Shown: positions 1-64,000 of the stretch, in pieces
How positions within the stretch are numbered: position 1 is the first letter of the stretch
Layout of the letters: every line of letters starts with the position of its first letter
Assembly: GCA_012837705.1 (NCBI GenBank)
Contig: DUQQ01000008.1
Location: 1-64,000 of the forward strand
Source: Hydrogenispora sp.
GTDB taxonomy: Bacteria; Bacillota; UBA4882; UBA10575
Reading direction: 5' to 3'
DNA: 64,000 nt
Notes under the pieces: model-generated
Database searches by the model: none
Told to the model about the DNA's origin: nothing
Seen by the model: only the letters and a program-made list of their open reading frames with translations
Position numbers and translations under genes: made by a program

Positions 1-2
1 CC

Positions 3-233
3 AAGTTTGGGGTTACCGTTTTGAATGCACCGGGCACGATTGACCAAGATTACCGGGGTGAGATTAAAGTTCTATTGATTAACCATGGTCGGAACGGGTT
101 TCAAATTAAACGGGGTGACCGCATCGCGCAGTTAGTGGTGGCGCCGGTCGTGCGGAGTACATGGCTCCCCTGTACCGACTTGGAAGAGACCGGACGCGGG
201 GACGGCGGTTTTGGCCATACCGGGCGGCGTTGA
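3..233 (+). CDS. dut: dUTP diphosphatase, C-terminal part (truncated by window start)
   Basis: Open from window edge: [29 protein letters not shown]...[13 protein letters not shown]...[10 protein letters not shown]; canonical dUTPase motifs including the C-terminal RGxGGFGxTG. Confidence 0.95.
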
Positions 234-252
234 ACGAGGCGGTGCTTTCACT

Positions 253-585
253 TTATTTCAAGGTTGCGGGAATAATAAGATCAACAAGGCCGATGATCAG
301 CGCGGCTAGGAGCAAGCTTAACCAGGAAAAGTCGATCCCTGAAACCATTTTTAAGCTGATTAGTCCAAACAAAGAAAGGAAAAAGCTAATTAAACCCTGG
401 GTGAAGGGTAATACTTCCTTTTTTAGAATAATGGTTTCCACGAAAAAGTTGAGACCGGCAATGACAAGTCCTGCGATCGCGGCGGTGGAAACCGGAAGGA
501 TCGAGAAATTTGGTAAGAGATAACCAAGGCCTAATACCACAAAAAAAACGGCGGCGAATTTAAACCCAAAGCGTCGCCAGGACAT
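253..585 (-). CDS. small multi-TM membrane protein (DUF2512/holin-like fold, tentative)
   Basis: ORF with start at 585 (MSWRRFGFKF...) preceded by AAAGGAGG on the minus strand; about 4 hydrophobic segments. Confidence 0.6.
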   Translation of the reverse strand: MSWRRFGFKFAAVFFVVLGLGYLLPNFSILPVSTAAIAGLVIAGLNFFVETIILKKEVLPFTQGLISFFLSLFGLISLKMVSGIDFSWLSLLLAALIIGLVDLIIPATLK

Positions 586-721
586 GGCAATCCTCCTTTC
601 GCCTTTATTCTTTCCTTTTTTCCGCACTTCACTCGCAAATGCGGAAAAGAAAAGCCGGGTCGATTAGGGAAAGGAGAAATTAAAGCAGTGTTTTTAACGT
701 TAGTTAAAGGAAGGATCCATC

Positions 722-2071
722 TTGCGTAAAGAAAAACCGGTTGCCGTTATTGCATCCGTCGCGCCCCACAGTTTAGCTTTCCGCCTTGGATTGCAACCGG
801 GTGACCGGATTGTAAAGATCAACGGGAAAAGAATACCAGACCTGATTACGTACCAGTTGGCTGAAGCTCAGGAACACCTCGTTTTAGAGGTGGAGAAGGA
901 AAACGGTGAGTATTGGGAGTACGAGGTAGAAAAGGCAGAAACCGAGGGGTTGGGGTTGTCCTTTAAGGCGGCCGTCTTTGATGGTATTAAGCGTTGCCGT
1001 AACCATTGTCTTTTCTGTTTTGTCGACCAGATGCCACCGAAGCTGAGGCCTTCCTTGTACATAAAAGACGATGATTACCGGCTCTCCTTTCTACAAGGAA
1101 GTTATATCACTTTAACCAATCTGACCGACGCCGATTGGCAAAGAATTCAGCGGTTCCGCTTAAGTCCGCTCTATATCTCGGTGCACGCGACCGATCCAGA
1201 AGTACGCGTACGCTTGCTGGGGGGGAATAAGCGGGCGGGGGAGATCCAAGCTCACCTCCAGCGTCTGGCGGCTTGGGGATGTCATTTTCACGCCCAAGCG
1301 GTGCTGTGCCCCGGAATCAACGACGGCCCAATTCTGGAAAAAACCATCGCCGATCTGGGCGCGTTCTGGCCACACCTGCAAACCTTGGCGATTGTTCCGG
1401 TGGGCTTGACAGGACACCGGACGGGTCTTAGCCCTTTGCGCCTTTTTAAACAGGAAGAAGCGCAGGCGGTGTTGAAGATTGTCCACGCCGCGCAGCAGCA
1501 ATTTCTTAACGCCTACGGAAGCCGGTTGGTCTTTGCGGCCGATGAGTTTTACCTCCAAGCGGATCAGGAGTTTCCTCCGCTTGCGGAATACGAAGATCTG
1601 CTGCAACTGGAAAACGGGGTCGGTTTGTGGCCGTTATTTAAAACCGAATTTCAACAAGCCCTGACCAGGTATGCCAGGAAAGGGCAGCGGCGTGCAAGCT
1701 CCGGTCATTTTACGATCATTACAGGAACAAGTGCGGGGGGACTCTGGTCTGAGCTTCGTCGTATGCTTACAGAAGTTTTTCCCCAGATCGAACTGGCGAT
1801 CTTACCGGTAACCAACCATTTTTTTGGTGCGGAGGTCACGGTGACTGGACTGGTCACCGGGGGCGATATCCGGCGCGCGTTAGCGGAGACTTCAGTAAAT
1901 TCTGAAACCTGCCTGTTGATACCCCAGGTTATGCTCCGCCGGCCGGAGAATGATTTTTTAGACGGCATGACGGTGGATGAGTTGCGGGCGAACATCTCAC
2001 ATCCGGTGAAAGTACTTGCTGTAGACGGTGAGGTCGTGGTCAAGACATTGCTTGGATTGGAGGAGGAGTAA
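722..2071 (+). CDS. DUF512-family PDZ/radical-SAM-like protein
   Basis: N-terminal PDZ-like region (PHSLAFRLGLQPGDRIVKINGKRI), Cys motif CRNHCLFCFVDQMPPKLRPSLYIKDDDYRLSFLQGSYITLTNL; TTG start; adjacent to der as in many Clostridia. Confidence 0.88.
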   Translation: MRKEKPVAVIASVAPHSLAFRLGLQPGDRIVKINGKRIPDLITYQLAEAQEHLVLEVEKENGEYWEYEVEKAETEGLGLSFKAAVFDGIKRCRNHCLFCFVDQMPPKLRPSLYIKDDDYRLSFLQGSYITLTNLTDADWQRIQRFRLSPLYISVHATDPEVRVRLLGGNKRAGEIQAHLQRLAAWGCHFHAQAVLCPGINDGPILEKTIADLGAFWPHLQTLAIVPVGLTGHRTGLSPLRLFKQEEAQAVLKIVHAAQQQFLNAYGSRLVFAADEFYLQADQEFPPLAEYEDLLQLENGVGLWPLFKTEFQQALTRYARKGQRRASSGHFTIITGTSAGGLWSELRRMLTEVFPQIELAILPVTNHFFGAEVTVTGLVTGGDIRRALAETSVNSETCLLIPQVMLRRPENDFLDGMTVDELRANISHPVKVLAVDGEVVVKTLLGLEEE

Positions 2072-3381
2072 TGCCCAAACCGATTGTCGCCATTGTTGGC
2101 CGCCCGAACGTGGGTAAATCCACTCTGTTTAACCGGATTATCGGGGAAAGGATCGCGATTGTGGAAGACGTCCCCGGTATTACCCGGGATCGGCTTTATC
2201 GGGAGACAGAGTGGATGGATAAACCATTCCTGCTGGTGGATACCGGCGGAATTACCAGTAACAAAAATGATCCTTTTAACGTCAAAGTATATAACCAGGC
2301 CCAGTTGGCGATTGAAGAAGCCGATGTGATCTGGTTTGTTGTTGATGCCAGGGAGGGTCTCCACCCCTTGGATCAGGAGATCGCTGATATTTTGCGGAAA
2401 ACGCAGAAACCCTTGATTTTGGTGGGTAATAAAGTTGATACGTACGACCCGGCGCTAGCCAGTGATTTTTACCCGTTGGGGTTCGGCCCGCCGATCCTGG
2501 TCTCGGCCGAACACGCCTTAAACCTTGGTGACCTTTTGGACCAAACCGTGGCCGAATTTCCCGTCCAACAACAGGAAGTGGAGGATGCGATCGGCGTTGC
2601 CCTAATTGGCCGGCCGAATACGGGTAAGTCTTCGCTACTCAACGCGCTCTTAGGCGAAGAAAGGGTGATCGTCAGTCCGCTCCCGGGAACGACCCGCGAT
2701 GCGATTGATACGCCTGTTCAGTATGGGGGGACCAATTATATCCTGGTCGACACCGCCGGGATCCGGCGTAAAGCCCGGGTGGAGGAGGCTGTTGAGTATT
2801 ATAGCGTCCTCCGGGCGATCCGGGCGGTGGAAAGAGCAGACGTCGCCCTGGTGGTGCTGGATGCGACCGATTTCTTGGCGGAGCAAGATAAAAAAGTAGC
2901 TGGAATCGCCCATGAAGCTGGGAAAGCGGTGATTATAGTCGTCAACAAGTGGGATCTGGTGGAAAAGGACGACCGGACCGCAAAAGCGTTTACTGAGAAA
3001 ATCCGCGCCGAACTTTCCTTTTTAGAGTATGCTCCGGTCCTTTTTATCTCGGCGAAAACAGGGCAAAGAGTAAATAAAGTCTTGCCGGAAGTTTTTAAAG
3101 TGGCGAATGAATTCACCAAACGGGTTCCGACCCGGGCTTTGAACGCCTTGCTCCGTGAAGCGTTGCTACGCCACCAACCACCGTCCCATAAAGGAAAACA
3201 ACTTAAGGTTTATTATGCCACGCAAGTTAAGGTAAAGCCTCCTACGATTCAACTGTGGGTGAATGACCCAGCGCTAATGCACTTTTCATTCCGCCGGTTT
3301 TTAGAGAACCAAATTAGAGCAAACTTTGGTTTCACCGGCTCACCGATCCATTTTTTGGTGCGATCAAGGACGAAAGAATAA
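2071..3381 (+). CDS. der: ribosome biogenesis GTPase Der (EngA)
   Basis: Two G domains (GRPNVGKST, GRPNTGKSS), NKVD/NKWD motifs, C-terminal KH-like domain. Confidence 0.97.
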   Translation: MPKPIVAIVGRPNVGKSTLFNRIIGERIAIVEDVPGITRDRLYRETEWMDKPFLLVDTGGITSNKNDPFNVKVYNQAQLAIEEADVIWFVVDAREGLHPLDQEIADILRKTQKPLILVGNKVDTYDPALASDFYPLGFGPPILVSAEHALNLGDLLDQTVAEFPVQQQEVEDAIGVALIGRPNTGKSSLLNALLGEERVIVSPLPGTTRDAIDTPVQYGGTNYILVDTAGIRRKARVEEAVEYYSVLRAIRAVERADVALVVLDATDFLAEQDKKVAGIAHEAGKAVIIVVNKWDLVEKDDRTAKAFTEKIRAELSFLEYAPVLFISAKTGQRVNKVLPEVFKVANEFTKRVPTRALNALLREALLRHQPPSHKGKQLKVYYATQVKVKPPTIQLWVNDPALMHFSFRRFLENQIRANFGFTGSPIHFLVRSRTKE

Positions 3382-3403
3382 CCAAAAATAAGCGGGAGTG
3401 TAC

Positions 3404-4012
3404 ATGATGCGGATAGTTTTAGCAGTTGTCCTTAGTTATCTTCTAGGCGGTATTTTATTCGGGGAATTGATAGCCCTGATTTCCCGGGTTGATGTGCGGA
3501 AGAAAGGGAGCGGAAATCCGGGCGCAACCAATGTCTACCGAATTTTAGGACCGCTCTTTGGTTTGATCGTATTGGTTGGTGATGCGTTAAAGGGGATCAT
3601 TGGTAGTATGATCGGTGGTTGGCTGGGTGTACCCGAGATTGCCCCTTGGTGTGGTCTGGCGGTCATTGCCGGCCATAATTGGCCGCTTCAATTTAATTTT
3701 CGAGGAGGAAAAGGGATTGCGACTTCCTTTGGGACGATTATTGTCTTGGCCCCGGAAACCCTACTGATTCTTATACCCCTCTGGATAATCACCTTAGTGC
3801 TCAGCGGCTACGTCTCCCTCTCCTCGATGGTGGCGGCTTTAGGTCTGCCCTTGAGCTGTCTGATCTTATATCCGGGTGAAACCAACTTATTAATATATGC
3901 CACGCTGGCCTGCGCCTTGGCAATTTTCCGACATCGCGCTAATATTCAGAGGATTATAAACGGTACCGAAAACAAAATCTTACGTAAAAAGGCTAAGGAG
4001 GATCACAAATGA
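3404..4012 (+). CDS. plsY: glycerol-3-phosphate acyltransferase PlsY
   Basis: SGNPGATNVYR, GHNWPLQFNFRGGKGIATSFG motifs; multi-TM. Confidence 0.95.
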   Translation: MMRIVLAVVLSYLLGGILFGELIALISRVDVRKKGSGNPGATNVYRILGPLFGLIVLVGDALKGIIGSMIGGWLGVPEIAPWCGLAVIAGHNWPLQFNFRGGKGIATSFGTIIVLAPETLLILIPLWIITLVLSGYVSLSSMVAALGLPLSCLILYPGETNLLIYATLACALAIFRHRANIQRIINGTENKILRKKAKEDHK

Positions 4013-5016
4013 AGGTTGGAGTAGTAGGAGCAGGAGGCTGGGGAACCGCGCTTGCTAAATTATTAACGGAGAATGGACACCAGGTTACACTATGGGCTTA
4101 TGAACAAGAAACGATGGAGGAGATCAACCAAAAACACACCAATGAACGATTTCTCCCCGGAGTTGTCCTCCCTACTGAACTGGTGGCAAGCACCGATCCG
4201 GCGGAAGTCGCGCAAGGAGCAGAACTCCTGACCTTTGTTGTTCCGTCGCAGTGGCTGCGGGCAACGGCGAAACATTTTATCGCGTACCTTTCCCCGGACG
4301 CGGTTGTGGTGAACGCCGGGAAAGGCGTGGAGATCCAAACGCTAAAAACCTTGACCCAAGTCTTAAAAGAGGAGCTGCCCGCTCTACACCATGAAATCGT
4401 CGCCCTCTCGGGGCCGAATCATTCTGAAGAAGTAAGTCGCGGTCTACCTTCGGCTACGGTCGTCGCGGCCCCCGATTTAAAAGTAGCCGAACTGGTGCAA
4501 GAAGTCTTTATGTCACCGTATTTCCGGGTATATACGAATCAAGACCGGACCGGGGTTGAGCTTGGTGGTGCCTTAAAGAATGTTTTTTCGATGGCTGCCG
4601 GAATCTGTGACGGATTAAATTTTGGGGATAACACGAAAGCTGCTTTGGTGACGAGGGCTTTGGCGGAGATGCGCCGCCTTGGAGTGGCGATGGGGGCAGA
4701 ACCGGTTACGTTTTCCGGCCTGTCGGGCCTGGGGGATCTTTTTGTGACGGCCGCGAGTCGGCATAGCAGAAACGCTTGGGCGGGCCGGGAGATTGGGAAA
4801 GGCCGCCGTCTTGAGGAAATTCTGGCTTCGACGCCAATGGTGGTGGAAGGCGTTCCAACGACGAAAGCCGCCTATGCGCTCAGCAAAAAGTTCCAGGTTG
4901 AATTGCCGATTATTGAAAAAATGTATCAAGTGTTGTTCGAGGATTATCCCCCCCGCCAAGCGGTGGAAGATCTGATGATTCGGGAGCGCCGTTCCGAAAT
5001 AGAGACGCTTGTCTGA
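4009..5016 (+). CDS. gpsA: NAD(P)-dependent glycerol-3-phosphate dehydrogenase
   Basis: GAGGWGTALAKLL, GPNHSEEV, GGALKNVFSMAAGICDGL motifs. Confidence 0.96.
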   Translation: MKVGVVGAGGWGTALAKLLTENGHQVTLWAYEQETMEEINQKHTNERFLPGVVLPTELVASTDPAEVAQGAELLTFVVPSQWLRATAKHFIAYLSPDAVVVNAGKGVEIQTLKTLTQVLKEELPALHHEIVALSGPNHSEEVSRGLPSATVVAAPDLKVAELVQEVFMSPYFRVYTNQDRTGVELGGALKNVFSMAAGICDGLNFGDNTKAALVTRALAEMRRLGVAMGAEPVTFSGLSGLGDLFVTAASRHSRNAWAGREIGKGRRLEEILASTPMVVEGVPTTKAAYALSKKFQVELPIIEKMYQVLFEDYPPRQAVEDLMIRERRSEIETLV

Positions 5017-5111
5017 TCAGCCCTGAGGTTTCCAGCAATTAAGCAAAAGGAATCATGCCATTCCGTGCCGAAGATGGCACATACATCCGGCCGCGGAAAG
5101 GAGCGATTATA

Positions 5112-5738
5112 ATGACGAAGAAACTGGTTAAAACCAGCTTTCTGCTGTTTATTTTGCTATTGGTGATGGGAACCCCCTCCGTAACGGCGGCGGCACGTTT
5201 AAAAGCCGTTCGGGTTGGGGAAGGTTTTGACGGGACTTTGTCAGAGAAAGTTTGGGTGGAAAACACAACCGCTTATGAATTTTCTTTGCACAACGGTTTG
5301 AAGATCCGTCTTTTGGCCGGTTTTGATCAGCAGCAGTTATATCTGGGTTTTCTCGTCAAAGACCCTTTTTTAACCTTTCAAGACGATTTTTCTTTAGATT
5401 TTCAAGGCAGTGACCATCTGCGGCTCACTTTTTGGCCAGAGGGTTCAAATCCGGTAACTTTATATCTGTTGCCCAGCAGTAAAATTAAAGAGCCGCTTGT
5501 GAACATCTCCGGCGCTTCTTGGCGCCAGACAAGTGTAATGGTGCGTTCGGTCCCTGTTCAACATGGCTATTTTTTAACCGCCGCCATTGATCTGAACAAT
5601 TTGGGCCTTTCTTCTCGGTACGGGGAAATACCGGTTCAGGTCGGGGTGAACGAGATTAGCAGCAAAGGCGAAGCCAAGACTTACTGGCTTTTTGGTACAG
5701 GGCCGCAGGACTTTGCCACTCTAGTTCTTTCCCCCTAG
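5112..5738 (+). CDS. secreted CBM9-like / sugar-binding-domain protein
   Basis: Signal peptide MTKKLVKTSFLLFILLLVMGTPSVTAAA, then beta-rich domain with LYLGFLVKDPFLTFQDDFSLDF; RBS GAAAGGAGCG. Confidence 0.55.
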   Translation: MTKKLVKTSFLLFILLLVMGTPSVTAAARLKAVRVGEGFDGTLSEKVWVENTTAYEFSLHNGLKIRLLAGFDQQQLYLGFLVKDPFLTFQDDFSLDFQGSDHLRLTFWPEGSNPVTLYLLPSSKIKEPLVNISGASWRQTSVMVRSVPVQHGYFLTAAIDLNNLGLSSRYGEIPVQVGVNEISSKGEAKTYWLFGTGPQDFATLVLSP

Positions 5739-5824
5739 AAAAGGCATCGTGCCTCATACTTTTATCCGGCGGCGTTTCTAGCGCCGGGAGAAGGAACGAC
5801 TAATATTTTATTAAATGTAGAGAG

Positions 5825-5849
5825 AACAACCCGGAAGGGTTGTTTTTTT
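5825..5849 (+). terminator. Rho-independent terminator
   Basis: AACAACCC-GGAA-GGGTTGTT followed by T-run. Confidence 0.85.
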
Positions 5850-6081
5850 GTCCTATTTTGGGCTTTACATTCATATAGATAAGCAGACCCTGGATCCTGG
5901 CGATAATGATCGACCCAGAGGATTTCCGCAAGAGAGGCATATCGGCTCATCTTCTGTTGTATATATATTGAGATCAAGACCGATGGATCGAAGTCCAGAA
6001 TTTAAGGCTTTTGGGAGGTGTGTGCAAAGAAAGACGCTTGACGTTTTGGTTGAACTTGAAGGAGAAAAGGGGGGAGGAGGA

Positions 6082-7557
6082 TTGGAACGGTTTGATATCT
6101 TCAAAGATATCGCCGAACGTACGGATGGAAACATCTATATTGGTGTTGTCGGACCGGTGCGGACCGGAAAGTCCACTTTTATCAAGCGTTTTATGGAATT
6201 AATGGTCTTGCCGAACATCAGCGATCAGCACCACCGCGAGCGCACCATGGATGAAATGCCACAGAGTGGTGCCGGCAAAACGATCATGACCACGGAACCT
6301 AAGTTTATTCCCGATGAGGCAGTTCCCCTCAAATTTGACCAGGTTGAATTAAGGGTGCGGATGGTGGACTGTGTCGGTTACACTGTTGATGGGGCCAGGG
6401 GCTATCAAGATGAGACAGGGCCGCGCATGGTGATCACCCCCTGGAGCACAACGCCGGTAACTTTCCAGGTGGCAGCAGAGATGGGCACGAAAAAAGTGAT
6501 CCAAGACCATTCCACCATTGGTTTGGTGGTTACCACCGATGGGAGTATAACCGAGATCCCACGGGAGGATTATCTGCCCGCGGAAGAAAAGGTCGTGGCC
6601 GAACTGACCGCCCTTGGTAAACCCTTTGTTGTCCTGGTTAACTCGATACATCCGGAAGCCACGGAGACCATAGAATTAGTCGAAGCTCTGCAGGAGAAAT
6701 ACAAAGTCCCGGTATTGTCAGTAGATTGTTTGCGGATGGAAACGGATGAAGTGAACCGTATTATGCAGAGCGTGTTAAAGATGTTCCCGGTCCAGGAGAT
6801 TCAGGTCAATTTTGTCGACTGGATCGAAGAACTGCCGACCGACCATTGGCTCCGTTGCACTTATGAGGAAGCGGTGTTGTCTGCGGTAGCGGCGGTGGAG
6901 AAGGTGCAGGATATTGAGGGAGCATTGACGAGCCTGGGCAACGTCGAACAGATGGAAGAGGTCTTTCTTGACAAGGTTGATTTAGGGAAGGGTGCGGTCG
7001 TGATCCGGATCCAAACGGCAGAGGCCCTGTTCTATCAGGTTTTACAGGAGATGACCGGTCTTTCCCTACAGAACAACGGGGACCTTTTACGGAATATACA
7101 AGAACTCGTTGCGGTGAAAAACGAATACCAAAAAGTAGCCGGGGCCCTTGCTCAAGTGCGCGAGTTCGGCTACGGTCTAGTTATGCCGCAAATGGATGAG
7201 ATTGAGTTTGCCGAGCCCCAGCTTATTCAGCAAGGGAGCCGGTGTGGGGTGCGTATCCGGGCTGCTGCCCCATCCTATCATTTTATCAAAGCCAATATTC
7301 AGACGGAAGTTATCCCGGTGGTCGGCACGGAAAAACAAGGGGAGGAGTTTGTCCGCTTTTTAACAGAAGAATTCGAAAAAGATCCGGAAGGAATTTGGAA
7401 GACCGAGTTCTTTGGCAAGACCCTTCACGACTTGGTGAAGGAAGGAATTCAAGCTAAATTAAGCCGAATGCCGCCTCATGCCCAAGAAAAGCTGCAAGAA
7501 ACGTTGACCAAAATTTTGAATGAAGGCAGCGGCGGGTTGATCTGTATCATTATATAA
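6082..7557 (+). CDS. spoIVA: stage IV sporulation protein A (spore coat ATPase)
   Basis: LERFDIFKDIAERTDGNIYIGVVGPVRTGKSTFIKRFMELMVLPNI; TTG start after GGGGAGGAGGA; upstream ORF extension to 5848 judged non-coding. Confidence 0.96.
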   Translation: MERFDIFKDIAERTDGNIYIGVVGPVRTGKSTFIKRFMELMVLPNISDQHHRERTMDEMPQSGAGKTIMTTEPKFIPDEAVPLKFDQVELRVRMVDCVGYTVDGARGYQDETGPRMVITPWSTTPVTFQVAAEMGTKKVIQDHSTIGLVVTTDGSITEIPREDYLPAEEKVVAELTALGKPFVVLVNSIHPEATETIELVEALQEKYKVPVLSVDCLRMETDEVNRIMQSVLKMFPVQEIQVNFVDWIEELPTDHWLRCTYEEAVLSAVAAVEKVQDIEGALTSLGNVEQMEEVFLDKVDLGKGAVVIRIQTAEALFYQVLQEMTGLSLQNNGDLLRNIQELVAVKNEYQKVAGALAQVREFGYGLVMPQMDEIEFAEPQLIQQGSRCGVRIRAAAPSYHFIKANIQTEVIPVVGTEKQGEEFVRFLTEEFEKDPEGIWKTEFFGKTLHDLVKEGIQAKLSRMPPHAQEKLQETLTKILNEGSGGLICIII

Positions 7558-7576
7558 AACCCTTGTTTAGCTGGGA

Positions 7577-7610
7577 AAGCCGTGTAAAGCACGGCTTTAA
7601 TTTTTTTTAA
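7577..7610 (+). terminator. Rho-independent terminator after spoIVA
   Basis: AAAGCCGTG-TAAAG-CACGGCTTT followed by a T-rich run. Confidence 0.85.
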
Positions 7611-7777
7611 AAGCAACGGCAAAACCCCAATATTATAAGGCTGGATAAAATATTTTTCGATTAGACAGAAGGAGAACGGGGAATTATCTAGAATAGATAA
7701 ATGCAATTTCCAAGGTAACTATTGAATACTACTTTCCATAATGCGCCGGTCGGTGCATGAGAAGGAGGTGAAGGTTG

Positions 7778-8053
7778 ATGACGAAAACAGAGTTGATCGA
7801 TGTAGTCGCCGAAAAAAGCGGTTTAACGAAGAAAGACACGGGGAAAGCAGTTGACGCACTTTTTTCAGTGATGACAGAAACTTTGTCCAAAGGAGACAAG
7901 ATCCAACTGGTTGGCTTTGGCAGTTTTGAGGTGAAAGAAAGGAGCGCCCGGATGGGACGGAATCCGCAAACCGGAGCTGCCATCGAGATCAAAGCCAGGA
8001 AGGTACCGGTATTCAAACCGGGGAAAGCTTTGAAAGAAGCAGTGGATCGTTAA
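7778..8053 (+). CDS. hup: HU family DNA-binding protein
   Basis: [29 protein letters not shown]...[34 protein letters not shown]. Confidence 0.96.
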
Positions 8054-8109
8054 TTTTCCACTAAGCAATTTTATTCTACTTCGGAAAGGCTCCGTTCATC
8101 TCGTATTAT

Positions 8110-8139
8110 AAGGCCCTCCCGTAATTTGGGGGCCTTTTA
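8110..8139 (+). terminator. Rho-independent terminator after HU gene
   Basis: AAGGCCC...GGGCCTTTT stem. Confidence 0.75.
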
Positions 8140-8232
8140 TAATATAATTTTGACACGAAGCGGAACTGTCTCTTGTTTTTTTACGTTCTTGTTTATATGT
8201 CCATTTATTCCGCATCGTAGTCGGGGAGGAGA

Positions 8233-8805
8233 TTGGCTTTGAAATTAAATAGAATCTTCCGGGAGATCCTTGAGGTCGTACTTCCCGCGTTAGTTCTGTT
8301 TTTGATCTTACGTGCCTTTGTCGTCGAAGCGCGGTATGTCCCCAGTCCGTCGATGCGCCCGACGATCATCGAATGGGACCGATTTTTAGTAGAGAAAGTC
8401 TCTTACCGCTTTCGTGAACCCAGACGCGGTGATATTATTGTTTTCCACCCAACAGAGGACGCAAATTATCTCGCCAATCAGCAGCAGGGTCGTCAGGGTG
8501 AACCGGTAAAACTCGATGATTTTATCAAACGGATCATTGCCTTACCCGGTGAGACGGTGGAGATTACCGAAGGTAAAGTATGGATCGATGGTGTTCCCCT
8601 CACGGAAGATTATATTTCACCGGAGCGGCGTCCCATTTATGAATTCGGGCCCGTGACTATGGGGGAAGACGAGTATTTCGTTTTGGGGGATAATAGGAAC
8701 CAAAGCTGGGATAGTCATTATTGGGGGGCTCTCCCACGGAAAAACATCGTGGGCCGGGCTTTCTGGCGTTTTTGGCCGCTCAAACGGATCGGGCCGATCC
8801 GTTAA
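8233..8805 (+). CDS. lepB: signal peptidase I
   Basis: VPSPSMRPTI (catalytic Ser), RGDIIVFHP, DDFIKRIIALPGE (Lys), LGDNRNQSWDSHYWG; TTG start. Confidence 0.96.
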   Translation: MALKLNRIFREILEVVLPALVLFLILRAFVVEARYVPSPSMRPTIIEWDRFLVEKVSYRFREPRRGDIIVFHPTEDANYLANQQQGRQGEPVKLDDFIKRIIALPGETVEITEGKVWIDGVPLTEDYISPERRPIYEFGPVTMGEDEYFVLGDNRNQSWDSHYWGALPRKNIVGRAFWRFWPLKRIGPIR

Positions 8806-8826
8806 AAAAACGAGGGTGGGATCAAC

Positions 8827-9441
8827 ATGAGACTACAACAGTTTGTCCTTGGTGAACTCGAAGTCAACAGCTATCTGTTGTGGGATGAAGAAACCTTGGA
8901 AGCTGCCTGTTTTGACCCAGGCGGTTCACCACAAGAGATCCTGGCGGAGCTAACACAGAATAAATTGGGTTTAAAGTATATACTGCTTACCCACGGTCAT
9001 TATGACCATATTGGCGGGGTCAATGAGCTAAAAGCGAATACTGGTGCCCTCGTTGCTATCCATGCCGCCGATGCCGCGATGTTAGCCAATCCGGAACTCA
9101 ACCTTTCTGCTCTTTTTGGCCGGCAAATTGTGGTAAAGCCGGACCAGTTATTAACCGATGGCGATGTCCTGTGTTTAGGGGGGCAAATGCTAAAGATTAA
9201 TCATACTCCGGGGCATACTCCGGGCGGAATATCCGTCTCCACGTCGGGGCTGTTGTTTAGTGGGGATACCCTTTTTGCCGGGAGTATCGGCCGAACCGAT
9301 CTGCCGGGAGGCGACCAAGCCACTTTAAACTGCAGTTTGCAGCGGTTGGTTCGACTGCCCGATGAAACCCGTGTTTTCCCCGGCCATGGTCCGGAGACAA
9401 CTATCGGGCGCGAAAAGCAACTCAATCCTTTTCTAAAGTAA
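8827..9441 (+). CDS. MBL-fold metallo-hydrolase (glyoxalase II-like)
   Basis: THGHYDHIGG, TPGHTPGG, SGDTLF, FPGHGPETTI motifs. Confidence 0.92.
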   Translation: MRLQQFVLGELEVNSYLLWDEETLEAACFDPGGSPQEILAELTQNKLGLKYILLTHGHYDHIGGVNELKANTGALVAIHAADAAMLANPELNLSALFGRQIVVKPDQLLTDGDVLCLGGQMLKINHTPGHTPGGISVSTSGLLFSGDTLFAGSIGRTDLPGGDQATLNCSLQRLVRLPDETRVFPGHGPETTIGREKQLNPFLK

Positions 9442-9457
9442 TTGGTGGGGGGAATAG

Positions 9458-10930
9458 ATGCCTTCTTACGAGCTTGAATGTAATCTACCGGGGAACACCG
9501 CCAACATGGAAAACATGGTACGTGCGGTCGATCCGGAGGCGGTTTTCACTACTGGCTCCGCCGACTACCGGATCGAAATAACAGTCAGCGGAACGAAGCA
9601 GGAGCTTACCTGCGAGGGGAGGATTGGGGGTCGGCAGGCCGCCCAGATCAGCTTTACCGACCGGGAGATCAGCGATCCCCGCTACGGTATGGATGCTTTT
9701 GCCCAGCGGCAAAAGGAAATGGTTCGCAAAGGGGTCTTGCTTTTACTACAAAAAAGCGGTGCGTCGCCCCTTCCCTGGGGGATTCTTACTGGTGTCCGCC
9801 CGAGCAAGATCTATCACTACCTGCGGGATTTAGGCTTTAGCCCGGCGGAAGTAGAAGAGCGACTACGCGACCAGTTTGTGCTGGTTCCGGAGAAAGCGGC
9901 CCACTTAACGGCCGTAGGCGAAGTCCAAAGGCCTTTTTTCCGAAAAGTGGCAGGGCGCCTCAGTATTTATGTGGGGATTCCCTTCTGTCCGACGAAGTGC
10001 CATTATTGTTCCTTTGCTTCCCATCCCTTAACCACCCATGCGCACTTGGTTGAGGGGTTTTTAGTGGCGCTTGCTTACGAAATTGAGGAGATCGGCAAAG
10101 CGCTCACCCGGATTGGCCTTTCTCCGGCCACGCTATACATTGGGGGCGGAACGCCCACGGTCTTAACGGTAAGTCAATTACGGGACTTACTTAACCGGAT
10201 TAGCCATAGTTTCCCCCTAGGTGAACTGTTGGAATATACCGTGGAAGCCGGACGCCCTGATACTTTAGACCGGGAGAAACTGAAGTTACTGCGGGATTAT
10301 GGGGTCACCCGGGTTAGTGTTAATCCGCAAACCTTCAACCCCTGCACCTTGGCGCGGATCGGACGGAAGCATACCGTTGAACAGTTGGAAGCAGCGGTGG
10401 CTTTGGTACGTACTTTGGACTTTCCCTGTTTAAACATGGATATGATTGTTGGTCTGCCCGGAGAGGGGGAAGAAGACTGGGATGATACGCTCGAAAAGCT
10501 CCTTGCCTACCAGAGCGAAAACATTACCTTGCATACCTTGGCACCAAAACGCGCAGCGACCTGGGACTTTTCCCAAGTTAAAGCGGAGATTGCCGAAGAA
10601 AGGGTTGCCTGCTGGTTAGAGACCAGCAGGACGCGGCTAAGCTCAGCCGGGTATTACCCCTATTATCTTTACCGGCAAAGAAGGAGCGTGGGCGGACAGG
10701 AAAATTGCGGTTACACCCTTCCGGGTTGGGAGGGGATATACAACATTATCATGATGGAAGAACGTTCAACCGTTTTAGGTTTAGGGGGAGGAGGGATGAG
10801 TAAATGGTTTGATCCGGTCAGTTTAAAGGTTTCCCGAACTCCCAACCCCAAATGTCCTGCTACCTACCGGGGGCGGATCAAAGAACTAGTGGCGGAAAAA
10901 GTCAATAGACTCATAACGAGTGCGAATTGA
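9458..10930 (+). CDS. hemZ: coproporphyrinogen dehydrogenase HemZ-like radical SAM protein
   Basis: YVGIPFCPTKCHYCSFAS radical SAM motif; TLYIGGGTPT; MNMDMIVGLPGE; HemZ-type N-terminal domain. Confidence 0.9.
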   Translation: MPSYELECNLPGNTANMENMVRAVDPEAVFTTGSADYRIEITVSGTKQELTCEGRIGGRQAAQISFTDREISDPRYGMDAFAQRQKEMVRKGVLLLLQKSGASPLPWGILTGVRPSKIYHYLRDLGFSPAEVEERLRDQFVLVPEKAAHLTAVGEVQRPFFRKVAGRLSIYVGIPFCPTKCHYCSFASHPLTTHAHLVEGFLVALAYEIEEIGKALTRIGLSPATLYIGGGTPTVLTVSQLRDLLNRISHSFPLGELLEYTVEAGRPDTLDREKLKLLRDYGVTRVSVNPQTFNPCTLARIGRKHTVEQLEAAVALVRTLDFPCLNMDMIVGLPGEGEEDWDDTLEKLLAYQSENITLHTLAPKRAATWDFSQVKAEIAEERVACWLETSRTRLSSAGYYPYYLYRQRRSVGGQENCGYTLPGWEGIYNIIMMEERSTVLGLGGGGMSKWFDPVSLKVSRTPNPKCPATYRGRIKELVAEKVNRLITSAN

Positions 10931-11035
10931 CATTGCCAGCGGCTTTGGGTACAATTAGGATTGATGCTTACCATGGGCTTTGTGGATTTACTACTATATT
11001 GATGGTGAAATCATCTTTAAGAAGGAGGAATTTAT

Positions 11036-12553
11036 TTGGCTGGGATTATGCGTCTTCGCCGGTTAACTGAGACCTTTTTGAAACCGGTTATTATTATTTT
11101 AGTCTTAGGTTTGGTTGTTGGTTTGTTTTATGCGATTCCGCGCTTTGGAAACGTCGATACCCCGGTTTTCTATAAAGGCCCTTCCGTTCGGGTGAACAAG
11201 GTGAAAATCTCCGATAAGGATTTTAACGAAGTGTACTTCCGCTATATGCAGCAATATGGAACTTTCTTCGGTGAAGACCAGATCAAACTGAGTACAATGG
11301 AGTATCTGATCGGTCAGGAACTGGTCAAACAGGAGATTGAAAAACGGAAGATCACAGTCTCCAATCAAGAAGTAGAAGATCTCCTTGCCGAGATTAAACT
11401 CTATAATCAGATCGACAGTGAAGAAGAGCTGGAGTACTTGATCTACCAAACCGGTGCCGGGAACCTGAAAGGGCTCAAGTCGATGCTCCGTGACATCCTG
11501 GCAGAACAGAAACTGTATATTGCTTTGGGTAAAGAAGCCCAACTGGAAGTGGACGAGCAAGCGATCATTGACCGTTATGAAGAGCTGGAAACGTCCCATA
11601 TCCTTATTGCGACCAACCCCCAGGTGACGGCCGAACCCCTTTCCGATCAGGAGGCACGCAAGAAGGCACAAGAAATCTACCAACAGCTGCAGGATGGTGC
11701 CGACTTTGCCGCTCTGGCCCGGGAGCATTCGGATGATAGTAGTAATAAAGAACAGGGCGGAAGACTCGGCCGTGTTCCGCTCACTTACTTTAAAAATGCC
11801 TTTGCTGCTGAGTTCGTGGAGGCCGCTTTGGCGCTTGAGGTTGGTGAGTACAGCACGCCGGTTAAAACCCAGTTTGGTTACCATCTGATCATGGTGCATG
11901 ACAAAAAACTGGCCGAAGGCGAACAGTGGGAACAGGAGAAAGAGATCATCAGAGACGACCTTATTGCCAACAAGTTTCTGACCGAGAAAAAAAGCGAATG
12001 GGTTCAAGAACAACGGACGAAGCACGCTAAGATCGAGATCTTAGACCCCTACCTGTTAGGATACAGTCTAGCGCAGGAGGGGAAATGGGTCGAGGCTTCT
12101 TTAGCCTTTGAGAAGGCGTTAAAAGATAAGCGATACAAAAAAGAGCTCAAGACTTTCCTCGCGTTGGCTGAAGTCTATAAAGAATTAGAAGAATACGATG
12201 CGGCCCTTGGTGTCTTTGCCCGCATCCCCAAAGATTTACAGGATAACTTCGAAGTCGAGATCGGAAAAGCCGATCTTTACCAAGCGAAAGGTGATCGCGA
12301 AAATGCCAAAACGGCCCTGGCGGCGGCAGAAGCCAAAGCCGGCGATGATCTTGCTCTTCTCAACCAAGTACTGGCTGTGTTAAAGGAGGCAGAGTTGACC
12401 GCCGAAACCGAAGCCTTAGAGGCCAAGATTGCCGATCTGCAAGAGAAGATCCGGCAGGAACAGGAAGAGTTCAACCGGAGATTGGAAGAGGAGCAGAAAA
12501 AACGCGAAGCAGAACAGAACCAAGAGGGGATCATCGAAACTCCGGCGGAATAA
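11036..12553 (+). CDS. SurA/PrsA-type peptidylprolyl isomerase with C-terminal TPR/coiled coil
   Basis: N-terminal TM, SurA_N region, parvulin domain (ETSHILIATNP...GADFAALAREHSDDSSNKEQGGRLGRV...TQFGYHLIMV); start could also be the downstream ATG at 11048. Confidence 0.9.
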   Translation: MAGIMRLRRLTETFLKPVIIILVLGLVVGLFYAIPRFGNVDTPVFYKGPSVRVNKVKISDKDFNEVYFRYMQQYGTFFGEDQIKLSTMEYLIGQELVKQEIEKRKITVSNQEVEDLLAEIKLYNQIDSEEELEYLIYQTGAGNLKGLKSMLRDILAEQKLYIALGKEAQLEVDEQAIIDRYEELETSHILIATNPQVTAEPLSDQEARKKAQEIYQQLQDGADFAALAREHSDDSSNKEQGGRLGRVPLTYFKNAFAAEFVEAALALEVGEYSTPVKTQFGYHLIMVHDKKLAEGEQWEQEKEIIRDDLIANKFLTEKKSEWVQEQRTKHAKIEILDPYLLGYSLAQEGKWVEASLAFEKALKDKRYKKELKTFLALAEVYKELEEYDAALGVFARIPKDLQDNFEVEIGKADLYQAKGDRENAKTALAAAEAKAGDDLALLNQVLAVLKEAELTAETEALEAKIADLQEKIRQEQEEFNRRLEEEQKKREAEQNQEGIIETPAE

Positions 12554-12648
12554 CCGCTGTCATCTGACAATGTGTGCGTGGGTGGAGGGCTGGTCCCTTC
12601 ACCCTTTCTTTCCGTGATGATTAAGTAAGTTAGTTATAGGAACGAGGG

Positions 12649-13947
12649 ATGACTTTGACAACTGCGCCACGCGGCACTTTTGATCTGATGCCGCAACAAG
12701 CTTTGGTCTGGCAATGGATGGAGTCGAAAATCCGGGATGTATTGCTTTCTTATGGATACGGCGAGATCCGCACGCCCATTTTTGAACATACCGAACTCTT
12801 TCAACGCGGGATCGGTGAAACCACCGACATTGTGGAGAAGGAAATGTACACGCTGACGGATAAAGGGGGGCGCAGTCTCACGCTGCGACCGGAGGGGACC
12901 GCCTCGGTAGTCCGGGCCTATATTCAGCATAAGCTTTATGGTCAGGCACCGGTGACGAAACTTTTTTATATCGGTCCGATGTTCCGACAAGAACGGCCGC
13001 AAGCTGGTCGTTTTCGACAGTTTCATCAGTTTGGGGTCGAAATGATCGGCGAAGAAAGTCCCGTTGCCGATGCCGAGGTGATCATCTTAGCCCATGACCT
13101 CTACTGTCAACTGGGCCTGACCGCACTGGAAATTCACTTGAATACGGTGGGCTGCCCCGAGTGCCGTCAAGAATACAAAGCCGCACTTACTTCTGCCTTG
13201 GAGGCCGAAGCCGAAGCGCTCTGTTCCACTTGCCGTATGCGCTTGGTCCGTAATCCTTTGCGTTTGTTGGACTGTAAAAGTCCGACTTGCCAAGAAGTGA
13301 TCAGTCGGGTGCCATCGATCCATAATTACCTCTGTGCCGACTGCCGTGACCATTTTGACCAGGTTACAACCCTCCTTAAGCAGGTCGGTGTCAAATATAA
13401 ATTGTCTCCCAAGTTGGTTCGGGGATTAGACTATTATACCCGGACCGTGTTTGAGGTCATCAATAATGACTTGGGTGCCCAAAATGCCCTCTGTGGAGGA
13501 GGCCGCTATGATGGGCTGGTGGCCGAATGCGGTGGACCGGCCGTGCCCGGGGTGGGCTTTGCTTCCGGGATTGAACGGCTCTTTACCACGCTCGAACAAC
13601 AGGGGAAGATTCCGGAGCTCGCCAGTGGACCCCAGTTATATGTCTTGCCTTTGGGCGAAGAGTTAACTGTGGTCGCCTTTGAACTGGCGACGGCGCTTCG
13701 CCGCCAGGGGTTCAGTGTGGAAATGGGTAATGGGACAAAAAGCCTGAAAGCGCAGCTAAAAACGGCCCATAAAGCAGGGGCCGTGTATACGCTGATCCTC
13801 GGTGAAGATGAATGGCGGGAGCGGCAAGTGACACTGAAAGCAATGGCGGATGGAAGCCAAAAACGACTCCCGGCGTCCGGTCTGTTGGAGGAGATTACAG
13901 AACTGGTCAGCCCCCGGGGGCCGAAAGTACCGCTAAGGGAGGAATAA
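12649..13947 (+). CDS. hisS: histidyl-tRNA synthetase
   Basis: PRGTFDLMP, LRPEGTASVVRAYI, YIGPMFRQERPQAGRFRQFHQFG, LVRGLDYYTRTVFE. Confidence 0.97.
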   Translation: MTLTTAPRGTFDLMPQQALVWQWMESKIRDVLLSYGYGEIRTPIFEHTELFQRGIGETTDIVEKEMYTLTDKGGRSLTLRPEGTASVVRAYIQHKLYGQAPVTKLFYIGPMFRQERPQAGRFRQFHQFGVEMIGEESPVADAEVIILAHDLYCQLGLTALEIHLNTVGCPECRQEYKAALTSALEAEAEALCSTCRMRLVRNPLRLLDCKSPTCQEVISRVPSIHNYLCADCRDHFDQVTTLLKQVGVKYKLSPKLVRGLDYYTRTVFEVINNDLGAQNALCGGGRYDGLVAECGGPAVPGVGFASGIERLFTTLEQQGKIPELASGPQLYVLPLGEELTVVAFELATALRRQGFSVEMGNGTKSLKAQLKTAHKAGAVYTLILGEDEWRERQVTLKAMADGSQKRLPASGLLEEITELVSPRGPKVPLREE

Positions 13948-13949
13948 TA

Positions 13950-15755
13950 TTGTCATCACCAATCCGTACCCACGCATGTGGTTTAATCGGTCTGAACGAA
14001 GTCGGGCAGACTGTCACGTTAAATGGTTGGGTAAATCGTTACCGGAACCTGGGAGGATTATTATTTGTTGATCTGAGAGACCGGACCGGGCTTGTCCAGG
14101 TTGTCTTTAATCCCGAGGAACAGCCGGAACTCTTTAAAACCGCGGAGACCCTCCGGAATGAATATGTCATCATGGTGAAGGGGCAAGTGCAGAAAAGACC
14201 GGAGAACATGGTCAACCCAGAGATGGCCACAGGTGCGGTGGAGGTGGCCGCTACCGAACTGGTCATCTTCAATGCGGCGAAAACACCACCGATCTATGTG
14301 AATGAACAGGCGGAAGAAGAAGAGACCCTCCGCCTGCGGTACCGATATCTGGATCTGCGCCGCCCTAAAATGCAGAAGAATCTGGCCCTGCGCCATCGGA
14401 TCGTGAAACTGATCCGCGATTTTTTAGACGAAAAAGGATTTTGGGAGATTGAAACCCCCATGTTGACCCGGAGTACTCCGGAAGGAGCGCGGGATTTTTT
14501 AGTTCCCAGCCGCGTCAATCCTGGTCAATTTTACGCTTTACCCCAATCCCCGCAACTGTTTAAGCAATTATTGATGGTGAGCGGGATGGAGAAGTATTTT
14601 CAGATCGCCCGTTGTTTCCGGGATGAAGATTTACGGGCTGACCGTCAACCTGAATTTACCCAGATCGACCTAGAGATGTCCTTTGTGGAGCGGGAAACGA
14701 TCCTCACTTTGATGGAAGAGATGATGGCGATGCTCTTAAAAGAGCTCAAAGGGATCGACGTGCCCCGGCCTTTTCCCCGGTTGGATTACGAAGAAGCCAT
14801 GAACCGTTTCGGCAGTGATAAACCGGACACCCGGTTCGGGATGGAATTGAAGGATATCTCCGCCCTGGTGGCCGAAGGGGAGTTTGCCGTGTTCCGCAAG
14901 GTTGTGGCCCAAGGGGGTAAAGTGGTTGCCTTCAACGCCCCGGGGTGCGGCGCGTATACCCGCCGGGAGTTGGATGCTTTATCACCGCTGGCGGCGAAGT
15001 ACGGCGCACAAGGCGTTGCCTATTTTGCCTTAACCGAAGGGAAAGTAAGATCGCCGATCAGTAAGTTTTTCACCCCAGACCAGTTAGAACAGATCTTTGC
15101 CCAGCTGGAAGCGGAAGACGGTGATTTGATCATCATCATCGCTGACCAGAATCCAACTCAAGCGCTTACGGCGCTCGGGGCCTTACGCCTCGAGTTTGGC
15201 CGCCGCTTAAATTTGATCCCGGAAAACCAGTATAATTTATTATGGGTTCTGAACTTTCCCTTGTTTGAAAAGGATCCCACCACCAACCGCTTGGCATCGA
15301 TGCATCATCCCTTTACTGCACCCTTGCCGGAAGAGAAGGCGCTGTTAGATTCGGATCCTTTACAGGTCCGCGCGAACTCCTATGATTTGGTCTTGAATGG
15401 AATGGAATTGGGCAGTGGTAGTATTCGGATTCACGAGCGCAGTCTCCAGGAAAAAATCTTTGCCACGCTGGGCTTAACCCCCGACGTGGTACAAGAAAAA
15501 TTCGGCTTTTTATTGGAAGCTTTTGAATACGGTACTCCGCCCCACGGTGGCATAGCTCTAGGTTTGGACCGTTTGGTGATGCTACTGGCGGGGGCCGACA
15601 GTATGCGCGATGTGATCGCCTTCCCGAAGACGACCAGCGCTACTTGTTTGATGACCATGGCTCCCTCACCAGTAACCAAAGAACAGCTGGATGAGGTGCA
15701 TTTGACTACCAAGTTTAGGAAAAACCAATCGACAAGTGCAGACTTGCAAGAATAA
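13950..15755 (+). CDS. aspS: aspartyl-tRNA synthetase
   Basis: TTG start after GGGAGGAA; NGWVNRYRNLGGLLFVDLRDRTG, FLVPSR, ARCFRDEDLRADRQPEFTQID, GIALGLDRLVMLLAG. Upstream ORF extension to 13812 overlaps hisS and is rejected. Confidence 0.97.
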   Translation: MSSPIRTHACGLIGLNEVGQTVTLNGWVNRYRNLGGLLFVDLRDRTGLVQVVFNPEEQPELFKTAETLRNEYVIMVKGQVQKRPENMVNPEMATGAVEVAATELVIFNAAKTPPIYVNEQAEEEETLRLRYRYLDLRRPKMQKNLALRHRIVKLIRDFLDEKGFWEIETPMLTRSTPEGARDFLVPSRVNPGQFYALPQSPQLFKQLLMVSGMEKYFQIARCFRDEDLRADRQPEFTQIDLEMSFVERETILTLMEEMMAMLLKELKGIDVPRPFPRLDYEEAMNRFGSDKPDTRFGMELKDISALVAEGEFAVFRKVVAQGGKVVAFNAPGCGAYTRRELDALSPLAAKYGAQGVAYFALTEGKVRSPISKFFTPDQLEQIFAQLEAEDGDLIIIIADQNPTQALTALGALRLEFGRRLNLIPENQYNLLWVLNFPLFEKDPTTNRLASMHHPFTAPLPEEKALLDSDPLQVRANSYDLVLNGMELGSGSIRIHERSLQEKIFATLGLTPDVVQEKFGFLLEAFEYGTPPHGGIALGLDRLVMLLAGADSMRDVIAFPKTTSATCLMTMAPSPVTKEQLDEVHLTTKFRKNQSTSADLQE

Positions 15756-15773
15756 GCCCTCATATGGTATTAT
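15744..15773 (+). promoter_or_regulatory. candidate sigma-A promoter for the 6S RNA
   Basis: TTGCAA-N18-TATTAT; the -35 lies inside the aspS 3' end; predicted start near 15780. Confidence 0.5.
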
Positions 15774-15792
15774 CAAGATAGAAACAACAAGC

Positions 15793-15976
15793 GAAACCCT
15801 GCTGTGCGCGTGACGAAGCTGATGTTTTGAACCAACACATTTACCTAGGGAGCCGAGCTCCGGATGGCGGCCTGTAAGCCTTCGCGAAAGAAGGACACAC
15901 AAAGCCTCTGGGTAGGCACCCACCTGTGAGAGCGGGTTCAGGTAACCTTCAGCCGTAAACGACATGGCGGGGTTTC
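15793..15976 (+). ncRNA. ssrS: 6S RNA (SsrS family)
   Basis: Terminal stem GAAACCCTGCTGTG / ...CATGGCGGGGTTTC pairs with G-U wobbles; Firmicutes-6S-like GTTTTGAACCAACA and CCCACCTGTGAGAGCGGGTTCAGGTAA segments; ~184 nt between aspS and 5-FTHF cyclo-ligase; 5' end may start ~15780. Confidence 0.85.
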
Positions 15977-16015
15977 TTTGTCCTCTTTTGGAAACGAGGA
16001 CGAAGCAAAGGGGGC

Positions 16016-16603
16016 ATGGCATTGCAATCCACAATAAAAAAAGCCAAAAAAGAACAGCGCGCCGCCTACCAAGCCCAGCTCAAGCAGATACCGTTGGCAG
16101 AAGTGCACAGACGGAGCGCAGTAATCTCTTCATTGGCTTTGGCCTTACCGGCTTTACAGAACAAACAAGTAATCGCCGCTTATTCCTCCTTTGGTCATGA
16201 AGTGGTCACGCAGCCGCTCTTGGCTAGCCTATTGACGGCGGGCTTTGTTTTAGCCCTTCCTGTTGTTGACCAAGCAAACCGGAAGATGGAGTTTCGGCGC
16301 GTGGACAGTCTCGAGAGCTTAACACCGGGGGTTTATGGAATTTTGGAACCCCGTAACGGACAACTGTGTTTCCCGGAGGAGATTGATCTGTTCTTCATTC
16401 CCGGTCTGGCCTTTGACCGGCAAGGTAACCGGTTGGGTAGAGGGGGCGGCTATTATGACCGTTATCTCGCAACAATCCGACCGGATGCGGTCAAGATTGG
16501 GCTTGCTTTTCAGCAGCAGATCGCCGACGTCCTTCCCGTTGACCCCCACGATATTAAGGTTAATGCGGTCATTACCGAGGAGGGGATTATAGATCAGTTT
16601 TAA
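16016..16603 (+). CDS. fau: 5-formyltetrahydrofolate cyclo-ligase
   Basis: FFIPGLAFDRQGNRLGRGGGYYDRYLA motif. Confidence 0.93.
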   Translation: MALQSTIKKAKKEQRAAYQAQLKQIPLAEVHRRSAVISSLALALPALQNKQVIAAYSSFGHEVVTQPLLASLLTAGFVLALPVVDQANRKMEFRRVDSLESLTPGVYGILEPRNGQLCFPEEIDLFFIPGLAFDRQGNRLGRGGGYYDRYLATIRPDAVKIGLAFQQQIADVLPVDPHDIKVNAVITEEGIIDQF

Positions 16604-17019
16604 CTCTTACGCTTGAAACCACCAAAGAGAATGATGAGGCCAAGGGAAATTAAGATAAACGGTATTAAGTCGCGAAAACGCGGCCAAGGAAGCAGGGCGC
16701 GCAACAAGAAATAGAGGCCCAGTACGATCAGGATTACCCCGCTCCGGCGCCACCGTAGGTCGTGTTCTTCCGGTTTTGTTTGGCTTTCCGTTCTGTTCCA
16801 GTCGTCGTTAAACGGGCTTTCGTTGTATTCCGAACCAAAAGGCTGTTCGGGAATGATAAAACACGCAATCAGATAAGCCAGCCCCCCACCGAACGAAAGA
16901 GTGAGAAGCCATACGATTCGGATCACACTGACATCAACGTCTAAATATTCGGCTAACCCCCCAGCCACCCCGGCAATCATCCGTTCTTTACGGGAACGGT
17001 ATAAACGTCTTTGCCCCAC
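16600..17019 (-). CDS. PspC-domain membrane protein with C-terminal LiaI/LiaF-like TM region
   Basis: RRLYRSRKERMIAGVAGGLAEYLDVDVSVIRIVWLL PspC signature; AAGGAGG upstream. Confidence 0.9.
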   Translation of the reverse strand: MGQRRLYRSRKERMIAGVAGGLAEYLDVDVSVIRIVWLLTLSFGGGLAYLIACFIIPEQPFGSEYNESPFNDDWNRTESQTKPEEHDLRWRRSGVILIVLGLYFLLRALLPWPRFRDLIPFILISLGLIILFGGFKRKS

Positions 17020-17154
17020 CGGACAAACCTCCTTTCAATTTTCCGGCTTTTAGCATTATCTTACACCATGTTTTAAGGACAAGCAATCTTCCAGCAGGAA
17101 AATAACGCCCGTAACAAGAACCTGATCACAAGAATCAGGATGGGGGCGGAGTTC

Positions 17155-20100
17155 ATGCTGAAAATTATTCGACATCCCGATCTCTACCGAGATCCAGTCC
17201 GTTCGATCCGGGACCTGATGGGATTGGAATGGCAAAAGCCCGGTCAACAGAAGCCGGTGCTCATTTTTCCCACCCAAACACTCTTGGAGTACTGGGAAGA
17301 ACAATTACTACCGGCTGTCGGCAGTTGGGGTGGGGTTCGTTTTGTCTTGTTCGATGGTTTTGTCCGGGATCTTCTGCAGGAAACCCGTCCCGACCTCTCC
17401 GACTTAACGCCCGGGGACAGCGTCTTACTTTTACGTTTAGCCGTTTCCGCACTGGCGCAGGAGGGGAAGATCCCATATCTGGCGCAAGCCTTCCCGGCGG
17501 CTGGCTTTTATGCTGCCCTCCGTCAGGAGATTAGCCTCCTGAAACGGGCGGGTCTTGAACCGGCTTTCTTTCGTAACTTGGTGCCAGCAACGAATCAACC
17601 TTTACGAGAGCTGGCTGCAGTCTACGAACGCTATCAGCAACTCCTCAACGAACGGCATTTGGCTGATGGGGAAGAGAAATTCCGTCTGGCGGTTGCCGAA
17701 AGCGCCAATGCCGTCCACTGGCTTAAAGGAAAACAGCTCTTGGTGATCGGGTTTACCGATTTTACCCAGCAACAAGAGGCCCTTTTACATAAGCTTGGCC
17801 ACCAGATGGAGGTGACGGTGGTCTTTGACCATGGGCTTGCCGACCGGAAAGGGCTACCGCTGCCCACGCTGCAGACCAAAGAGAAGACGTCAGAACTTGT
17901 CTATTCCCGTTATCAAGCAAAAGAGGAAAACAAGGAAGGCCGCCTATTGCTTTTTCATCTCCAACAGAATTTGTGGAGCAGCCTACCGGAGTCTACTCCC
18001 CCCGGCCCCGACGGGAGCGTCGAATTGCTGAAAGTAAAAGGGGGGAGCCGCCATGAGCTGGTCGCGGTGGCTAATGTGCTGAAAGGGTTACTCACTGCCG
18101 ATCCAACCCTGTCACCGGAGGAAATCGGGGTGATCACCCCTTACCCGATCGAAGAGGCTTATGAAATCCTCTCGGGGTTTGGGATTCCGGTGACGGCCCA
18201 AATTAACAACCCCTTAACGCACGAACCAGCGGCCAAGGCTTTACTCCAACCCTTTCGTGTTGTTTTATCGGCTTTTGATTGGGCCGAGATGGTCAAATAT
18301 CTGCGCTGGGGCGGTATCTATCCGCCGGATCAACTATACCGGATTGACCCCCCCGCAACCCTGGGGGAATGGGAAGCTGCACTCACGAAGATTGATGCCT
18401 TGGCGGAAGGAAAGGGAGCTCAAAGCAAAGACCTGTTAACTTTGCTCGCAGATATTCCGCTCCACGGTACCTACGGGGAATATTTCCAACGTTGTCTGGA
18501 GTGGTTAGATTACCCGTTGCTTTTAAACAACTTCCTGCCCCCATCCGTCGGGTCTACATCCTTTCTACCAGCCAGATTTGTCCAGACCTCCTTCCTTGGG
18601 AAACTAAGAGCCCTTGTCCAGAAAGGCCAAAACTTAACGGGGTCCTTTGCTTCGCAGGAGGTTAAACTGGCCGATTTTTACTTAACGCTCGAATCCATGC
18701 TGGCCCAGGAGTTTACGCCGAAACCAACGACTTGGCAGAACGGCGTCCGATTATTAACCCCAACCGAGGCGCGGGGCCTCAGCTTTCGGGTATCTTTTGT
18801 CGTCGGCCTCAATGAGGGGGTTGTCCCACACTTAAACCCGGCGGGTTGGCTTTTAAGGGAAGAAACGGTCCAAGACTGGATGCTCGCTTCTTTTCTGCCG
18901 ACCAATCGCGACCAATTACTACGGGAACGCGTCCTCTTTTCTTATGTCCTGAAAACTGCCCGGGAAAAACTGGTCCTCACTTGCAGCCAAACCAATGCGG
19001 AAGGGGAAGAGGTAAACCCCAGTTCCTTTTGGGATGACCTGAAAAAACTCTTACCAACCGGGCAACCAATTAAAGAGGTGGAGACCGCGAGTTTGCTTAC
19101 TCCGCTCTGTTCGGTCAGCACCGGCGCTTTGGGAATGGAGATTGAAGAAAAGATCGAGGCTGCGTTGGGGCGGCACCGAGATGGCCGTGCCCGTAACGGT
19201 TATTTAGGCCCGTCGGAAGCGCAGTTCCTCCAGGCGAAACTGGGTGATCAGCCCTTTAGTATTTCGGCTTTGGAAGAGTACGGGACCTGTCCTTTCCTTT
19301 ATTTTTGCCGGCGGTGGCTCAAGATTGACCCTTTGGGCGAACCGGAGATCATTCCTTCCCGGCTGACCGAAGGTAGTGTCGCCCATTTTGTGTTGAAAGA
19401 ATTTTTCCAGTGCCACCGGGGCCACGTTTTACGACGGGACTGTTTAGACAGCTATCTTGCCGAAATCCGGGCTTTGGTCGAAGCTTATTACCCGCAGACC
19501 GACGCAGCCCAGTCAATGCTTCACCACAACTTACTGGTCCTCGGACGGGAAAATTTAATTTCCATATTAACCCGAGTCGTACAGGAAGAAGTGGAGTGGG
19601 GGGAGAAGACCGCCGGCCGCTTTACTCCCTGCTATTTCGAACTGGGTTTCGGCGGCCTGAAACACGAAGCGGATGCCAGTTCCACGCCCAAGCCGCTGGT
19701 CTTAGCGGTGGAGGACGCTTCGCCTGATCAACCGCCGTTAAAAATTTGGGGTAAGATCGACCGGGTTGATACGGACCGGGCGGGTAATTTCATTGTCTAT
19801 GATTATAAAACGGGAAATCCGCCGTCGCAAACGGAGATTCTCAGTGGTAAACGCCTCCAGCTTCCCTTGTATCTGCTGGCAGTAAACCGCCTTTTTCTCC
19901 CGGAAGGAGAGCCAATGGGGGCCGCCTATTATAGTCTCCAAAAAACCAACCGGTTACGGGGAATTTGGCGCCAGGAAGCTCAGGCCTTTGGGATAAAAAG
20001 CCGAAACACCCTCGCGGCGGAGGCGTGGACGGGGACGCTGGAAGGTGCGGTGACGGCGGCTTTACGCGCCTACCACGCCATCCTGCAGGGCGCCTTTCCG

Positions 20101-20196
20101 TTTTGTCCACCGAAGATGTGTCCTGCTTACTGTGAATTCTGGTCCATCTGTCGGCAAGGGATCTGGGGAAAGGAGGAGCAAGATGAAACTGAATGA
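17155..20196 (+). CDS. addB: AddB-like ATP-dependent nuclease subunit (PD-(D/E)XK, Fe-S)
   Basis: RecB-type nuclease domain: YGTCPFLYFCRRWL, FIVYDYKTGNP, CPAYCEFWSIC; immediately upstream of addA; recognisable Walker A not seen at the N-terminus. Confidence 0.88.
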   Translation: MLKIIRHPDLYRDPVRSIRDLMGLEWQKPGQQKPVLIFPTQTLLEYWEEQLLPAVGSWGGVRFVLFDGFVRDLLQETRPDLSDLTPGDSVLLLRLAVSALAQEGKIPYLAQAFPAAGFYAALRQEISLLKRAGLEPAFFRNLVPATNQPLRELAAVYERYQQLLNERHLADGEEKFRLAVAESANAVHWLKGKQLLVIGFTDFTQQQEALLHKLGHQMEVTVVFDHGLADRKGLPLPTLQTKEKTSELVYSRYQAKEENKEGRLLLFHLQQNLWSSLPESTPPGPDGSVELLKVKGGSRHELVAVANVLKGLLTADPTLSPEEIGVITPYPIEEAYEILSGFGIPVTAQINNPLTHEPAAKALLQPFRVVLSAFDWAEMVKYLRWGGIYPPDQLYRIDPPATLGEWEAALTKIDALAEGKGAQSKDLLTLLADIPLHGTYGEYFQRCLEWLDYPLLLNNFLPPSVGSTSFLPARFVQTSFLGKLRALVQKGQNLTGSFASQEVKLADFYLTLESMLAQEFTPKPTTWQNGVRLLTPTEARGLSFRVSFVVGLNEGVVPHLNPAGWLLREETVQDWMLASFLPTNRDQLLRERVLFSYVLKTAREKLVLTCSQTNAEGEEVNPSSFWDDLKKLLPTGQPIKEVETASLLTPLCSVSTGALGMEIEEKIEAALGRHRDGRARNGYLGPSEAQFLQAKLGDQPFSISALEEYGTCPFLYFCRRWLKIDPLGEPEIIPSRLTEGSVAHFVLKEFFQCHRGHVLRRDCLDSYLAEIRALVEAYYPQTDAAQSMLHHNLLVLGRENLISILTRVVQEEVEWGEKTAGRFTPCYFELGFGGLKHEADASSTPKPLVLAVEDASPDQPPLKIWGKIDRVDTDRAGNFIVYDYKTGNPPSQTEILSGKRLQLPLYLLAVNRLFLPEGEPMGAAYYSLQKTNRLRGIWRQEAQAFGIKSRNTLAAEAWTGTLEGAVTAALRAYHAILQGAFPFCPPKMCPAYCEFWSICRQGIWGKEEQDETE

Positions 20197-23100
20197 AGAA
20201 CAACAACGCGCCGTTGAAGATTTTTCCACGGATCTGTTGGTGATGGCCGGGGCCGGTACCGGTAAAACCAGAGTCCTAACCCAAAAATATCTGCATTTAT
20301 TGCAGACGCGAAGATGTGAAGTTCCCCAGATCGTCGCGGTTACTTTCACCAACAAAGCCGCGGCCGAAATGCGGGACCGGATCCGAAAAGAAATGAAGAC
20401 CATTTACCACAAGAGTACCGGTTCGGAAAGGGAGTATTGGTCCCGACAGGTGGAGTTGTTGGAAGTGGCAGCAAAAATCACCACCATCCATGGCTTATGT
20501 TTAGCGCTTTTACGGCAACACCCTGTAGAAGCCGGCATCGATCCACAGGGAAAAATTCTGGATGAAGGGGAAGAATACCTGTTTAAAGCGAAAGCGGCCA
20601 AAAGTGCTTTGAGTGCTTTGTTGGCCACGGATGAAGAGGGGTATAATCTGCCGGTGGTTCTGGCGCTCGGATCCCACTTCTTTCTGGAGCAGCTTCCGGC
20701 TTTATATACCACCTTGAAAGAAGCGGGGGTGGAAGTGGAAAAGCTGACGGCGTCCGCTCCGGATGAGGATTTGCACCGAAAATTAACAGCGGCCAAAAAG
20801 AATCTAAAAAGCGCCCTCTTTCACCTGGAACAACAGGCGGGCGCAGTCCGACTAACCCCTCGTGCCCAGGATTTGCTGGCGGCCCTTTTTGCCCAATGGC
20901 CGTCTTACCAGGAGGAGCTAGAAAAGATGGAACGGTTGACCGAAGAGGGTTTGAAAACCCTGACGGACCTCCTTGGTTTCCTCCCGAAAAACCTCAACAA
21001 ACAACTGCGTCCGGCCATTGACGACGTGCACGACCAGGTGGAGGCGGTCAGAACGGCCCTGGTTTCTCAGGAAGCAGCGGTGCAAAAACCGGTGATCGTC
21101 GCTTTTCTCCGTCTCTTCGATCAGGAATATAGCTCCCTGAAACAGTTGGAAGGGAAATTGGACTTTACAGATCAACTCTGCTTAGTCCGGAAAATGCTCC
21201 GTACCCATCCGGCTATTGCCCAAGAATACCAAAAGCGTTTCGCTTACTTTATGGTAGATGAGTTTCAGGATACCAACAGTTTGCAATGGGAGATCATTCA
21301 ACTTTTGTGCGGGGAAGGGCACCGGGAAGGAAGGTTGTTTCTCGTTGGTGATCTGAAACAGTCGATTTACCGTTTTCGTGGGGCGGAAGTCGAGATCATG
21401 ACTGGTTTGGCCGCCTCAAAGCTGGGTTCGGACGGTCAAGTTCTGGTCTTAGCGAAAAACTATCGGACTAAAGCGGTGGTCGCCGCCGTGATTAATCATC
21501 TCTGCCGTGCTATTTTTGCCAGTGAAGCTTTTCCCTACCACCCGTTGGTGCCAGCGGTAAACGCAAATGGGGACCGGGAAACCGGGGATGGTGAGACGGG
21601 GGTTGAAATCTTACTCGCCAACGCAGATGAACCCTTGCTGCTAGCCGCCAGAATCAGACAGTTGGTGGAGGGGGGAGAGGTGCTGATCCAAGACGGGAAA
21701 GCCACCCGTGCGGTGCAGTACGGGGATGTGGCTTTACTCTTTCGGACGAAAACCCATCTCAAAGCCTTTGAAGACGCCTTCCGGGTCCAGGGGATTCCTT
21801 ATCAAGTCACCGCAGGTGTCGGGTTTTACGCCCGTCAAGAGATTCAAGACCAGTTGAATCTGCTCCGTCTCGTCGAATGCCCCGATGATGCCCTGGCTTT
21901 AGCGGGGGTGTTAAGATCTCCCTTCTGTCAGGTTTCCGACCGGGCACTTTTCTGGTTGGCCCACCCCGACGGCCTTACCAAAGGATTTTTTACGGGGGAG
22001 AAAGCTGCTGATTATCCGGCGGAGATCCCCACCGCGGAAAGGAGACGTCTGGCACGGTTCCGCCAGTTTATAACCGCCTTAAGCCAAAACGCCCACTTAC
22101 TTTCGATCCCGGAGATCCTCCGCACTGCCTGGGAGGGAACGGGATATTTAGCCACGGTTGCCGCCTTACCGGAAGGCGAACGTTGCCTGGCTAATCTGGA
22201 AAAACTAATCCTGCGGGCGGAGGATTTTGCGGCGAAGGGTTACTCCGGGTTACGGGACTTTGTCGCTTTTTTGCGCCATCTATCCACCCTGGAAGTGCGG
22301 GAAGGAGAGGCGGCGGTTCCACAGGGGGACGGGAACTATGTGCAGATGATGACCGTGCATGCGGCTAAGGGGTTGGAGTTTCCAGTAGTGGTAATTCCGG
22401 AGTTGGATCGGGAATTTAATCTGTCATCCCGGACAACCATTGCTTATCATAAGGAGTGGGGGCTTGTCCATAAGGTTAAAGATCCAAACGGATCATGGTT
22501 GGATACGGAGGCGACCATGGAACTAAAAACAGTGGAGAAAAGGGCGGAAATCTCGGAGTTAAAGCGTCTGTTCTATGTGGCTCTTACGCGGGCTCGTGAT
22601 TATTTATTATTATCCGCGACCGCCAAGGAGGTTAAAGCCGAGACCATTGATGAGGGACGGTCCTGGCTGGACTGGTTGGAACTGGTGGTGCCTGGTATTA
22701 TCAGTGCGGAAGAAGGCCTGGTTTATCTGGATAAACAACCGATTAAACTTACCCGGTCGATAACGGTGACCGCCCCGCTGGGACTGGTCTTTGACCAGCA
22801 GAAAGCCGGGGTTGAAGAGATCGCTTCGACCTTAGAATTACCTGTTACGACACAAAAGATGACGACCCGGCGGCTCTCGTTAACGCCACTACTTACGTTC
22901 CAGGAATGCCCCCGCCGATTTTTCTGGCAACACCGCTTAGGGAGCGACCCGGCGACGGTTCCCGCCCCCCTTGCTTCACCAGAAGAAAAGGTTACCACCA
23001 ATTACAGTTTGCTCCTGGGAGAAGTCTTCCACCGGCTGATCTCCGGTCCCACCTTAAGCATGGAAGCAGCGGGAATCGCTTTAGAAGGTTGGTTCCAAGG

Positions 23101-23620
23101 ATTACCGCCGGGGGAGCGGCAAGCCGCTTTTGACCAGGTGAAGCTGATGTACCACAATTACCTGGCCAGTCCCTTCTTGCCCGAAAACGGGGTGCGGGTG
23201 GAAAATGAGCTCCCCTTTGTTTTGGCTTTGCAAAGCGTAATCATTAAGGGGGTTATCGACCGGGTTCTCTTCTATCCCGATGGGCGGATCGTGGTAGTTG
23301 ATTTTAAAACCAACCGCCGTCTGCCACCGCCGGGGAAGATCCGCGACCGCTACTATTTCCAAGTGTACCTTTATGCCCTGGCGATCCGCGAGATATACCA
23401 GCAACTCCCGGCGGAAGGCTGGATCTATTTTGTCCGCCCCGATCTTAAGTTGCCTTGTTCCTTAACAGAAAAAAACCTCGGTGCTACCGAGGAACAGATC
23501 CGAAAAACCGTCGATTATATTACCACCCACGATCATCCGGAGGATTATCCCCCCGGAGAAGACTGTGAGTTTTGTCCGTTTACGCCGTGGTGTAAGGAAG
23601 CGGTCTCTTCTTCACAGTAA
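20183..23620 (+). CDS. addA: AddA-like UvrD/Rep helicase-nuclease
   Basis: MAGAGTGKTRVL Walker A, VDEFQDTNSLQW, GDLKQSIYRFRGA, MTVHAAKGLEFPVVVIPEL, VVVDFKTNR nuclease motif; ATG overlaps the addB 3' end by 14 nt. Confidence 0.95.
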   Translation: MKLNEEQQRAVEDFSTDLLVMAGAGTGKTRVLTQKYLHLLQTRRCEVPQIVAVTFTNKAAAEMRDRIRKEMKTIYHKSTGSEREYWSRQVELLEVAAKITTIHGLCLALLRQHPVEAGIDPQGKILDEGEEYLFKAKAAKSALSALLATDEEGYNLPVVLALGSHFFLEQLPALYTTLKEAGVEVEKLTASAPDEDLHRKLTAAKKNLKSALFHLEQQAGAVRLTPRAQDLLAALFAQWPSYQEELEKMERLTEEGLKTLTDLLGFLPKNLNKQLRPAIDDVHDQVEAVRTALVSQEAAVQKPVIVAFLRLFDQEYSSLKQLEGKLDFTDQLCLVRKMLRTHPAIAQEYQKRFAYFMVDEFQDTNSLQWEIIQLLCGEGHREGRLFLVGDLKQSIYRFRGAEVEIMTGLAASKLGSDGQVLVLAKNYRTKAVVAAVINHLCRAIFASEAFPYHPLVPAVNANGDRETGDGETGVEILLANADEPLLLAARIRQLVEGGEVLIQDGKATRAVQYGDVALLFRTKTHLKAFEDAFRVQGIPYQVTAGVGFYARQEIQDQLNLLRLVECPDDALALAGVLRSPFCQVSDRALFWLAHPDGLTKGFFTGEKAADYPAEIPTAERRRLARFRQFITALSQNAHLLSIPEILRTAWEGTGYLATVAALPEGERCLANLEKLILRAEDFAAKGYSGLRDFVAFLRHLSTLEVREGEAAVPQGDGNYVQMMTVHAAKGLEFPVVVIPELDREFNLSSRTTIAYHKEWGLVHKVKDPNGSWLDTEATMELKTVEKRAEISELKRLFYVALTRARDYLLLSATAKEVKAETIDEGRSWLDWLELVVPGIISAEEGLVYLDKQPIKLTRSITVTAPLGLVFDQQKAGVEEIASTLELPVTTQKMTTRRLSLTPLLTFQECPRRFFWQHRLGSDPATVPAPLASPEEKVTTNYSLLLGEVFHRLISGPTLSMEAAGIALEGWFQGLPPGERQAAFDQVKLMYHNYLASPFLPENGVRVENELPFVLALQSVIIKGVIDRVLFYPDGRIVVVDFKTNRRLPPPGKIRDRYYFQVYLYALAIREIYQQLPAEGWIYFVRPDLKLPCSLTEKNLGATEEQIRKTVDYITTHDHPEDYPPGEDCEFCPFTPWCKEAVSSSQ

Positions 23621-24378
23621 GCAAAAGCACTGTGGTTATGGATCGATTCAAAGCTTTCTACTTCCAAGCGGAACCACGAGACTTTTGGTTCGCGGCGTAA
23701 AGCGAGCACCGAATCGCGGAGGATATCTTCGACAAATTTCGGATGGTCATAAGCCTCTTCGGTCACGAACTTTTCGTCTTCCCGTTTCAGGACGGGGTAA
23801 ACGCAGGAACTACCCTGCCTCCTGAGGAGTAAGATCAAGTCTTCAATCCAAAGATAACTTCCGGGCTGGCAACGGACCGCGGCCCGGATCACCGCCCGTT
23901 GATTGTGGGCGCCGTACCGGGAGATTGCTTTACTACAGGGACACAGAGAGACCACGGGCACATGAACCGTGAGGCGAAAATCGTAACCGGCCTCGGTAAG
24001 CCGCCCCCAAAACTGGCAAGAAAAATCTAAAGGGGAGGTCAGGCCGCTGACCGGGGCAGTAACCGGCATGAAATATCGAAAATCCAGGGATAGATCGGCT
24101 GCTGACGCTTTGAGCCTCGTTTTTAACTCCATTAACATCAGCTTTAACTCCCGGCCGGAGATGGGTTTATCCCCCCAGGCCACCAAGACCTCCATGAAAC
24201 GGCTGAGGTGGGTTCCTTTATATTCCTTCGGTAGGTTAACAGCGGCGGTGATCTTCCCTAAAATCTGTTGATAACCACCGTCGCGCGTGGCGATCAGAAA
24301 AGGAAGGTGGACTTCCTTCACGCCGACCCGTTGAATTTCAATACCCCGCTGATCCAAGAGATTCTGAACATCTTCCAT
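23545..24378 (-). CDS. folE2: GTP cyclohydrolase FolE2 (MptA-type)
   Basis: MEDVQNLLDQRGIEIQRVGVKEVHLPF, KGTHLSRFMEVL, CPCSKAISRYGAHNQRA, FESIHNHSAFA; the upstream portion of the long ORF is not conserved-looking. Confidence 0.93.
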   Translation of the reverse strand: MEDVQNLLDQRGIEIQRVGVKEVHLPFLIATRDGGYQQILGKITAAVNLPKEYKGTHLSRFMEVLVAWGDKPISGRELKLMLMELKTRLKASAADLSLDFRYFMPVTAPVSGLTSPLDFSCQFWGRLTEAGYDFRLTVHVPVVSLCPCSKAISRYGAHNQRAVIRAAVRCQPGSYLWIEDLILLLRRQGSSCVYPVLKREDEKFVTEEAYDHPKFVEDILRDSVLALRREPKVSWFRLEVESFESIHNHSAFAYCEEETASLHHGVNGQNSQSSPGG

Positions 24379-24539
24379 AGCAAAACCCTTTCCGACAGTT
24401 CTGAAACTGGCTAGATTTTTCTCTTTTCCTTTATATTCGCATCTTTGACGAAGCTTCCTTTTTTTTAACCCAGTGTTTACACGCATAATGCTTCTTCCTT
24501 TTGCAAAAACTCTTAAAGACGGGAAACTAAGGAGGAAGT

Positions 24540-25706
24540 ATGATGCGGAAGAGATGGAGAACACTAATTATCCTTTCCTTTTTAATTGGATTGCTAAGTG
24601 CCCACAGCACAATGGCGGCCCTTCCCTTTAATATCCAGTCGGAATCGGCTTTACTGATGGAGGCCGCCAGTGGTGAGGTCCTCGTCGATAAAAACAGTAA
24701 AAAGCCGTTGCCGCCGGCTAGTATCACCAAGATGATGGTGATGCTCCTCGTCATGGAAGCGGTCGACAGTGGGCAGATCAAGTTGACCGATAAAGTCATT
24801 GCCAGTCCGGAAGCTTGCCGGATGGGTGGTTCCCAGATCTGGCTGGAGCCTGGGGAAGAGATGACTGTTGAGGACTTAATGAAAGCAGTCGGCATTGTCT
24901 CCGCTAATGATGCCAGTGTCGCACTGGCCGAATACATCTCTGGTTCGCATGAAGAGTTTGTGAAACTGATGAACAAACGTGCGGAGGAGCTTGGTCTCAA
25001 AGACACGAAATATGTTAATGCCACCGGTTTGTCGCCCGACGGCGGCGGGCCCGGCAATCAGACCTCCGCCTATGATCAAGCCCTTCTCGCGCGGGAACTA
25101 CTTAAACACCCGACGGTTTTGAAATGGACGGGGACCTGGATCGATAGTCTCCGGGGTGGTGAATCCTTTCTCCGGAACACCAACAACCTGGTGCGGTTTT
25201 ATGAGGGCTGTGACGGATTGAAGACCGGATATACCAGTGAAGCCGGTTATTGCCTTGTGGCCACCGCCCGCCGGAATGGGGTGCGTTTGCTTGCGGTGGT
25301 GATGAAAGCGCCCACCTCTCCCGTGCGGAACAACGAGATTACGAAACTCTTTAATTACGGCTTTAGTCAATACAAGGCCTTGAAAGTGTTAAACGCGGGC
25401 CAGGTGATCGGTAAAACCAAAGTCATAAAAGGTTGCGAAAGCGAAGTAAACCTTATTGTCCCCGAAGATTTGCTTGTGGTTTTAAAGAAAGAAGTCCAAA
25501 CCACCCCCGAAGTAATAGCACAGATTCCGCCAAAGGTCAGGGCACCTTTAGCGCAGGGGGAACCGGTCGGCCAAATCATCGTCAAGATTGACGGGGAAAC
25601 CACAGTAACCGCCGATTTGGTGACCGAAAGTGCGGTGGAAGAGAGCGGGTTCTTCCGGTTTCTGTGGCAAATCGGCAAAAGTATCATCGAGGGCTTTTTC
25701 CGCTAA
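24540..25706 (+). CDS. dacF: D-alanyl-D-alanine carboxypeptidase (DacF-like, S11)
   Basis: PPASITKMM (SxxK), SANDASVALAEYISG (SxN), DGLKTGYTSEAGYCL (KTG), C-terminal PBP5_C-like region; located next to spoIIA as dacF is in Bacillus. Confidence 0.92.
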   Translation: MMRKRWRTLIILSFLIGLLSAHSTMAALPFNIQSESALLMEAASGEVLVDKNSKKPLPPASITKMMVMLLVMEAVDSGQIKLTDKVIASPEACRMGGSQIWLEPGEEMTVEDLMKAVGIVSANDASVALAEYISGSHEEFVKLMNKRAEELGLKDTKYVNATGLSPDGGGPGNQTSAYDQALLARELLKHPTVLKWTGTWIDSLRGGESFLRNTNNLVRFYEGCDGLKTGYTSEAGYCLVATARRNGVRLLAVVMKAPTSPVRNNEITKLFNYGFSQYKALKVLNAGQVIGKTKVIKGCESEVNLIVPEDLLVVLKKEVQTTPEVIAQIPPKVRAPLAQGEPVGQIIVKIDGETTVTADLVTESAVEESGFFRFLWQIGKSIIEGFFR

Positions 25707-25859
25707 ACCAAAGCGGCTAACAACAACCAGCAAACCCAGAACCGCCTACGGGCGGTTTTACTTTTTTACGCCGGTCTTAGCCAGGCTTTATGCTATGTTC
25801 GAGCATGGCCACGTCCGGAAACGGCAGCAAATTCTGGAAAATCGAGCCTTTTTCTAGGC

Positions 25860-25886
25860 AGGAAAATATCGTTAGATGCCGAAAAG
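25860..25886 (+). promoter_or_regulatory. candidate sigma-H-like promoter of the spoIIA operon
   Basis: AGGAAAAT ... CCGAAAAG resembles sigma-H -35/-10 (AGGAWWT/GAAT) with a -10 mismatch. Confidence 0.3.
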
Positions 25887-25924
25887 AGGCTTGAGAGCAT
25901 GCCATTTTTAGGGGGGATTCCGGT

Positions 25925-26263
25925 TTGAAATTGGAACTAAAGCGGAACGGTCGGGTTTTAACCGTTCAAATCTCCGGGGAACTCGATCTTTCGACCTCCC
26001 CGGCTTTTCGGAGCCGTATTGAAGAGGAGCTCGGGCAGGACCAGGAGATCAAGCATCTGATCCTGGATTTACAAGAAACTAATTTCATTGATAGTTCCGG
26101 CTTGGGGGCGATCCTGGGTCGTTATAAAACCATCGTCCAACGCAACGGGAAGCTGACGGCGGTTAATGTCCCCCCTCATCTGCAGCGCCTTTTTGAACTG
26201 TCTGGTCTATTAAAGGTCATGACAATCTGCCCTTCCCTCGAGGAAGCTCAAAATTTAGATTAA
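25925..26263 (+). CDS. spoIIAA: anti-sigma F factor antagonist SpoIIAA
   Basis: STAS domain with TNFIDSSGLGAILGRYK phospho-Ser motif; followed by spoIIAB-sigF. Confidence 0.95.
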   Translation: MKLELKRNGRVLTVQISGELDLSTSPAFRSRIEEELGQDQEIKHLILDLQETNFIDSSGLGAILGRYKTIVQRNGKLTAVNVPPHLQRLFELSGLLKVMTICPSLEEAQNLD

Positions 26264-26279
26264 GGAGGCTGGCCAGGGA

Positions 26280-26723
26280 ATGAAGGAAAATTATTTAAAC
26301 ATATCTTTTCCCAGCTTACCCGATAATGTCAGTCTTTCCCGCGTGATTGCGGCTTCTTTCGCGGCGCAGCTTGATTTTACCCTCAATGAACTGGAGGAAA
26401 TTCGCGTTGCGATTTCGGAAGCGGTGTCAAACTGTGTGATCCATGCCTATCCGGAACATCCTGGGGAGGTACGCTTGGAATTAAGGATCAAAGATGACAC
26501 CCTGATGATTAAGGTAATCGACGAAGGATGTGGTATTCAGGATCTAGATTTGGCCAAGACACCGGCTTATTCTTCGGATCCGGAGCGAATGGGGTTAGGG
26601 CTGGTCTTTATGGAATCGTTTATGGATGAAATGACCATTGAATCCCAGCTACAAAAGGGTACCCAGGTTTTGATGGTGAAGAAACCGGAACGGAGTAAAA
26701 ATAGTAGCCATGATTGTCAATGA
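26280..26723 (+). CDS. spoIIAB: anti-sigma F factor SpoIIAB
   Basis: ISEAVSNCVIHAYP N-box, VIDEGCGIQDL, MGLGLVFMESFMD. Confidence 0.96.
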   Translation: MKENYLNISFPSLPDNVSLSRVIAASFAAQLDFTLNELEEIRVAISEAVSNCVIHAYPEHPGEVRLELRIKDDTLMIKVIDEGCGIQDLDLAKTPAYSSDPERMGLGLVFMESFMDEMTIESQLQKGTQVLMVKKPERSKNSSHDCQ

Positions 26724-27471
26724 CAGTCAAGCCGCGCCCAATCTCTTGTCCGAAGAGGAGACCCTTTTATTAATGGGTCAAGTTGCTTCCGGCGATGCGC
26801 AAGCCAAAGCGATTCTGGTCGAGCGCAACTTGGGGCTGGTTAAAAGTATTGTTGGCCGCTTTACCGGGCGGGGGGTCGAATATGATGATCTGGTCCAGAT
26901 CGGCGCCCTGGGTTTAATGAAAGCGGTTGAACGTTTCAACCCTGAGCTTAACGTCAAATTTTCCACTTATGCCGTTCCCCTGATCATCGGTGAGATAAAA
27001 CAATATTTTCGCACCGATGGACTGATTAAGGTAAGCAGGGGCGAGAAGGAGTTGGCACAGAAGGTGATGCGGGCACGAACCCAATTTATCGCCGAAAAGG
27101 GGAAAGAGCCGACCTTAGCGGAGTTAGCAGAGCTTACCGCCCTAAACCGGGAAGAGATTGCGACCGCCTTAGAAGTAAGCAAACCCCTTTCTTCCTTACA
27201 AGAGGTGGTTTATGAGGAAGAAGGAACCGTCTTAACCCTTGAAGACCAGGTGGGAACCGAAGTTGAGGAAGAAGTGGTCGAAGACTTTGCGCTCCGGCAA
27301 GCCCTGCACCAGTTGGAACCAAGACTGCGCCTGATCATCGAAGAACGTTTTTTTGGGGAAAAGACCCAACGTGAGTTGGCCGAGAAGTTTGGTGTCTCCC
27401 AAGTCCAGATCAGCCGCCTGGAAAAAGCGGCGCTTTGTCGACTCCGCGAATTCCTCCATGAACAGGTCTAA
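26710..27471 (+). CDS. sigF: RNA polymerase sigma-F factor
   Basis: Sigma-70 regions 2-4: VEYDDLVQIGALGLMKAVERFNPELNVKFSTYAVPLIIGEIKQYFR; HTH TQRELAEKFGVSQVQISRLEKAA. Confidence 0.96.
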   Translation: MIVNDSQAAPNLLSEEETLLLMGQVASGDAQAKAILVERNLGLVKSIVGRFTGRGVEYDDLVQIGALGLMKAVERFNPELNVKFSTYAVPLIIGEIKQYFRTDGLIKVSRGEKELAQKVMRARTQFIAEKGKEPTLAELAELTALNREEIATALEVSKPLSSLQEVVYEEEGTVLTLEDQVGTEVEEEVVEDFALRQALHQLEPRLRLIIEERFFGEKTQRELAEKFGVSQVQISRLEKAALCRLREFLHEQV

Positions 27472-27621
27472 TCCTTGCTTGTTGTTATGGCCGTTACGGC
27501 CATTTTATTATTTTGCCATAAAATCAGGAAGGATCCAAAGGCTCAACAACGAAGTAGAGAAAAAGTTTGCTTTCGTGAAAATACTATAAAATAAGACATA
27601 CGAAAAGGAAGGAAAGCATCG

Positions 27622-28812
27622 ATGGCATTCTCATTACGTCTGCTCTCCGCCAATCAACCGGACGTCGTCTGGAAAGAGATGAACCGTATTGGGGTTTCGC
27701 CCGAAGGCTTGGATCTGATGATCGGCAAAGGGGAGTTCCTGATCGTTAAAGTAGCCAATATTTCGGCACCAGCGGCGAACATTCTTAAACAAGAGATGTT
27801 GGCGAAAGGGGGCGAGGTTGCCCTGGGGAAAGAGATGGCCTATTTAAGGTCCGAGGAGGGGGAAGCCATTATCATGGGCACCCGCACCCAGTACCGACGC
27901 TTATTAGAATTACTACCCCGGCAACCCTTTGGGCTCGCCGCCCTGGCGCAGGATTTAAACCGTTTGTTGGAGACCCTGGAAGAAGGTCCCCCACCCCTGA
28001 CCATTAAAAACCAGCGCTTTGAATGGGGAAAAAGAACCTACATTATGGGGATTATCAATATCACCCCCGACTCCTTCTCTGGCGATGGTTTACTGGCGCA
28101 GGATCGGATGCTGAACAAAGTCTTACAGCAAGCCGAAGCGTTTCTGGAAGCAGGTGCCGACTTTTTAGATATTGGTGGTCAATCAACTCGACCCGGCTAT
28201 ACTCAAGTCAGTACCGAAGAGGAGAAAAGGCGGGTCCTTCCGGTGCTGGAAACCCTCGCCAAAAAATTTCCGCTCCCGCTTTCGGTGGACACCTATAAAC
28301 CAGCGGTGGCGAAGGCTGCTTTAGCGGCGGGTGCGGATCTGATTAACGACATTTGGGGGTTGCAAAACGATCCCGCGATGGTCCAAATTGCTGCGGCTGC
28401 CCAAGCACCGGTGATTGTGATGCATAATAAAACGACTCCGGAATATACGGATCTTATGGGTGAAGTGGCTTCTTTTCTTCAAAATAGTATTGATCTGGCT
28501 GTTGCCCATGGTTTACCACGGGAAAAGATCATCATCGATCCGGGCATTGGTTTTGGCAAGACGCCCGAACAAAACTTGACTGTGCTTAACCGTCTGGATG
28601 AGTTGAAGGCTTTAGGAGCGCCGATCTTGTTGGGAACCTCTAGAAAATCGGTGATCGGCCATGTTCTGGATTTGCCAGTGGAACAGCGTGTCGAAGGAAC
28701 GGCCGCGACGGTTGCCGTCGGTATTACCCGTGGGGCCCACATAATTCGTGTTCATGATGTTAAAGCAATGGTCCGCGTGGCCCGTATGACCGATGCGATT
28801 ATTCGTTCATGA
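27622..28812 (+). CDS. folP: dihydropteroate synthase with N-terminal extension
   Basis: IMGIINITPDSFSGDG, DIGGQSTRPGY, DPGIGFGKT; ~125-aa extra N-terminal region. Confidence 0.95.
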   Translation: MAFSLRLLSANQPDVVWKEMNRIGVSPEGLDLMIGKGEFLIVKVANISAPAANILKQEMLAKGGEVALGKEMAYLRSEEGEAIIMGTRTQYRRLLELLPRQPFGLAALAQDLNRLLETLEEGPPPLTIKNQRFEWGKRTYIMGIINITPDSFSGDGLLAQDRMLNKVLQQAEAFLEAGADFLDIGGQSTRPGYTQVSTEEEKRRVLPVLETLAKKFPLPLSVDTYKPAVAKAALAAGADLINDIWGLQNDPAMVQIAAAAQAPVIVMHNKTTPEYTDLMGEVASFLQNSIDLAVAHGLPREKIIIDPGIGFGKTPEQNLTVLNRLDELKALGAPILLGTSRKSVIGHVLDLPVEQRVEGTAATVAVGITRGAHIIRVHDVKAMVRVARMTDAIIRS

Positions 28813-29333
28813 AACTTTTTTCGCAAAAACAGAAAGAAAGGACAAGAAACTTGCCGATTGTAGCTGTTGCCTTGGGAACAAACGTTGGCGACCGGGAGGG
28901 CCATTTACGGAAAGCCCGCAAGGAACTGACGGTGATCCTTAAAAATCCGGTTTTCTCTCAGGTCTATGAGAGTGAACCCGTTGGTTATCTGGATCAGCCT
29001 TGGTTTTTAAATCAAGTTTGTGTTGGGGAAACCCCAGAAGCACCTTTGACCTTGCTGCATAAGTTTAAAATGTTGGAAAAAGCGGCAGGCCGAACAGCAG
29101 GACCACGCTTTGGTCCCCGTCCCCTCGACTTAGACCTCTTATTCTACGGGTCTTGGGTCATGGTCTCGACGATTCTGACCATACCCCACCCCCGCATGCA
29201 GGAAAGATCATTTGTGATCCAACCTCTATTGGAACTGGTTCCTGATTGGGTAGATCCCCGTAGTGGACGCGGGTTGAAGGAAATATGGGAAACAAATAAA
29301 GACCATCTTTCCCGCTGCTATCCTAAGGTATAA
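28809..29333 (+). CDS. folK: 2-amino-4-hydroxy-6-hydroxymethyldihydropteridine diphosphokinase
   Basis: [54 protein letters not shown]. Confidence 0.94.
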
Positions 29334-29361
29334 AGCGCTCACCATAGAAAGGAGTTTTCCC

Positions 29362-30411
29362 ATGGCAGAACTGATCGATTTACGAAGCGATACGGTGACA
29401 AAACCCACGGCGGAAATGCGTAAAGCAATGGCCGCAGCGGAAGTAGGAGACGATGTTTACGGTGAAGACCCAACTATCCAAAAACTCGAACGAATTGCCG
29501 CCGAAAAGATCGGTAAGGAGGCCGCGCTCTTTGTTCCCAGTGGAACCATGGGAAATCAAGTGGCGGCCATGACCCATCTGCAGCGGGGGGAAGAAGTGGT
29601 CTTGGAGGCCGAGTCCCATATCTTCTACTACGAAGTCGGCGGACTGGCCCTGCTGTCTGGCGCACAAGCCAGGACCATTACCGGGCGGAAGGGTTTTATG
29701 GAGCCGGAACGGATTGCCGCAGCCATTCGGCCCGACGATCTGCATTTTCCCCGTACCGGACTGCTATGTTTGGAGAATACCCATAACCGGGCAGGCGGAG
29801 CAGTGCTTACCGCCGAACAGACCGGCTTAATGGCCCAGGTTGCCCACGAGCGGGGGATACCGGTCCACTTGGATGGCGCGCGAGTTTTTAACGCGGCAAT
29901 CGCTTTAGGAACGGATGTCCGGGAGTTAACTGCGCCCGTGGACTCGGTTATGTTTTGTCTCTCCAAGGGACTTGCCGCTCCGGTTGGCTCACTCCTGGCT
30001 GGAAAGCAAGAGTTTATTGATAAAGCGCGAAAAGTCCGCAAACTGTTGGGCGGAGGATTACGTCAGGCCGGAATCCTGGCAGCCGCTGGTATTATCGCTC
30101 TGGAACAGATGGTTGACCGCTTAGCGGAAGATCATGCCCACGCCCGCCTCCTGGCTGCGGAACTCGCCAATATTCCGGGACTAACCATTGATCCCGATGC
30201 TTATCCCACTAATATTTTGATTTGTTCCGTTGCCAAACTCGGCATTTCGGCACAGCGCTTTTCCGCCCTCTTAGCCCAACATGGGGTTTTGGCGAACCCG
30301 ATTTCGGCTACGGAACTTCGTTTTGTCACCCATACAGATGTGACGAAAAACCAGATTATCACCGCTATTAATATTATTAACCAGATTGTAAAGGCCATTA
30401 ATCAATTCTAA
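29362..30411 (+). CDS. ltaE: low-specificity L-threonine aldolase-type PLP enzyme
   Basis: [57 protein letters not shown]. Confidence 0.95.
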
Positions 30412-30515
30412 TTGTCTGCATCCAGGATTGACATCTTTTATAACTGCAGGATATAATTTGAATTAACCGGAAGGCTTGTGAAATTAGGCACAATCGTCAT
30501 AAAGGAGGAAAGACC

Positions 30516-30878
30516 ATGAAATCGCTGGCGGACTTGGAAAAAATCCGGGAAGAGGCGCGACGTCTAACGGAATTACGGGAAGAGAAACCGCAAACCAAGG
30601 TGAGCATTGGGATGGGAACTTGCGGAATTGCCGCCGGTGCCCGTGAAACGATGATCGCGTTCCTTGACGAAATTAACAAACGTAATCTCGCTGGAATCGC
30701 GGTGACGCCAACCGGATGCCTAGGCCTTTGCGAACAGGAACCCATTGTCGAAGTGGAAATCCCGGATCAGCCCCGGATCGTTTATGGGAAAATTTCGGCC
30801 GAGAAAGCCCGGCAAATTGTGGCGAAACATTTGGTTAACGGTAATATTCTTGACGAATGGGTGATTGGCCGTAAATAG
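30516..30878 (+). CDS. thioredoxin-like [2Fe-2S] ferredoxin (hydrogenase-associated)
   Basis: GMGTCGIAAGARETM ... TPTGCLGLCEQEPIVEV: C-x(n)-C ... C-x3-C pattern. Confidence 0.85.
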   Translation: MKSLADLEKIREEARRLTELREEKPQTKVSIGMGTCGIAAGARETMIAFLDEINKRNLAGIAVTPTGCLGLCEQEPIVEVEIPDQPRIVYGKISAEKARQIVAKHLVNGNILDEWVIGRK

Positions 30879-31037
30879 GTACAGACTTGCCCGGCCACCG
30901 ATTCCAAGGGCTTTTTGTGGTCAAATTTTAACTAATAAATTAGAAATACGTTAAGAGCAGCAATAATTAAGTTTTGCCCTACAATTGGACGTGGTTTGGA
31001 TGCGGTTTAGATAATTGCCGAAAGGAAGTGAAGAACC

Positions 31038-32780
31038 TTGGTGATGGTAAACGTGACCGTGGATGGTCAAAAAGTTGAGGTTCCAAAAGGCAGTACGATT
31101 TTGGAAGCCGCTAAAAGAGTCGGGATCAAAATACCAACCTTGTGTCACCACGAAGATCTGAACGTGAACGCCATGTGTCGGATCTGCGTGGTGGAAGTTG
31201 TTGGGGCACGAACACTCCAGGCCGCTTGTTCGCAACCGGTGAGTGACGGAATGGTGATCATTACCAACTCGCCTGCCGTGCGTCAAGCGCGAAAAATGAA
31301 TTTAGAGCTTCTTCTCTCCAACCATCCGCAGGATTGTTTAAATTGTGTCCGCAACCAACGGTGTGAATTGCAGACCCTCGCCGACCAACTGGGAGTCAGA
31401 GCCCAGTCCTTCCCGGCCAAAAAGGGGTCCGAATACCCAAAGGACGAGTCAACTGCTGCCCTCGTCCGGGATCCGGATAAATGTATTCTCTGCCGGCGTT
31501 GTGTGGAAGTATGCCATGATGTGCAAGGAGTAGGGGCGATTGGTGCCGCCAACCGGGGGGTTGATACCCAAATCCTTCCGGCGGGTGGGGTTGATTTGAA
31601 CGATGTGGCTTGTGTCCTTTGCGGGCAATGCTCATTGGTCTGTCCAGTTGGTGCCATCTACGAGCAGGATCATACCGAACAGGTCTGGACCGCCCTCGCC
31701 GATCCGGATAAACATGTGGTGGTCCAGACGGCACCCGCGATTCGGGTCTCCATTGGTGAAGAGTTTGGACTAGAACCGGCCCAGGTTACCACCGGGAAAC
31801 TGGTTGCCGCCTTAAGACGTTTAGGTTTCGACCGCGTCTTCGATACCGATTTTACTGCCGACTTAACGATTATCGAGGAAGGCCATGAATTTATCCAGCG
31901 CTTGACCAACGGTGGAACCCTCCCGATGATTACTTCTTGTAGTCCGGGTTGGATCAAGTTCATCGAACATTTTTACCCCGATTATTTAGAGCATCTTTCC
32001 ACTTGTAAATCACCCCAGCAGATGTTTGGCGCACTCGCTAAGAGTTATTACGCGGAGAAAGCCGGGCTCGACCCGAAGGATATTTACGTGGTCTCGATTA
32101 TGCCTTGCACGGCCAAAAAATTCGAATGCAACCGTCCCGAAATGTCCGCTTCCGGTTATCCCGATGTGGATGCCGTTTTAACCACGCGAGAATTGGCAAA
32201 AATGCTCCGACAAGTAGGGATCGACTTTAACCAACTACCCGACGAAGAATTTGACGATCCCTTCGGGATTACTACTGGTGCTGGCGTGATCTTTGGGGCC
32301 AGCGGTGGCGTAATGGAAGCGGCTCTCCGGACCGTATATGAAGTGGTGACAAAAGAGACCCTTCCGTCCGTTGACTTTACTGCCGTTCGTGGGATCGATG
32401 GTATTAAAGAAGCAGAAGTAGATTTAAAGGGAACGAAGGTGAAAGTAGCCGTTGCCAACGGACTCGGAAACGCCCGTCAATTGATGGAGTTGATTAAAGC
32501 CGGAAAAGCGGATTACCAATTTATCGAGATCATGTGCTGTCCGGGAGGTTGTATTGGCGGTGGCGGTCAACCGATCGGCACGACCAATGAAATTCGGAAA
32601 AAACGGATTGAAGCGATCTATGAAGCCGACCGTGGTTTACCGCTGCGTAAATCCCACGAAAATCCGGCCGTCAAAGCTCTGTACGAAGAGTTCTTGGTTG
32701 AACCCTTGGGTGAAAAGAGCCATCATTTACTTCACACCCACTATACCAAGCGGGAGAAATACCCTGAGGCATCCGCATAA
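31038..32780 (+). CDS. hydA: [FeFe]-hydrogenase catalytic subunit (HydA type, NADH-linked)
   Basis: N-terminal [2Fe-2S] (CHHEDLNVNAMCRICVVEV), His-Cys3 cluster, two 4Fe-4S (CILCRRCVEVC; CVLCGQCSLVCP), H-cluster motifs TSCSPGWIKF, MPCTAKKFE, IMCCPGGCIGGGGQP; C-terminal small-subunit domain. Confidence 0.96.
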   Translation: MVMVNVTVDGQKVEVPKGSTILEAAKRVGIKIPTLCHHEDLNVNAMCRICVVEVVGARTLQAACSQPVSDGMVIITNSPAVRQARKMNLELLLSNHPQDCLNCVRNQRCELQTLADQLGVRAQSFPAKKGSEYPKDESTAALVRDPDKCILCRRCVEVCHDVQGVGAIGAANRGVDTQILPAGGVDLNDVACVLCGQCSLVCPVGAIYEQDHTEQVWTALADPDKHVVVQTAPAIRVSIGEEFGLEPAQVTTGKLVAALRRLGFDRVFDTDFTADLTIIEEGHEFIQRLTNGGTLPMITSCSPGWIKFIEHFYPDYLEHLSTCKSPQQMFGALAKSYYAEKAGLDPKDIYVVSIMPCTAKKFECNRPEMSASGYPDVDAVLTTRELAKMLRQVGIDFNQLPDEEFDDPFGITTGAGVIFGASGGVMEAALRTVYEVVTKETLPSVDFTAVRGIDGIKEAEVDLKGTKVKVAVANGLGNARQLMELIKAGKADYQFIEIMCCPGGCIGGGGQPIGTTNEIRKKRIEAIYEADRGLPLRKSHENPAVKALYEEFLVEPLGEKSHHLLHTHYTKREKYPEASA

Positions 32781-32789
32781 GGAGGATGA

Positions 32790-32828
32790 AACCCCGGTTA
32801 AACAGCTGCTTAACCGGGGTTGTTTTCT
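32790..32828 (+). terminator. Rho-independent terminator after hydA
   Basis: AACCCCGGTTAA-ACAGCTGC-TTAACCGGGGTT, 12-bp perfect stem then T-rich. Confidence 0.9.
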
Positions 32829-32944
32829 TTCTAATTTAACGCTGTTGCGGCCGGTAAAAAGTTCCGCGTTCGGTGTTGACCTTTGATCAGAATAGACTCA
32901 ACCTGACATTATCACAGAACAACTACAAAAAAAGAAAAAACCTA

Positions 32945-32973
32945 TTGACTTAATTACCGTTCTGTGTTATTAT
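32945..32973 (+). promoter_or_regulatory. candidate sigma-A promoter of tRNA-Val
   Basis: TTGACT-N17-TATTAT just upstream of the tRNA. Confidence 0.6.
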
Positions 32974-32985
32974 TAATTTTGCTTT

Positions 32986-33062
32986 GGGGGGGTAGCCCAG
33001 TTGGTTAGAGCGCTACGTTGACATCGTAGAGGCCAGCGGTTCGAGTCCGCTCCTCCCCACCA
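32986..33062 (+). tRNA. tRNA-Val (anticodon GAC)
   Basis: Acceptor GGGGGGG/CCTCCCC, anticodon arm CTACG-TTGACAT-CGTAG, T arm AGCGG-TTCGAGT-CCGCT, encoded CCA; D stem has one C-A mismatch. Confidence 0.95.
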
Positions 33063-33078
33063 TATTAGATGAAAATAG

Positions 33079-33100
33079 CAGGATAAGACCTGCTTTTTTT
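33079..33100 (+). terminator. terminator after tRNA-Val
   Basis: GCAGG-ATAAG-ACCTGC followed by TTTTTTT. Confidence 0.75.
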
Positions 33101-33163
33101 GCAATTTATACCCGGTTTTTAATAGTTCCCGCTGAGAGAATAAATTTTACTATCGTTAAGTAC

Positions 33164-33192
33164 TTGTAAACCCACGGGGCTTATGCTATAAT
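33164..33192 (+). promoter_or_regulatory. candidate sigma-A promoter (extended -10)
   Basis: TTGTAA-N17-TATAAT with TGC before the -10; upstream of yqzL-like ORF / T-box / pheST. Confidence 0.65.
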
Positions 33193-33244
33193 GTGAATAA
33201 ATGGCGGGCAGTTTCGACCAGAATAATTGAAGGGGAGGGGTTTT

Positions 33245-33340
33245 ATGATCCTTTCCGCAGAGTTTTTCTGGAAACTATTTGAGATCACCGGGTCGATCAC
33301 AGCCTATTTGTTATATAAGGAACTTATAAATCTCAATTAA
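33245..33340 (+). CDS. YqzL-like small protein (31 aa; absent from supplied ORF track)
   Basis: MILSAEFFWKLFEITGSITAYLLYKELINLN after AGGGGAGGGG RBS; matches my recollection of the YqzL pattern (F/TWK-F-TG-I-AYLLFKE). Confidence 0.7.
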   Translation: MILSAEFFWKLFEITGSITAYLLYKELINLN

Positions 33341-33592
33341 GGAAAGACGAGGAAGGAAAGAGTAACCGCTCAGAACGGCACAGGGAGGAATGGTAAATTG
33401 AGAACATTCCCCGGGAAGGCGGTTATAGTTCGTTCTGGAGTTGCTAGTTGAAATGAGAGTAGGCTATGCCGGCTTCCACCGTTATCGGAAATGATCTTTG
33501 CTGAGCAAGGATCGGAAAGCGGAGTCTGTTTGACTAAAATGGGTGGTACCGCGGAAGTAACCTTTCGTCCCAATCTGGGCGGGAGGTTTTTA
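33341..33592 (+). promoter_or_regulatory. T-box leader, Phe-specific, controlling pheST
   Basis: AGTA at 33361, stem ACCGC/GCGGT, specifier loop ATAG-TTC-G with TTC (Phe) at 33429-33431, T-box GGGTGGTACCGCGG at 33541-33554, terminator AACCTTTCGTCCC...GGGCGGGAGGTTTTT. Confidence 0.93.
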
Positions 33593-33626
33593 TTTTACCT
33601 GTTTTAATAGGGAAGGAGGGCAATTT

Positions 33627-34649
33627 ATGCAAGATGAATTAAAAAACATTCAAGAACAAGCCTTGAAGGAGATTCAAGCCGCAGCTTCTTCTCCGGAACT
33701 AGCTGAGATTAGGCTCAAATATTTCGGCAAAAAAGGTATTGTGACCAAGTATTCGCGATCTTTGGGGACGCTTTCGGCGGAAGAACGTCCCAAAGTTGGT
33801 AAAGCCATCAATGAGCTCCGTCAAGGGCTGGAGAATGAGTTAAAATTACGCCAAGAGGAACTGGAAAGGCGTGAAGCGGCAGCCAAATTCGAACAGGAAA
33901 GGATCGACGTTGAACTACCGGGGAGAAGACCCCGCCGGGGCCACCCCCATCCACTGCAACTCATCATTGAAGAGATTACCATGACCTTTTTAGGGATGGG
34001 TTTTTCGGTGGTCGAGGGTCCGGAAGTGGAACTTGATTATTATAATTTTGAAGCCTTGAACATACCGCCCGAGCATCCGGCGCGGGAGATGCATGATTCA
34101 CTGTACATCACCGACAATATTCTTTTACGTACCCACACCTCACCAGTGCAAATAAGGGCGATGGAAAAAATTCACCCGAATCCAGTCCGGATCATTGTCC
34201 CCGGCCGGGTTTACCGCCGTGACGCCCTTGATGCGACCCATTCACCGATTTTCCATCAGATCGAAGGGCTCCTGGTGGATAAGGATATAACCTTTGGTGA
34301 TCTAAAAGGCGTCTTAACCGTTTTCGCCAAGAAATTCTTTGGTGAAGACCGCCAGGTCCGGTTACGCCCTAGTTTCTTCCCCTTCACCGAACCCAGCGCG
34401 GAAGTGGATGTTTCCTGTGTTTGCCAAGGAAAAGGGTGCCGGATCTGTAAAAATACCGGTTGGATTGAGATTCTAGGCTCCGGTTCGGTCCACCCCAAAG
34501 TACTGGCGATGGCCAATTATGACCCGGAAATCTTTTCTGGTTTTGCCTTTGGTATGGGCGTGGAACGCATCGCCATGCTGCGGTACGGGGTCACCGACAT
34601 CCGTCATTTTTACGAAAATGACTTCCGTTTTCTCAGTCAATTTTGCTAA
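33627..34649 (+). CDS. pheS: phenylalanyl-tRNA synthetase alpha subunit
   Basis: GHPHPLQLIIEEI, LLRTHTSPVQIRAM, PGRVYRRDALDATHSPIFHQIEGLLVD, FGMGVERIAMLRYGVTDIR. Confidence 0.97.
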   Translation: MQDELKNIQEQALKEIQAAASSPELAEIRLKYFGKKGIVTKYSRSLGTLSAEERPKVGKAINELRQGLENELKLRQEELERREAAAKFEQERIDVELPGRRPRRGHPHPLQLIIEEITMTFLGMGFSVVEGPEVELDYYNFEALNIPPEHPAREMHDSLYITDNILLRTHTSPVQIRAMEKIHPNPVRIIVPGRVYRRDALDATHSPIFHQIEGLLVDKDITFGDLKGVLTVFAKKFFGEDRQVRLRPSFFPFTEPSAEVDVSCVCQGKGCRICKNTGWIEILGSGSVHPKVLAMANYDPEIFSGFAFGMGVERIAMLRYGVTDIRHFYENDFRFLSQFC

Positions 34650-34662
34650 GGGGGAATAAGGA

Positions 34663-37077
34663 TTGCGCGTATCATATAAATGGTTACGGGAATACGTCCC
34701 AGTAGAGCAAAGTCCGGAGGAATTGGCCGACCTTTTAACCATGGCCGGGCTTGAAGTCGATAATATAATCGATTTAGGGGCTTCTTACCGCGGCCTTAGT
34801 TTAGGCCAGGTGATCAGCCTCAAGCCCCATCCCCGTGCTGATCAGCTTTCTGTCTGTGGTATTCGTTTGCCCGATGGCGAAGTGACCGTTATTACCGCCG
34901 CGACTAACCTGAAAGTAGGGGATATAGTTCCGCTGGTCCTGCCTGGTTCAACTCTCCCCGACGGAAAAGTAATTCAGCCCACCGAATTTCAGGGTATTGT
35001 CTCGCAAGGCATGCTATGCTCCGAAGAAGAGCTGGGCCTGGCCCGTAAGTCGGAAGGGATTATGGTTTTACCTCCGGACACCGACATAAAGGCCGATCTA
35101 CCCTCAATCCTTGGTTTGGACGACCATGTTTTGGTCTTAGAATTAACCCCGAACCGGGCCGATTGTTACGGTATGCTGAATGTTGCGCGGGAAGTGGCCG
35201 CCCTCACGGGAACTCAGGTCAAATTGCCAGTTTCTACAGTCCAAGAAGAACTAGAGCAATCCATCCACGATCTGGTCACCGTTGAAGTGGTCGACCCCGA
35301 TCTAGCTCCCCGCTATGCAGGCCGGGTTCTGCTCAATGTCAAAGTTGGGGAATCACCTTTATGGTTGAAGACACGTCTGCTGGCGGCCGGAATGCGTCCG
35401 ATCAATAACTTGGTGGATCTGACCAACTATGTAATGTTAGAGTTTAATCAACCATTACATGCCTTTGACCTTAACCTAATGAAAGACCGGAAGATCGTAG
35501 TCCGTTCCGCGCGGGAGCATGAATTGATTCAAACCCTGGACGGTGAAGAAAGAAAACTTAAACGGGGCCAACTGGTGATTGCCGATGCCGAACGGCCACA
35601 GTGTATTGCCGGGGTAATGGGCGCGTTTGATAGCGAAGTAACCGCCGCAACCAACAGCATCTTCTTAGAATCCGCTTATTTCTCTCCAGTCAGTATTAGA
35701 AGAACCGCCCAAGAACTTGCCATCCGTTCCGAAGCGGCCATCCGATTCGGGAAGGGCTTAGATCCGGAGACCGTACCTATGGCCTTAGACCGGGTTGCCT
35801 CTTTGGTTCAACAACTTAAAGTGGCCCAGGTGGCGAAAGGAGTCATCGATCAGAACTCCCGGCCAACGGTGGCGCGGAAAATTTGGTTCCGTCCGGAACG
35901 CATCAATGCCTTACTCGGAACCCAACTGGAAAGCGCGTACATGACGGAAATCTTCCAACGGCTCAACTTCCAAACCGAAGCAGATACCGCAGCTGGTAAA
36001 ACCTATCTGGTGCCCCCATCTTACCGGCTGGATATTGAGAACGAAGCGGATTTAGCGGAAGAAGTCGCCCGGATCTACGGATACAACAATATTCCCGCGG
36101 CTTACCCGGCAGCCCAAATTATCGGGCGGCTCACGCCGGAACAAGAGTTTTCGGCACAAATCAGGAACATCCTTTTAGGATTGGGCTTAAGCGAGATCAT
36201 TACCTATAGTTTCCACGGCGAGAAAATGTTTGACCGTTTAAATATTCCCGAAGGGCATCAACTGCGACAAAGCGTTAAGATGATGATCCCCTTAAGTGAA
36301 GAAGGTTCCCTGATGCGCACCACCTTACTCCCGGGTGTGTTGGAGAGCTTAAGCTACAACGCCAGCCGCAACCACCACGATCTCCAGGTCTTTGAGATGG
36401 CCCACGTATATCAGCCGAAAGCCGATGCCGGTGAGTTACCAAACGAACCTTTACATCTAGCCGGTGGGCTCAGTGGCCGGGTCTACGAACCCGGATGGAA
36501 CCAGAATAACCGGGAAGTAGATTTTTACGATGGGAAGGGTTTGCTCGAAACCCTCTTGGCCCATTTACGGGTCGAAGGAATAAGTTTTCGCCGGGGTGAA
36601 CATCCGACGATGCATCCGGGCCGAACCGCGGTGCTCGAAGTCGCTGGTCGTCAAGTTGGCTTTGTTGGCGAAATTCATCCCACGGTTAAAAAGGAGTTTG
36701 ACCTGACGGCTCCAGTGATCCTTTTTGAGCTTAATTTAGAGGTGTTGTGGTCGGCGGTGGATAAAGAGATCATTCGGGTGATGCCTCTTCCGAAATTCCC
36801 TCCGGTCTTGCGTGATCTGGCTTTCATTTTACCGGAAAACATCAAAGCGCAAGCTGTTACCGCACTCTTCCGGGAATTTGGCGGCGAAAAACTGGAAGCG
36901 GTCAGCCTTTTCGATGTCTATCAAGGCGAACATATTCCGAACGGATACCGTAGTTTGGCGTTCTCCTTGACCTTCCGGATTCCCGACCGGACCTTACAGG
37001 ATGAAGAGGTTAATACAATTATGGAAGCGATCGTTAAAGCCGCTACCGAACGATTTGGTGCCCAACTCCGGTCCTAA
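34663..37077 (+). CDS. pheT: phenylalanyl-tRNA synthetase beta subunit
   Basis: RVSYKWLREYVPVEQSPEELADLLTMAGLEV, tRNA-binding domain, B5, FDX-ACB (PPVLRDLAFILPE); TTG start. Confidence 0.97.
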   Translation: MRVSYKWLREYVPVEQSPEELADLLTMAGLEVDNIIDLGASYRGLSLGQVISLKPHPRADQLSVCGIRLPDGEVTVITAATNLKVGDIVPLVLPGSTLPDGKVIQPTEFQGIVSQGMLCSEEELGLARKSEGIMVLPPDTDIKADLPSILGLDDHVLVLELTPNRADCYGMLNVAREVAALTGTQVKLPVSTVQEELEQSIHDLVTVEVVDPDLAPRYAGRVLLNVKVGESPLWLKTRLLAAGMRPINNLVDLTNYVMLEFNQPLHAFDLNLMKDRKIVVRSAREHELIQTLDGEERKLKRGQLVIADAERPQCIAGVMGAFDSEVTAATNSIFLESAYFSPVSIRRTAQELAIRSEAAIRFGKGLDPETVPMALDRVASLVQQLKVAQVAKGVIDQNSRPTVARKIWFRPERINALLGTQLESAYMTEIFQRLNFQTEADTAAGKTYLVPPSYRLDIENEADLAEEVARIYGYNNIPAAYPAAQIIGRLTPEQEFSAQIRNILLGLGLSEIITYSFHGEKMFDRLNIPEGHQLRQSVKMMIPLSEEGSLMRTTLLPGVLESLSYNASRNHHDLQVFEMAHVYQPKADAGELPNEPLHLAGGLSGRVYEPGWNQNNREVDFYDGKGLLETLLAHLRVEGISFRRGEHPTMHPGRTAVLEVAGRQVGFVGEIHPTVKKEFDLTAPVILFELNLEVLWSAVDKEIIRVMPLPKFPPVLRDLAFILPENIKAQAVTALFREFGGEKLEAVSLFDVYQGEHIPNGYRSLAFSLTFRIPDRTLQDEEVNTIMEAIVKAATERFGAQLRS

Positions 37078-37095
37078 CAAGTAAATATATCCTAA

Positions 37096-37139
37096 AAACA
37101 CCCCCTGGTTGTGACCAACCTGAACGGGGGTGTTTTTTT
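37096..37139 (+). terminator. Rho-independent terminator after pheT
   Basis: AAACACCCCC (internal GGTTG/CCAACC hairpin) GGGGGTGTTT + T-run. Confidence 0.85.
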
Positions 37140-37248
37140 CTGTATTTTTGGACATAAACAGTTAAAAAAAGTGAATATTCGGTTTATCTCTGGATGAATA
37201 AACGATGAATATTCACCGATATTTACAATAAAAGGAGGAGGCATCTAC

Positions 37249-37884
37249 TTGATCCTGAAAAACTTGGCGACGTCATGGGCACAAGCGCTTTCACGGATTG
37301 CCGGGGAAACCGACCCGTACAAAATTGCGTTAGCCCGTTACATGCTGGAAAGTCTCCTTTCTAGCATCCTCTCCCTACTTTTCATCCTGCTTTTCGGGCT
37401 GATCTTCGGTGTCTTAAAAACAGCAGTTCTTCTGACTGTGGTCGTTATGCTCTTGAAGGCTCTTATGGGCGGTTTACACCTGAAAACCCCGTTCCGCTGT
37501 GCTCTAGTCGGGGCGATTATGACTATCATCCTTAGCTATATTGTTCTTTTCCTCCCCTTTCATCAGCTTCCAACACTACTCCAATTATGGGTCTTTGTCT
37601 TCATGATTTATATTGTCTGGAAGCAAGCACCCCTTGAAGCAAAGGGAAAACCTTTGACCACTGAACAAAAGAGGGGACTAGCCCGCAAATCACGGATTGT
37701 GATCCTTCTGATCGTTTTCATCTGCTGGTGCTGGCCACAGGGTTTTGTGACAAATGAACTCTTTTACGGAACGGCGTTTCAAGTCTTAAACTTAACGAAA
37801 CCGATGGCGCAGGCGATCGACGGCCTCGACCAACTCCTTGATCGAGGGTGGAATAAGTTTCAAGGGTACATAAAAGGAAAATAA
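37249..37884 (+). CDS. agrB: AgrB-like accessory gene regulator peptidase
   Basis: Multi-TM protein with GGLHLKTPFRC: His77 and Cys84 (H-x6-C), matching the catalytic His/Cys spacing of AgrB; followed by an AgrD-like peptide. Confidence 0.9.
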   Translation: MILKNLATSWAQALSRIAGETDPYKIALARYMLESLLSSILSLLFILLFGLIFGVLKTAVLLTVVVMLLKALMGGLHLKTPFRCALVGAIMTIILSYIVLFLPFHQLPTLLQLWVFVFMIYIVWKQAPLEAKGKPLTTEQKRGLARKSRIVILLIVFICWCWPQGFVTNELFYGTAFQVLNLTKPMAQAIDGLDQLLDRGWNKFQGYIKGK

Positions 37885-37902
37885 GGAAAGGAGGATAGTA
37901 AA

Positions 37903-38019
37903 GTGAGAAAATGGATCTTTTCGGCGATCCTGTCGGTGTTGGCGGTATTGGCTACTTCTACAATGAGTATGGCGTGCTGGATTTTATATTATCAACCCGA
38001 AGCACCCCAAAAACGGTAA
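37903..38019 (+). CDS. agrD: AgrD-like cyclic autoinducer peptide precursor (38 aa; absent from ORF track)
   Basis: GTG start after AAAGGAGG: MRKWIFSAILSVLAVLATSTMSMACWILYYQPEAPQKR; amphipathic leader, Ala-Cys core, C-terminal YQPExP recognition motif typical of clostridial AgrD. Confidence 0.9.
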   Translation: MRKWIFSAILSVLAVLATSTMSMACWILYYQPEAPQKR

Positions 38020-38067
38020 GTGAATCGAATAATTTATTCTGAAACATGATGACAATTTTTGAGCGGA

Positions 38068-38090
38068 TTAATTGTTTGGCACACAATTAA
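38068..38090. repeat. inverted repeat in agrD-receptor intergenic region
   Basis: TTAATTGT-TTGGCAC-ACAATTAA, perfect 8-bp arms. Confidence 0.7.
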
Positions 38091-38137
38091 GCTAAAAGAA
38101 TGTTTCCTAATAACTACAAAGAAATATGAACTTCTTC

Positions 38138-38172
38138 AGTGGACGTGTGTATTAATATTGCATACGTCCACT
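38138..38172. repeat. inverted repeat/hairpin upstream of the receptor gene
   Basis: AGTGGACGTGTG-TATTAATATTG-CATACGTCCACT, 12-bp arms with one G-T; not followed by a T-run. Confidence 0.7.
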
Positions 38173-38211
38173 CTATAAATTATTTTTGCTTTCGAGGCAG
38201 GTGCAAAATCT

Positions 38212-39528
38212 TTGCCAAAAGAAGTGTTACTGGAGCTAATAAAAAGTAAGAATTATTTTATTTTTCTTTTAACAATAGGCGTTTTCTTACTGAACTGGAC
38301 AGTTATACTTAAACTAGGTCTAGTAATTCTTCGGTGTAATGTAGATACTAAAAGATTAATTTTCCCCTGGGCTTTAATTGGGGCTACTTATAGTCTCTTT
38401 GCAAAACACGTTATCCTAAATTATCTGTATTTTCTCACCAGTATACTCCTAATATACCTAATACTAATAAAAATCAGTAAGGCACAAGCGGATAAAGCTT
38501 TTTTTGCGGCATTAATCTCACTACTGGTTGTTGTCTTCAGTTTTTTACTAATAGGACAACCTCTCTTACTCCATAGTAAATTTCGCCCTTTAATGTTTGG
38601 GCCAACAGGTGTAATAATTGGAAGTTTAGTAGAGGCTATTTTACCGATATTTTTTGTTCTGATGTATCGTAACCATAGACATTCCGAACTAAACAAAGAC
38701 AAAACGTATTTTCTAAACGTTACTGTTAATATTATCCTTTTATTTATTGTATATTGTTTATTTGCGATCATTTTTTATTTCCTTGCAAATTGCAGTGATT
38801 CGATCCGGTGGCAAATCTTAATCAGTGAATTTATTCTGATTGGTATCACATTTTTTGTTTTTATTCGGATTAGAACTACCTTTAAAAAAGAACAACAAAG
38901 GAGCGAAGAAAACCACAGCAACTACCTTCTAAAAACGATCCTTTCCAAGCAACGAGAGTATCGTAATTTTTTTCAGGTGATTAGGACAATGGCGGAAGGG
39001 GGGAAAACCAGCGAGATCGTGGACTATATCGACGATATTTTCGTGGAGATGTCACTGGTGGAGACTTTTGATGAAGAAAATCCCATCTTCACCTCATTGC
39101 TAGTGGCAGAGCAGATTAAAGCAAAAGAAAAGGGGATAATCATTACCAGCACAACAAAGACAACTCTGAGCGAGTTAAAAGAACCGGTGAAAGTTTACGA
39201 CATTTTCAAGGAGTTACTCCAGTATTTTGTCGCTTGCGAAGAAGAAATCAACACTAATACGCATCATCTGAACATCGAAGTCAGCGAAGATAAGCAGCAT
39301 TATTCCTTTATGATTACGCGACAAACGGAGGATGGGGAGAAAAGCTCAGGTCCATGGGCAGAGTGCACACCTCTCGATGGGGATCAAACGCTACAACCGA
39401 TTAAAAAGCGGATTAAACAACTTCATGGGCAGTTCTATTATCTTTACAAAGGCAATGACTTAATTGGTTGCCTGTTCAAAGTAGGGAAGGTCAAACACAA
39501 GCAGTTTCCCTTTCCGATTGGTTTGTAA
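38212..39528 (+). CDS. AgrC-like polytopic membrane receptor with degenerate histidine-kinase core
   Basis: About 6-7 hydrophobic segments, then KQREYRNFFQVIRTMAEGGKTSEIVDYID, which aligns by eye to the AgrC/SpoOB-type 'RHDYxNHLQVI' helix but with R248 in place of His; no N-box Asn or G-box recognised in the C-terminal region. Confidence 0.65.
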   Translation: MPKEVLLELIKSKNYFIFLLTIGVFLLNWTVILKLGLVILRCNVDTKRLIFPWALIGATYSLFAKHVILNYLYFLTSILLIYLILIKISKAQADKAFFAALISLLVVVFSFLLIGQPLLLHSKFRPLMFGPTGVIIGSLVEAILPIFFVLMYRNHRHSELNKDKTYFLNVTVNIILLFIVYCLFAIIFYFLANCSDSIRWQILISEFILIGITFFVFIRIRTTFKKEQQRSEENHSNYLLKTILSKQREYRNFFQVIRTMAEGGKTSEIVDYIDDIFVEMSLVETFDEENPIFTSLLVAEQIKAKEKGIIITSTTKTTLSELKEPVKVYDIFKELLQYFVACEEEINTNTHHLNIEVSEDKQHYSFMITRQTEDGEKSSGPWAECTPLDGDQTLQPIKKRIKQLHGQFYYLYKGNDLIGCLFKVGKVKHKQFPFPIGL

Positions 39529-39532
39529 CCCG

Positions 39533-39562
39533 ACTCCTTTGGAAAAGAAGGAGTTTTCTTTT
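39533..39562 (+). terminator. Rho-independent terminator after the agr-like cassette
   Basis: ACTCCTT-TGGAAAAG-AAGGAGT + TTTTCTTTTTTT. Confidence 0.85.
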
Positions 39563-39609
39563 TTTCTGTCAAATATATAAAAAAACTGCTATGCTTGGGT
39601 GGTGTCGTA

Positions 39610-39888
39610 ATGCTAACGCCAGAGGTCCAGCAGAAGCCCCTCAACCGTGTAACCATAAAAATTATGGGTGATGAATACACTGTGGTCGGACCGGAGTCAC
39701 CCGAGTATATTAATCACCTGGTAGAAACCATCGAAACCAAAATCGCGGCCGTCCAAGAAGCCCATGGTGATGCCAAACTTTCGAAAACACAATTGGCCAT
39801 CTTGGTAGCCTTACAAATTACGGATCAACTGGAGAAACTACGGTTCGCCCATGAAAAATTGGAAGAATTGATCCAAACCGCCAAATAG
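39610..39888 (+). CDS. zapA: cell division protein ZapA
   Basis: NRVTIKIMGDEYTVVGPESPEYINHLVETIETKIAAVQ...LAILVALQITDQLEKL. Confidence 0.9.
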   Translation: MLTPEVQQKPLNRVTIKIMGDEYTVVGPESPEYINHLVETIETKIAAVQEAHGDAKLSKTQLAILVALQITDQLEKLRFAHEKLEELIQTAK

Positions 39889-40093
39889 GTTCGAGGTTTT
39901 TATATTGCGGAAAACCCATGGCGGTTCTTGTTTTATTTTCTGTGGTGATCTATTACGAACCGCAACCATTTTTCCTTGTTGAGTAGGTGTTTTACAGATT
40001 ACGGATCCACTAGCAAGATTCGCATAGACGACATAAAAATGGAAAGATTACTAATGCGGACAAATCGGTTTACGCCAACCGGAGGAAATTATC

Positions 40094-40930
40094 ATGAACT
40101 TGGATCTAGCCTTTTTAGACTGGGCAATCATTATTTCGCTACTCATCTTTACCTATCGGGGGTTTCGTCATGGATTTGTACAACAGTTATTGGGGCTCCT
40201 CGGTTCTGTGGCTGCCGTGGTTGCCGCGTTCTATTTCTATAAAAAGCTCGGTCTTATTTTAGCAGAGTTGCTCCGGATCTCCGACAACCTGGCTGGGATC
40301 CTCGGCTTTATTTTAATAGTGATCGGGATCAGTGCCGTGGTGGGACTTAGCGGAAAGAAATGGAAGAAAATCACTGACAACTCGGCCATCTCGACGCTGG
40401 ATGGGATCGTCGGTGCGCTTTTTGGTGCTTTTAAAGTCTTGATCGTCTGGGTCTTGATTTTACTGCTCCTTTCGTCCTTGCCCTGGGATTTTGTCCAGAC
40501 TCCTCTCCTCGAATCCACACTGGCGCGGGATGTTTTGAAACTGGCGCCCACTTTTTATTTTCTCCAGGAACGGGCGTTGCCGGCTGATGTTCCGCGGCTC
40601 TATATGACCCCAGAAGGGTTACAGTTTAGAAGAGTTGTATACGAAGATTTAGACGGGAGCACCTGTATTGCCTGCGGCGGTGAGGTTCGATACTTAGGAC
40701 CGGCCAAGCAAGGCCTTTTTTATTTTCCCCTCTTCGAATGTACCCTTTGTGGGCGTAAAAGTGACGGGTGCCAAACATTCGAAGGCTTTCATCTTTTTTA
40801 CGGCCGTTGTCCTTGGGATGCACGGACTTTTCCCCAGGGCACGAAGTGTGAAATTTGGCAAGCAGAACCTCCTGTTTATCCGGGTACCATCTGTCCGGTT
40901 TGTGGGCAAAGTAATGTAAGCTCCTTTTAA
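40094..40930 (+). CDS. CvpA-family membrane protein fused to a C-terminal Cys-rich zinc-ribbon-like domain
   Basis: N-terminal CvpA (LDWAIIISLLIFTYRGFRHGFVQQLLGLLG...DGIVGALFGAFKVLIVW); C-terminal CIACGG...CTLCGRKSDGC...CPVCGQ. Confidence 0.82.
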   Translation: MNLDLAFLDWAIIISLLIFTYRGFRHGFVQQLLGLLGSVAAVVAAFYFYKKLGLILAELLRISDNLAGILGFILIVIGISAVVGLSGKKWKKITDNSAISTLDGIVGALFGAFKVLIVWVLILLLLSSLPWDFVQTPLLESTLARDVLKLAPTFYFLQERALPADVPRLYMTPEGLQFRRVVYEDLDGSTCIACGGEVRYLGPAKQGLFYFPLFECTLCGRKSDGCQTFEGFHLFYGRCPWDARTFPQGTKCEIWQAEPPVYPGTICPVCGQSNVSSF

Positions 40931-41050
40931 CATGTTGACACAAGGCCCCTTACGCCATAAAGGGAATAATAGCGCAAAAGGATTATTGGCCGATCATGTT
41001 GAAATCGCCTTTTAAGCAATGATTATATAAGAAAGTAAAGTGAGACAACG

Positions 41051-43573
41051 ATGGAGAACAGCAAGTCGAATCTTCCCGAGTTGTTAGCCCCTGCTGGCGA
41101 CTGGGAAACATTAAAGGTTGGCGTGGCCGCCGGTGCGGATGCGGTTTACGTTGGCGGGAAACTCTTTAGCGCCCGGCAGTTTGCCACTAACTTTGACCGT
41201 GATGAGCTCGCCAAAGCCGCCGATTACCTTCATCTGCGTGGCCGTAAACTGTACGTGACGGTCAACACCCTGATTAAACAGGAAGAAATCGATGATCTGT
41301 TAGACTACATGGATTTTTTGTCCACAATTGGAACGGATGCGGTAATCCTTCAGGATTTGGGCGCGCTTCATCTGATCCGCACATATTGGCCGCAACTACC
41401 GGTCCATGCTAGTACGCAGATGACGGTGCATGATGGGGCGGGGGTACGGATACTCCAGAAACTGGGTGTGGAAAGGGTGATTCTCTCCCGCGAACTGAGC
41501 TGGGAAGAGATTAAATCCATCCGTGAAGAGAACCATGTTGAAATTGAGGTTTTTGTCCACGGGGCGCTCTGTGTGGCCTATTCGGGGGCTTGCCTTTTTA
41601 GCAGTCTGGTAGGGGGACGGAGTGGAAACCGGGGACGTTGTGCCCAACCCTGCCGTCTAACCTATACTTTATACCAGACCACCGCCCACGGGAGGCCACT
41701 GCCCGTTTCGGAAAAAGAAAAACATCTACTTTCCCCGAAAGATATGGCGCTGATTACTGCTATTCCCCAATTAATCGAAGCCGGAGTTAGCTCGTTAAAG
41801 ATTGAGGGGCGGATGAAAGGCCCCGAATACGTGGGAACAGTCGTTAATAGTTATCGGAAAGCTTTGGACCGTTTTGGTGAAGTACCGGAGAAATTCCGGG
41901 TGCGAAAGGAAGAATTGAACGCCTTAACCACGGTCTTTAACCGGGGCTTATCCTCCGGTTATTTCCTGGGGGACCTTGGTCCTGCGTTAGTCAGTCCCGA
42001 GCGGCCGAACAACCGGGGGCGCTTTATTGGCCGGGTGAAAAGTTATGATGAGAAAAGAAAAAAATGCCTGATTAAACTGGAGGAAACACTGAGCGAAGGC
42101 GACGGTGTGGAAGTCTGGGTGAAAGTGGGCGGCCGTGTGGGCACGATCGTTGAAAACTTGACGGTCAACGGGAATAAAGTGGAAGAAGCTCCAGCCGGAG
42201 CGGAAGCATGGTTTGCTTTACCGCAGAAAGTAAAGCCCGGCGACCGGGTATTTCTTACTTCCTCCCAACGCTTGGGGGAAGAGATCCAACAAATGCTGCG
42301 CAATGATTATCCCGGGGCAAAACTCCCTTGTGACCTCGATGTCAAAGTTGCGCCCGGACAACCCCTGGTTTTAGCGATGGAAGGTTCAGGGGAGAAGGTA
42401 GAGGTTGCTTCGGCCGAAAAGGCGGAGACAGCGACGAAACATCCGTTAACCGAAGAAACCCTCCATCACCACCTGACCAGGTTGGGGGAGACTCCTTTCC
42501 GTGCTGCTCGCTTTTCAACGGTGATTGAAGGTAACCCAATTTTGCCTTTCAGCCAACTTAACCAGGTCCGGCGGGAAGCGGTTGCCCGCTTAAGTGAAAA
42601 AATCTTAAAACCGCACCGTCGGAATCCAATTAACCTTGGGAAAGTAAAAAGCCAGGTGGCAGAGGCGTTGAGACCGCAAAAACGCTCCGGTCCTTCTTTC
42701 TTAACCGTTTTTGCGGGGAACCTTGATCTTTTAAAGACGGCTCTAGATGCTGGGATACCGAGGGTGATCTTCGGGGGAGAGAGTTTTACCCCTGGTTTTC
42801 GATGGACAAGGGAGCATTTGGCTGCTGCGGTTGAACTGGCCCGCCGGGCTGGAGCGCAAGCCATCATTGCCCTGCCCCGGATCACCCGCGAGCGGGAGAA
42901 AAAGGCTATCGCCAATTACCTCCAGGTCAGCCATGATCTGCAACCCGATGGTTTTCTCGTTTCCCATCTGGGCAGCCTCCAATTGGTCTGTGACCTTTCG
43001 GATCTGCCCATTTATGCGAATCACTCTTTTCACTTTTTCAATCCTTTTACCCTGAAGCCCTTGCATAACTGGAACGTTACCGGGCTCACCCTCTCCCCGG
43101 AATTAACAAAGGGGGAAGTCTTTACCCTCATCGATAGTCCGGAGTTCAGCGGGTTTGAAGTGGAGCTTTTGGTCTTTGGTGCGCTTGAACTGATGATTTC
43201 CCAGTATTGTCCCATCGGGGCCTGGGTTGGGCGCAAGGAGCCCAAAGTCTGCCCCCGCCCCTGTACGCAGCGGCGTTATTTCTTGCGTGATCGGAAAAAC
43301 ATTGATTTTCCGGTCCTTACTGATGAGTTTTGCCGCATGCATTTACTAAATAGCAGGTATCTTTCGTTACTCCGCGAACTTGAAGCTTTAAAAGACAAAC
43401 GACTTAGTTTACGCTTGGAGCTACGCCACCAAAACCCGAAAGTGGCGGCCAAGGTGATTCAGTTGTTTCAGCAGGGTCTTGCGGGCGGTGCGACCGCAGC
43501 CGACCAAGCCACTCTGGAATCATTTCTTGATCAAGGACTGACGCGCGGCCATTTTTACCGTGGAGTTGAATAA
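41051..43573 (+). CDS. U32 family peptidase (DUF3656-containing)
   Basis: LLAPAGDWETLKVGVAAGADAVYVGGKLFSARQFA; EVFVHGALCVAYSGACLFSSLVGGRSGNRGRCAQPCR U32 signature. Confidence 0.95.
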   Translation: MENSKSNLPELLAPAGDWETLKVGVAAGADAVYVGGKLFSARQFATNFDRDELAKAADYLHLRGRKLYVTVNTLIKQEEIDDLLDYMDFLSTIGTDAVILQDLGALHLIRTYWPQLPVHASTQMTVHDGAGVRILQKLGVERVILSRELSWEEIKSIREENHVEIEVFVHGALCVAYSGACLFSSLVGGRSGNRGRCAQPCRLTYTLYQTTAHGRPLPVSEKEKHLLSPKDMALITAIPQLIEAGVSSLKIEGRMKGPEYVGTVVNSYRKALDRFGEVPEKFRVRKEELNALTTVFNRGLSSGYFLGDLGPALVSPERPNNRGRFIGRVKSYDEKRKKCLIKLEETLSEGDGVEVWVKVGGRVGTIVENLTVNGNKVEEAPAGAEAWFALPQKVKPGDRVFLTSSQRLGEEIQQMLRNDYPGAKLPCDLDVKVAPGQPLVLAMEGSGEKVEVASAEKAETATKHPLTEETLHHHLTRLGETPFRAARFSTVIEGNPILPFSQLNQVRREAVARLSEKILKPHRRNPINLGKVKSQVAEALRPQKRSGPSFLTVFAGNLDLLKTALDAGIPRVIFGGESFTPGFRWTREHLAAAVELARRAGAQAIIALPRITREREKKAIANYLQVSHDLQPDGFLVSHLGSLQLVCDLSDLPIYANHSFHFFNPFTLKPLHNWNVTGLTLSPELTKGEVFTLIDSPEFSGFEVELLVFGALELMISQYCPIGAWVGRKEPKVCPRPCTQRRYFLRDRKNIDFPVLTDEFCRMHLLNSRYLSLLRELEALKDKRLSLRLELRHQNPKVAAKVIQLFQQGLAGGATAADQATLESFLDQGLTRGHFYRGVE

Positions 43574-43734
43574 TAATGATTTACACATCTTCTGAACTGT
43601 GATAAAATTTATTTTGGAGTTTCTCGCCAAAACTCTAAACGAAAAAAGCGTAAATGCCACCCCTTTCTGGGATTACCGTTACCTCCGGCGGGATTCTCGG
43701 ATTGGAGGGCTAAGAATTTAAGGAGGTGAAACAA

Positions 43735-44001
43735 GTGCTGACTCTGGAGAAGAAGGCCGAAATTATTGCCAAATATCGCCTGCACGAGGGCGACACCGGT
43801 TCTCCCGAAGTTCAAATTGCGATTCTGACGGAAAGAATAAACTACCTTACCGAGCACTTAAAGGTCCATAAGAAGGATCACCACTCGCGGCGTGGTTTAT
43901 TAAAGATGGTCGGTCAGCGCCGTGGTTTGTTGAATTATCTCTACAAGACCGACATCCAACGGTACCGTTCGATCATTGAACGTCTCGGGTTGCGCAAATA
44001 A
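43735..44001 (+). CDS. rpsO: 30S ribosomal protein S15
   Basis: [63 protein letters not shown] favours GTG at 43735 over 43726. Confidence 0.97.
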
Positions 44002-44002
44002 A

Positions 44003-44036
44003 GAAAAGGAAGCGGGGGCTCCCCGCTTTTCTTTCT
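44003..44036 (+). terminator. rpsO-pnp intergenic terminator-like hairpin
   Basis: AAGAAAAGGAAGCGGGG-GCT-CCCCGCTTTTCTTT. Confidence 0.8.
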
Positions 44037-44116
44037 GTATTTGGTCATAATAATAAAAACAGTATACCCGGCTCCCAAGAGCATGTTTGGAGAAGGGTAG
44101 AAAGGGGGATTATTTA

Positions 44117-46219
44117 TTGAAGAAATACCAAATTGACCTGGCCGGTCGACCTTTAATTGTCGAAATAGACAAAGTAGCAAAACAAGCGAATGGTGCTGCT
44201 CTGGTCAGGTATGGGGACACGGTAGTCTTAGTTACTGCTGTGGTTTCAGCCCAACCCCGTGAGGGGATCGATTTTTTTCCGTTGTTAGTGGATTATGAAG
44301 AAAGGCTTTATGCGGTGGGGAAAATTCCCGGTAGCTTCCTCCGGCGGGAAGGACGGCCAACCGAAAATGCCATCTTGGCCGCCCGGACGATCGACCGACC
44401 GATTCGGCCTTTATTCCCAAAAGGTTTCCGCAATGATGTTCAGGTGGTCGCGACCGTTTTATCGGTTGATCCGGATAATCCGGCCGATACCACAGCAATG
44501 ATCGGGGCTTCGATCGCCCTTTCCATTTCGGAGATTCCTTTCCAAGGTCCGGTCGCCGGCTTACACGTGGGACGGGTGGACGGAAAACTGATCGTCAATC
44601 CCACGGCGGAACAAGCCGCCAAAAGTGACCTGGATCTGATTATCGCCGGAACGAAAGACGCGATTATGATGGTGGAAGCCGGCGCTAATGAAGTTACGGA
44701 AGAAGATATCCTCGAGGCCATTCTTTTCGGCCATGAAGAGATCAAAAAGCTCGTTGCCTTCCAGGAAGAGATCAAAGCGGAAATTGGTAAACCGCAAATG
44801 GAGGTAGAAGCTTCCGAACCGGATCCACAGATCTACGTGGCGGTAAAGGAATTCTGTGCAGCGAAAATATCGGAGGCTTTACGGACCGGTGATAAACTAA
44901 AAAGAGAAGCACAGGTTGATCAGGTGAAAGAAGAGGCTCATCAGCACTTTGCGGCCGAATTTGGGGAAGAAACCTATGCCGAAAAAGCCCGCGATATCAG
45001 TGAGGTCCTTGATACCCTGATCAAAGAAGAAGTACGCCGTATGATCGTGGAGGAGCAGGTGCGTGTGGACGGGCGGGCTTTGGATGAAATTCGCCCCATC
45101 TCCTGTGAAGTAGGGCTCCTTCCGCGGACGCATGGATCCGGCCTCTTTACCCGTGGACAAACCCAGGTCCTTTCCGTTGTCACTTTAGGGCGGATCAGTG
45201 AAGAGCAGATTCTGGATGGTTTGGATGATGCGGAGACCAAACGCTACATACACCATTATAACTTCCCCGCATACAGTGTGGGTGAAGTAAAACCAGTCCG
45301 GGGTCCTGGACGCCGCGAGATTGGACACGGTGCTTTAGCCGAACGCGCGCTGGTCCCGATGATTCCTTCGGAAGAAGATTTTCCCTATACCATCCGGGTT
45401 GTTTCGGAAGTGGTTGAATCAAACGGCTCAACTTCCCAGGCTAGTGTCTGCGGAAGCACACTTGCCTTGATGGATGCGGGGGTTCCAATTAAGAAACCAG
45501 TTGCTGGCGTGGCTATGGGTCTAGTTAAATACCAGGACCAAATCCGGATCCTCACCGATATCCAAGGGTTGGAAGATCATTTGGGGGACATGGACTTTAA
45601 AGTAGCGGGAACGAAAGACGGCATCACTGCCATCCAAATGGATATGAAGATTTCCGGTATTTCCCGCGAGATTCTCCAACAAGCTTTGGAGCAAGCCAGA
45701 AAAGGGCGGTTATTTATCCTTGACAAAATGCTTGCGGTAATCGACAAACCACGGGCCGACTTGTCGCCCTTTGCCCCACGGATGATCACTTTCGAAATTG
45801 ATCCCGATAAGATCCGTGATGTGATTGGACCTGGTGGTAAAACCATCCGCAAAATCATTGAAGAAACCGGCGTCGATATTGATATCGAAGACGACGGGCG
45901 CGTCTTTATTACCTCTGTGGACAGCACCGCTGGGGAAAAGGCGAAAGCCATTATCGACCGGTTAACCAGCGATGTGGAAGTCGGAAAAACCTATTTGGGG
46001 AAAGTAGTCCGGTTGATGAACTTTGGGGCCTTTGTCGAGATCCTTCCGGGGAAAGAAGGTTTGGTCCACATCTCGCAACTGGATAAGGAACGGGTGGCCA
46101 AGGTAGAAGATGTCGTCCAGGTTGGTGATGAGATTTTGGTCAAAGTCATTGAGATCGACAAGCTAGGCCGCATTAATCTCTCCCGCAAAGTACTCCTCCT
46201 TGACCAGGACCGAAACTAA
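44117..46219 (+). CDS. pnp: polynucleotide phosphorylase
   Basis: LVVT-type PNPase domains: [42 protein letters not shown] ([16 protein letters not shown]) and S1 ([28 protein letters not shown]). Confidence 0.97.
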
Positions 46220-46224
46220 AAGAG

Positions 46225-46252
46225 AACCGAGAGGAAATTCTCGGTTTTTTTT
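46225..46252 (+). terminator. Rho-independent terminator after pnp
   Basis: AACCGAGA-GGAAAT-TCTCGGTT + T-run. Confidence 0.88.
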
Positions 46253-46356
46253 ATTGTATTCACAATAGGATTAAAGCCGCTCATATATTAATATAAAGAC
46301 AACAGAGAGGAGGAAGGAGAATAACCCCTTGGTCCCACCTTAAACGTTACGGACGG

Positions 46357-46491
46357 ATGCTACTTTTGGGTATCACCCTGCTTTCCTTAGTTAAGTGTTT
46401 AATCTTCCCCAATGCCCTGGATGTCATCATCTTGGTCGGACTCTTATTCCTCGACGGAATCATCTTTCTAGGCAACGCAAAAGGCCTCTAA
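46357..46491 (+). CDS. possible small hydrophobic protein (44 aa; absent from ORF track)
   Basis: MLLLGITLLSLVKCLIFPNALDVIILVGLLFLDGIIFLGNAKGL; frame is open upstream to near AGGAGGAAGGAGA, with ATA as the first codon. Confidence 0.35.
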   Translation: MLLLGITLLSLVKCLIFPNALDVIILVGLLFLDGIIFLGNAKGL

Positions 46492-46552
46492 AACGGGGCT
46501 TTTTTTTCTTTTAATGCAGCGAGGGATGGGTTTACCTTTTGTTTAAAAAGGC

Positions 46553-46581
46553 TTGACAAATCCAGTAAATTGGGGCATGAT
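46553..46581 (+). promoter_or_regulatory. candidate sigma-A promoter of mraZ/dcw operon
   Basis: TTGACA-N17-CATGAT. Confidence 0.6.
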
Positions 46582-46587
46582 GGATAG

Positions 46588-46625
46588 TGGAGAGACAAAG
46601 TGGAGCGAAATGGAGTGAAATGGAG
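46588..46625 (+). promoter_or_regulatory. MraZ-box-like direct repeats
   Basis: Four TGGAG repeats at 46588, 46601, 46611, 46621 (13-, 10-, 10-nt steps) between the promoter and mraZ. Confidence 0.7.
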
Positions 46626-46648
46626 AAGAGGGTGAAGCGGTTTTGTTT

Positions 46649-47074
46649 ATGGGGGAATACCAACATTCCTTAGATGACAAGGGGCGCCTCATCATCCCCG
46701 CTAAACTAAGGGAAGGGTTGGGGGAGAAGTTCATTCTCACCCGTGGACTTGACCGTTCGCTTTTTGTTTATCCTCTTTCCGAGTGGGAAACCATAGAAGA
46801 AAGAATGAAATCTTTACCGACCACGCAGGCTGATACCCGTGCTTTCGTCCGGATGTTCTTTTCTGGAGCGGTTGAATGTGAACCGGACAAGCAGTGGCGG
46901 ATTTCAATTCCCCCTAACCTTCGTACCTACGCCCAGATTGATAAAGACCTTTATATTCTCGGTGTTTCAACGAGAATTGAGATTTGGGCCCGGGAGGTCT
47001 GGGAGGCATATGCGGCGCAAGCGGAGGACTCTTACGAAGCTTTGGCCGAAACGATTGTTGGGATTGGGATCTAA
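46649..47074 (+). CDS. mraZ: transcriptional regulator MraZ
   Basis: MGEYQHSLDDKGRLIIPAKLREGLGEKFILTRGLDRSLFVYP; second SpoVT/AbrB-like repeat. Confidence 0.96.
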   Translation: MGEYQHSLDDKGRLIIPAKLREGLGEKFILTRGLDRSLFVYPLSEWETIEERMKSLPTTQADTRAFVRMFFSGAVECEPDKQWRISIPPNLRTYAQIDKDLYILGVSTRIEIWAREVWEAYAAQAEDSYEALAETIVGIGI

Positions 47075-47245
47075 AACCTTGCTCCGGCTGGCAACCGTCC
47101 GCACACGTGAAATGATGAAAAGCAAAGCCGGGGGGTGACAAGCCCCGAAGCCGGACTTGAGCTGTTCATTCACCGCAGCCCTTCTCGCGCTGGGAGAATG
47201 ACAGACTGATATTCTCCAGGTGGTTGAAGAAGAGGAAGGTTACAT

Positions 47246-48187
47246 ATGGAAGAAGTCAGGCACCAACCGGTGATGCCGGTGGAGGTAATCCAGTATCTTG
47301 ACCCCCAACCGGGTGAAGTTATTGTCGATGGGACGATCGGTTTAGGGGGACATAGTCGATTAATCGCTGCGCGGTTGGGGACCGAAGGCACCCTTATTGG
47401 GATTGATCAAGACGGGTCGTCCTTGGCGATTGCCCGCGAAAACCTGGCTTTTTTCTCGGGGCAACTGGTCCTTTTCCATGATAATTTCCGTAATATTGGG
47501 TCAATTGTTCGCCAATCGTTCCCGCAGGGAATCGATGGTCTGCTACTTGATCTCGGGGTCTCATCCCCCCAACTTGATCAGGGGGAGAGGGGGTTCTCCT
47601 ATCAACAAAAGGCCGCTTTGGATATGCGGATGAATCCTGAACAACCCTTCTCCGCAGCGGATCTGGTCAATACTTATTCGCAGGCCGAGTTAACGCGGGT
47701 GATCCGGGAGTACGGTGAAGAGCGGTGGGCCAGTCGGATTGCCCAGTTTATTGTGGAAGCACGAAAAAAAACACCATTGACGACCACTGATCAGTTGGTC
47801 GAGGTGATTAAAGCAGCAATTCCTGCTGGTGCCCGGCGTACCGGACCCCATCCGGCCCGACGTACCTTTCAAGCAATTCGGATCGCCGTAAACCAAGAGT
47901 TAGAAGCCCTCCAGGAAGGCCTTGAGGCCGGAATCGCTTCTCTAAAACCAGGCGGTAGAATAGTCGTAATCAGTTTCCACTCCTTAGAAGATCGGATTGT
48001 GAAAAAAACATTTCGCCAGAAAGCAAAGGCCTGTAACTGTCCTCCTACGCTTCCTGTTTGCCAGTGTGCGGGAAAACCGGAACTGAAGATCTTAACCTCG
48101 CATCCGGTGGTCCCAACCGCCGAAGAGAGCCAAACGAATCCACGTAGTAGAAGCGCCAAACTTCGAGCCGCCTATAAACTGGTCTAG
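47246..48187 (+). CDS. rsmH: 16S rRNA (cytosine1402-N4)-methyltransferase
   Basis: HQPVMPVEVIQYLDPQPGEVIVDGTIGLGGHS, DLGVSSPQLDQGERGFSYQ, RRTFQAIRIAVNQEL, SFHSLEDRIVK. Confidence 0.97.
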   Translation: MEEVRHQPVMPVEVIQYLDPQPGEVIVDGTIGLGGHSRLIAARLGTEGTLIGIDQDGSSLAIARENLAFFSGQLVLFHDNFRNIGSIVRQSFPQGIDGLLLDLGVSSPQLDQGERGFSYQQKAALDMRMNPEQPFSAADLVNTYSQAELTRVIREYGEERWASRIAQFIVEARKKTPLTTTDQLVEVIKAAIPAGARRTGPHPARRTFQAIRIAVNQELEALQEGLEAGIASLKPGGRIVVISFHSLEDRIVKKTFRQKAKACNCPPTLPVCQCAGKPELKILTSHPVVPTAEESQTNPRSRSAKLRAAYKLV

Positions 48188-48209
48188 GTTAGGAAAGGAG
48201 AGCATAAAA

Positions 48210-48692
48210 ATGATCAGGGCAAGTGCGAGAAGATTAACACCCGATCCTCCTCCTAAGGTGCGCACCAAGAAAGTCAGAAAAGTTACCATCAATATGGAAC
48301 AAGTCCGAAAAGTTCTTCGGGTGGGTGGGTTGTTTGTTGTTTTAACGTTAGCAAACGCTTCAATCCAGGCGCTTGTGGCCCAAACCCAGTACCACTTGAA
48401 GGAAGTCCAGGCGGAAATACAGGTGGTGGACCAAAAAATTGGTTGGCTCCAGTATGAGCTAGCCAGCCACCTTTCACAACAACAAATTGCGCGGTTATCG
48501 CGAGAGCGGGAAGAGACGAATCAGAAGGAAGAGAAGGCCCTTGCCCATCATTCACCAAGTCTTGTTCTCCCGCCGACCGTTTTGAAAATTGATCCGGCCA
48601 CCCCGCTTCCGGAAAAAACCCTATCGGCAAAGCTTTATGAGTGGGTGTCCGGAATGGGACGTACCTTAGCCGAAGGAGTACTTGCGGAGTGA
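48210..48692 (+). CDS. ftsL: FtsL/DivIC-like septum formation protein
   Basis: Short N-terminal basic region, one TM, coiled-coil; position between rsmH and the PBP gene. Confidence 0.7.
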   Translation: MIRASARRLTPDPPPKVRTKKVRKVTINMEQVRKVLRVGGLFVVLTLANASIQALVAQTQYHLKEVQAEIQVVDQKIGWLQYELASHLSQQQIARLSREREETNQKEEKALAHHSPSLVLPPTVLKIDPATPLPEKTLSAKLYEWVSGMGRTLAEGVLAE

Positions 48693-48713
48693 AAAGTTAG
48701 GGGAGGTATCCTG

Positions 48714-50837
48714 GTGCCCGGGTTAAATCCATTAATGATCAGAAAAAGAACGACCTTACTTCTATTAGGCATTTTCGGCATAATAGGAATTCTGACAGGT
48801 CGTCTTTTCTATATTCAGGGGATAAAAGCCAGTTACTATCAACACTTAGCAGAGGACCAAAGGCTAAGGGATATTCGGGTCGAACCGATGCGCGGTACGA
48901 TCCTCGACCGGAAAATGAATACCTTAGCCTTTAGTTTCGATACGGAAGCTGTTTATGCCATTCCTTATCAGATCAAGGATCCTTTAGGCGATGCGAAAAT
49001 TATTGCCGAAAAATTAAACCTCTCGGAAAAGGAAGTCTATAGTAAGCTGACGAAGAAAGCATCGTTTGTGTGGTTGAAATTAAAACCTTTACCGGAAGAA
49101 GTACAAAAGATCAAAGAAGCGCGTCTGCCTGGCGTAGAAGTTGCGCAAAAAGCGCAACGCTTTTACCTTCAGGGGAGCTTAGCTGCTCATGTCCTGGGGA
49201 TCTCCGGCATCGATAACCAGGGCTTGGAGGGGATCGAAAAATACTACGACCAATATCTCCGCGGAATTCCCGGCAGCGAACAAGCGGAGTATGATTCCAA
49301 GGGTAATCACATACCTTTGGGCGAACGACGGTTCATCGACGCTCAGAACGGGGCGTCGTTAGTTTTAACCATCGACCACGTCATCCAGTATATTGTTGAA
49401 CGCGAGTTGGAAAAGGCCGTTTTAGAAAATGGGGCGAAAAAAGGGGCCGTCATCCTCATGGACCCGATGACAGGCGAAATCCTTGCTCTTGCCAATTACC
49501 CTTCCTTCGATCCTAATCATTACGCCAAGTATCCCGCGGTGAACCGGCGGAATTGGGTCCTTTCCGATCAGTATGAACCGGGGTCGACATTTAAAATTAT
49601 TACGGCCGCGGCGGCACTGGAAGAAGGCATCGTCCGGCGGGACTCCCGGTTTTTCGATCCGGGTTTTATCGTTGTCGAAGACCGACGGCTTAAATGCTGG
49701 CGCGCAGGAGGACATGGTAGTCAAACCTTTGTCGAAGCGGTGGAGAACTCTTGTAACCCGGTCTTTGCTTCACTTGCCCTCCGTATGGGTCAGCAGAAAT
49801 TTCTCCAATATATTCAGGCTTTCGGCTTTGGCCAGCAAACAGGGATTGACTTTCCTGGAGAAGCGCGCGGCATCATCCCCCCGCTCGCGCGGATTAAAAA
49901 CGTTGAGCTCGCCACGATCGGTTTTGGGCAAGGGATCTCGATCACTCCTTTACAGTTACTCTGCGCGCTGAGCGCCATCGCCAACGGCGGTAAACTACTC
50001 GAGCCTCGATTAGTAAAGGAAATCCGCACCCCCGACGGCAAGGAAGTGATAAAAGAGTTTGAAGTGAAGACAATCCGGCAGGTCATTTCCGAACAAACCG
50101 CCAGAGAGCTGGCTTCCATCTTAACGTCGGTGGTGGAAAACGGTTCGGGAAACCGTGCCCGCATTGCCGGATACCGGGTGGCGGGAAAGACCGGAACGGC
50201 GCAAAAGCCGGGAAAGGGCGGCTACGGGCAAGAACGGATTGCGTCTTTCATCGGTTTTGCCCCGGTTGAAAACCCGAAAGTGGCCGGAATTATTATCTTA
50301 GATGAACCGCAAGGCCCGGTTAAATACGGTGGTGTCATTGCCGCTCCTTTTTTCTCGTCGATCGTCGGAGATGTTCTAAGGTATCTCGAGGTTGAACCCA
50401 GTAGAGAGACGGAAGAACGGCGCCAAAGCTACGAAGATAATTCGGTCGTCGTTCCTAACTTGTTACACTTGCCAAAAGGGGAAGCAATTCAGATTTTGAA
50501 ACAGATGGGATTGACCCATCGTGAACTTGGGGTGGGGGAATATGTTATTGCCCAGAATCCAAAGGCGGGTGTTGCGGTCGAACCGAAGACAACCATCTTA
50601 CTTTATTGTGATGAAGAATCAAGATATCTTAGAGAGCATTCCACGGTTTTAGTACCGAACTTGGCAGGATTTACGCCACAGGAAGCGGCTAAGGCCCTGA
50701 CGGAATTGGGGTTGAAAATAGCGGTTAATGGCTCGGGGATCGCCTATCAGCAAATCCCAGCTGCCGGGACACGGCTTTCTACCGGGGCGACCGTGACGGT
50801 ATACTTTATTGCGCCCGACGCCGGCCGGAACCGCTAG
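48714..50837 (+). CDS. spoVD: SpoVD/FtsI-type penicillin-binding protein with PASTA domains
   Basis: EPGSTFKIITAAAALE (SxxK), ENSCNPVFASLA, GKTGTAQKPGKGG (KTG); two C-terminal PASTA-like repeats (VVVPNLLHLPKGEAI; VLVPNLAGFTPQEAA). Confidence 0.93.
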   Translation: MPGLNPLMIRKRTTLLLLGIFGIIGILTGRLFYIQGIKASYYQHLAEDQRLRDIRVEPMRGTILDRKMNTLAFSFDTEAVYAIPYQIKDPLGDAKIIAEKLNLSEKEVYSKLTKKASFVWLKLKPLPEEVQKIKEARLPGVEVAQKAQRFYLQGSLAAHVLGISGIDNQGLEGIEKYYDQYLRGIPGSEQAEYDSKGNHIPLGERRFIDAQNGASLVLTIDHVIQYIVERELEKAVLENGAKKGAVILMDPMTGEILALANYPSFDPNHYAKYPAVNRRNWVLSDQYEPGSTFKIITAAAALEEGIVRRDSRFFDPGFIVVEDRRLKCWRAGGHGSQTFVEAVENSCNPVFASLALRMGQQKFLQYIQAFGFGQQTGIDFPGEARGIIPPLARIKNVELATIGFGQGISITPLQLLCALSAIANGGKLLEPRLVKEIRTPDGKEVIKEFEVKTIRQVISEQTARELASILTSVVENGSGNRARIAGYRVAGKTGTAQKPGKGGYGQERIASFIGFAPVENPKVAGIIILDEPQGPVKYGGVIAAPFFSSIVGDVLRYLEVEPSRETEERRQSYEDNSVVVPNLLHLPKGEAIQILKQMGLTHRELGVGEYVIAQNPKAGVAVEPKTTILLYCDEESRYLREHSTVLVPNLAGFTPQEAAKALTELGLKIAVNGSGIAYQQIPAAGTRLSTGATVTVYFIAPDAGRNR

Positions 50838-50909
50838 TGGAATAATATGCTAAAAAATGTCAAGAATAGCAGTGGGCGAACAAATTTAAAGTTGAAGGTG
50901 TTACCGATG

Positions 50910-52379
50910 AAGTTAAAAACAATTCTGAAGGGAATTTCGATCCGTCAATTCAATGGCGATCCAAACGTCCAGATTTCAGCGGTTGTTACCAATTCGCAAG
51001 CAGTTACTCCCGGCTCATTATTTATCGCCTTAAAGGGTTCGCGCCATGATGGGCATGATTTTATCGCTGATGCCGTGGCAAAAGGGGCCAGCGCCGTCAT
51101 GGTGGAAGAACCGGTTACGGTGGCGGGAGGAGTAAGTGTCGTTCAGGTCGAAGATACGCAGCGTGCCCAAACGCTGGTGGGGAAGAATTATTACGGGGAT
51201 CCGGCGACCAAACTTAAACTGATTGGGATCACCGGAACGAAAGGGAAAACTACAACGGCCTTTATGATCTACTCTATCTTACAAGCCGCCGGTTTCAAGG
51301 CCGGTCTAATCGGGACCAATTGTAATTTGGTCAACGGGGAAAGGCTTCCCGCCGTAAATACCACCCCTGCATCCCTGGAACTACACCGTCTTTTTGCCGA
51401 GATGGTGAAAGGCCAAACTGAGTATGTGGTGATGGAAGTCTCCTCTCATGCCATTGCACTGGAGCGGATTGCCGGTTTAAATTTTTACCGTGGTGTTTTT
51501 ACCAATATCACCCGCGACCATTTGGATTTCCATCATACTTTTGATGAGTATTTAAAGGTGAAAACCAGGTTTATTACGAACTTATCGTCGGTGGCCGCTA
51601 AAGCCATCATCAACTTGGATGATCCCTACGGCCCCCATATTGCGGCGACGACGGACGCCGAAATTATTAGCTATGGCTTGGAAAAAGAGGCGCTGGTACG
51701 GGCGGAAAACATTAAAACAACCATGAAAGAGACCAAGTTTGATTTGGTTAGCCCCAATGGGACTATCTCCATGCGCCTTAACTTAATAGGCCGCTTTAAT
51801 GTTTATAATGCTTTAGCCGCCAGTGCCGTTGGCTTTTCCCTTGGTCTCCAAGAAGAGACGATCCGTCGCGGACTCGAACAGCTGGAAGGGGTCCCGGGGC
51901 GTTTTGAGCTTGTACCAACCACCGGTGATTATACCGTGGTGATTGATTACGCGCATACACCCGATAGTTTAAAAAATCTGTTGATGACCGCCCGGGCTTT
52001 GGTCAAAAACCGCTTGATTACAGTCTTCGGGTGTGGCGGAAACAGGGACCAAGGGAAAAGGCCGTTGATGGGTGGCATTGCCGCGGAGTTAAGTGACTAT
52101 ACGATCATTACCAATGATAATCCCCGGTGGGAAGACCCGGAAGCCATTGCGGAACAGATTAAAGCCGGGTTTTTGGAAAGAAAGCCCGATGGTGACATTA
52201 CCGTGCTCTTGGACCGGGGTGAGGCAATTCGCAAGGCGGTGTTGATGGCCCAGTCCGGCGATATGGTGGTTATTGCCGGCAAAGGACACGAAACCGATCA
52301 GGATTTTGGCCGCTACAAAAGCCATTTTGATGATAAAGAAGCCGCACAAGCAGCGGTGAAAGAGAAAGAAGAGGCCTAA
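50910..52379 (+). CDS. murE: UDP-MurNAc-tripeptide synthetase MurE (meso-DAP type)
   Basis: GITGTKGKTTTAFMI, VVMEVSSHA, TNDNPRWEDP (DNPR, meso-DAP signature); start at 50910 or 50847. Confidence 0.95.
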   Translation, partial: KLKTILKGISIRQFNGDPNVQISAVVTNSQAVTPGSLFIALKGSRHDGHDFIADAVAKGASAVMVEEPVTVAGGVSVVQVEDTQRAQTLVGKNYYGDPATKLKLIGITGTKGKTTTAFMIYSILQAAGFKAGLIGTNCNLVNGERLPAVNTTPASLELHRLFAEMVKGQTEYVVMEVSSHAIALERIAGLNFYRGVFTNITRDHLDFHHTFDEYLKVKTRFITNLSSVAAKAIINLDDPYGPHIAATTDAEIISYGLEKEALVRAENIKTTMKETKFDLVSPNGTISMRLNLIGRFNVYNALAASAVGFSLGLQEETIRRGLEQLEGVPGRFELVPTTGDYTVVIDYAHTPDSLKNLLMTARALVKNRLITVFGCGGNRDQGKRPLMGGIAAELSDYTIITNDNPRWEDPEAIAEQIKAGFLERKPDGDITVLLDRGEAIRKAVLMAQSGDMVVIAGKGHETDQDFGRYKSHFDDKEAAQAAVKEKEEA

Positions 52380-52384
52380 ACGAG

Positions 52385-53794
52385 ATGCCAAAATTTACAA
52401 TTGAAGAAATAGTTAAAGCAACCAATGGTCTGCTTTTAGCGGGCGGAAGCCAAGCACAGATTACTGGCGTCAGTATTGACAGTAGAAGTCTGGTCCCGGG
52501 GGATGTTTTTTTTGCGTTGAAAGGACCAAATTTTGATGGCCACACTTTTGCCGCGGCAGCCGCGGAGAAGGGTGCGGCGGCGATCGTCAGCGGGCGAGAG
52601 CTTGACCTTCCTCCCACCTGGTCCGGCGCGGTGATCAAAGTACGTGATACCCTGCAGGCTTATGGTGATTTAGCCCACTACCATCGGCAGCGTTATGCCT
52701 GTCCGGTAATCGGTATTACCGGGAGCAATGGCAAAACCACCACGAAAGAGCTGATCGCGGCGGTTTTAGGGGAAAAGTACAACGTAGTCAAGACGGAGAA
52801 AAACTATAATAACGAGATCGGACTACCGCAAACTTTGTTCAAGATGGACAATACAACCGAGGCAGTAGTCGTAGAGATGGGCATGCGCGGTAAAGGTCAG
52901 ATCGCTTATCTGGCAAAGCTGGCGCAACCGACGGTCGGTGTTATTACCAATATTGGTGTGACCCACCTGGAGCTGTTGGGAACGCAGGCAGCCATCGCCG
53001 CCGCTAAGGGTGAACTCATCGATGGTCTTCCCCCGTCGGGACTGGCCGTACTCAACGGCGATGATCCTCTGGTGATTCCGATGGCCACAAAATTTGCGGG
53101 AGAGAGCCTTTTCTATAGTTTAAAAAAGCCGGACGGCTTTGGAAAAATCGAACCTGCCCTCTATCTGGTAGCAGCTACCACCAAAGGGGACCGTGAAGTG
53201 GTGACGGTCGACGGCCGCTGGGGCCAATTTGCTTTTACCCTGCCCTTGCTAGGACGCCACAATATCGCTAATGCTTTGGCGGCGCTTATTGTCGGTCTGT
53301 CTTTGGGCCTAACCCCGGACGAAGCAGTCCGCGGCTTGCAACGGGTCGACTCCGTCGACAATCGGCTCCGGAAAATACAAGTCGGTGGGATTACCGTTTT
53401 GGATGATACGTACAATGCCAGCCCGCCTTCGGTCCAGGCCGCTCTGGAAGTTTTGCATAAATTAAAAAACCCCGGACGTAAAATTGCCGTTTTAGGTGAC
53501 ATGCTTGAACTGGGCACCGTTGCCCGGGAAGCCCACTATAAGACCGGAGAACTTGCCGCTGCATATGGCTGTACGGCCCTGTTTGCGTACGGTCCTTTGT
53601 CGGTGGCAATGGTGGAAGGAGCAACGCAAAAACAAATTTACGCTCGCCATTTCGCCACCAAAGACGAACTTTGGGTGGAGTTGCAGACGTATTTAACTCC
53701 CGGCGATGCGGTTTTATTCAAAGGTTCCCGGGGGATGGCCATGGAAACCCTGGTTGAAAAGGTCATTACCCACAATAAGGGGGGAGAAGAATGA
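52385..53794 (+). CDS. murF: UDP-MurNAc-tripeptide-D-Ala-D-Ala ligase
   Basis: GITGSNGKTTTKELIAAVL, TEKNYNNEIGLPQT, LDDTYNASPPSVQAAL. Confidence 0.96.
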   Translation: MPKFTIEEIVKATNGLLLAGGSQAQITGVSIDSRSLVPGDVFFALKGPNFDGHTFAAAAAEKGAAAIVSGRELDLPPTWSGAVIKVRDTLQAYGDLAHYHRQRYACPVIGITGSNGKTTTKELIAAVLGEKYNVVKTEKNYNNEIGLPQTLFKMDNTTEAVVVEMGMRGKGQIAYLAKLAQPTVGVITNIGVTHLELLGTQAAIAAAKGELIDGLPPSGLAVLNGDDPLVIPMATKFAGESLFYSLKKPDGFGKIEPALYLVAATTKGDREVVTVDGRWGQFAFTLPLLGRHNIANALAALIVGLSLGLTPDEAVRGLQRVDSVDNRLRKIQVGGITVLDDTYNASPPSVQAALEVLHKLKNPGRKIAVLGDMLELGTVAREAHYKTGELAAAYGCTALFAYGPLSVAMVEGATQKQIYARHFATKDELWVELQTYLTPGDAVLFKGSRGMAMETLVEKVITHNKGGEE

Positions 53795-54771
53795 GAATCC
53801 CATGGTTCGGCCTGGCCTTAGCGGCCACTACCGGCTTTTTAATTGTTATTCTGTTCGGGCCTTTTGTCATTCGTCTTTTAACCAAATTAAAGTTCGGGCA
53901 GACGGTACGGAGTGATGGGCCCAAAACCCACCAGACCAAAAGCGGCACGCCGACGATGGGCGGTGTCCTTATTTTGTTCGGGATTACCGCTGGAACCATT
54001 GCCGGACTAGCGGGTAACTGGTCCTACAATCTGCTTTGGACGCTCTTCATCACCCTGGCCTATGGTGGTTTAGGTTTGCTTGATGACCTCTTAATCATCG
54101 TTCTCCACCGGTCTTTAGGCTTAAAAGCCCGTCAAAAACTACTTGGACAAGTGTTCTTTGCGGGACTCTTCGGCTTGTATGTGGTGCAGTCGGGAGTGAT
54201 GGAGACCTTGAAGATCCCCTATTTCAATACACATTTGGCCTTCATCAATCCGGTATTGACTTTTTTATTTGTGGTCTTTACTTTAGTCGCCATGTCAAAC
54301 GCGGTTAATCTCACCGATGGTCTGGATGGTTTAGCCAGCGGCACTACTATGATTGCCGGACTGGCCATGGGTATCTTGGCGCTGGTCCAGGGGGAAGCCG
54401 GACTGGCGATCTTTGCGGCGGCTCTTGCCGGGGCTTGTCTCGGTTTCATCTGGTTTAATGCGCCACCTGCTCAGGTTTTTATGGGGGATACAGGGGCCCT
54501 GGCCCTTGGTGGGGCGCTCGCCGCGATTGGTATACTGTCCCGGACTGCTCTTTTTCTTCCCATTATCGGTGGGGTATTTGTGGCCGAAAATCTCTCCGTC
54601 ATTCTTCAGGTGTTTAGTTTCAAGACGAGAGGAAAACGGATTTTACGGATGGCTCCTTTACACCACCATTATGAGTTAGGCGGGATGTCCGAAAGTAAAG
54701 TGGTGGTTCGGTTTTGGGTTGTTAGCATCTTACTGGCATTATTAGGCCTGGCCGGTTATAGAATAGGATAG
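53791..54771 (+). CDS. mraY: phospho-MurNAc-pentapeptide transferase
   Basis: GTPTMGGVLIL, NLTDGLDGLASG, PLHHHYELGG. Confidence 0.97.
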   Translation: MRIPWFGLALAATTGFLIVILFGPFVIRLLTKLKFGQTVRSDGPKTHQTKSGTPTMGGVLILFGITAGTIAGLAGNWSYNLLWTLFITLAYGGLGLLDDLLIIVLHRSLGLKARQKLLGQVFFAGLFGLYVVQSGVMETLKIPYFNTHLAFINPVLTFLFVVFTLVAMSNAVNLTDGLDGLASGTTMIAGLAMGILALVQGEAGLAIFAAALAGACLGFIWFNAPPAQVFMGDTGALALGGALAAIGILSRTALFLPIIGGVFVAENLSVILQVFSFKTRGKRILRMAPLHHHYELGGMSESKVVVRFWVVSILLALLGLAGYRIG

Positions 54772-54814
54772 GTAGTACAAATTAGGTCGTTATGCTCAGA
54801 AGTGGGGTGAGGAA

Positions 54815-55915
54815 ATGAAAGCTGGAAAACCGGATCTGTTCATCTTTTTAGTGGTCTTGTTTCTGTTAACCCTAGGCGTGGTGATGGTGACCAGCGCAAG
54901 TTTCCCCCGGGCCTTAAGCGATACCGGCGGGGCCGATCCCTTTTCTTTCGGCAAAAAGCAGCTGTTTTTCACCCTTCTTTCCTTGGTCATGATGGTGGTA
55001 ATGATTAACTTTGACTATCATCGGTTTCGCCGCTTTACGGTTTTGTTTGCGATTACGGCCCCGATCTTACTAGTTTTGGTCCTCTTGTTGGGTGACGAAA
55101 TCAACGGGGCGCGGCGGTGGTTTGATCTTAAAATCTTTAATTTTCAACCTTCAGAGTTTGCCAAACTCGCACTCATCTTTGTCCTGGCCCATTATTTAAC
55201 CGAGATTGGGCCAGAGGTGCGTAAATTTTCAACGGGGATGCTCATTCCCCTGATTTATGTGGGCTTAATCTGTGGTTTAGTCATGTTGGAACCGGATTTG
55301 GGGACCACCATTGTTATTTTCTCCATCTTTTTGGCGATGCTTTTTGCCGCGGGCGTGCGGATCAGCCATCTCTTTTTCATTGCCATGACCGCTGTCGCCG
55401 GGGTCGTTGTCTTAATTATCAGAGAACCCTACCGTTTACAGCGCTTTTTTTCCTTTATTGACCCAACGCAAGACCCCCAGGGCGCGGGATGGCAAATTCT
55501 CCAGTCCTTGATGGCCTTAGGTTCCGGTGGGATCATCGGGTTAGGGTTAGGGCGGAGCCGACAGAAGTTTTTCTACTTACCGGAACCCCATACCGATTAT
55601 ATCTATTCGATTATTGGTGAAGAGTTGGGCCTCCTCGGCACCATGCTGGTCTTGTTGCTCTTTCTTTGCCTGGCATGGCGGGGTTATAAAATTGCCTTGT
55701 CGACCAAGGATACTTACGGAAGCCTCTTGGCGGTCGGGATCACCTCTTGGCTTGTGATTCAAGCATTGATCAATATTGCCGTGGTGACCGCCACCATTCC
55801 GGCGACCGGAATTACGCTTCCCCTTTTAAGCTATGGCGGCTCATCATTGGGCTTTACCATGCTGGCGGTCGGTATTTTATTGAATATCTCCCGCAACCCA
55901 CGAGAAAGCCTATAG
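54815..55915 (+). CDS. ftsW: SEDS-family FtsW/SpoVE glycosyltransferase
   Basis: NGARRWFDLKIFNFQPSEFAKLALIF, PHTDYIYSIIGEELGLLG, LPLLSYGGSSLGFTM. Confidence 0.94.
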   Translation: MKAGKPDLFIFLVVLFLLTLGVVMVTSASFPRALSDTGGADPFSFGKKQLFFTLLSLVMMVVMINFDYHRFRRFTVLFAITAPILLVLVLLLGDEINGARRWFDLKIFNFQPSEFAKLALIFVLAHYLTEIGPEVRKFSTGMLIPLIYVGLICGLVMLEPDLGTTIVIFSIFLAMLFAAGVRISHLFFIAMTAVAGVVVLIIREPYRLQRFFSFIDPTQDPQGAGWQILQSLMALGSGGIIGLGLGRSRQKFFYLPEPHTDYIYSIIGEELGLLGTMLVLLLFLCLAWRGYKIALSTKDTYGSLLAVGITSWLVIQALINIAVVTATIPATGITLPLLSYGGSSLGFTMLAVGILLNISRNPRESL

Positions 55916-56083
55916 ATGTTGAGCGGGAATCGGTTCAAACGGGGGACAAACCTGGCCCGTTGTCACTAAGATGATGTCTTTTGCATAAAATACCTACGTC
56001 AAAACTTCGTGTTGAAAGGATCGTCCCGATAGCTCAAGCGCACTCCGGTTTCGTTTTACAATGTAATTAATGATTCGGCAAGA

Positions 56084-57361
56084 ATGGAGGTGACACGGGT
56101 GGAGCAGTTGCATATCGATGGTGGACAGCGGCTGCATGGCCAAGTTCGCATTAGTGGTGCTAAAAATGCGGTTCTCAAACTTATGGCGGCTTCTCTTTTA
56201 GTCGAAAACGAGTGTATTATTCGGAATGTCCCCTTAATTCAGGATGTTTTAACCATGATTGAGGTGTTACGCAGTTTAGGGGTGGAGATTTCCTGGGAGG
56301 AAGAAGCCGTTCTAAGGATAAAACCAAAGAAAGACTTGAACTTCGTCGCTCCGGATGAACTAGTCAGGGAGATGCGCGCCTCCGTTCAGGTGATGGGTCC
56401 GCTACTAACGAAAATTGGCCGGGTTAAACTTTATCAACCCGGGGGCTGTGTCATCGGACAGCGCCCGATCGATTTGCACCTTAAGGGTTTCCAAGCATTA
56501 GGTGCTAATGTTGTGGAAGAGCACGGTTATGTTTATGCAGAGGCGAAAAAGCTCAAAGGGGTCGATATTCACCTTGATTTCCCCAGTGTAGGGGCGACCG
56601 AAAATATAATGGCTGCTGCGATCTTAGCGGAAGGCACGACGGTGATCAAAAATGCGGCCAAAGAACCGGAGATCATCGAAGAACAAAACTTTTATAATCG
56701 TTTAGGGGCCCGCATCAGAGGAGCGGGAACGGATACGATTCGGATTGAAGGCGTGCCGGCTTTGCGATCGATACCGGTCGATTATACCGTTATTCCAGAC
56801 CGGATTGAAGCGGGAACCTATATTTTAGCCGCCGTGATTACCGGTGGGGAGATTACCCTTCTCGATGTGATTCCCGAACATTTCGAAGCTTTGACCTCTA
56901 AGTTGAAAGAGAGTGGGGTCCAAATTGAGATTGACGGTGACACCATGAAAGTTACCGCAGACCGAAAGCTGAATCCCATCGACATTACGGTCTTGCCGTA
57001 TCCAGGGTTTCCCACCGATTTACAGCCGCAAATTACGGCTGTTATGTCCCTGGCCGACGGAACCAGCCTGATTACGGAGAATGTTTTTGGTGCCCGTTTC
57101 CGTTACGTTGATGAATTAGTACGGATGGGTGCCAACATCCGCGTGGAGGGAAGAAGTGCGGTGGTGAAGGGCGTAAAACGCCTGACCGGCGCGGCGGTTA
57201 TCGCTCCGGACCTGCGGGCGGGGGCCGCACTGGTGCTGGCAGGCTTAGCGGCTGAAGGAAAAACCGTAATTGAAGGCGTTCACTATATTGACCGTGGGTA
57301 TGAACGGATCGAAGAGAAATTATCCGCATTAGGTGCGGATATTACCCGGATTACCATTTAA
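56084..57361 (+). CDS. murA: UDP-GlcNAc 1-carboxyvinyltransferase
   Basis: ISGAKNAVLKLMAASLL, PGGCVIGQRPIDLHLKG (catalytic Cys retained). Confidence 0.95.
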   Translation: MEVTRVEQLHIDGGQRLHGQVRISGAKNAVLKLMAASLLVENECIIRNVPLIQDVLTMIEVLRSLGVEISWEEEAVLRIKPKKDLNFVAPDELVREMRASVQVMGPLLTKIGRVKLYQPGGCVIGQRPIDLHLKGFQALGANVVEEHGYVYAEAKKLKGVDIHLDFPSVGATENIMAAAILAEGTTVIKNAAKEPEIIEEQNFYNRLGARIRGAGTDTIRIEGVPALRSIPVDYTVIPDRIEAGTYILAAVITGGEITLLDVIPEHFEALTSKLKESGVQIEIDGDTMKVTADRKLNPIDITVLPYPGFPTDLQPQITAVMSLADGTSLITENVFGARFRYVDELVRMGANIRVEGRSAVVKGVKRLTGAAVIAPDLRAGAALVLAGLAAEGKTVIEGVHYIDRGYERIEEKLSALGADITRITI

Positions 57362-57460
57362 TCAAAATACCTCCCACCGCAATACAAAAAATAAGGAATA
57401 TTTTTCAGGGAAAATCGTAACATTTAAGGAGAGAACTATTTTTCAGGGGGAGGGCTAAAT

Positions 57461-57943
57461 TTGGAAACCAAAAAATCACTGAAGGCCTTTACTTCAATAT
57501 TGACCAAAGTAGCCGGTCTGGTTTTCTTTGCGTTTCTTGCCATATCTTTGGGGGTAATCTTTGGTACCTTATTTAAAGACTGGGTCAGTGAAGACCCATT
57601 GTCTCCGGTTCAAGGACTCAACGAACCATACCAGGAACCGTTGTCGATTAAACTTCCTGATCAGGAAGGACCGAGCGACACCAGTAGTAGTTATTTATAC
57701 TCCGACGATTATTTCCCGGCAGACAAAACGGTCAGCTTTAAAGTTCAGGTCGGCCCCTTCCAAGTAAGGGAAGAAGCCCTTCAGGTTGCTGGCAGTTTGC
57801 AGAGTGAAGGGTATCCAGTGTTTGTCAGTAAAGGTCTGCCTTGTTATGTTCAGGTTGGCGCATTTTCCAATCCGAATAACGCGAGCAACCTCCAGAATGA
57901 ACTCCTGAGTAAAGGTTATTCCGCCTATATTAAAGAAGAATAA
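57461..57943 (+). CDS. single-TM SPOR-domain protein
   Basis: N-terminal TM; VSFKVQVGPFQVREEALQVAGSLQSEGYPVFV...CYVQVGAFSNPNNASNLQNELLSKGYSAYI. Confidence 0.8.
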   Translation: METKKSLKAFTSILTKVAGLVFFAFLAISLGVIFGTLFKDWVSEDPLSPVQGLNEPYQEPLSIKLPDQEGPSDTSSSYLYSDDYFPADKTVSFKVQVGPFQVREEALQVAGSLQSEGYPVFVSKGLPCYVQVGAFSNPNNASNLQNELLSKGYSAYIKEE

Positions 57944-58101
57944 TCAGCTGGACAGTGATGGAAGCGGTCCGCGAAACCTTCCAAAACGGCAATTCTTTTG
58001 TAAAGCAGGATTTAAAAAAGAATTGTCGTATTTTTTTTGTAGGCTCTTTTATCCGGAATCCAGAAGTGACCATAGTGAAATTGCCATAAGGAGAGGGCTG
58101 G

Positions 58102-58503
58102 ATGAAACTGATCGCGATCCAAAAACTGCTGAACGCAACCATTCTGACCGGAAAAGAACTGTTGGACCACCTCGAAGTCAAAATGATCTGCGGTTCGGAC
58201 CTGATCAGTGATGTTTTATCATTTACGAAAGAACGATCCCTTCTCCTGACCGGCTTGACCAACCCCCAGATCATTCGGGCTGCTGAAATGATCGATCTTT
58301 GTGGAATTGTTTTTGTACGTGGTAAAAGACCAGGCGACGATGTCATACGCATGGCTCGTGAACGTAAGATTCCGCTCCTCGTTACCGAACTACCGCTTTT
58401 CGAATCTTGTGGTGTACTATATAACGCCGGCTTACCAGGTTGTAGTGGGCTAAGTTTGGCTACCGGGGGTGACAAAAGTGTCGCAGCCCCGCGTCCTTCT
58501 TGA
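58102..58503 (+). CDS. DRTGG-domain protein
   Basis: Similar to the second DRTGG-like ORF at 60308: [M]KLIAIQKLLNATILTGKELLDHLEVKMICGSDLISDVLSF versus MTLEELVKVIDATVVTGHEKLTAKIRGVYVSDLLSDVIG. Confidence 0.8.
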   Translation: MKLIAIQKLLNATILTGKELLDHLEVKMICGSDLISDVLSFTKERSLLLTGLTNPQIIRAAEMIDLCGIVFVRGKRPGDDVIRMARERKIPLLVTELPLFESCGVLYNAGLPGCSGLSLATGGDKSVAAPRPS

Positions 58504-58915
58504 GATCCCGGTGGAGGGCAATAATTTTACGACCGCTGGTGAAGCGGCCAGCAGGGTGAAGAGAACCCTGCAAAAACTCGGTATCGATTCCGCACTGATC
58601 AGAAGAGTTTCCATAGCCACCTACGAAGCAGAGATGAATATTGTGATCCATGCCGAATACGGTAAGATTGTTCTCCAAGTCGATGCCGGAGGAGTGACCG
58701 TGCTGGCCGAAGATCGGGGGAAAGGGATTCCCGATCTTAATCAAGCGATGACGGCCGGTTTTTCCACGGCTTCGGATCGGGCCCGCGCCATGGGTTTTGG
58801 GGCGGGCATGGGGCTACCGAATATAAAGAAATGCACCGACCAGCTGGAGATTGATACCCAAGTTAATGTCGGTACGAAGGTGGTCATGAAGTTCACTTAT
58901 CCGACCACTAGCTAA
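58469..58915 (+). CDS. stand-alone HATPase (RsbW/anti-sigma-type Ser/Thr kinase-like)
   Basis: IATYEAEMNIVIHAEYGKI N-box-like, VLAEDRGKGIPDL, GFGAGMGLPNIKKCTD; overlaps preceding gene by 35 nt. Confidence 0.85.
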   Translation: MTKVSQPRVLLEIPVEGNNFTTAGEAASRVKRTLQKLGIDSALIRRVSIATYEAEMNIVIHAEYGKIVLQVDAGGVTVLAEDRGKGIPDLNQAMTAGFSTASDRARAMGFGAGMGLPNIKKCTDQLEIDTQVNVGTKVVMKFTYPTTS

Positions 58916-58928
58916 TACCTTTAGGTCA

Positions 58929-60311
58929 ATGGGTCTTTGCACAGGAGGTGGTTTGGTGGAACTTCGCTCCCATTCCGTCGTCATGGATGCAGATAAGTGT
59001 ATCGGCTGTACCAACTGTATCAAACAATGTCCGACGGAAGCAATCCGCGTCCGTAGTGGTAAAGCTTTCATCCTCACAGAACGGTGTATTGATTGTGGGG
59101 AATGTATCCGGATCTGTAAAAATCATGCCAAAAAAGCCGTCTCTGCGGACCTTGAGACCTTGAAGCAGTATGAGTACCGGGTCGCTTTACCGGCCCCGAG
59201 TTTGTATGCCCAGTTTAAAGGGGAAAAGCCCGAAAAGATTATCGCCGCCCTCTCCCAAATCGGGTTCGATGAAGTTTACGAAGTGGCTTTTGCTGCCGAG
59301 CTGACTACCTGTGCGATCCATGATTACATTATGAACCAACGTCAAACCGACTCCGCGGGGCCGTACCCCCTGATTTCTTCCTCATGCCCCGCCGTTACCC
59401 GCTTGTTGCAAATCCGTTTTCCTAGTTTAATCCCGCATTTAATTCCGGTGGACCCACCCTATATTACTGCCGCCAAATGTTTTCTGCAGGAAAGACTACC
59501 GAGGTTAAACATCCCCCGGGAGAAAGTGGGTGTTTTTTTTATCACACCTTGTCCAGCGAAGATTACCGACCTCAACAATTATGGTCAGCATCTCGTCGAT
59601 GGCGCGCTCCCGATCAACCTCCTTTTTGGGGGGATCAACCATCTTCTGGTGGAGAAAGAACTTACCGCCGTTCCCCACCGGAGCTCCGGGATCGGAATCG
59701 GCTGGGCACGGGCTGGTGGGGAGAATTCTGGCGTTGGTGTCGGAAGCGCGCTGGCCGTTGATGGGATCCAGAATGTGGCCATCCTTTTAGAAGAGCTTGA
59801 ACTAGGCAAACTCCACGATATCGAGTATATCGAGGCCTTAGCTTGCCCGCAGGGTTGTGTCGGGGGCGCATTGACGGTGGAAAACCCCTTTGTTGCGCGG
59901 GCCATGATCCAAAAACTAGCCGGTCAATACGGTGATAAAACACTACCAAACGAGGTTCAAACGCTGTATGCGGAGTTAATAAAGGAAAGTGCGCGTTTCT
60001 TCACCCATGATAAGGTGGTTCACGATAAATCCGTATTGAGATTAGACCGGGATTTATCAAAAGCGATCACCAAACTGAACCGACTAGAAGCAATCTTGGC
60101 CAAACTACCGGAGATGGACTGTGGAGCCTGTGGTTCACCCACCTGCCGTTCGCTCGCGGAAGATATTGTTCAGGGTATTGCCCAACTAACCGATTGTATT
60201 TTTATCCTCCGTGAACAATTGGTAGAATTGGCTCAGCGGCTATTGGCTTTAGCCCAGATCCGACCGCCAGCGATGGGTTGGAACAACGAAAAGGGGGAGG
60301 GAGGAGAATGA
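58929..60311 (+). CDS. HydS-like (putative sensory, group C/D) [FeFe]-hydrogenase-domain protein
   Basis: Two 4Fe-4S (CIGCTNCIKQCP; CIDCGECIRIC), H-cluster Cys ligands SSSCPAV, TPCPAK, ALACPQGCVGG, C-terminal CGACGSPTCRSLAEDI cluster; actual start may be the GTG at 58956. Confidence 0.85.
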   Translation: MGLCTGGGLVELRSHSVVMDADKCIGCTNCIKQCPTEAIRVRSGKAFILTERCIDCGECIRICKNHAKKAVSADLETLKQYEYRVALPAPSLYAQFKGEKPEKIIAALSQIGFDEVYEVAFAAELTTCAIHDYIMNQRQTDSAGPYPLISSSCPAVTRLLQIRFPSLIPHLIPVDPPYITAAKCFLQERLPRLNIPREKVGVFFITPCPAKITDLNNYGQHLVDGALPINLLFGGINHLLVEKELTAVPHRSSGIGIGWARAGGENSGVGVGSALAVDGIQNVAILLEELELGKLHDIEYIEALACPQGCVGGALTVENPFVARAMIQKLAGQYGDKTLPNEVQTLYAELIKESARFFTHDKVVHDKSVLRLDRDLSKAITKLNRLEAILAKLPEMDCGACGSPTCRSLAEDIVQGIAQLTDCIFILREQLVELAQRLLALAQIRPPAMGWNNEKGEGGE

Positions 60312-60640
60312 CCCTTGAAGAACTAGTCAAGGTGATCGATGCCACTGTCGTCACCGGTCATGAAAAATTGACGGCCAAGATTCGCGGTGTATATGTTTCC
60401 GATCTCTTAAGTGATGTCATCGGCCATGCGCAGGAGGGTCAGGTCTGGCTGACCATTCAAACCCATACCAATGTCGTCGCGGTTGCATTACTATTGAATT
60501 TAGCGGCCATTATTTTTACAGCGGGAGCTACTCCCGACGGAGAAACGGTCACTAAAGCCCAAAACGAAGGGATCGTTTTGCTTACGACCGCGCTGAGTAC
60601 GTATGAAACAGCTGGACGGCTGTACAGGAACCAGCAATGA
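60308..60640 (+). CDS. DRTGG-domain protein
   Basis: MTLEELVKVIDATVVTGHEKLTAKIRGVYVSDLLSDVIGHAQEGQVWLTIQTHTNVVAVALLLNLAAIIFTAG; GGGGGAGGGAGGAGA RBS. Confidence 0.82.
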   Translation: MTLEELVKVIDATVVTGHEKLTAKIRGVYVSDLLSDVIGHAQEGQVWLTIQTHTNVVAVALLLNLAAIIFTAGATPDGETVTKAQNEGIVLLTTALSTYETAGRLYRNQQ

Positions 60641-61377
60641 AAGCCGTACTGAAAACCTACACCGCCGACCTCCATGTTCATACCACGCTTTCACCATGTG
60701 CCGAACGGCAGATGGTCCCGGAACAGGTTTTTGCCCGAGCGATCAAGGCGGGGATTGACGTTTTAGCCATAACGGACCATAATTCCACTTGGAACCTTCC
60801 GGCTTTTCTGCGCCATTGCCCGCCAGGGCTTTGGGTGATCCCGGGAATGGAAGTCCAGACCAAAGAAGAGATTCACCTGGTTTGTTTGTTTCCGGAGTTG
60901 GATGCGGCGATGGAGTGGGGGAGAAAGGTCCGCACTTTGCTACCGTCGGTAAAAAATAAAAAAACCTATTTCGGATCACAAACCATCCTGGATGGGAACG
61001 GAAAGCCCCGCGGTGAAGAGGAACTCCTCCTTTTAAACTCGATTCCCCTGTCGTTGGGTGAAACCGTTTTTCAGGTGCGGCGCCTCGGTGGGGTGATTTA
61101 CCCCGCCCATATTGACCGCTCGGCTTTCAGCATTATTTCGCAAATTGGCTTTCTCCCACCGAGCCCGACATTTACCGCGTTGGAAATTTCGCCCCGTGTC
61201 CCTTTGGCTAAATTGCGCCAACAATATCCCGAACATACCTTGATTCGCGCCTCGGATGCCCACGCTTTGGAACAAATCGGGGGCAAACCTTCGCGGTTAA
61301 TCATGGCGGAATTGCATTGGGAAGAATTTCTTCTTGCCCTTAACCAGCAGGAGCAAAGGAAGGTGATCGCCAATTAA
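60637..61377 (+). CDS. PHP-domain metallohydrolase
   Basis: DLHVHTTLSPCAERQMVPEQVFARAIKAGIDVLAITDHNS; VIPGMEVQTKEEIHLVCLF; RASDAHALEQIG. Confidence 0.92.
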   Translation: MKAVLKTYTADLHVHTTLSPCAERQMVPEQVFARAIKAGIDVLAITDHNSTWNLPAFLRHCPPGLWVIPGMEVQTKEEIHLVCLFPELDAAMEWGRKVRTLLPSVKNKKTYFGSQTILDGNGKPRGEEELLLLNSIPLSLGETVFQVRRLGGVIYPAHIDRSAFSIISQIGFLPPSPTFTALEISPRVPLAKLRQQYPEHTLIRASDAHALEQIGGKPSRLIMAELHWEEFLLALNQQEQRKVIAN

Positions 61378-61391
61378 CATTAATGTAACAA

Positions 61392-61440
61392 TGTAAATCC
61401 TAGGTTACACGTTGAATTATTATTAAAATAATGGTAATCT
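61392..61440 (+). promoter_or_regulatory. candidate promoter with upstream operator-like inverted repeat
   Basis: TGTAA-ATCCTAGG-TTACA (61392-61409) then TTGAAT-N17-TAATCT (61412-61440), upstream of the NuoE-like gene. Confidence 0.5.
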
Positions 61441-61478
61441 GAAGCGAGGAGTTAGATCTACTGAGGAGGCAATCAAAG

Positions 61479-61976
61479 ATGACAGAAACATGTTGTCGGA
61501 GTTTTTCGGAAGAACAATATCGGGACTTGGATAAGGTTATTGCCCAGTACCAAGGCAAGCCCGGCGGGTTAATTCCCGTTCTTCACCAAGCCCAGCTTAT
61601 CTTTGGTTATCTTCCGAAAGAAATACAGATAAGGGTGGCGGAAGGTTTAAACGTCCCCTTAAGCGAAGTATATGGTGTGGTAACTTTTTACTCCTTCTTT
61701 TCGCAACAACCCCGGGGCAAACACACGATTGGTGTCTGCTTGGGAACGGCTTGCTATGTGAAAGGGGCCGCTGACATTGTGGAAGCTCTTGAGGAAGAGC
61801 TGGAGATAAAAGTAGGCGAGACCACAGCAAACGGTGATTTCACCCTGATGGTAACCCGTTGTGTGGGTGCCTGTGGACTAGCCCCGGTGTTGACGGTCGG
61901 GGAAGATGTTTATGGCCGTTTAACTGCCGATAAGATCCCGGAGGTCCTTAAGCATTACCAAAAAACCGAAGCATAA
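61479..61976 (+). CDS. NADH-dependent hydrogenase/NuoE-like [2Fe-2S] subunit (HydC/HndA type)
   Basis: GGLIPVLHQAQLIFGYLPKEIQIRVAEGLNVPLSEVYGVVTFYSFF; CLGTACYVKGA; TRCVGACGLAPV. Confidence 0.94.
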   Translation: MTETCCRSFSEEQYRDLDKVIAQYQGKPGGLIPVLHQAQLIFGYLPKEIQIRVAEGLNVPLSEVYGVVTFYSFFSQQPRGKHTIGVCLGTACYVKGAADIVEALEEELEIKVGETTANGDFTLMVTRCVGACGLAPVLTVGEDVYGRLTADKIPEVLKHYQKTEA

Positions 61977-62028
61977 AGTTTTTTATTTCTCCTCCTTGTG
62001 ATTTTTGGATCAAAGTCGGTGATCGCCG

Positions 62029-62574
62029 ATGAAGGATTTATCTCTTTACCTTTTAGATCTGGCTCAAAATTCATTGCAGGCGGGCGCAACTTTAATCCGA
62101 TTCCACCTAAATGAACTGGTCGCAGAGGGTCGTTTGGTCATTGTGATCGAAGACAACGGTAGAGGAATGAGTTCCGTCGAGATTCAGCAAGTAGTCGACC
62201 CTTTTTACACTACGCGGACCACCAGAAAAGTGGGGTTGGGCCTTTCCCTTTTCGCGGCTGCGGCTAAGCGTTGCAATGGTAAACTTTCCATCTCTTCCCA
62301 ACCGGGGAAAGGAACCAAATTAACCGCCAGCTTCCTTCTGCACCATTGGGATCGCCCCCCTTTGGGCGATATAGCCGGAACATTGATCGTTTTAATCGCG
62401 GGTAACCCCTACGTTGATTTTATATTCTGTTTCCAAAGGGAAGAAGCCAAGTATATCTTGGATACCACGAAGATTAAAGCACAACTGGAAGATGTTCCGA
62501 TTTGGACCCCAACGGTTTTGGCTTTTTTAGAAGTGGACATCAGAAAAGGATTATCCGAATTTGAAATCTTTTAA
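62029..62574 (+). CDS. stand-alone HATPase_c protein
   Basis: LAQNSLQAGATLIRF N-box, IEDNGRGMS, KVGLGLSLFAAAAKRCNG; no H-box. Confidence 0.88.
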   Translation: MKDLSLYLLDLAQNSLQAGATLIRFHLNELVAEGRLVIVIEDNGRGMSSVEIQQVVDPFYTTRTTRKVGLGLSLFAAAAKRCNGKLSISSQPGKGTKLTASFLLHHWDRPPLGDIAGTLIVLIAGNPYVDFIFCFQREEAKYILDTTKIKAQLEDVPIWTPTVLAFLEVDIRKGLSEFEIF

Positions 62575-62611
62575 AACTAACAAGCTATATTAAGGAAGAA
62601 GGGAAGGAACA

Positions 62612-64000
62612 ATGAAGCTATATCGTGCTCATGTTTTAGTCTGTGGCGGCGCGGGTTGTCTTTCAACGGGCTGTAAAGCAGTTCTGGACAGGTTTACTGA
62701 CGAAATAAAGGCCCACAACCTGGAAGAAGAAGTGCATGTAGTGGAAACCGGATGTATCGGCACCTGTGATTTGGGACCGGTGATCGTGATCTATCCGGAA
62801 GGAATCTTTTATAAGGAAGTAACCCCGGATGATGTTAAGGAAATCGTGGAAGAACACCTGTTAAAGGGGAGGTTAGTTACCCGTCTCCTCTATGAACGGC
62901 CGGTTTCCGGCGGACAGATCCCCTTTTATAACGAGATTGATTTCTTCCGGAAGCAAAAACGGATTGCTTTACGCAACGTTGGGATGATCAATCCGGAAGT
63001 GATTGAAGAATATATTGCGCGTGACGGTTACATCGCTTTAGGCAAGGTCCTGACCCAATACACCCCCGAACAGGTCATCCAAGTGATTAAAGACTCTGGT
63101 TTACGGGGAAGGGGTGGGGCAGGGTTCCCCACCGGATTGAAATGGGAGTTTACGATGAAAGCTCCTGGGGAAGAAAAGTACGTGGTTTGCAACGCAGACG
63201 AAGGGGATCCGGGTGCGTTTATGGACCGTAGTGTTTTGGAAGGCGACCCTCATTCGGTTATCGAAGCGATGGCGATCGCCGGTTATGCGGTCGGCGCGAG
63301 CCAAGGTTATGTCTATGTTCGGGCAGAATACCCCTTGGCCGTGCAAAGGTTGGAAAACGCCATTGAAAAAGCGCGGGCCTTTGGGATGCTTGGGAAGAAT
63401 ATCTTAGGCACCGCCTTCAGTTTTGACTTGGAAATTCGCGTCGGGGCGGGCGCTTTTGTCTGCGGTGAAGAGACGGCCCTCTTAGCATCGCTCGAAGGAA
63501 AACGGGGAGAACCCCGGCCGAAACCACCTTTTCCGGCTTCACAAGGCTTGTGGGGTAAACCTACTTTAATCAACAATGTTGAGACCTTCGCCAATATTCC
63601 TGCGATCATCAACCAGGGTGCCGACTGGTTTCGACAGATCGGGACCAAAAACAGCCCGGGAACAAAGGTCTTTGCTTTAGCCGGAAAGGTTAACAATACG
63701 GGTCTGGTTGAAGTGCCAATGGGTGTGACACTACGGGAGATCATCTTCGAATTGGGCGGCGGGATTCCCAACCATAAACGCTTCAAAGCGGCGCAAACCG
63801 GTGGCCCTTCCGGCGGTTGCCTCACCGAAAAGGATCTGGATCAACCGATCGATTATGAATCATTGGTGGCGGCGGGTTCAATGATGGGTTCCGGTGGCCT
63901 GATTGTGATGGATGAAGACAACTGTATGGTGGATGTGGCCCGCTTCTTCTTGGAATTTACCCAGGATGAATCCTGTGGCAAATGTACGCCTTGTCGCATC
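62612..64000 (+). CDS. NuoF-like flavoprotein subunit of NAD-linked hydrogenase (HydB type), truncated at window end
   Basis: N-terminal TRX-like [2Fe-2S] (CGGAGCLSTGC...ETGCIGTCDLGP), SGLRGRGGAGFPTGLKWEF, CNADEGDPGAFMDRSVLEGDPH, GAGAFVCGEETALLASLEGKRGEPRPKPPFP, ESCGKCTPCRI; absent from ORF track because it has no stop in the window. Confidence 0.95.
   Translation, partial: MKLYRAHVLVCGGAGCLSTGCKAVLDRFTDEIKAHNLEEEVHVVETGCIGTCDLGPVIVIYPEGIFYKEVTPDDVKEIVEEHLLKGRLVTRLLYERPVSGGQIPFYNEIDFFRKQKRIALRNVGMINPEVIEEYIARDGYIALGKVLTQYTPEQVIQVIKDSGLRGRGGAGFPTGLKWEFTMKAPGEEKYVVCNADEGDPGAFMDRSVLEGDPHSVIEAMAIAGYAVGASQGYVYVRAEYPLAVQRLENAIEKARAFGMLGKNILGTAFSFDLEIRVGAGAFVCGEETALLASLEGKRGEPRPKPPFPASQGLWGKPTLINNVETFANIPAIINQGADWFRQIGTKNSPGTKVFALAGKVNNTGLVEVPMGVTLREIIFELGGGIPNHKRFKAAQTGGPSGGCLTEKDLDQPIDYESLVAAGSMMGSGGLIVMDEDNCMVDVARFFLEFTQDESCGKCTPCRI

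Follow-up and report, generated by a model that had tools for sequence, protein, structure and literature searches.

The agr system is the textbook circuit that runs from a peptide to a kinase and from the kinase to a regulator, and the Spo0B phosphotransferase is a soluble protein that keeps its phospho-accepting His. In a stretch of 64,000 nucleotides from Hydrogenispora sp. (the window; genome G000, 2.41 Mb and 97% complete), a locus was found that resembles S. aureus agrBDCA in carrying members of the AgrB and AgrD families and a polytopic sensor joined to a cytoplasmic domain of predicted AgrC fold. It differs in that the receptor is without phospho-His, N box, and G boxes, no AgrA is encoded next to it, and seven of the eight genomes of the genus contain no LytTR protein. 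With the clostridial AgrC-type receptors of 440 to 480 aa (e.g., L281_102 and L191_23), the receptor shares the sensor, further helices, a SPOB_a-type DHp region, and a GHKL ATPase region, but the N and G2 residues persist in those clostridial receptors that were aligned, and the His is missing from just one of them. Like Spo0B, it combines a SPOB_a-like DHp region with a degenerate ATPase fold; here, however, Arg stands in place of the His, and the protein is a membrane receptor. C. difficile Agr1 (agrB1D1 without agrC or agrA; PMC8534292) is likewise an agrBD pair without AgrA, but no receptor has been identified for Agr1, whereas here a receptor gene is linked to agrBD, syntenic, and exchanged with it. 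Caulobacter DivL (PMC4211667) also has a histidine-kinase fold with the phospho-His replaced and works without kinase activity, but in DivL the N, G1, F, and G2 boxes persist, the sensors are of the PAS type, and there is no linkage to a peptide signal. In the open PMC literature, which covers the field only partly, no AgrC-AgrD paper mentioning a pseudokinase was found.

The interval between pheT and zapA contained agrB, agrD, and the receptor gene as its only genes among the ORFs of the window, all on the plus strand (Table 1). With no further gene there, the observation in the original prediction that this interval holds no LytTR or AgrA-type regulator was correct.

Table 1. Features of the agr-type locus, with positions in the window
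Feature	Position	Strand	Basis or remarks
Terminator-like hairpin with T-run, pheT-agrB gap	37096..37140	+	AACACCCCC...GGGGGTGTTTTTTT, read from sequence
agrB, AgrD-processing membrane protease	37249..37884	+	TTG start; PF04647 match
agrD, autoinducing-peptide precursor	37903..38019	+	38 aa, GTG start; TIGR04223 match
Hairpin or palindrome, agrD-receptor gap, core GACGTATGT/ACATACGTC	38138..38172	+	RNA fold z-score -6.75
Receptor, AgrC-type pseudokinase	38212..39528	+	438 aa, TTG start; orthologues, PDB match, catalytic residues absent
Sensor module, residues 1-160, multi-helix membrane domain	38212..38691	+	hhalign
DHp-like helical hairpin, residues 230-285	38899..39066	+	Weak SPOB_a match, model helices, lowest pN/pS
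Invariant Q-R-E-Y-R-N motif, Arg at phospho-His position	38950..38967	+	Alignment
CA-like (ATPase-fold) domain without N box, G1, and G2	39067..39486	+	Alignment, cytoplasmic model
Terminator-like stem with T-run, 3' of receptor, 5' of zapA	39532..39555	+	Terminator scan

The hairpin downstream of pheT was retained in most members of the genus; it was missed by the terminator scan because its loop exceeds the length rule of the scanner. The scan gave 3 terminators where 2.6 were expected by shuffling, and the stem downstream of the receptor is weak when taken alone. With one hairpin 3' of pheT and another 3' of the receptor, agrB, agrD, and the receptor may form a transcription unit of their own. 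The core of the hairpin between agrD and the receptor was identical in all nine genomes of the genus (g1) and of g6, while its outer arms varied in sequence between species with pairing preserved. It could be an RNA processing element, an attenuation element, or an operator; an Rfam search across the cassette returned no family, and a promoter scan remained at chance level. An inverted repeat farther upstream (37171-37217) was rejected as weak (z -1.77) and not clearly conserved in relatives. The low G+C content of the membrane part of the receptor (27 to 33%) was dropped as evidence of transfer because codons for hydrophobic residues are A/T-rich.

The peptide arm appeared to be standard, judging from the protein families. 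AgrB matched PF04647 with an E value of 3.8e-30 (105 bits; cut-off, 23), and its catalytic residues H77 and C84, already pointed out in the original prediction, were invariant among 10 homologues; no second AgrB was found in the genome. The predicted 38-aa agrD-like ORF proved to be a member of TIGR04223 (E value of 5.9e-9; 35.9 bits; cut-off, 19), with the short amphipathic leader, ring Cys, and C-terminal recognition tail (YQPEAPQKR) expected of AgrD. The pattern C-x-x-x-[FYW]-YQP was common to the AgrD orthologues, and the predicted ring is C-W-I-L-Y, its size being inferred from known AIPs.

Against Pfam, the receptor matched no family at the cut-off, the sole relevant signal being SPOB_a at an E value of 0.1. 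A profile of the family receptors nevertheless matched the intact AgrC-type receptor L281_102 over residues 27 to 408 (E value of 4.6e-21). The sensor module alone matched AgrC-type sensor domains in hhalign (E value of 6e-6) and, in addition, stand-alone sensor proteins of 150 to 170 aa (E values of 2.8e-8 and 2.7e-7), compared with E values of 0.05 to 0.3 for the controls (AgrB, other membrane segments, and reversed decoys). Structure models reached a mean pLDDT of 71 for the whole receptor and 79 for the cytoplasmic part, and the top Foldseek matches of both in the PDB were S. aureus AgrC structures (6e52 and 6e95; E values of 6e-7 to 4e-6); the cytoplasmic model also resembled other histidine-kinase catalytic domains. 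Searching the PDB with the receptor sequence gave chance membrane matches only. The receptor is therefore a real, degenerate relative of AgrC, with an AgrC-type membrane sensor domain and, according to the models, the AgrC cytoplasmic fold. The description of a polytopic receptor with an AgrC-like but degenerate cytoplasmic part thus stood. The receptor is, moreover, not of unknown kind but a degenerate AgrC. The idea of a new fusion between a five-helix protein and a kinase was rejected, as intact AgrC-type receptors elsewhere share the layout.

The stand-alone sensor homologues, membrane proteins of 150 to 170 aa, were encoded in the wider phylum (L277_57, L251_1, L199_3, L238_87, and L255_5) and in the class (L049, L051, and L056). 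They adjoined agrBD together with separate kinases or HD-GYP proteins; hence, sensing and output can be encoded separately.

Alignment of the receptor with intact relatives placed Arg at the phospho-accepting His (residue 248) and Tyr at the N-box Asn, and both G2 glycines were lost. The catalytic boxes are QRHDFRN, N-x-x-x-NA, NNGP, and GLGL in intact relatives belonging to a different family of the class; the receptor of the window has QREYRN and ELLQYFV instead, with nothing recognizable at G1 and G2. E249 and N252, an E-x-x-N following the dead His position, were retained. All fused receptors of the family that were aligned carried Arg in place of the His, and N, G1, and G2 were lost together. 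For comparison, kinases near agrB were collected from 100 loci across the phylum; among the 64 aligned, after six misaligned rows were left out, 63 had the His, 63 had the N-box Asn, and all 64 had both G2 glycines. By alignment, then, the receptor is a dead kinase: the residues of an active kinase (phospho-His, N box, and G boxes) are absent, and with Arg at the DHp site, a phosphotransferase of the Spo0B type would likewise lack its phospho-accepting residue. What was found instead is a kinase fold in which the replacement of the phospho-His is itself conserved, as in the pseudokinase DivL. The original prediction that the receptor does not by itself run a His-Asp phosphorelay agrees with these losses. 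The counterevidence named there, homologues whose H, N, and G boxes are intact, was encountered only among distant relatives, in the other family of the class and more widely in the phylum; orthologues down to ∼27% identity were all dead.

Partial losses were also seen in other proteins. In L212_26 (G116), an AgrC-type receptor beside agrB, the His is replaced by Asp and the ATP domain is intact, an independent partial loss. The locus L048:6691-8472 (G025) encodes tandem agr-linked kinases, the first with His replaced by Tyr and an intact ATP domain and the second with the His kept and the ATP site lost; judging from these residues, they are likely a trans-phosphorylating pair. Spo0B-like proteins with an intact His and no ATP site were encoded at L044:6719-7642 (G010) and L047:1258-2043 (G027), the former adjoining a Crp-like regulator (assigned by eye) and the latter a LuxR-type response regulator.

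Of the 16 family genomes, 14 had the dead receptor, which lay beside agrBD in 11 of these 14, spanning four genera; agrBD with a degenerate receptor and no agrA, an arrangement that the original prediction had proposed to survey, does recur. Orthologues throughout the genus shared 52 to 75% identity. The order agrB-agrD-receptor-zapA was found in 8/8 genomes of the genus and in one g6 genome, preceded by pheT wherever the contig reaches; in G001, the contig ends just upstream of agrB and the receptor contains a run of N, and in G005, agrD was located by direct translation. In two further genera (G010 and G011), agrB-agrD-receptor occupies another genomic location, and in another genus (G009, G014, and G015), the dead receptor is present with agrB elsewhere in the genome, the G009 receptor being split over two contigs. 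Neither agrB nor the receptor was found in the family genomes G008 and G013. All genomes compared were draft or metagenome assemblies, and the named relatives were uncultured Bacillota metagenomes whose isolate codes presumably point to anaerobic digesters.

In the two closest informative pairs, pN/pS was 0.23 to 0.24 for the receptor and 0.20 to 0.24 for AgrB. The lowest values in the receptor (0.11 to 0.16 in the closest pairs), below those of AgrB, belonged to the DHp-like helices that surround the dead His, and the sensor evolved faster than the DHp region. Of 27 residues invariant in a nine-sequence alignment, 7 fell within 247 to 256, a number reached in 0.035% of cases in a scan with positions shuffled over the cytoplasmic part. 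Purifying selection thus acts on the receptor, and most strongly near the dead His. Chance and decay to a pseudogene were rejected as explanations, since the frame, the gene order, and the dead motifs recur in the whole genus and in three other genera, and pN/pS is ∼0.23 in the two closest informative pairs.

In a tree of cytoplasmic domains, the dead receptors, including those of genus g3, formed one clade with L044_35 and L047_50 (SH-aLRT, 100). The latter two have kept the His and lost the ATP site, and loss of the ATP site is common to the whole 13-member clade. This grouping fits an order in which ATP binding was lost first and the His later, on a long branch with an unsettled inner order and an uncertain exact origin.

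Between G006 and G007 (loci L035 and L036), a tract of ∼2.2 kb, which begins in the middle of agrB, spans agrD and the receptor, and reaches the start of zapA, was ∼100% identical, whereas the flanks (pheT, cvpA, and the next gene) were ∼80% identical. The receptors differed at no synonymous site, compared with a pS of 0.49 for cvpA. An identical tract within such flanks indicates that the cassette moves as one unit and that agrBD and the receptor were recently exchanged together between two species of the genus, as expected if peptide and receptor work together. The contigs stem from separate assemblies; an assembly chimera would be a less probable explanation. Receptor searches of plasmids and of viral contigs returned none.

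Some of the seven genus genomes without LytTR proteins are 97 to 99% complete, and AgrA has thus been lost and does not act in trans. The window genome has two LytTR proteins, a LytT beside a LytS-type kinase and a 147-aa protein on a small contig. A conserved AgrA in trans, the other finding that would have spoken against the original prediction, was accordingly rejected: the genus-wide search was negative, and the one LytTR response regulator of the window genome pairs with LytS. The lack of an adjacent regulator, on the other hand, is not unusual. Among 100 agrB loci sampled in the phylum, neighbors within 1.6 kb on the same strand were a kinase with a LytTR regulator in 26, a kinase alone in 32, an HD-GYP protein in 27, mixtures in 3, and none of these in 12, some counts being lower bounds because of contig ends. 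An agrBD pair without adjacent AgrA is therefore common, while a dead AgrC is uncommon.

Taken together, the data make it somewhat probable that the locus is a complete agr-type cassette in which the AgrC-derived pseudokinase, gated by the AIP, uses its docking helix to bind a receiver in trans and may also dephosphorylate it. AgrB would cut and cyclize AgrD to a hydrophobic thiolactone peptide, which would be released and then bound by the sensor domain, shifting the cytoplasmic helical hairpin of the receptor. Because the receptor would neither bind ATP normally nor accept phosphate, its output would have to be protein contact; most likely, the receiver domain of a response regulator, or else another pair of DHp helices, would dock on the invariant Q-R-E-x-R-N face. 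The docked regulator might then be either held or dephosphorylated via the retained E-x-x-N. Receiver docking, possibly with phosphatase activity, is favored because E-x-x-N fits the phosphatase motif E/D-x-x-T/N that follows the His position in HisKA kinases (PMC11502775) and because DivL, a His-less kinase, can act by binding a response regulator (PMC4211667). The motif is defined for HisKA, and the SPOB_a/AgrC DHp is a different family, so that E-x-x-N could instead be retained for dimer packing.

The window genome encodes 29 receiver domains, and two Spo0A-type regulators are present in each of the eight genus genomes; the latter are candidates only as targets of the receptor. Tentatively, and with less confidence, the same reading may be extended to the whole family as agr signaling without receptor phosphotransfer, in which the peptide would switch a dead AgrC that acts directly on a global regulator, e.g., a Spo0A paralogue, by binding or dephosphorylating it. 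If true, such contact with a global regulator would be a new output mode for agr. A cassette that retains peptide, protease, and sensor without catalysis implies that the sensing part of agr can be connected to an output by contact instead. Considered with the variety of neighbors of agrBD in the phylum survey (kinases, GGDEF/HD-GYP proteins, or a dead kinase), it suggests that agr serves as a module for signal input that feeds several kinds of output. With a defined receptor, the question of orphan agrBD signaling becomes testable.

The main rival to receiver docking, which we regard as unlikely, is that the pseudokinase heterodimerizes with an active histidine kinase encoded elsewhere and, on binding the peptide, switches this partner on or off. 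The best-conserved part of the receptor is its DHp helices, through which kinases dimerize, and the complementary defects of the L048 kinases, one His-less and one ATPase-less, indicate that trans pairing may occur in the group. There is also precedent in ChrS-HrrS, a His-independent pseudokinase heterodimer being known for ChrS (PMC9491836), and in DivL acting on CckA. Such pairing usually requires closely related DHp domains, however, and the receptor was the sole SPOB_a-like match in the window genome, in which no other SPOB_a kinase, Spo0B-like protein, or cut-off-level HATPase_c_5 kinase was found.

It is less probable still that the receptor is a decoy or scavenger that binds peptide without output, tuning the extracellular signal or blocking foreign peptides. 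Absent catalytic residues, the lack of a nearby regulator, and a sensor evolving faster than the DHp region would all fit. In a decoy, nothing would keep the cytoplasmic part from decaying, but purifying selection acts on it, with the helix of the dead motif the most constrained, and the genome search gave no other AIP receptor that might be spared. That the receptor is an ordinary, active kinase whose unusual motifs hide a cryptic active site from alignment is very improbable: the fold still resembles AgrC and E249 and N252 flank the dead His, but no orthologue has a His at the expected DHp site, N, G1, and G2 are absent together, and the ATP site is lost throughout the 13-member clade. A decaying agr remnant heading for loss, to which the absence of both agrB and receptor from G008 and G013 might point, is largely refuted by the open frame in orthologues, the pN/pS of ∼0.23, the Arg shared by every fused receptor aligned, the fixation of the locus in eight g1 genomes and one g6 genome, and the recent exchange of an intact cassette.

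The survey also revealed a recurrent arrangement in which agrB-agrD is followed by a membrane HD-GYP protein, present in 27 to 30 of the 100 agrB loci (L192, L198, L199, L241, and L262, among others) and in the class (L148, L149, and L154). No description of a link from agr to c-di-GMP was found in the part of the AgrB/AgrD/HD-GYP literature covered, which consists mostly of reviews and pathogen studies. The HD-GYP proteins of the survey loci checked carry GGDEF as well (c-di-GMP turnover), and some of these loci also hold a stand-alone sensor protein.
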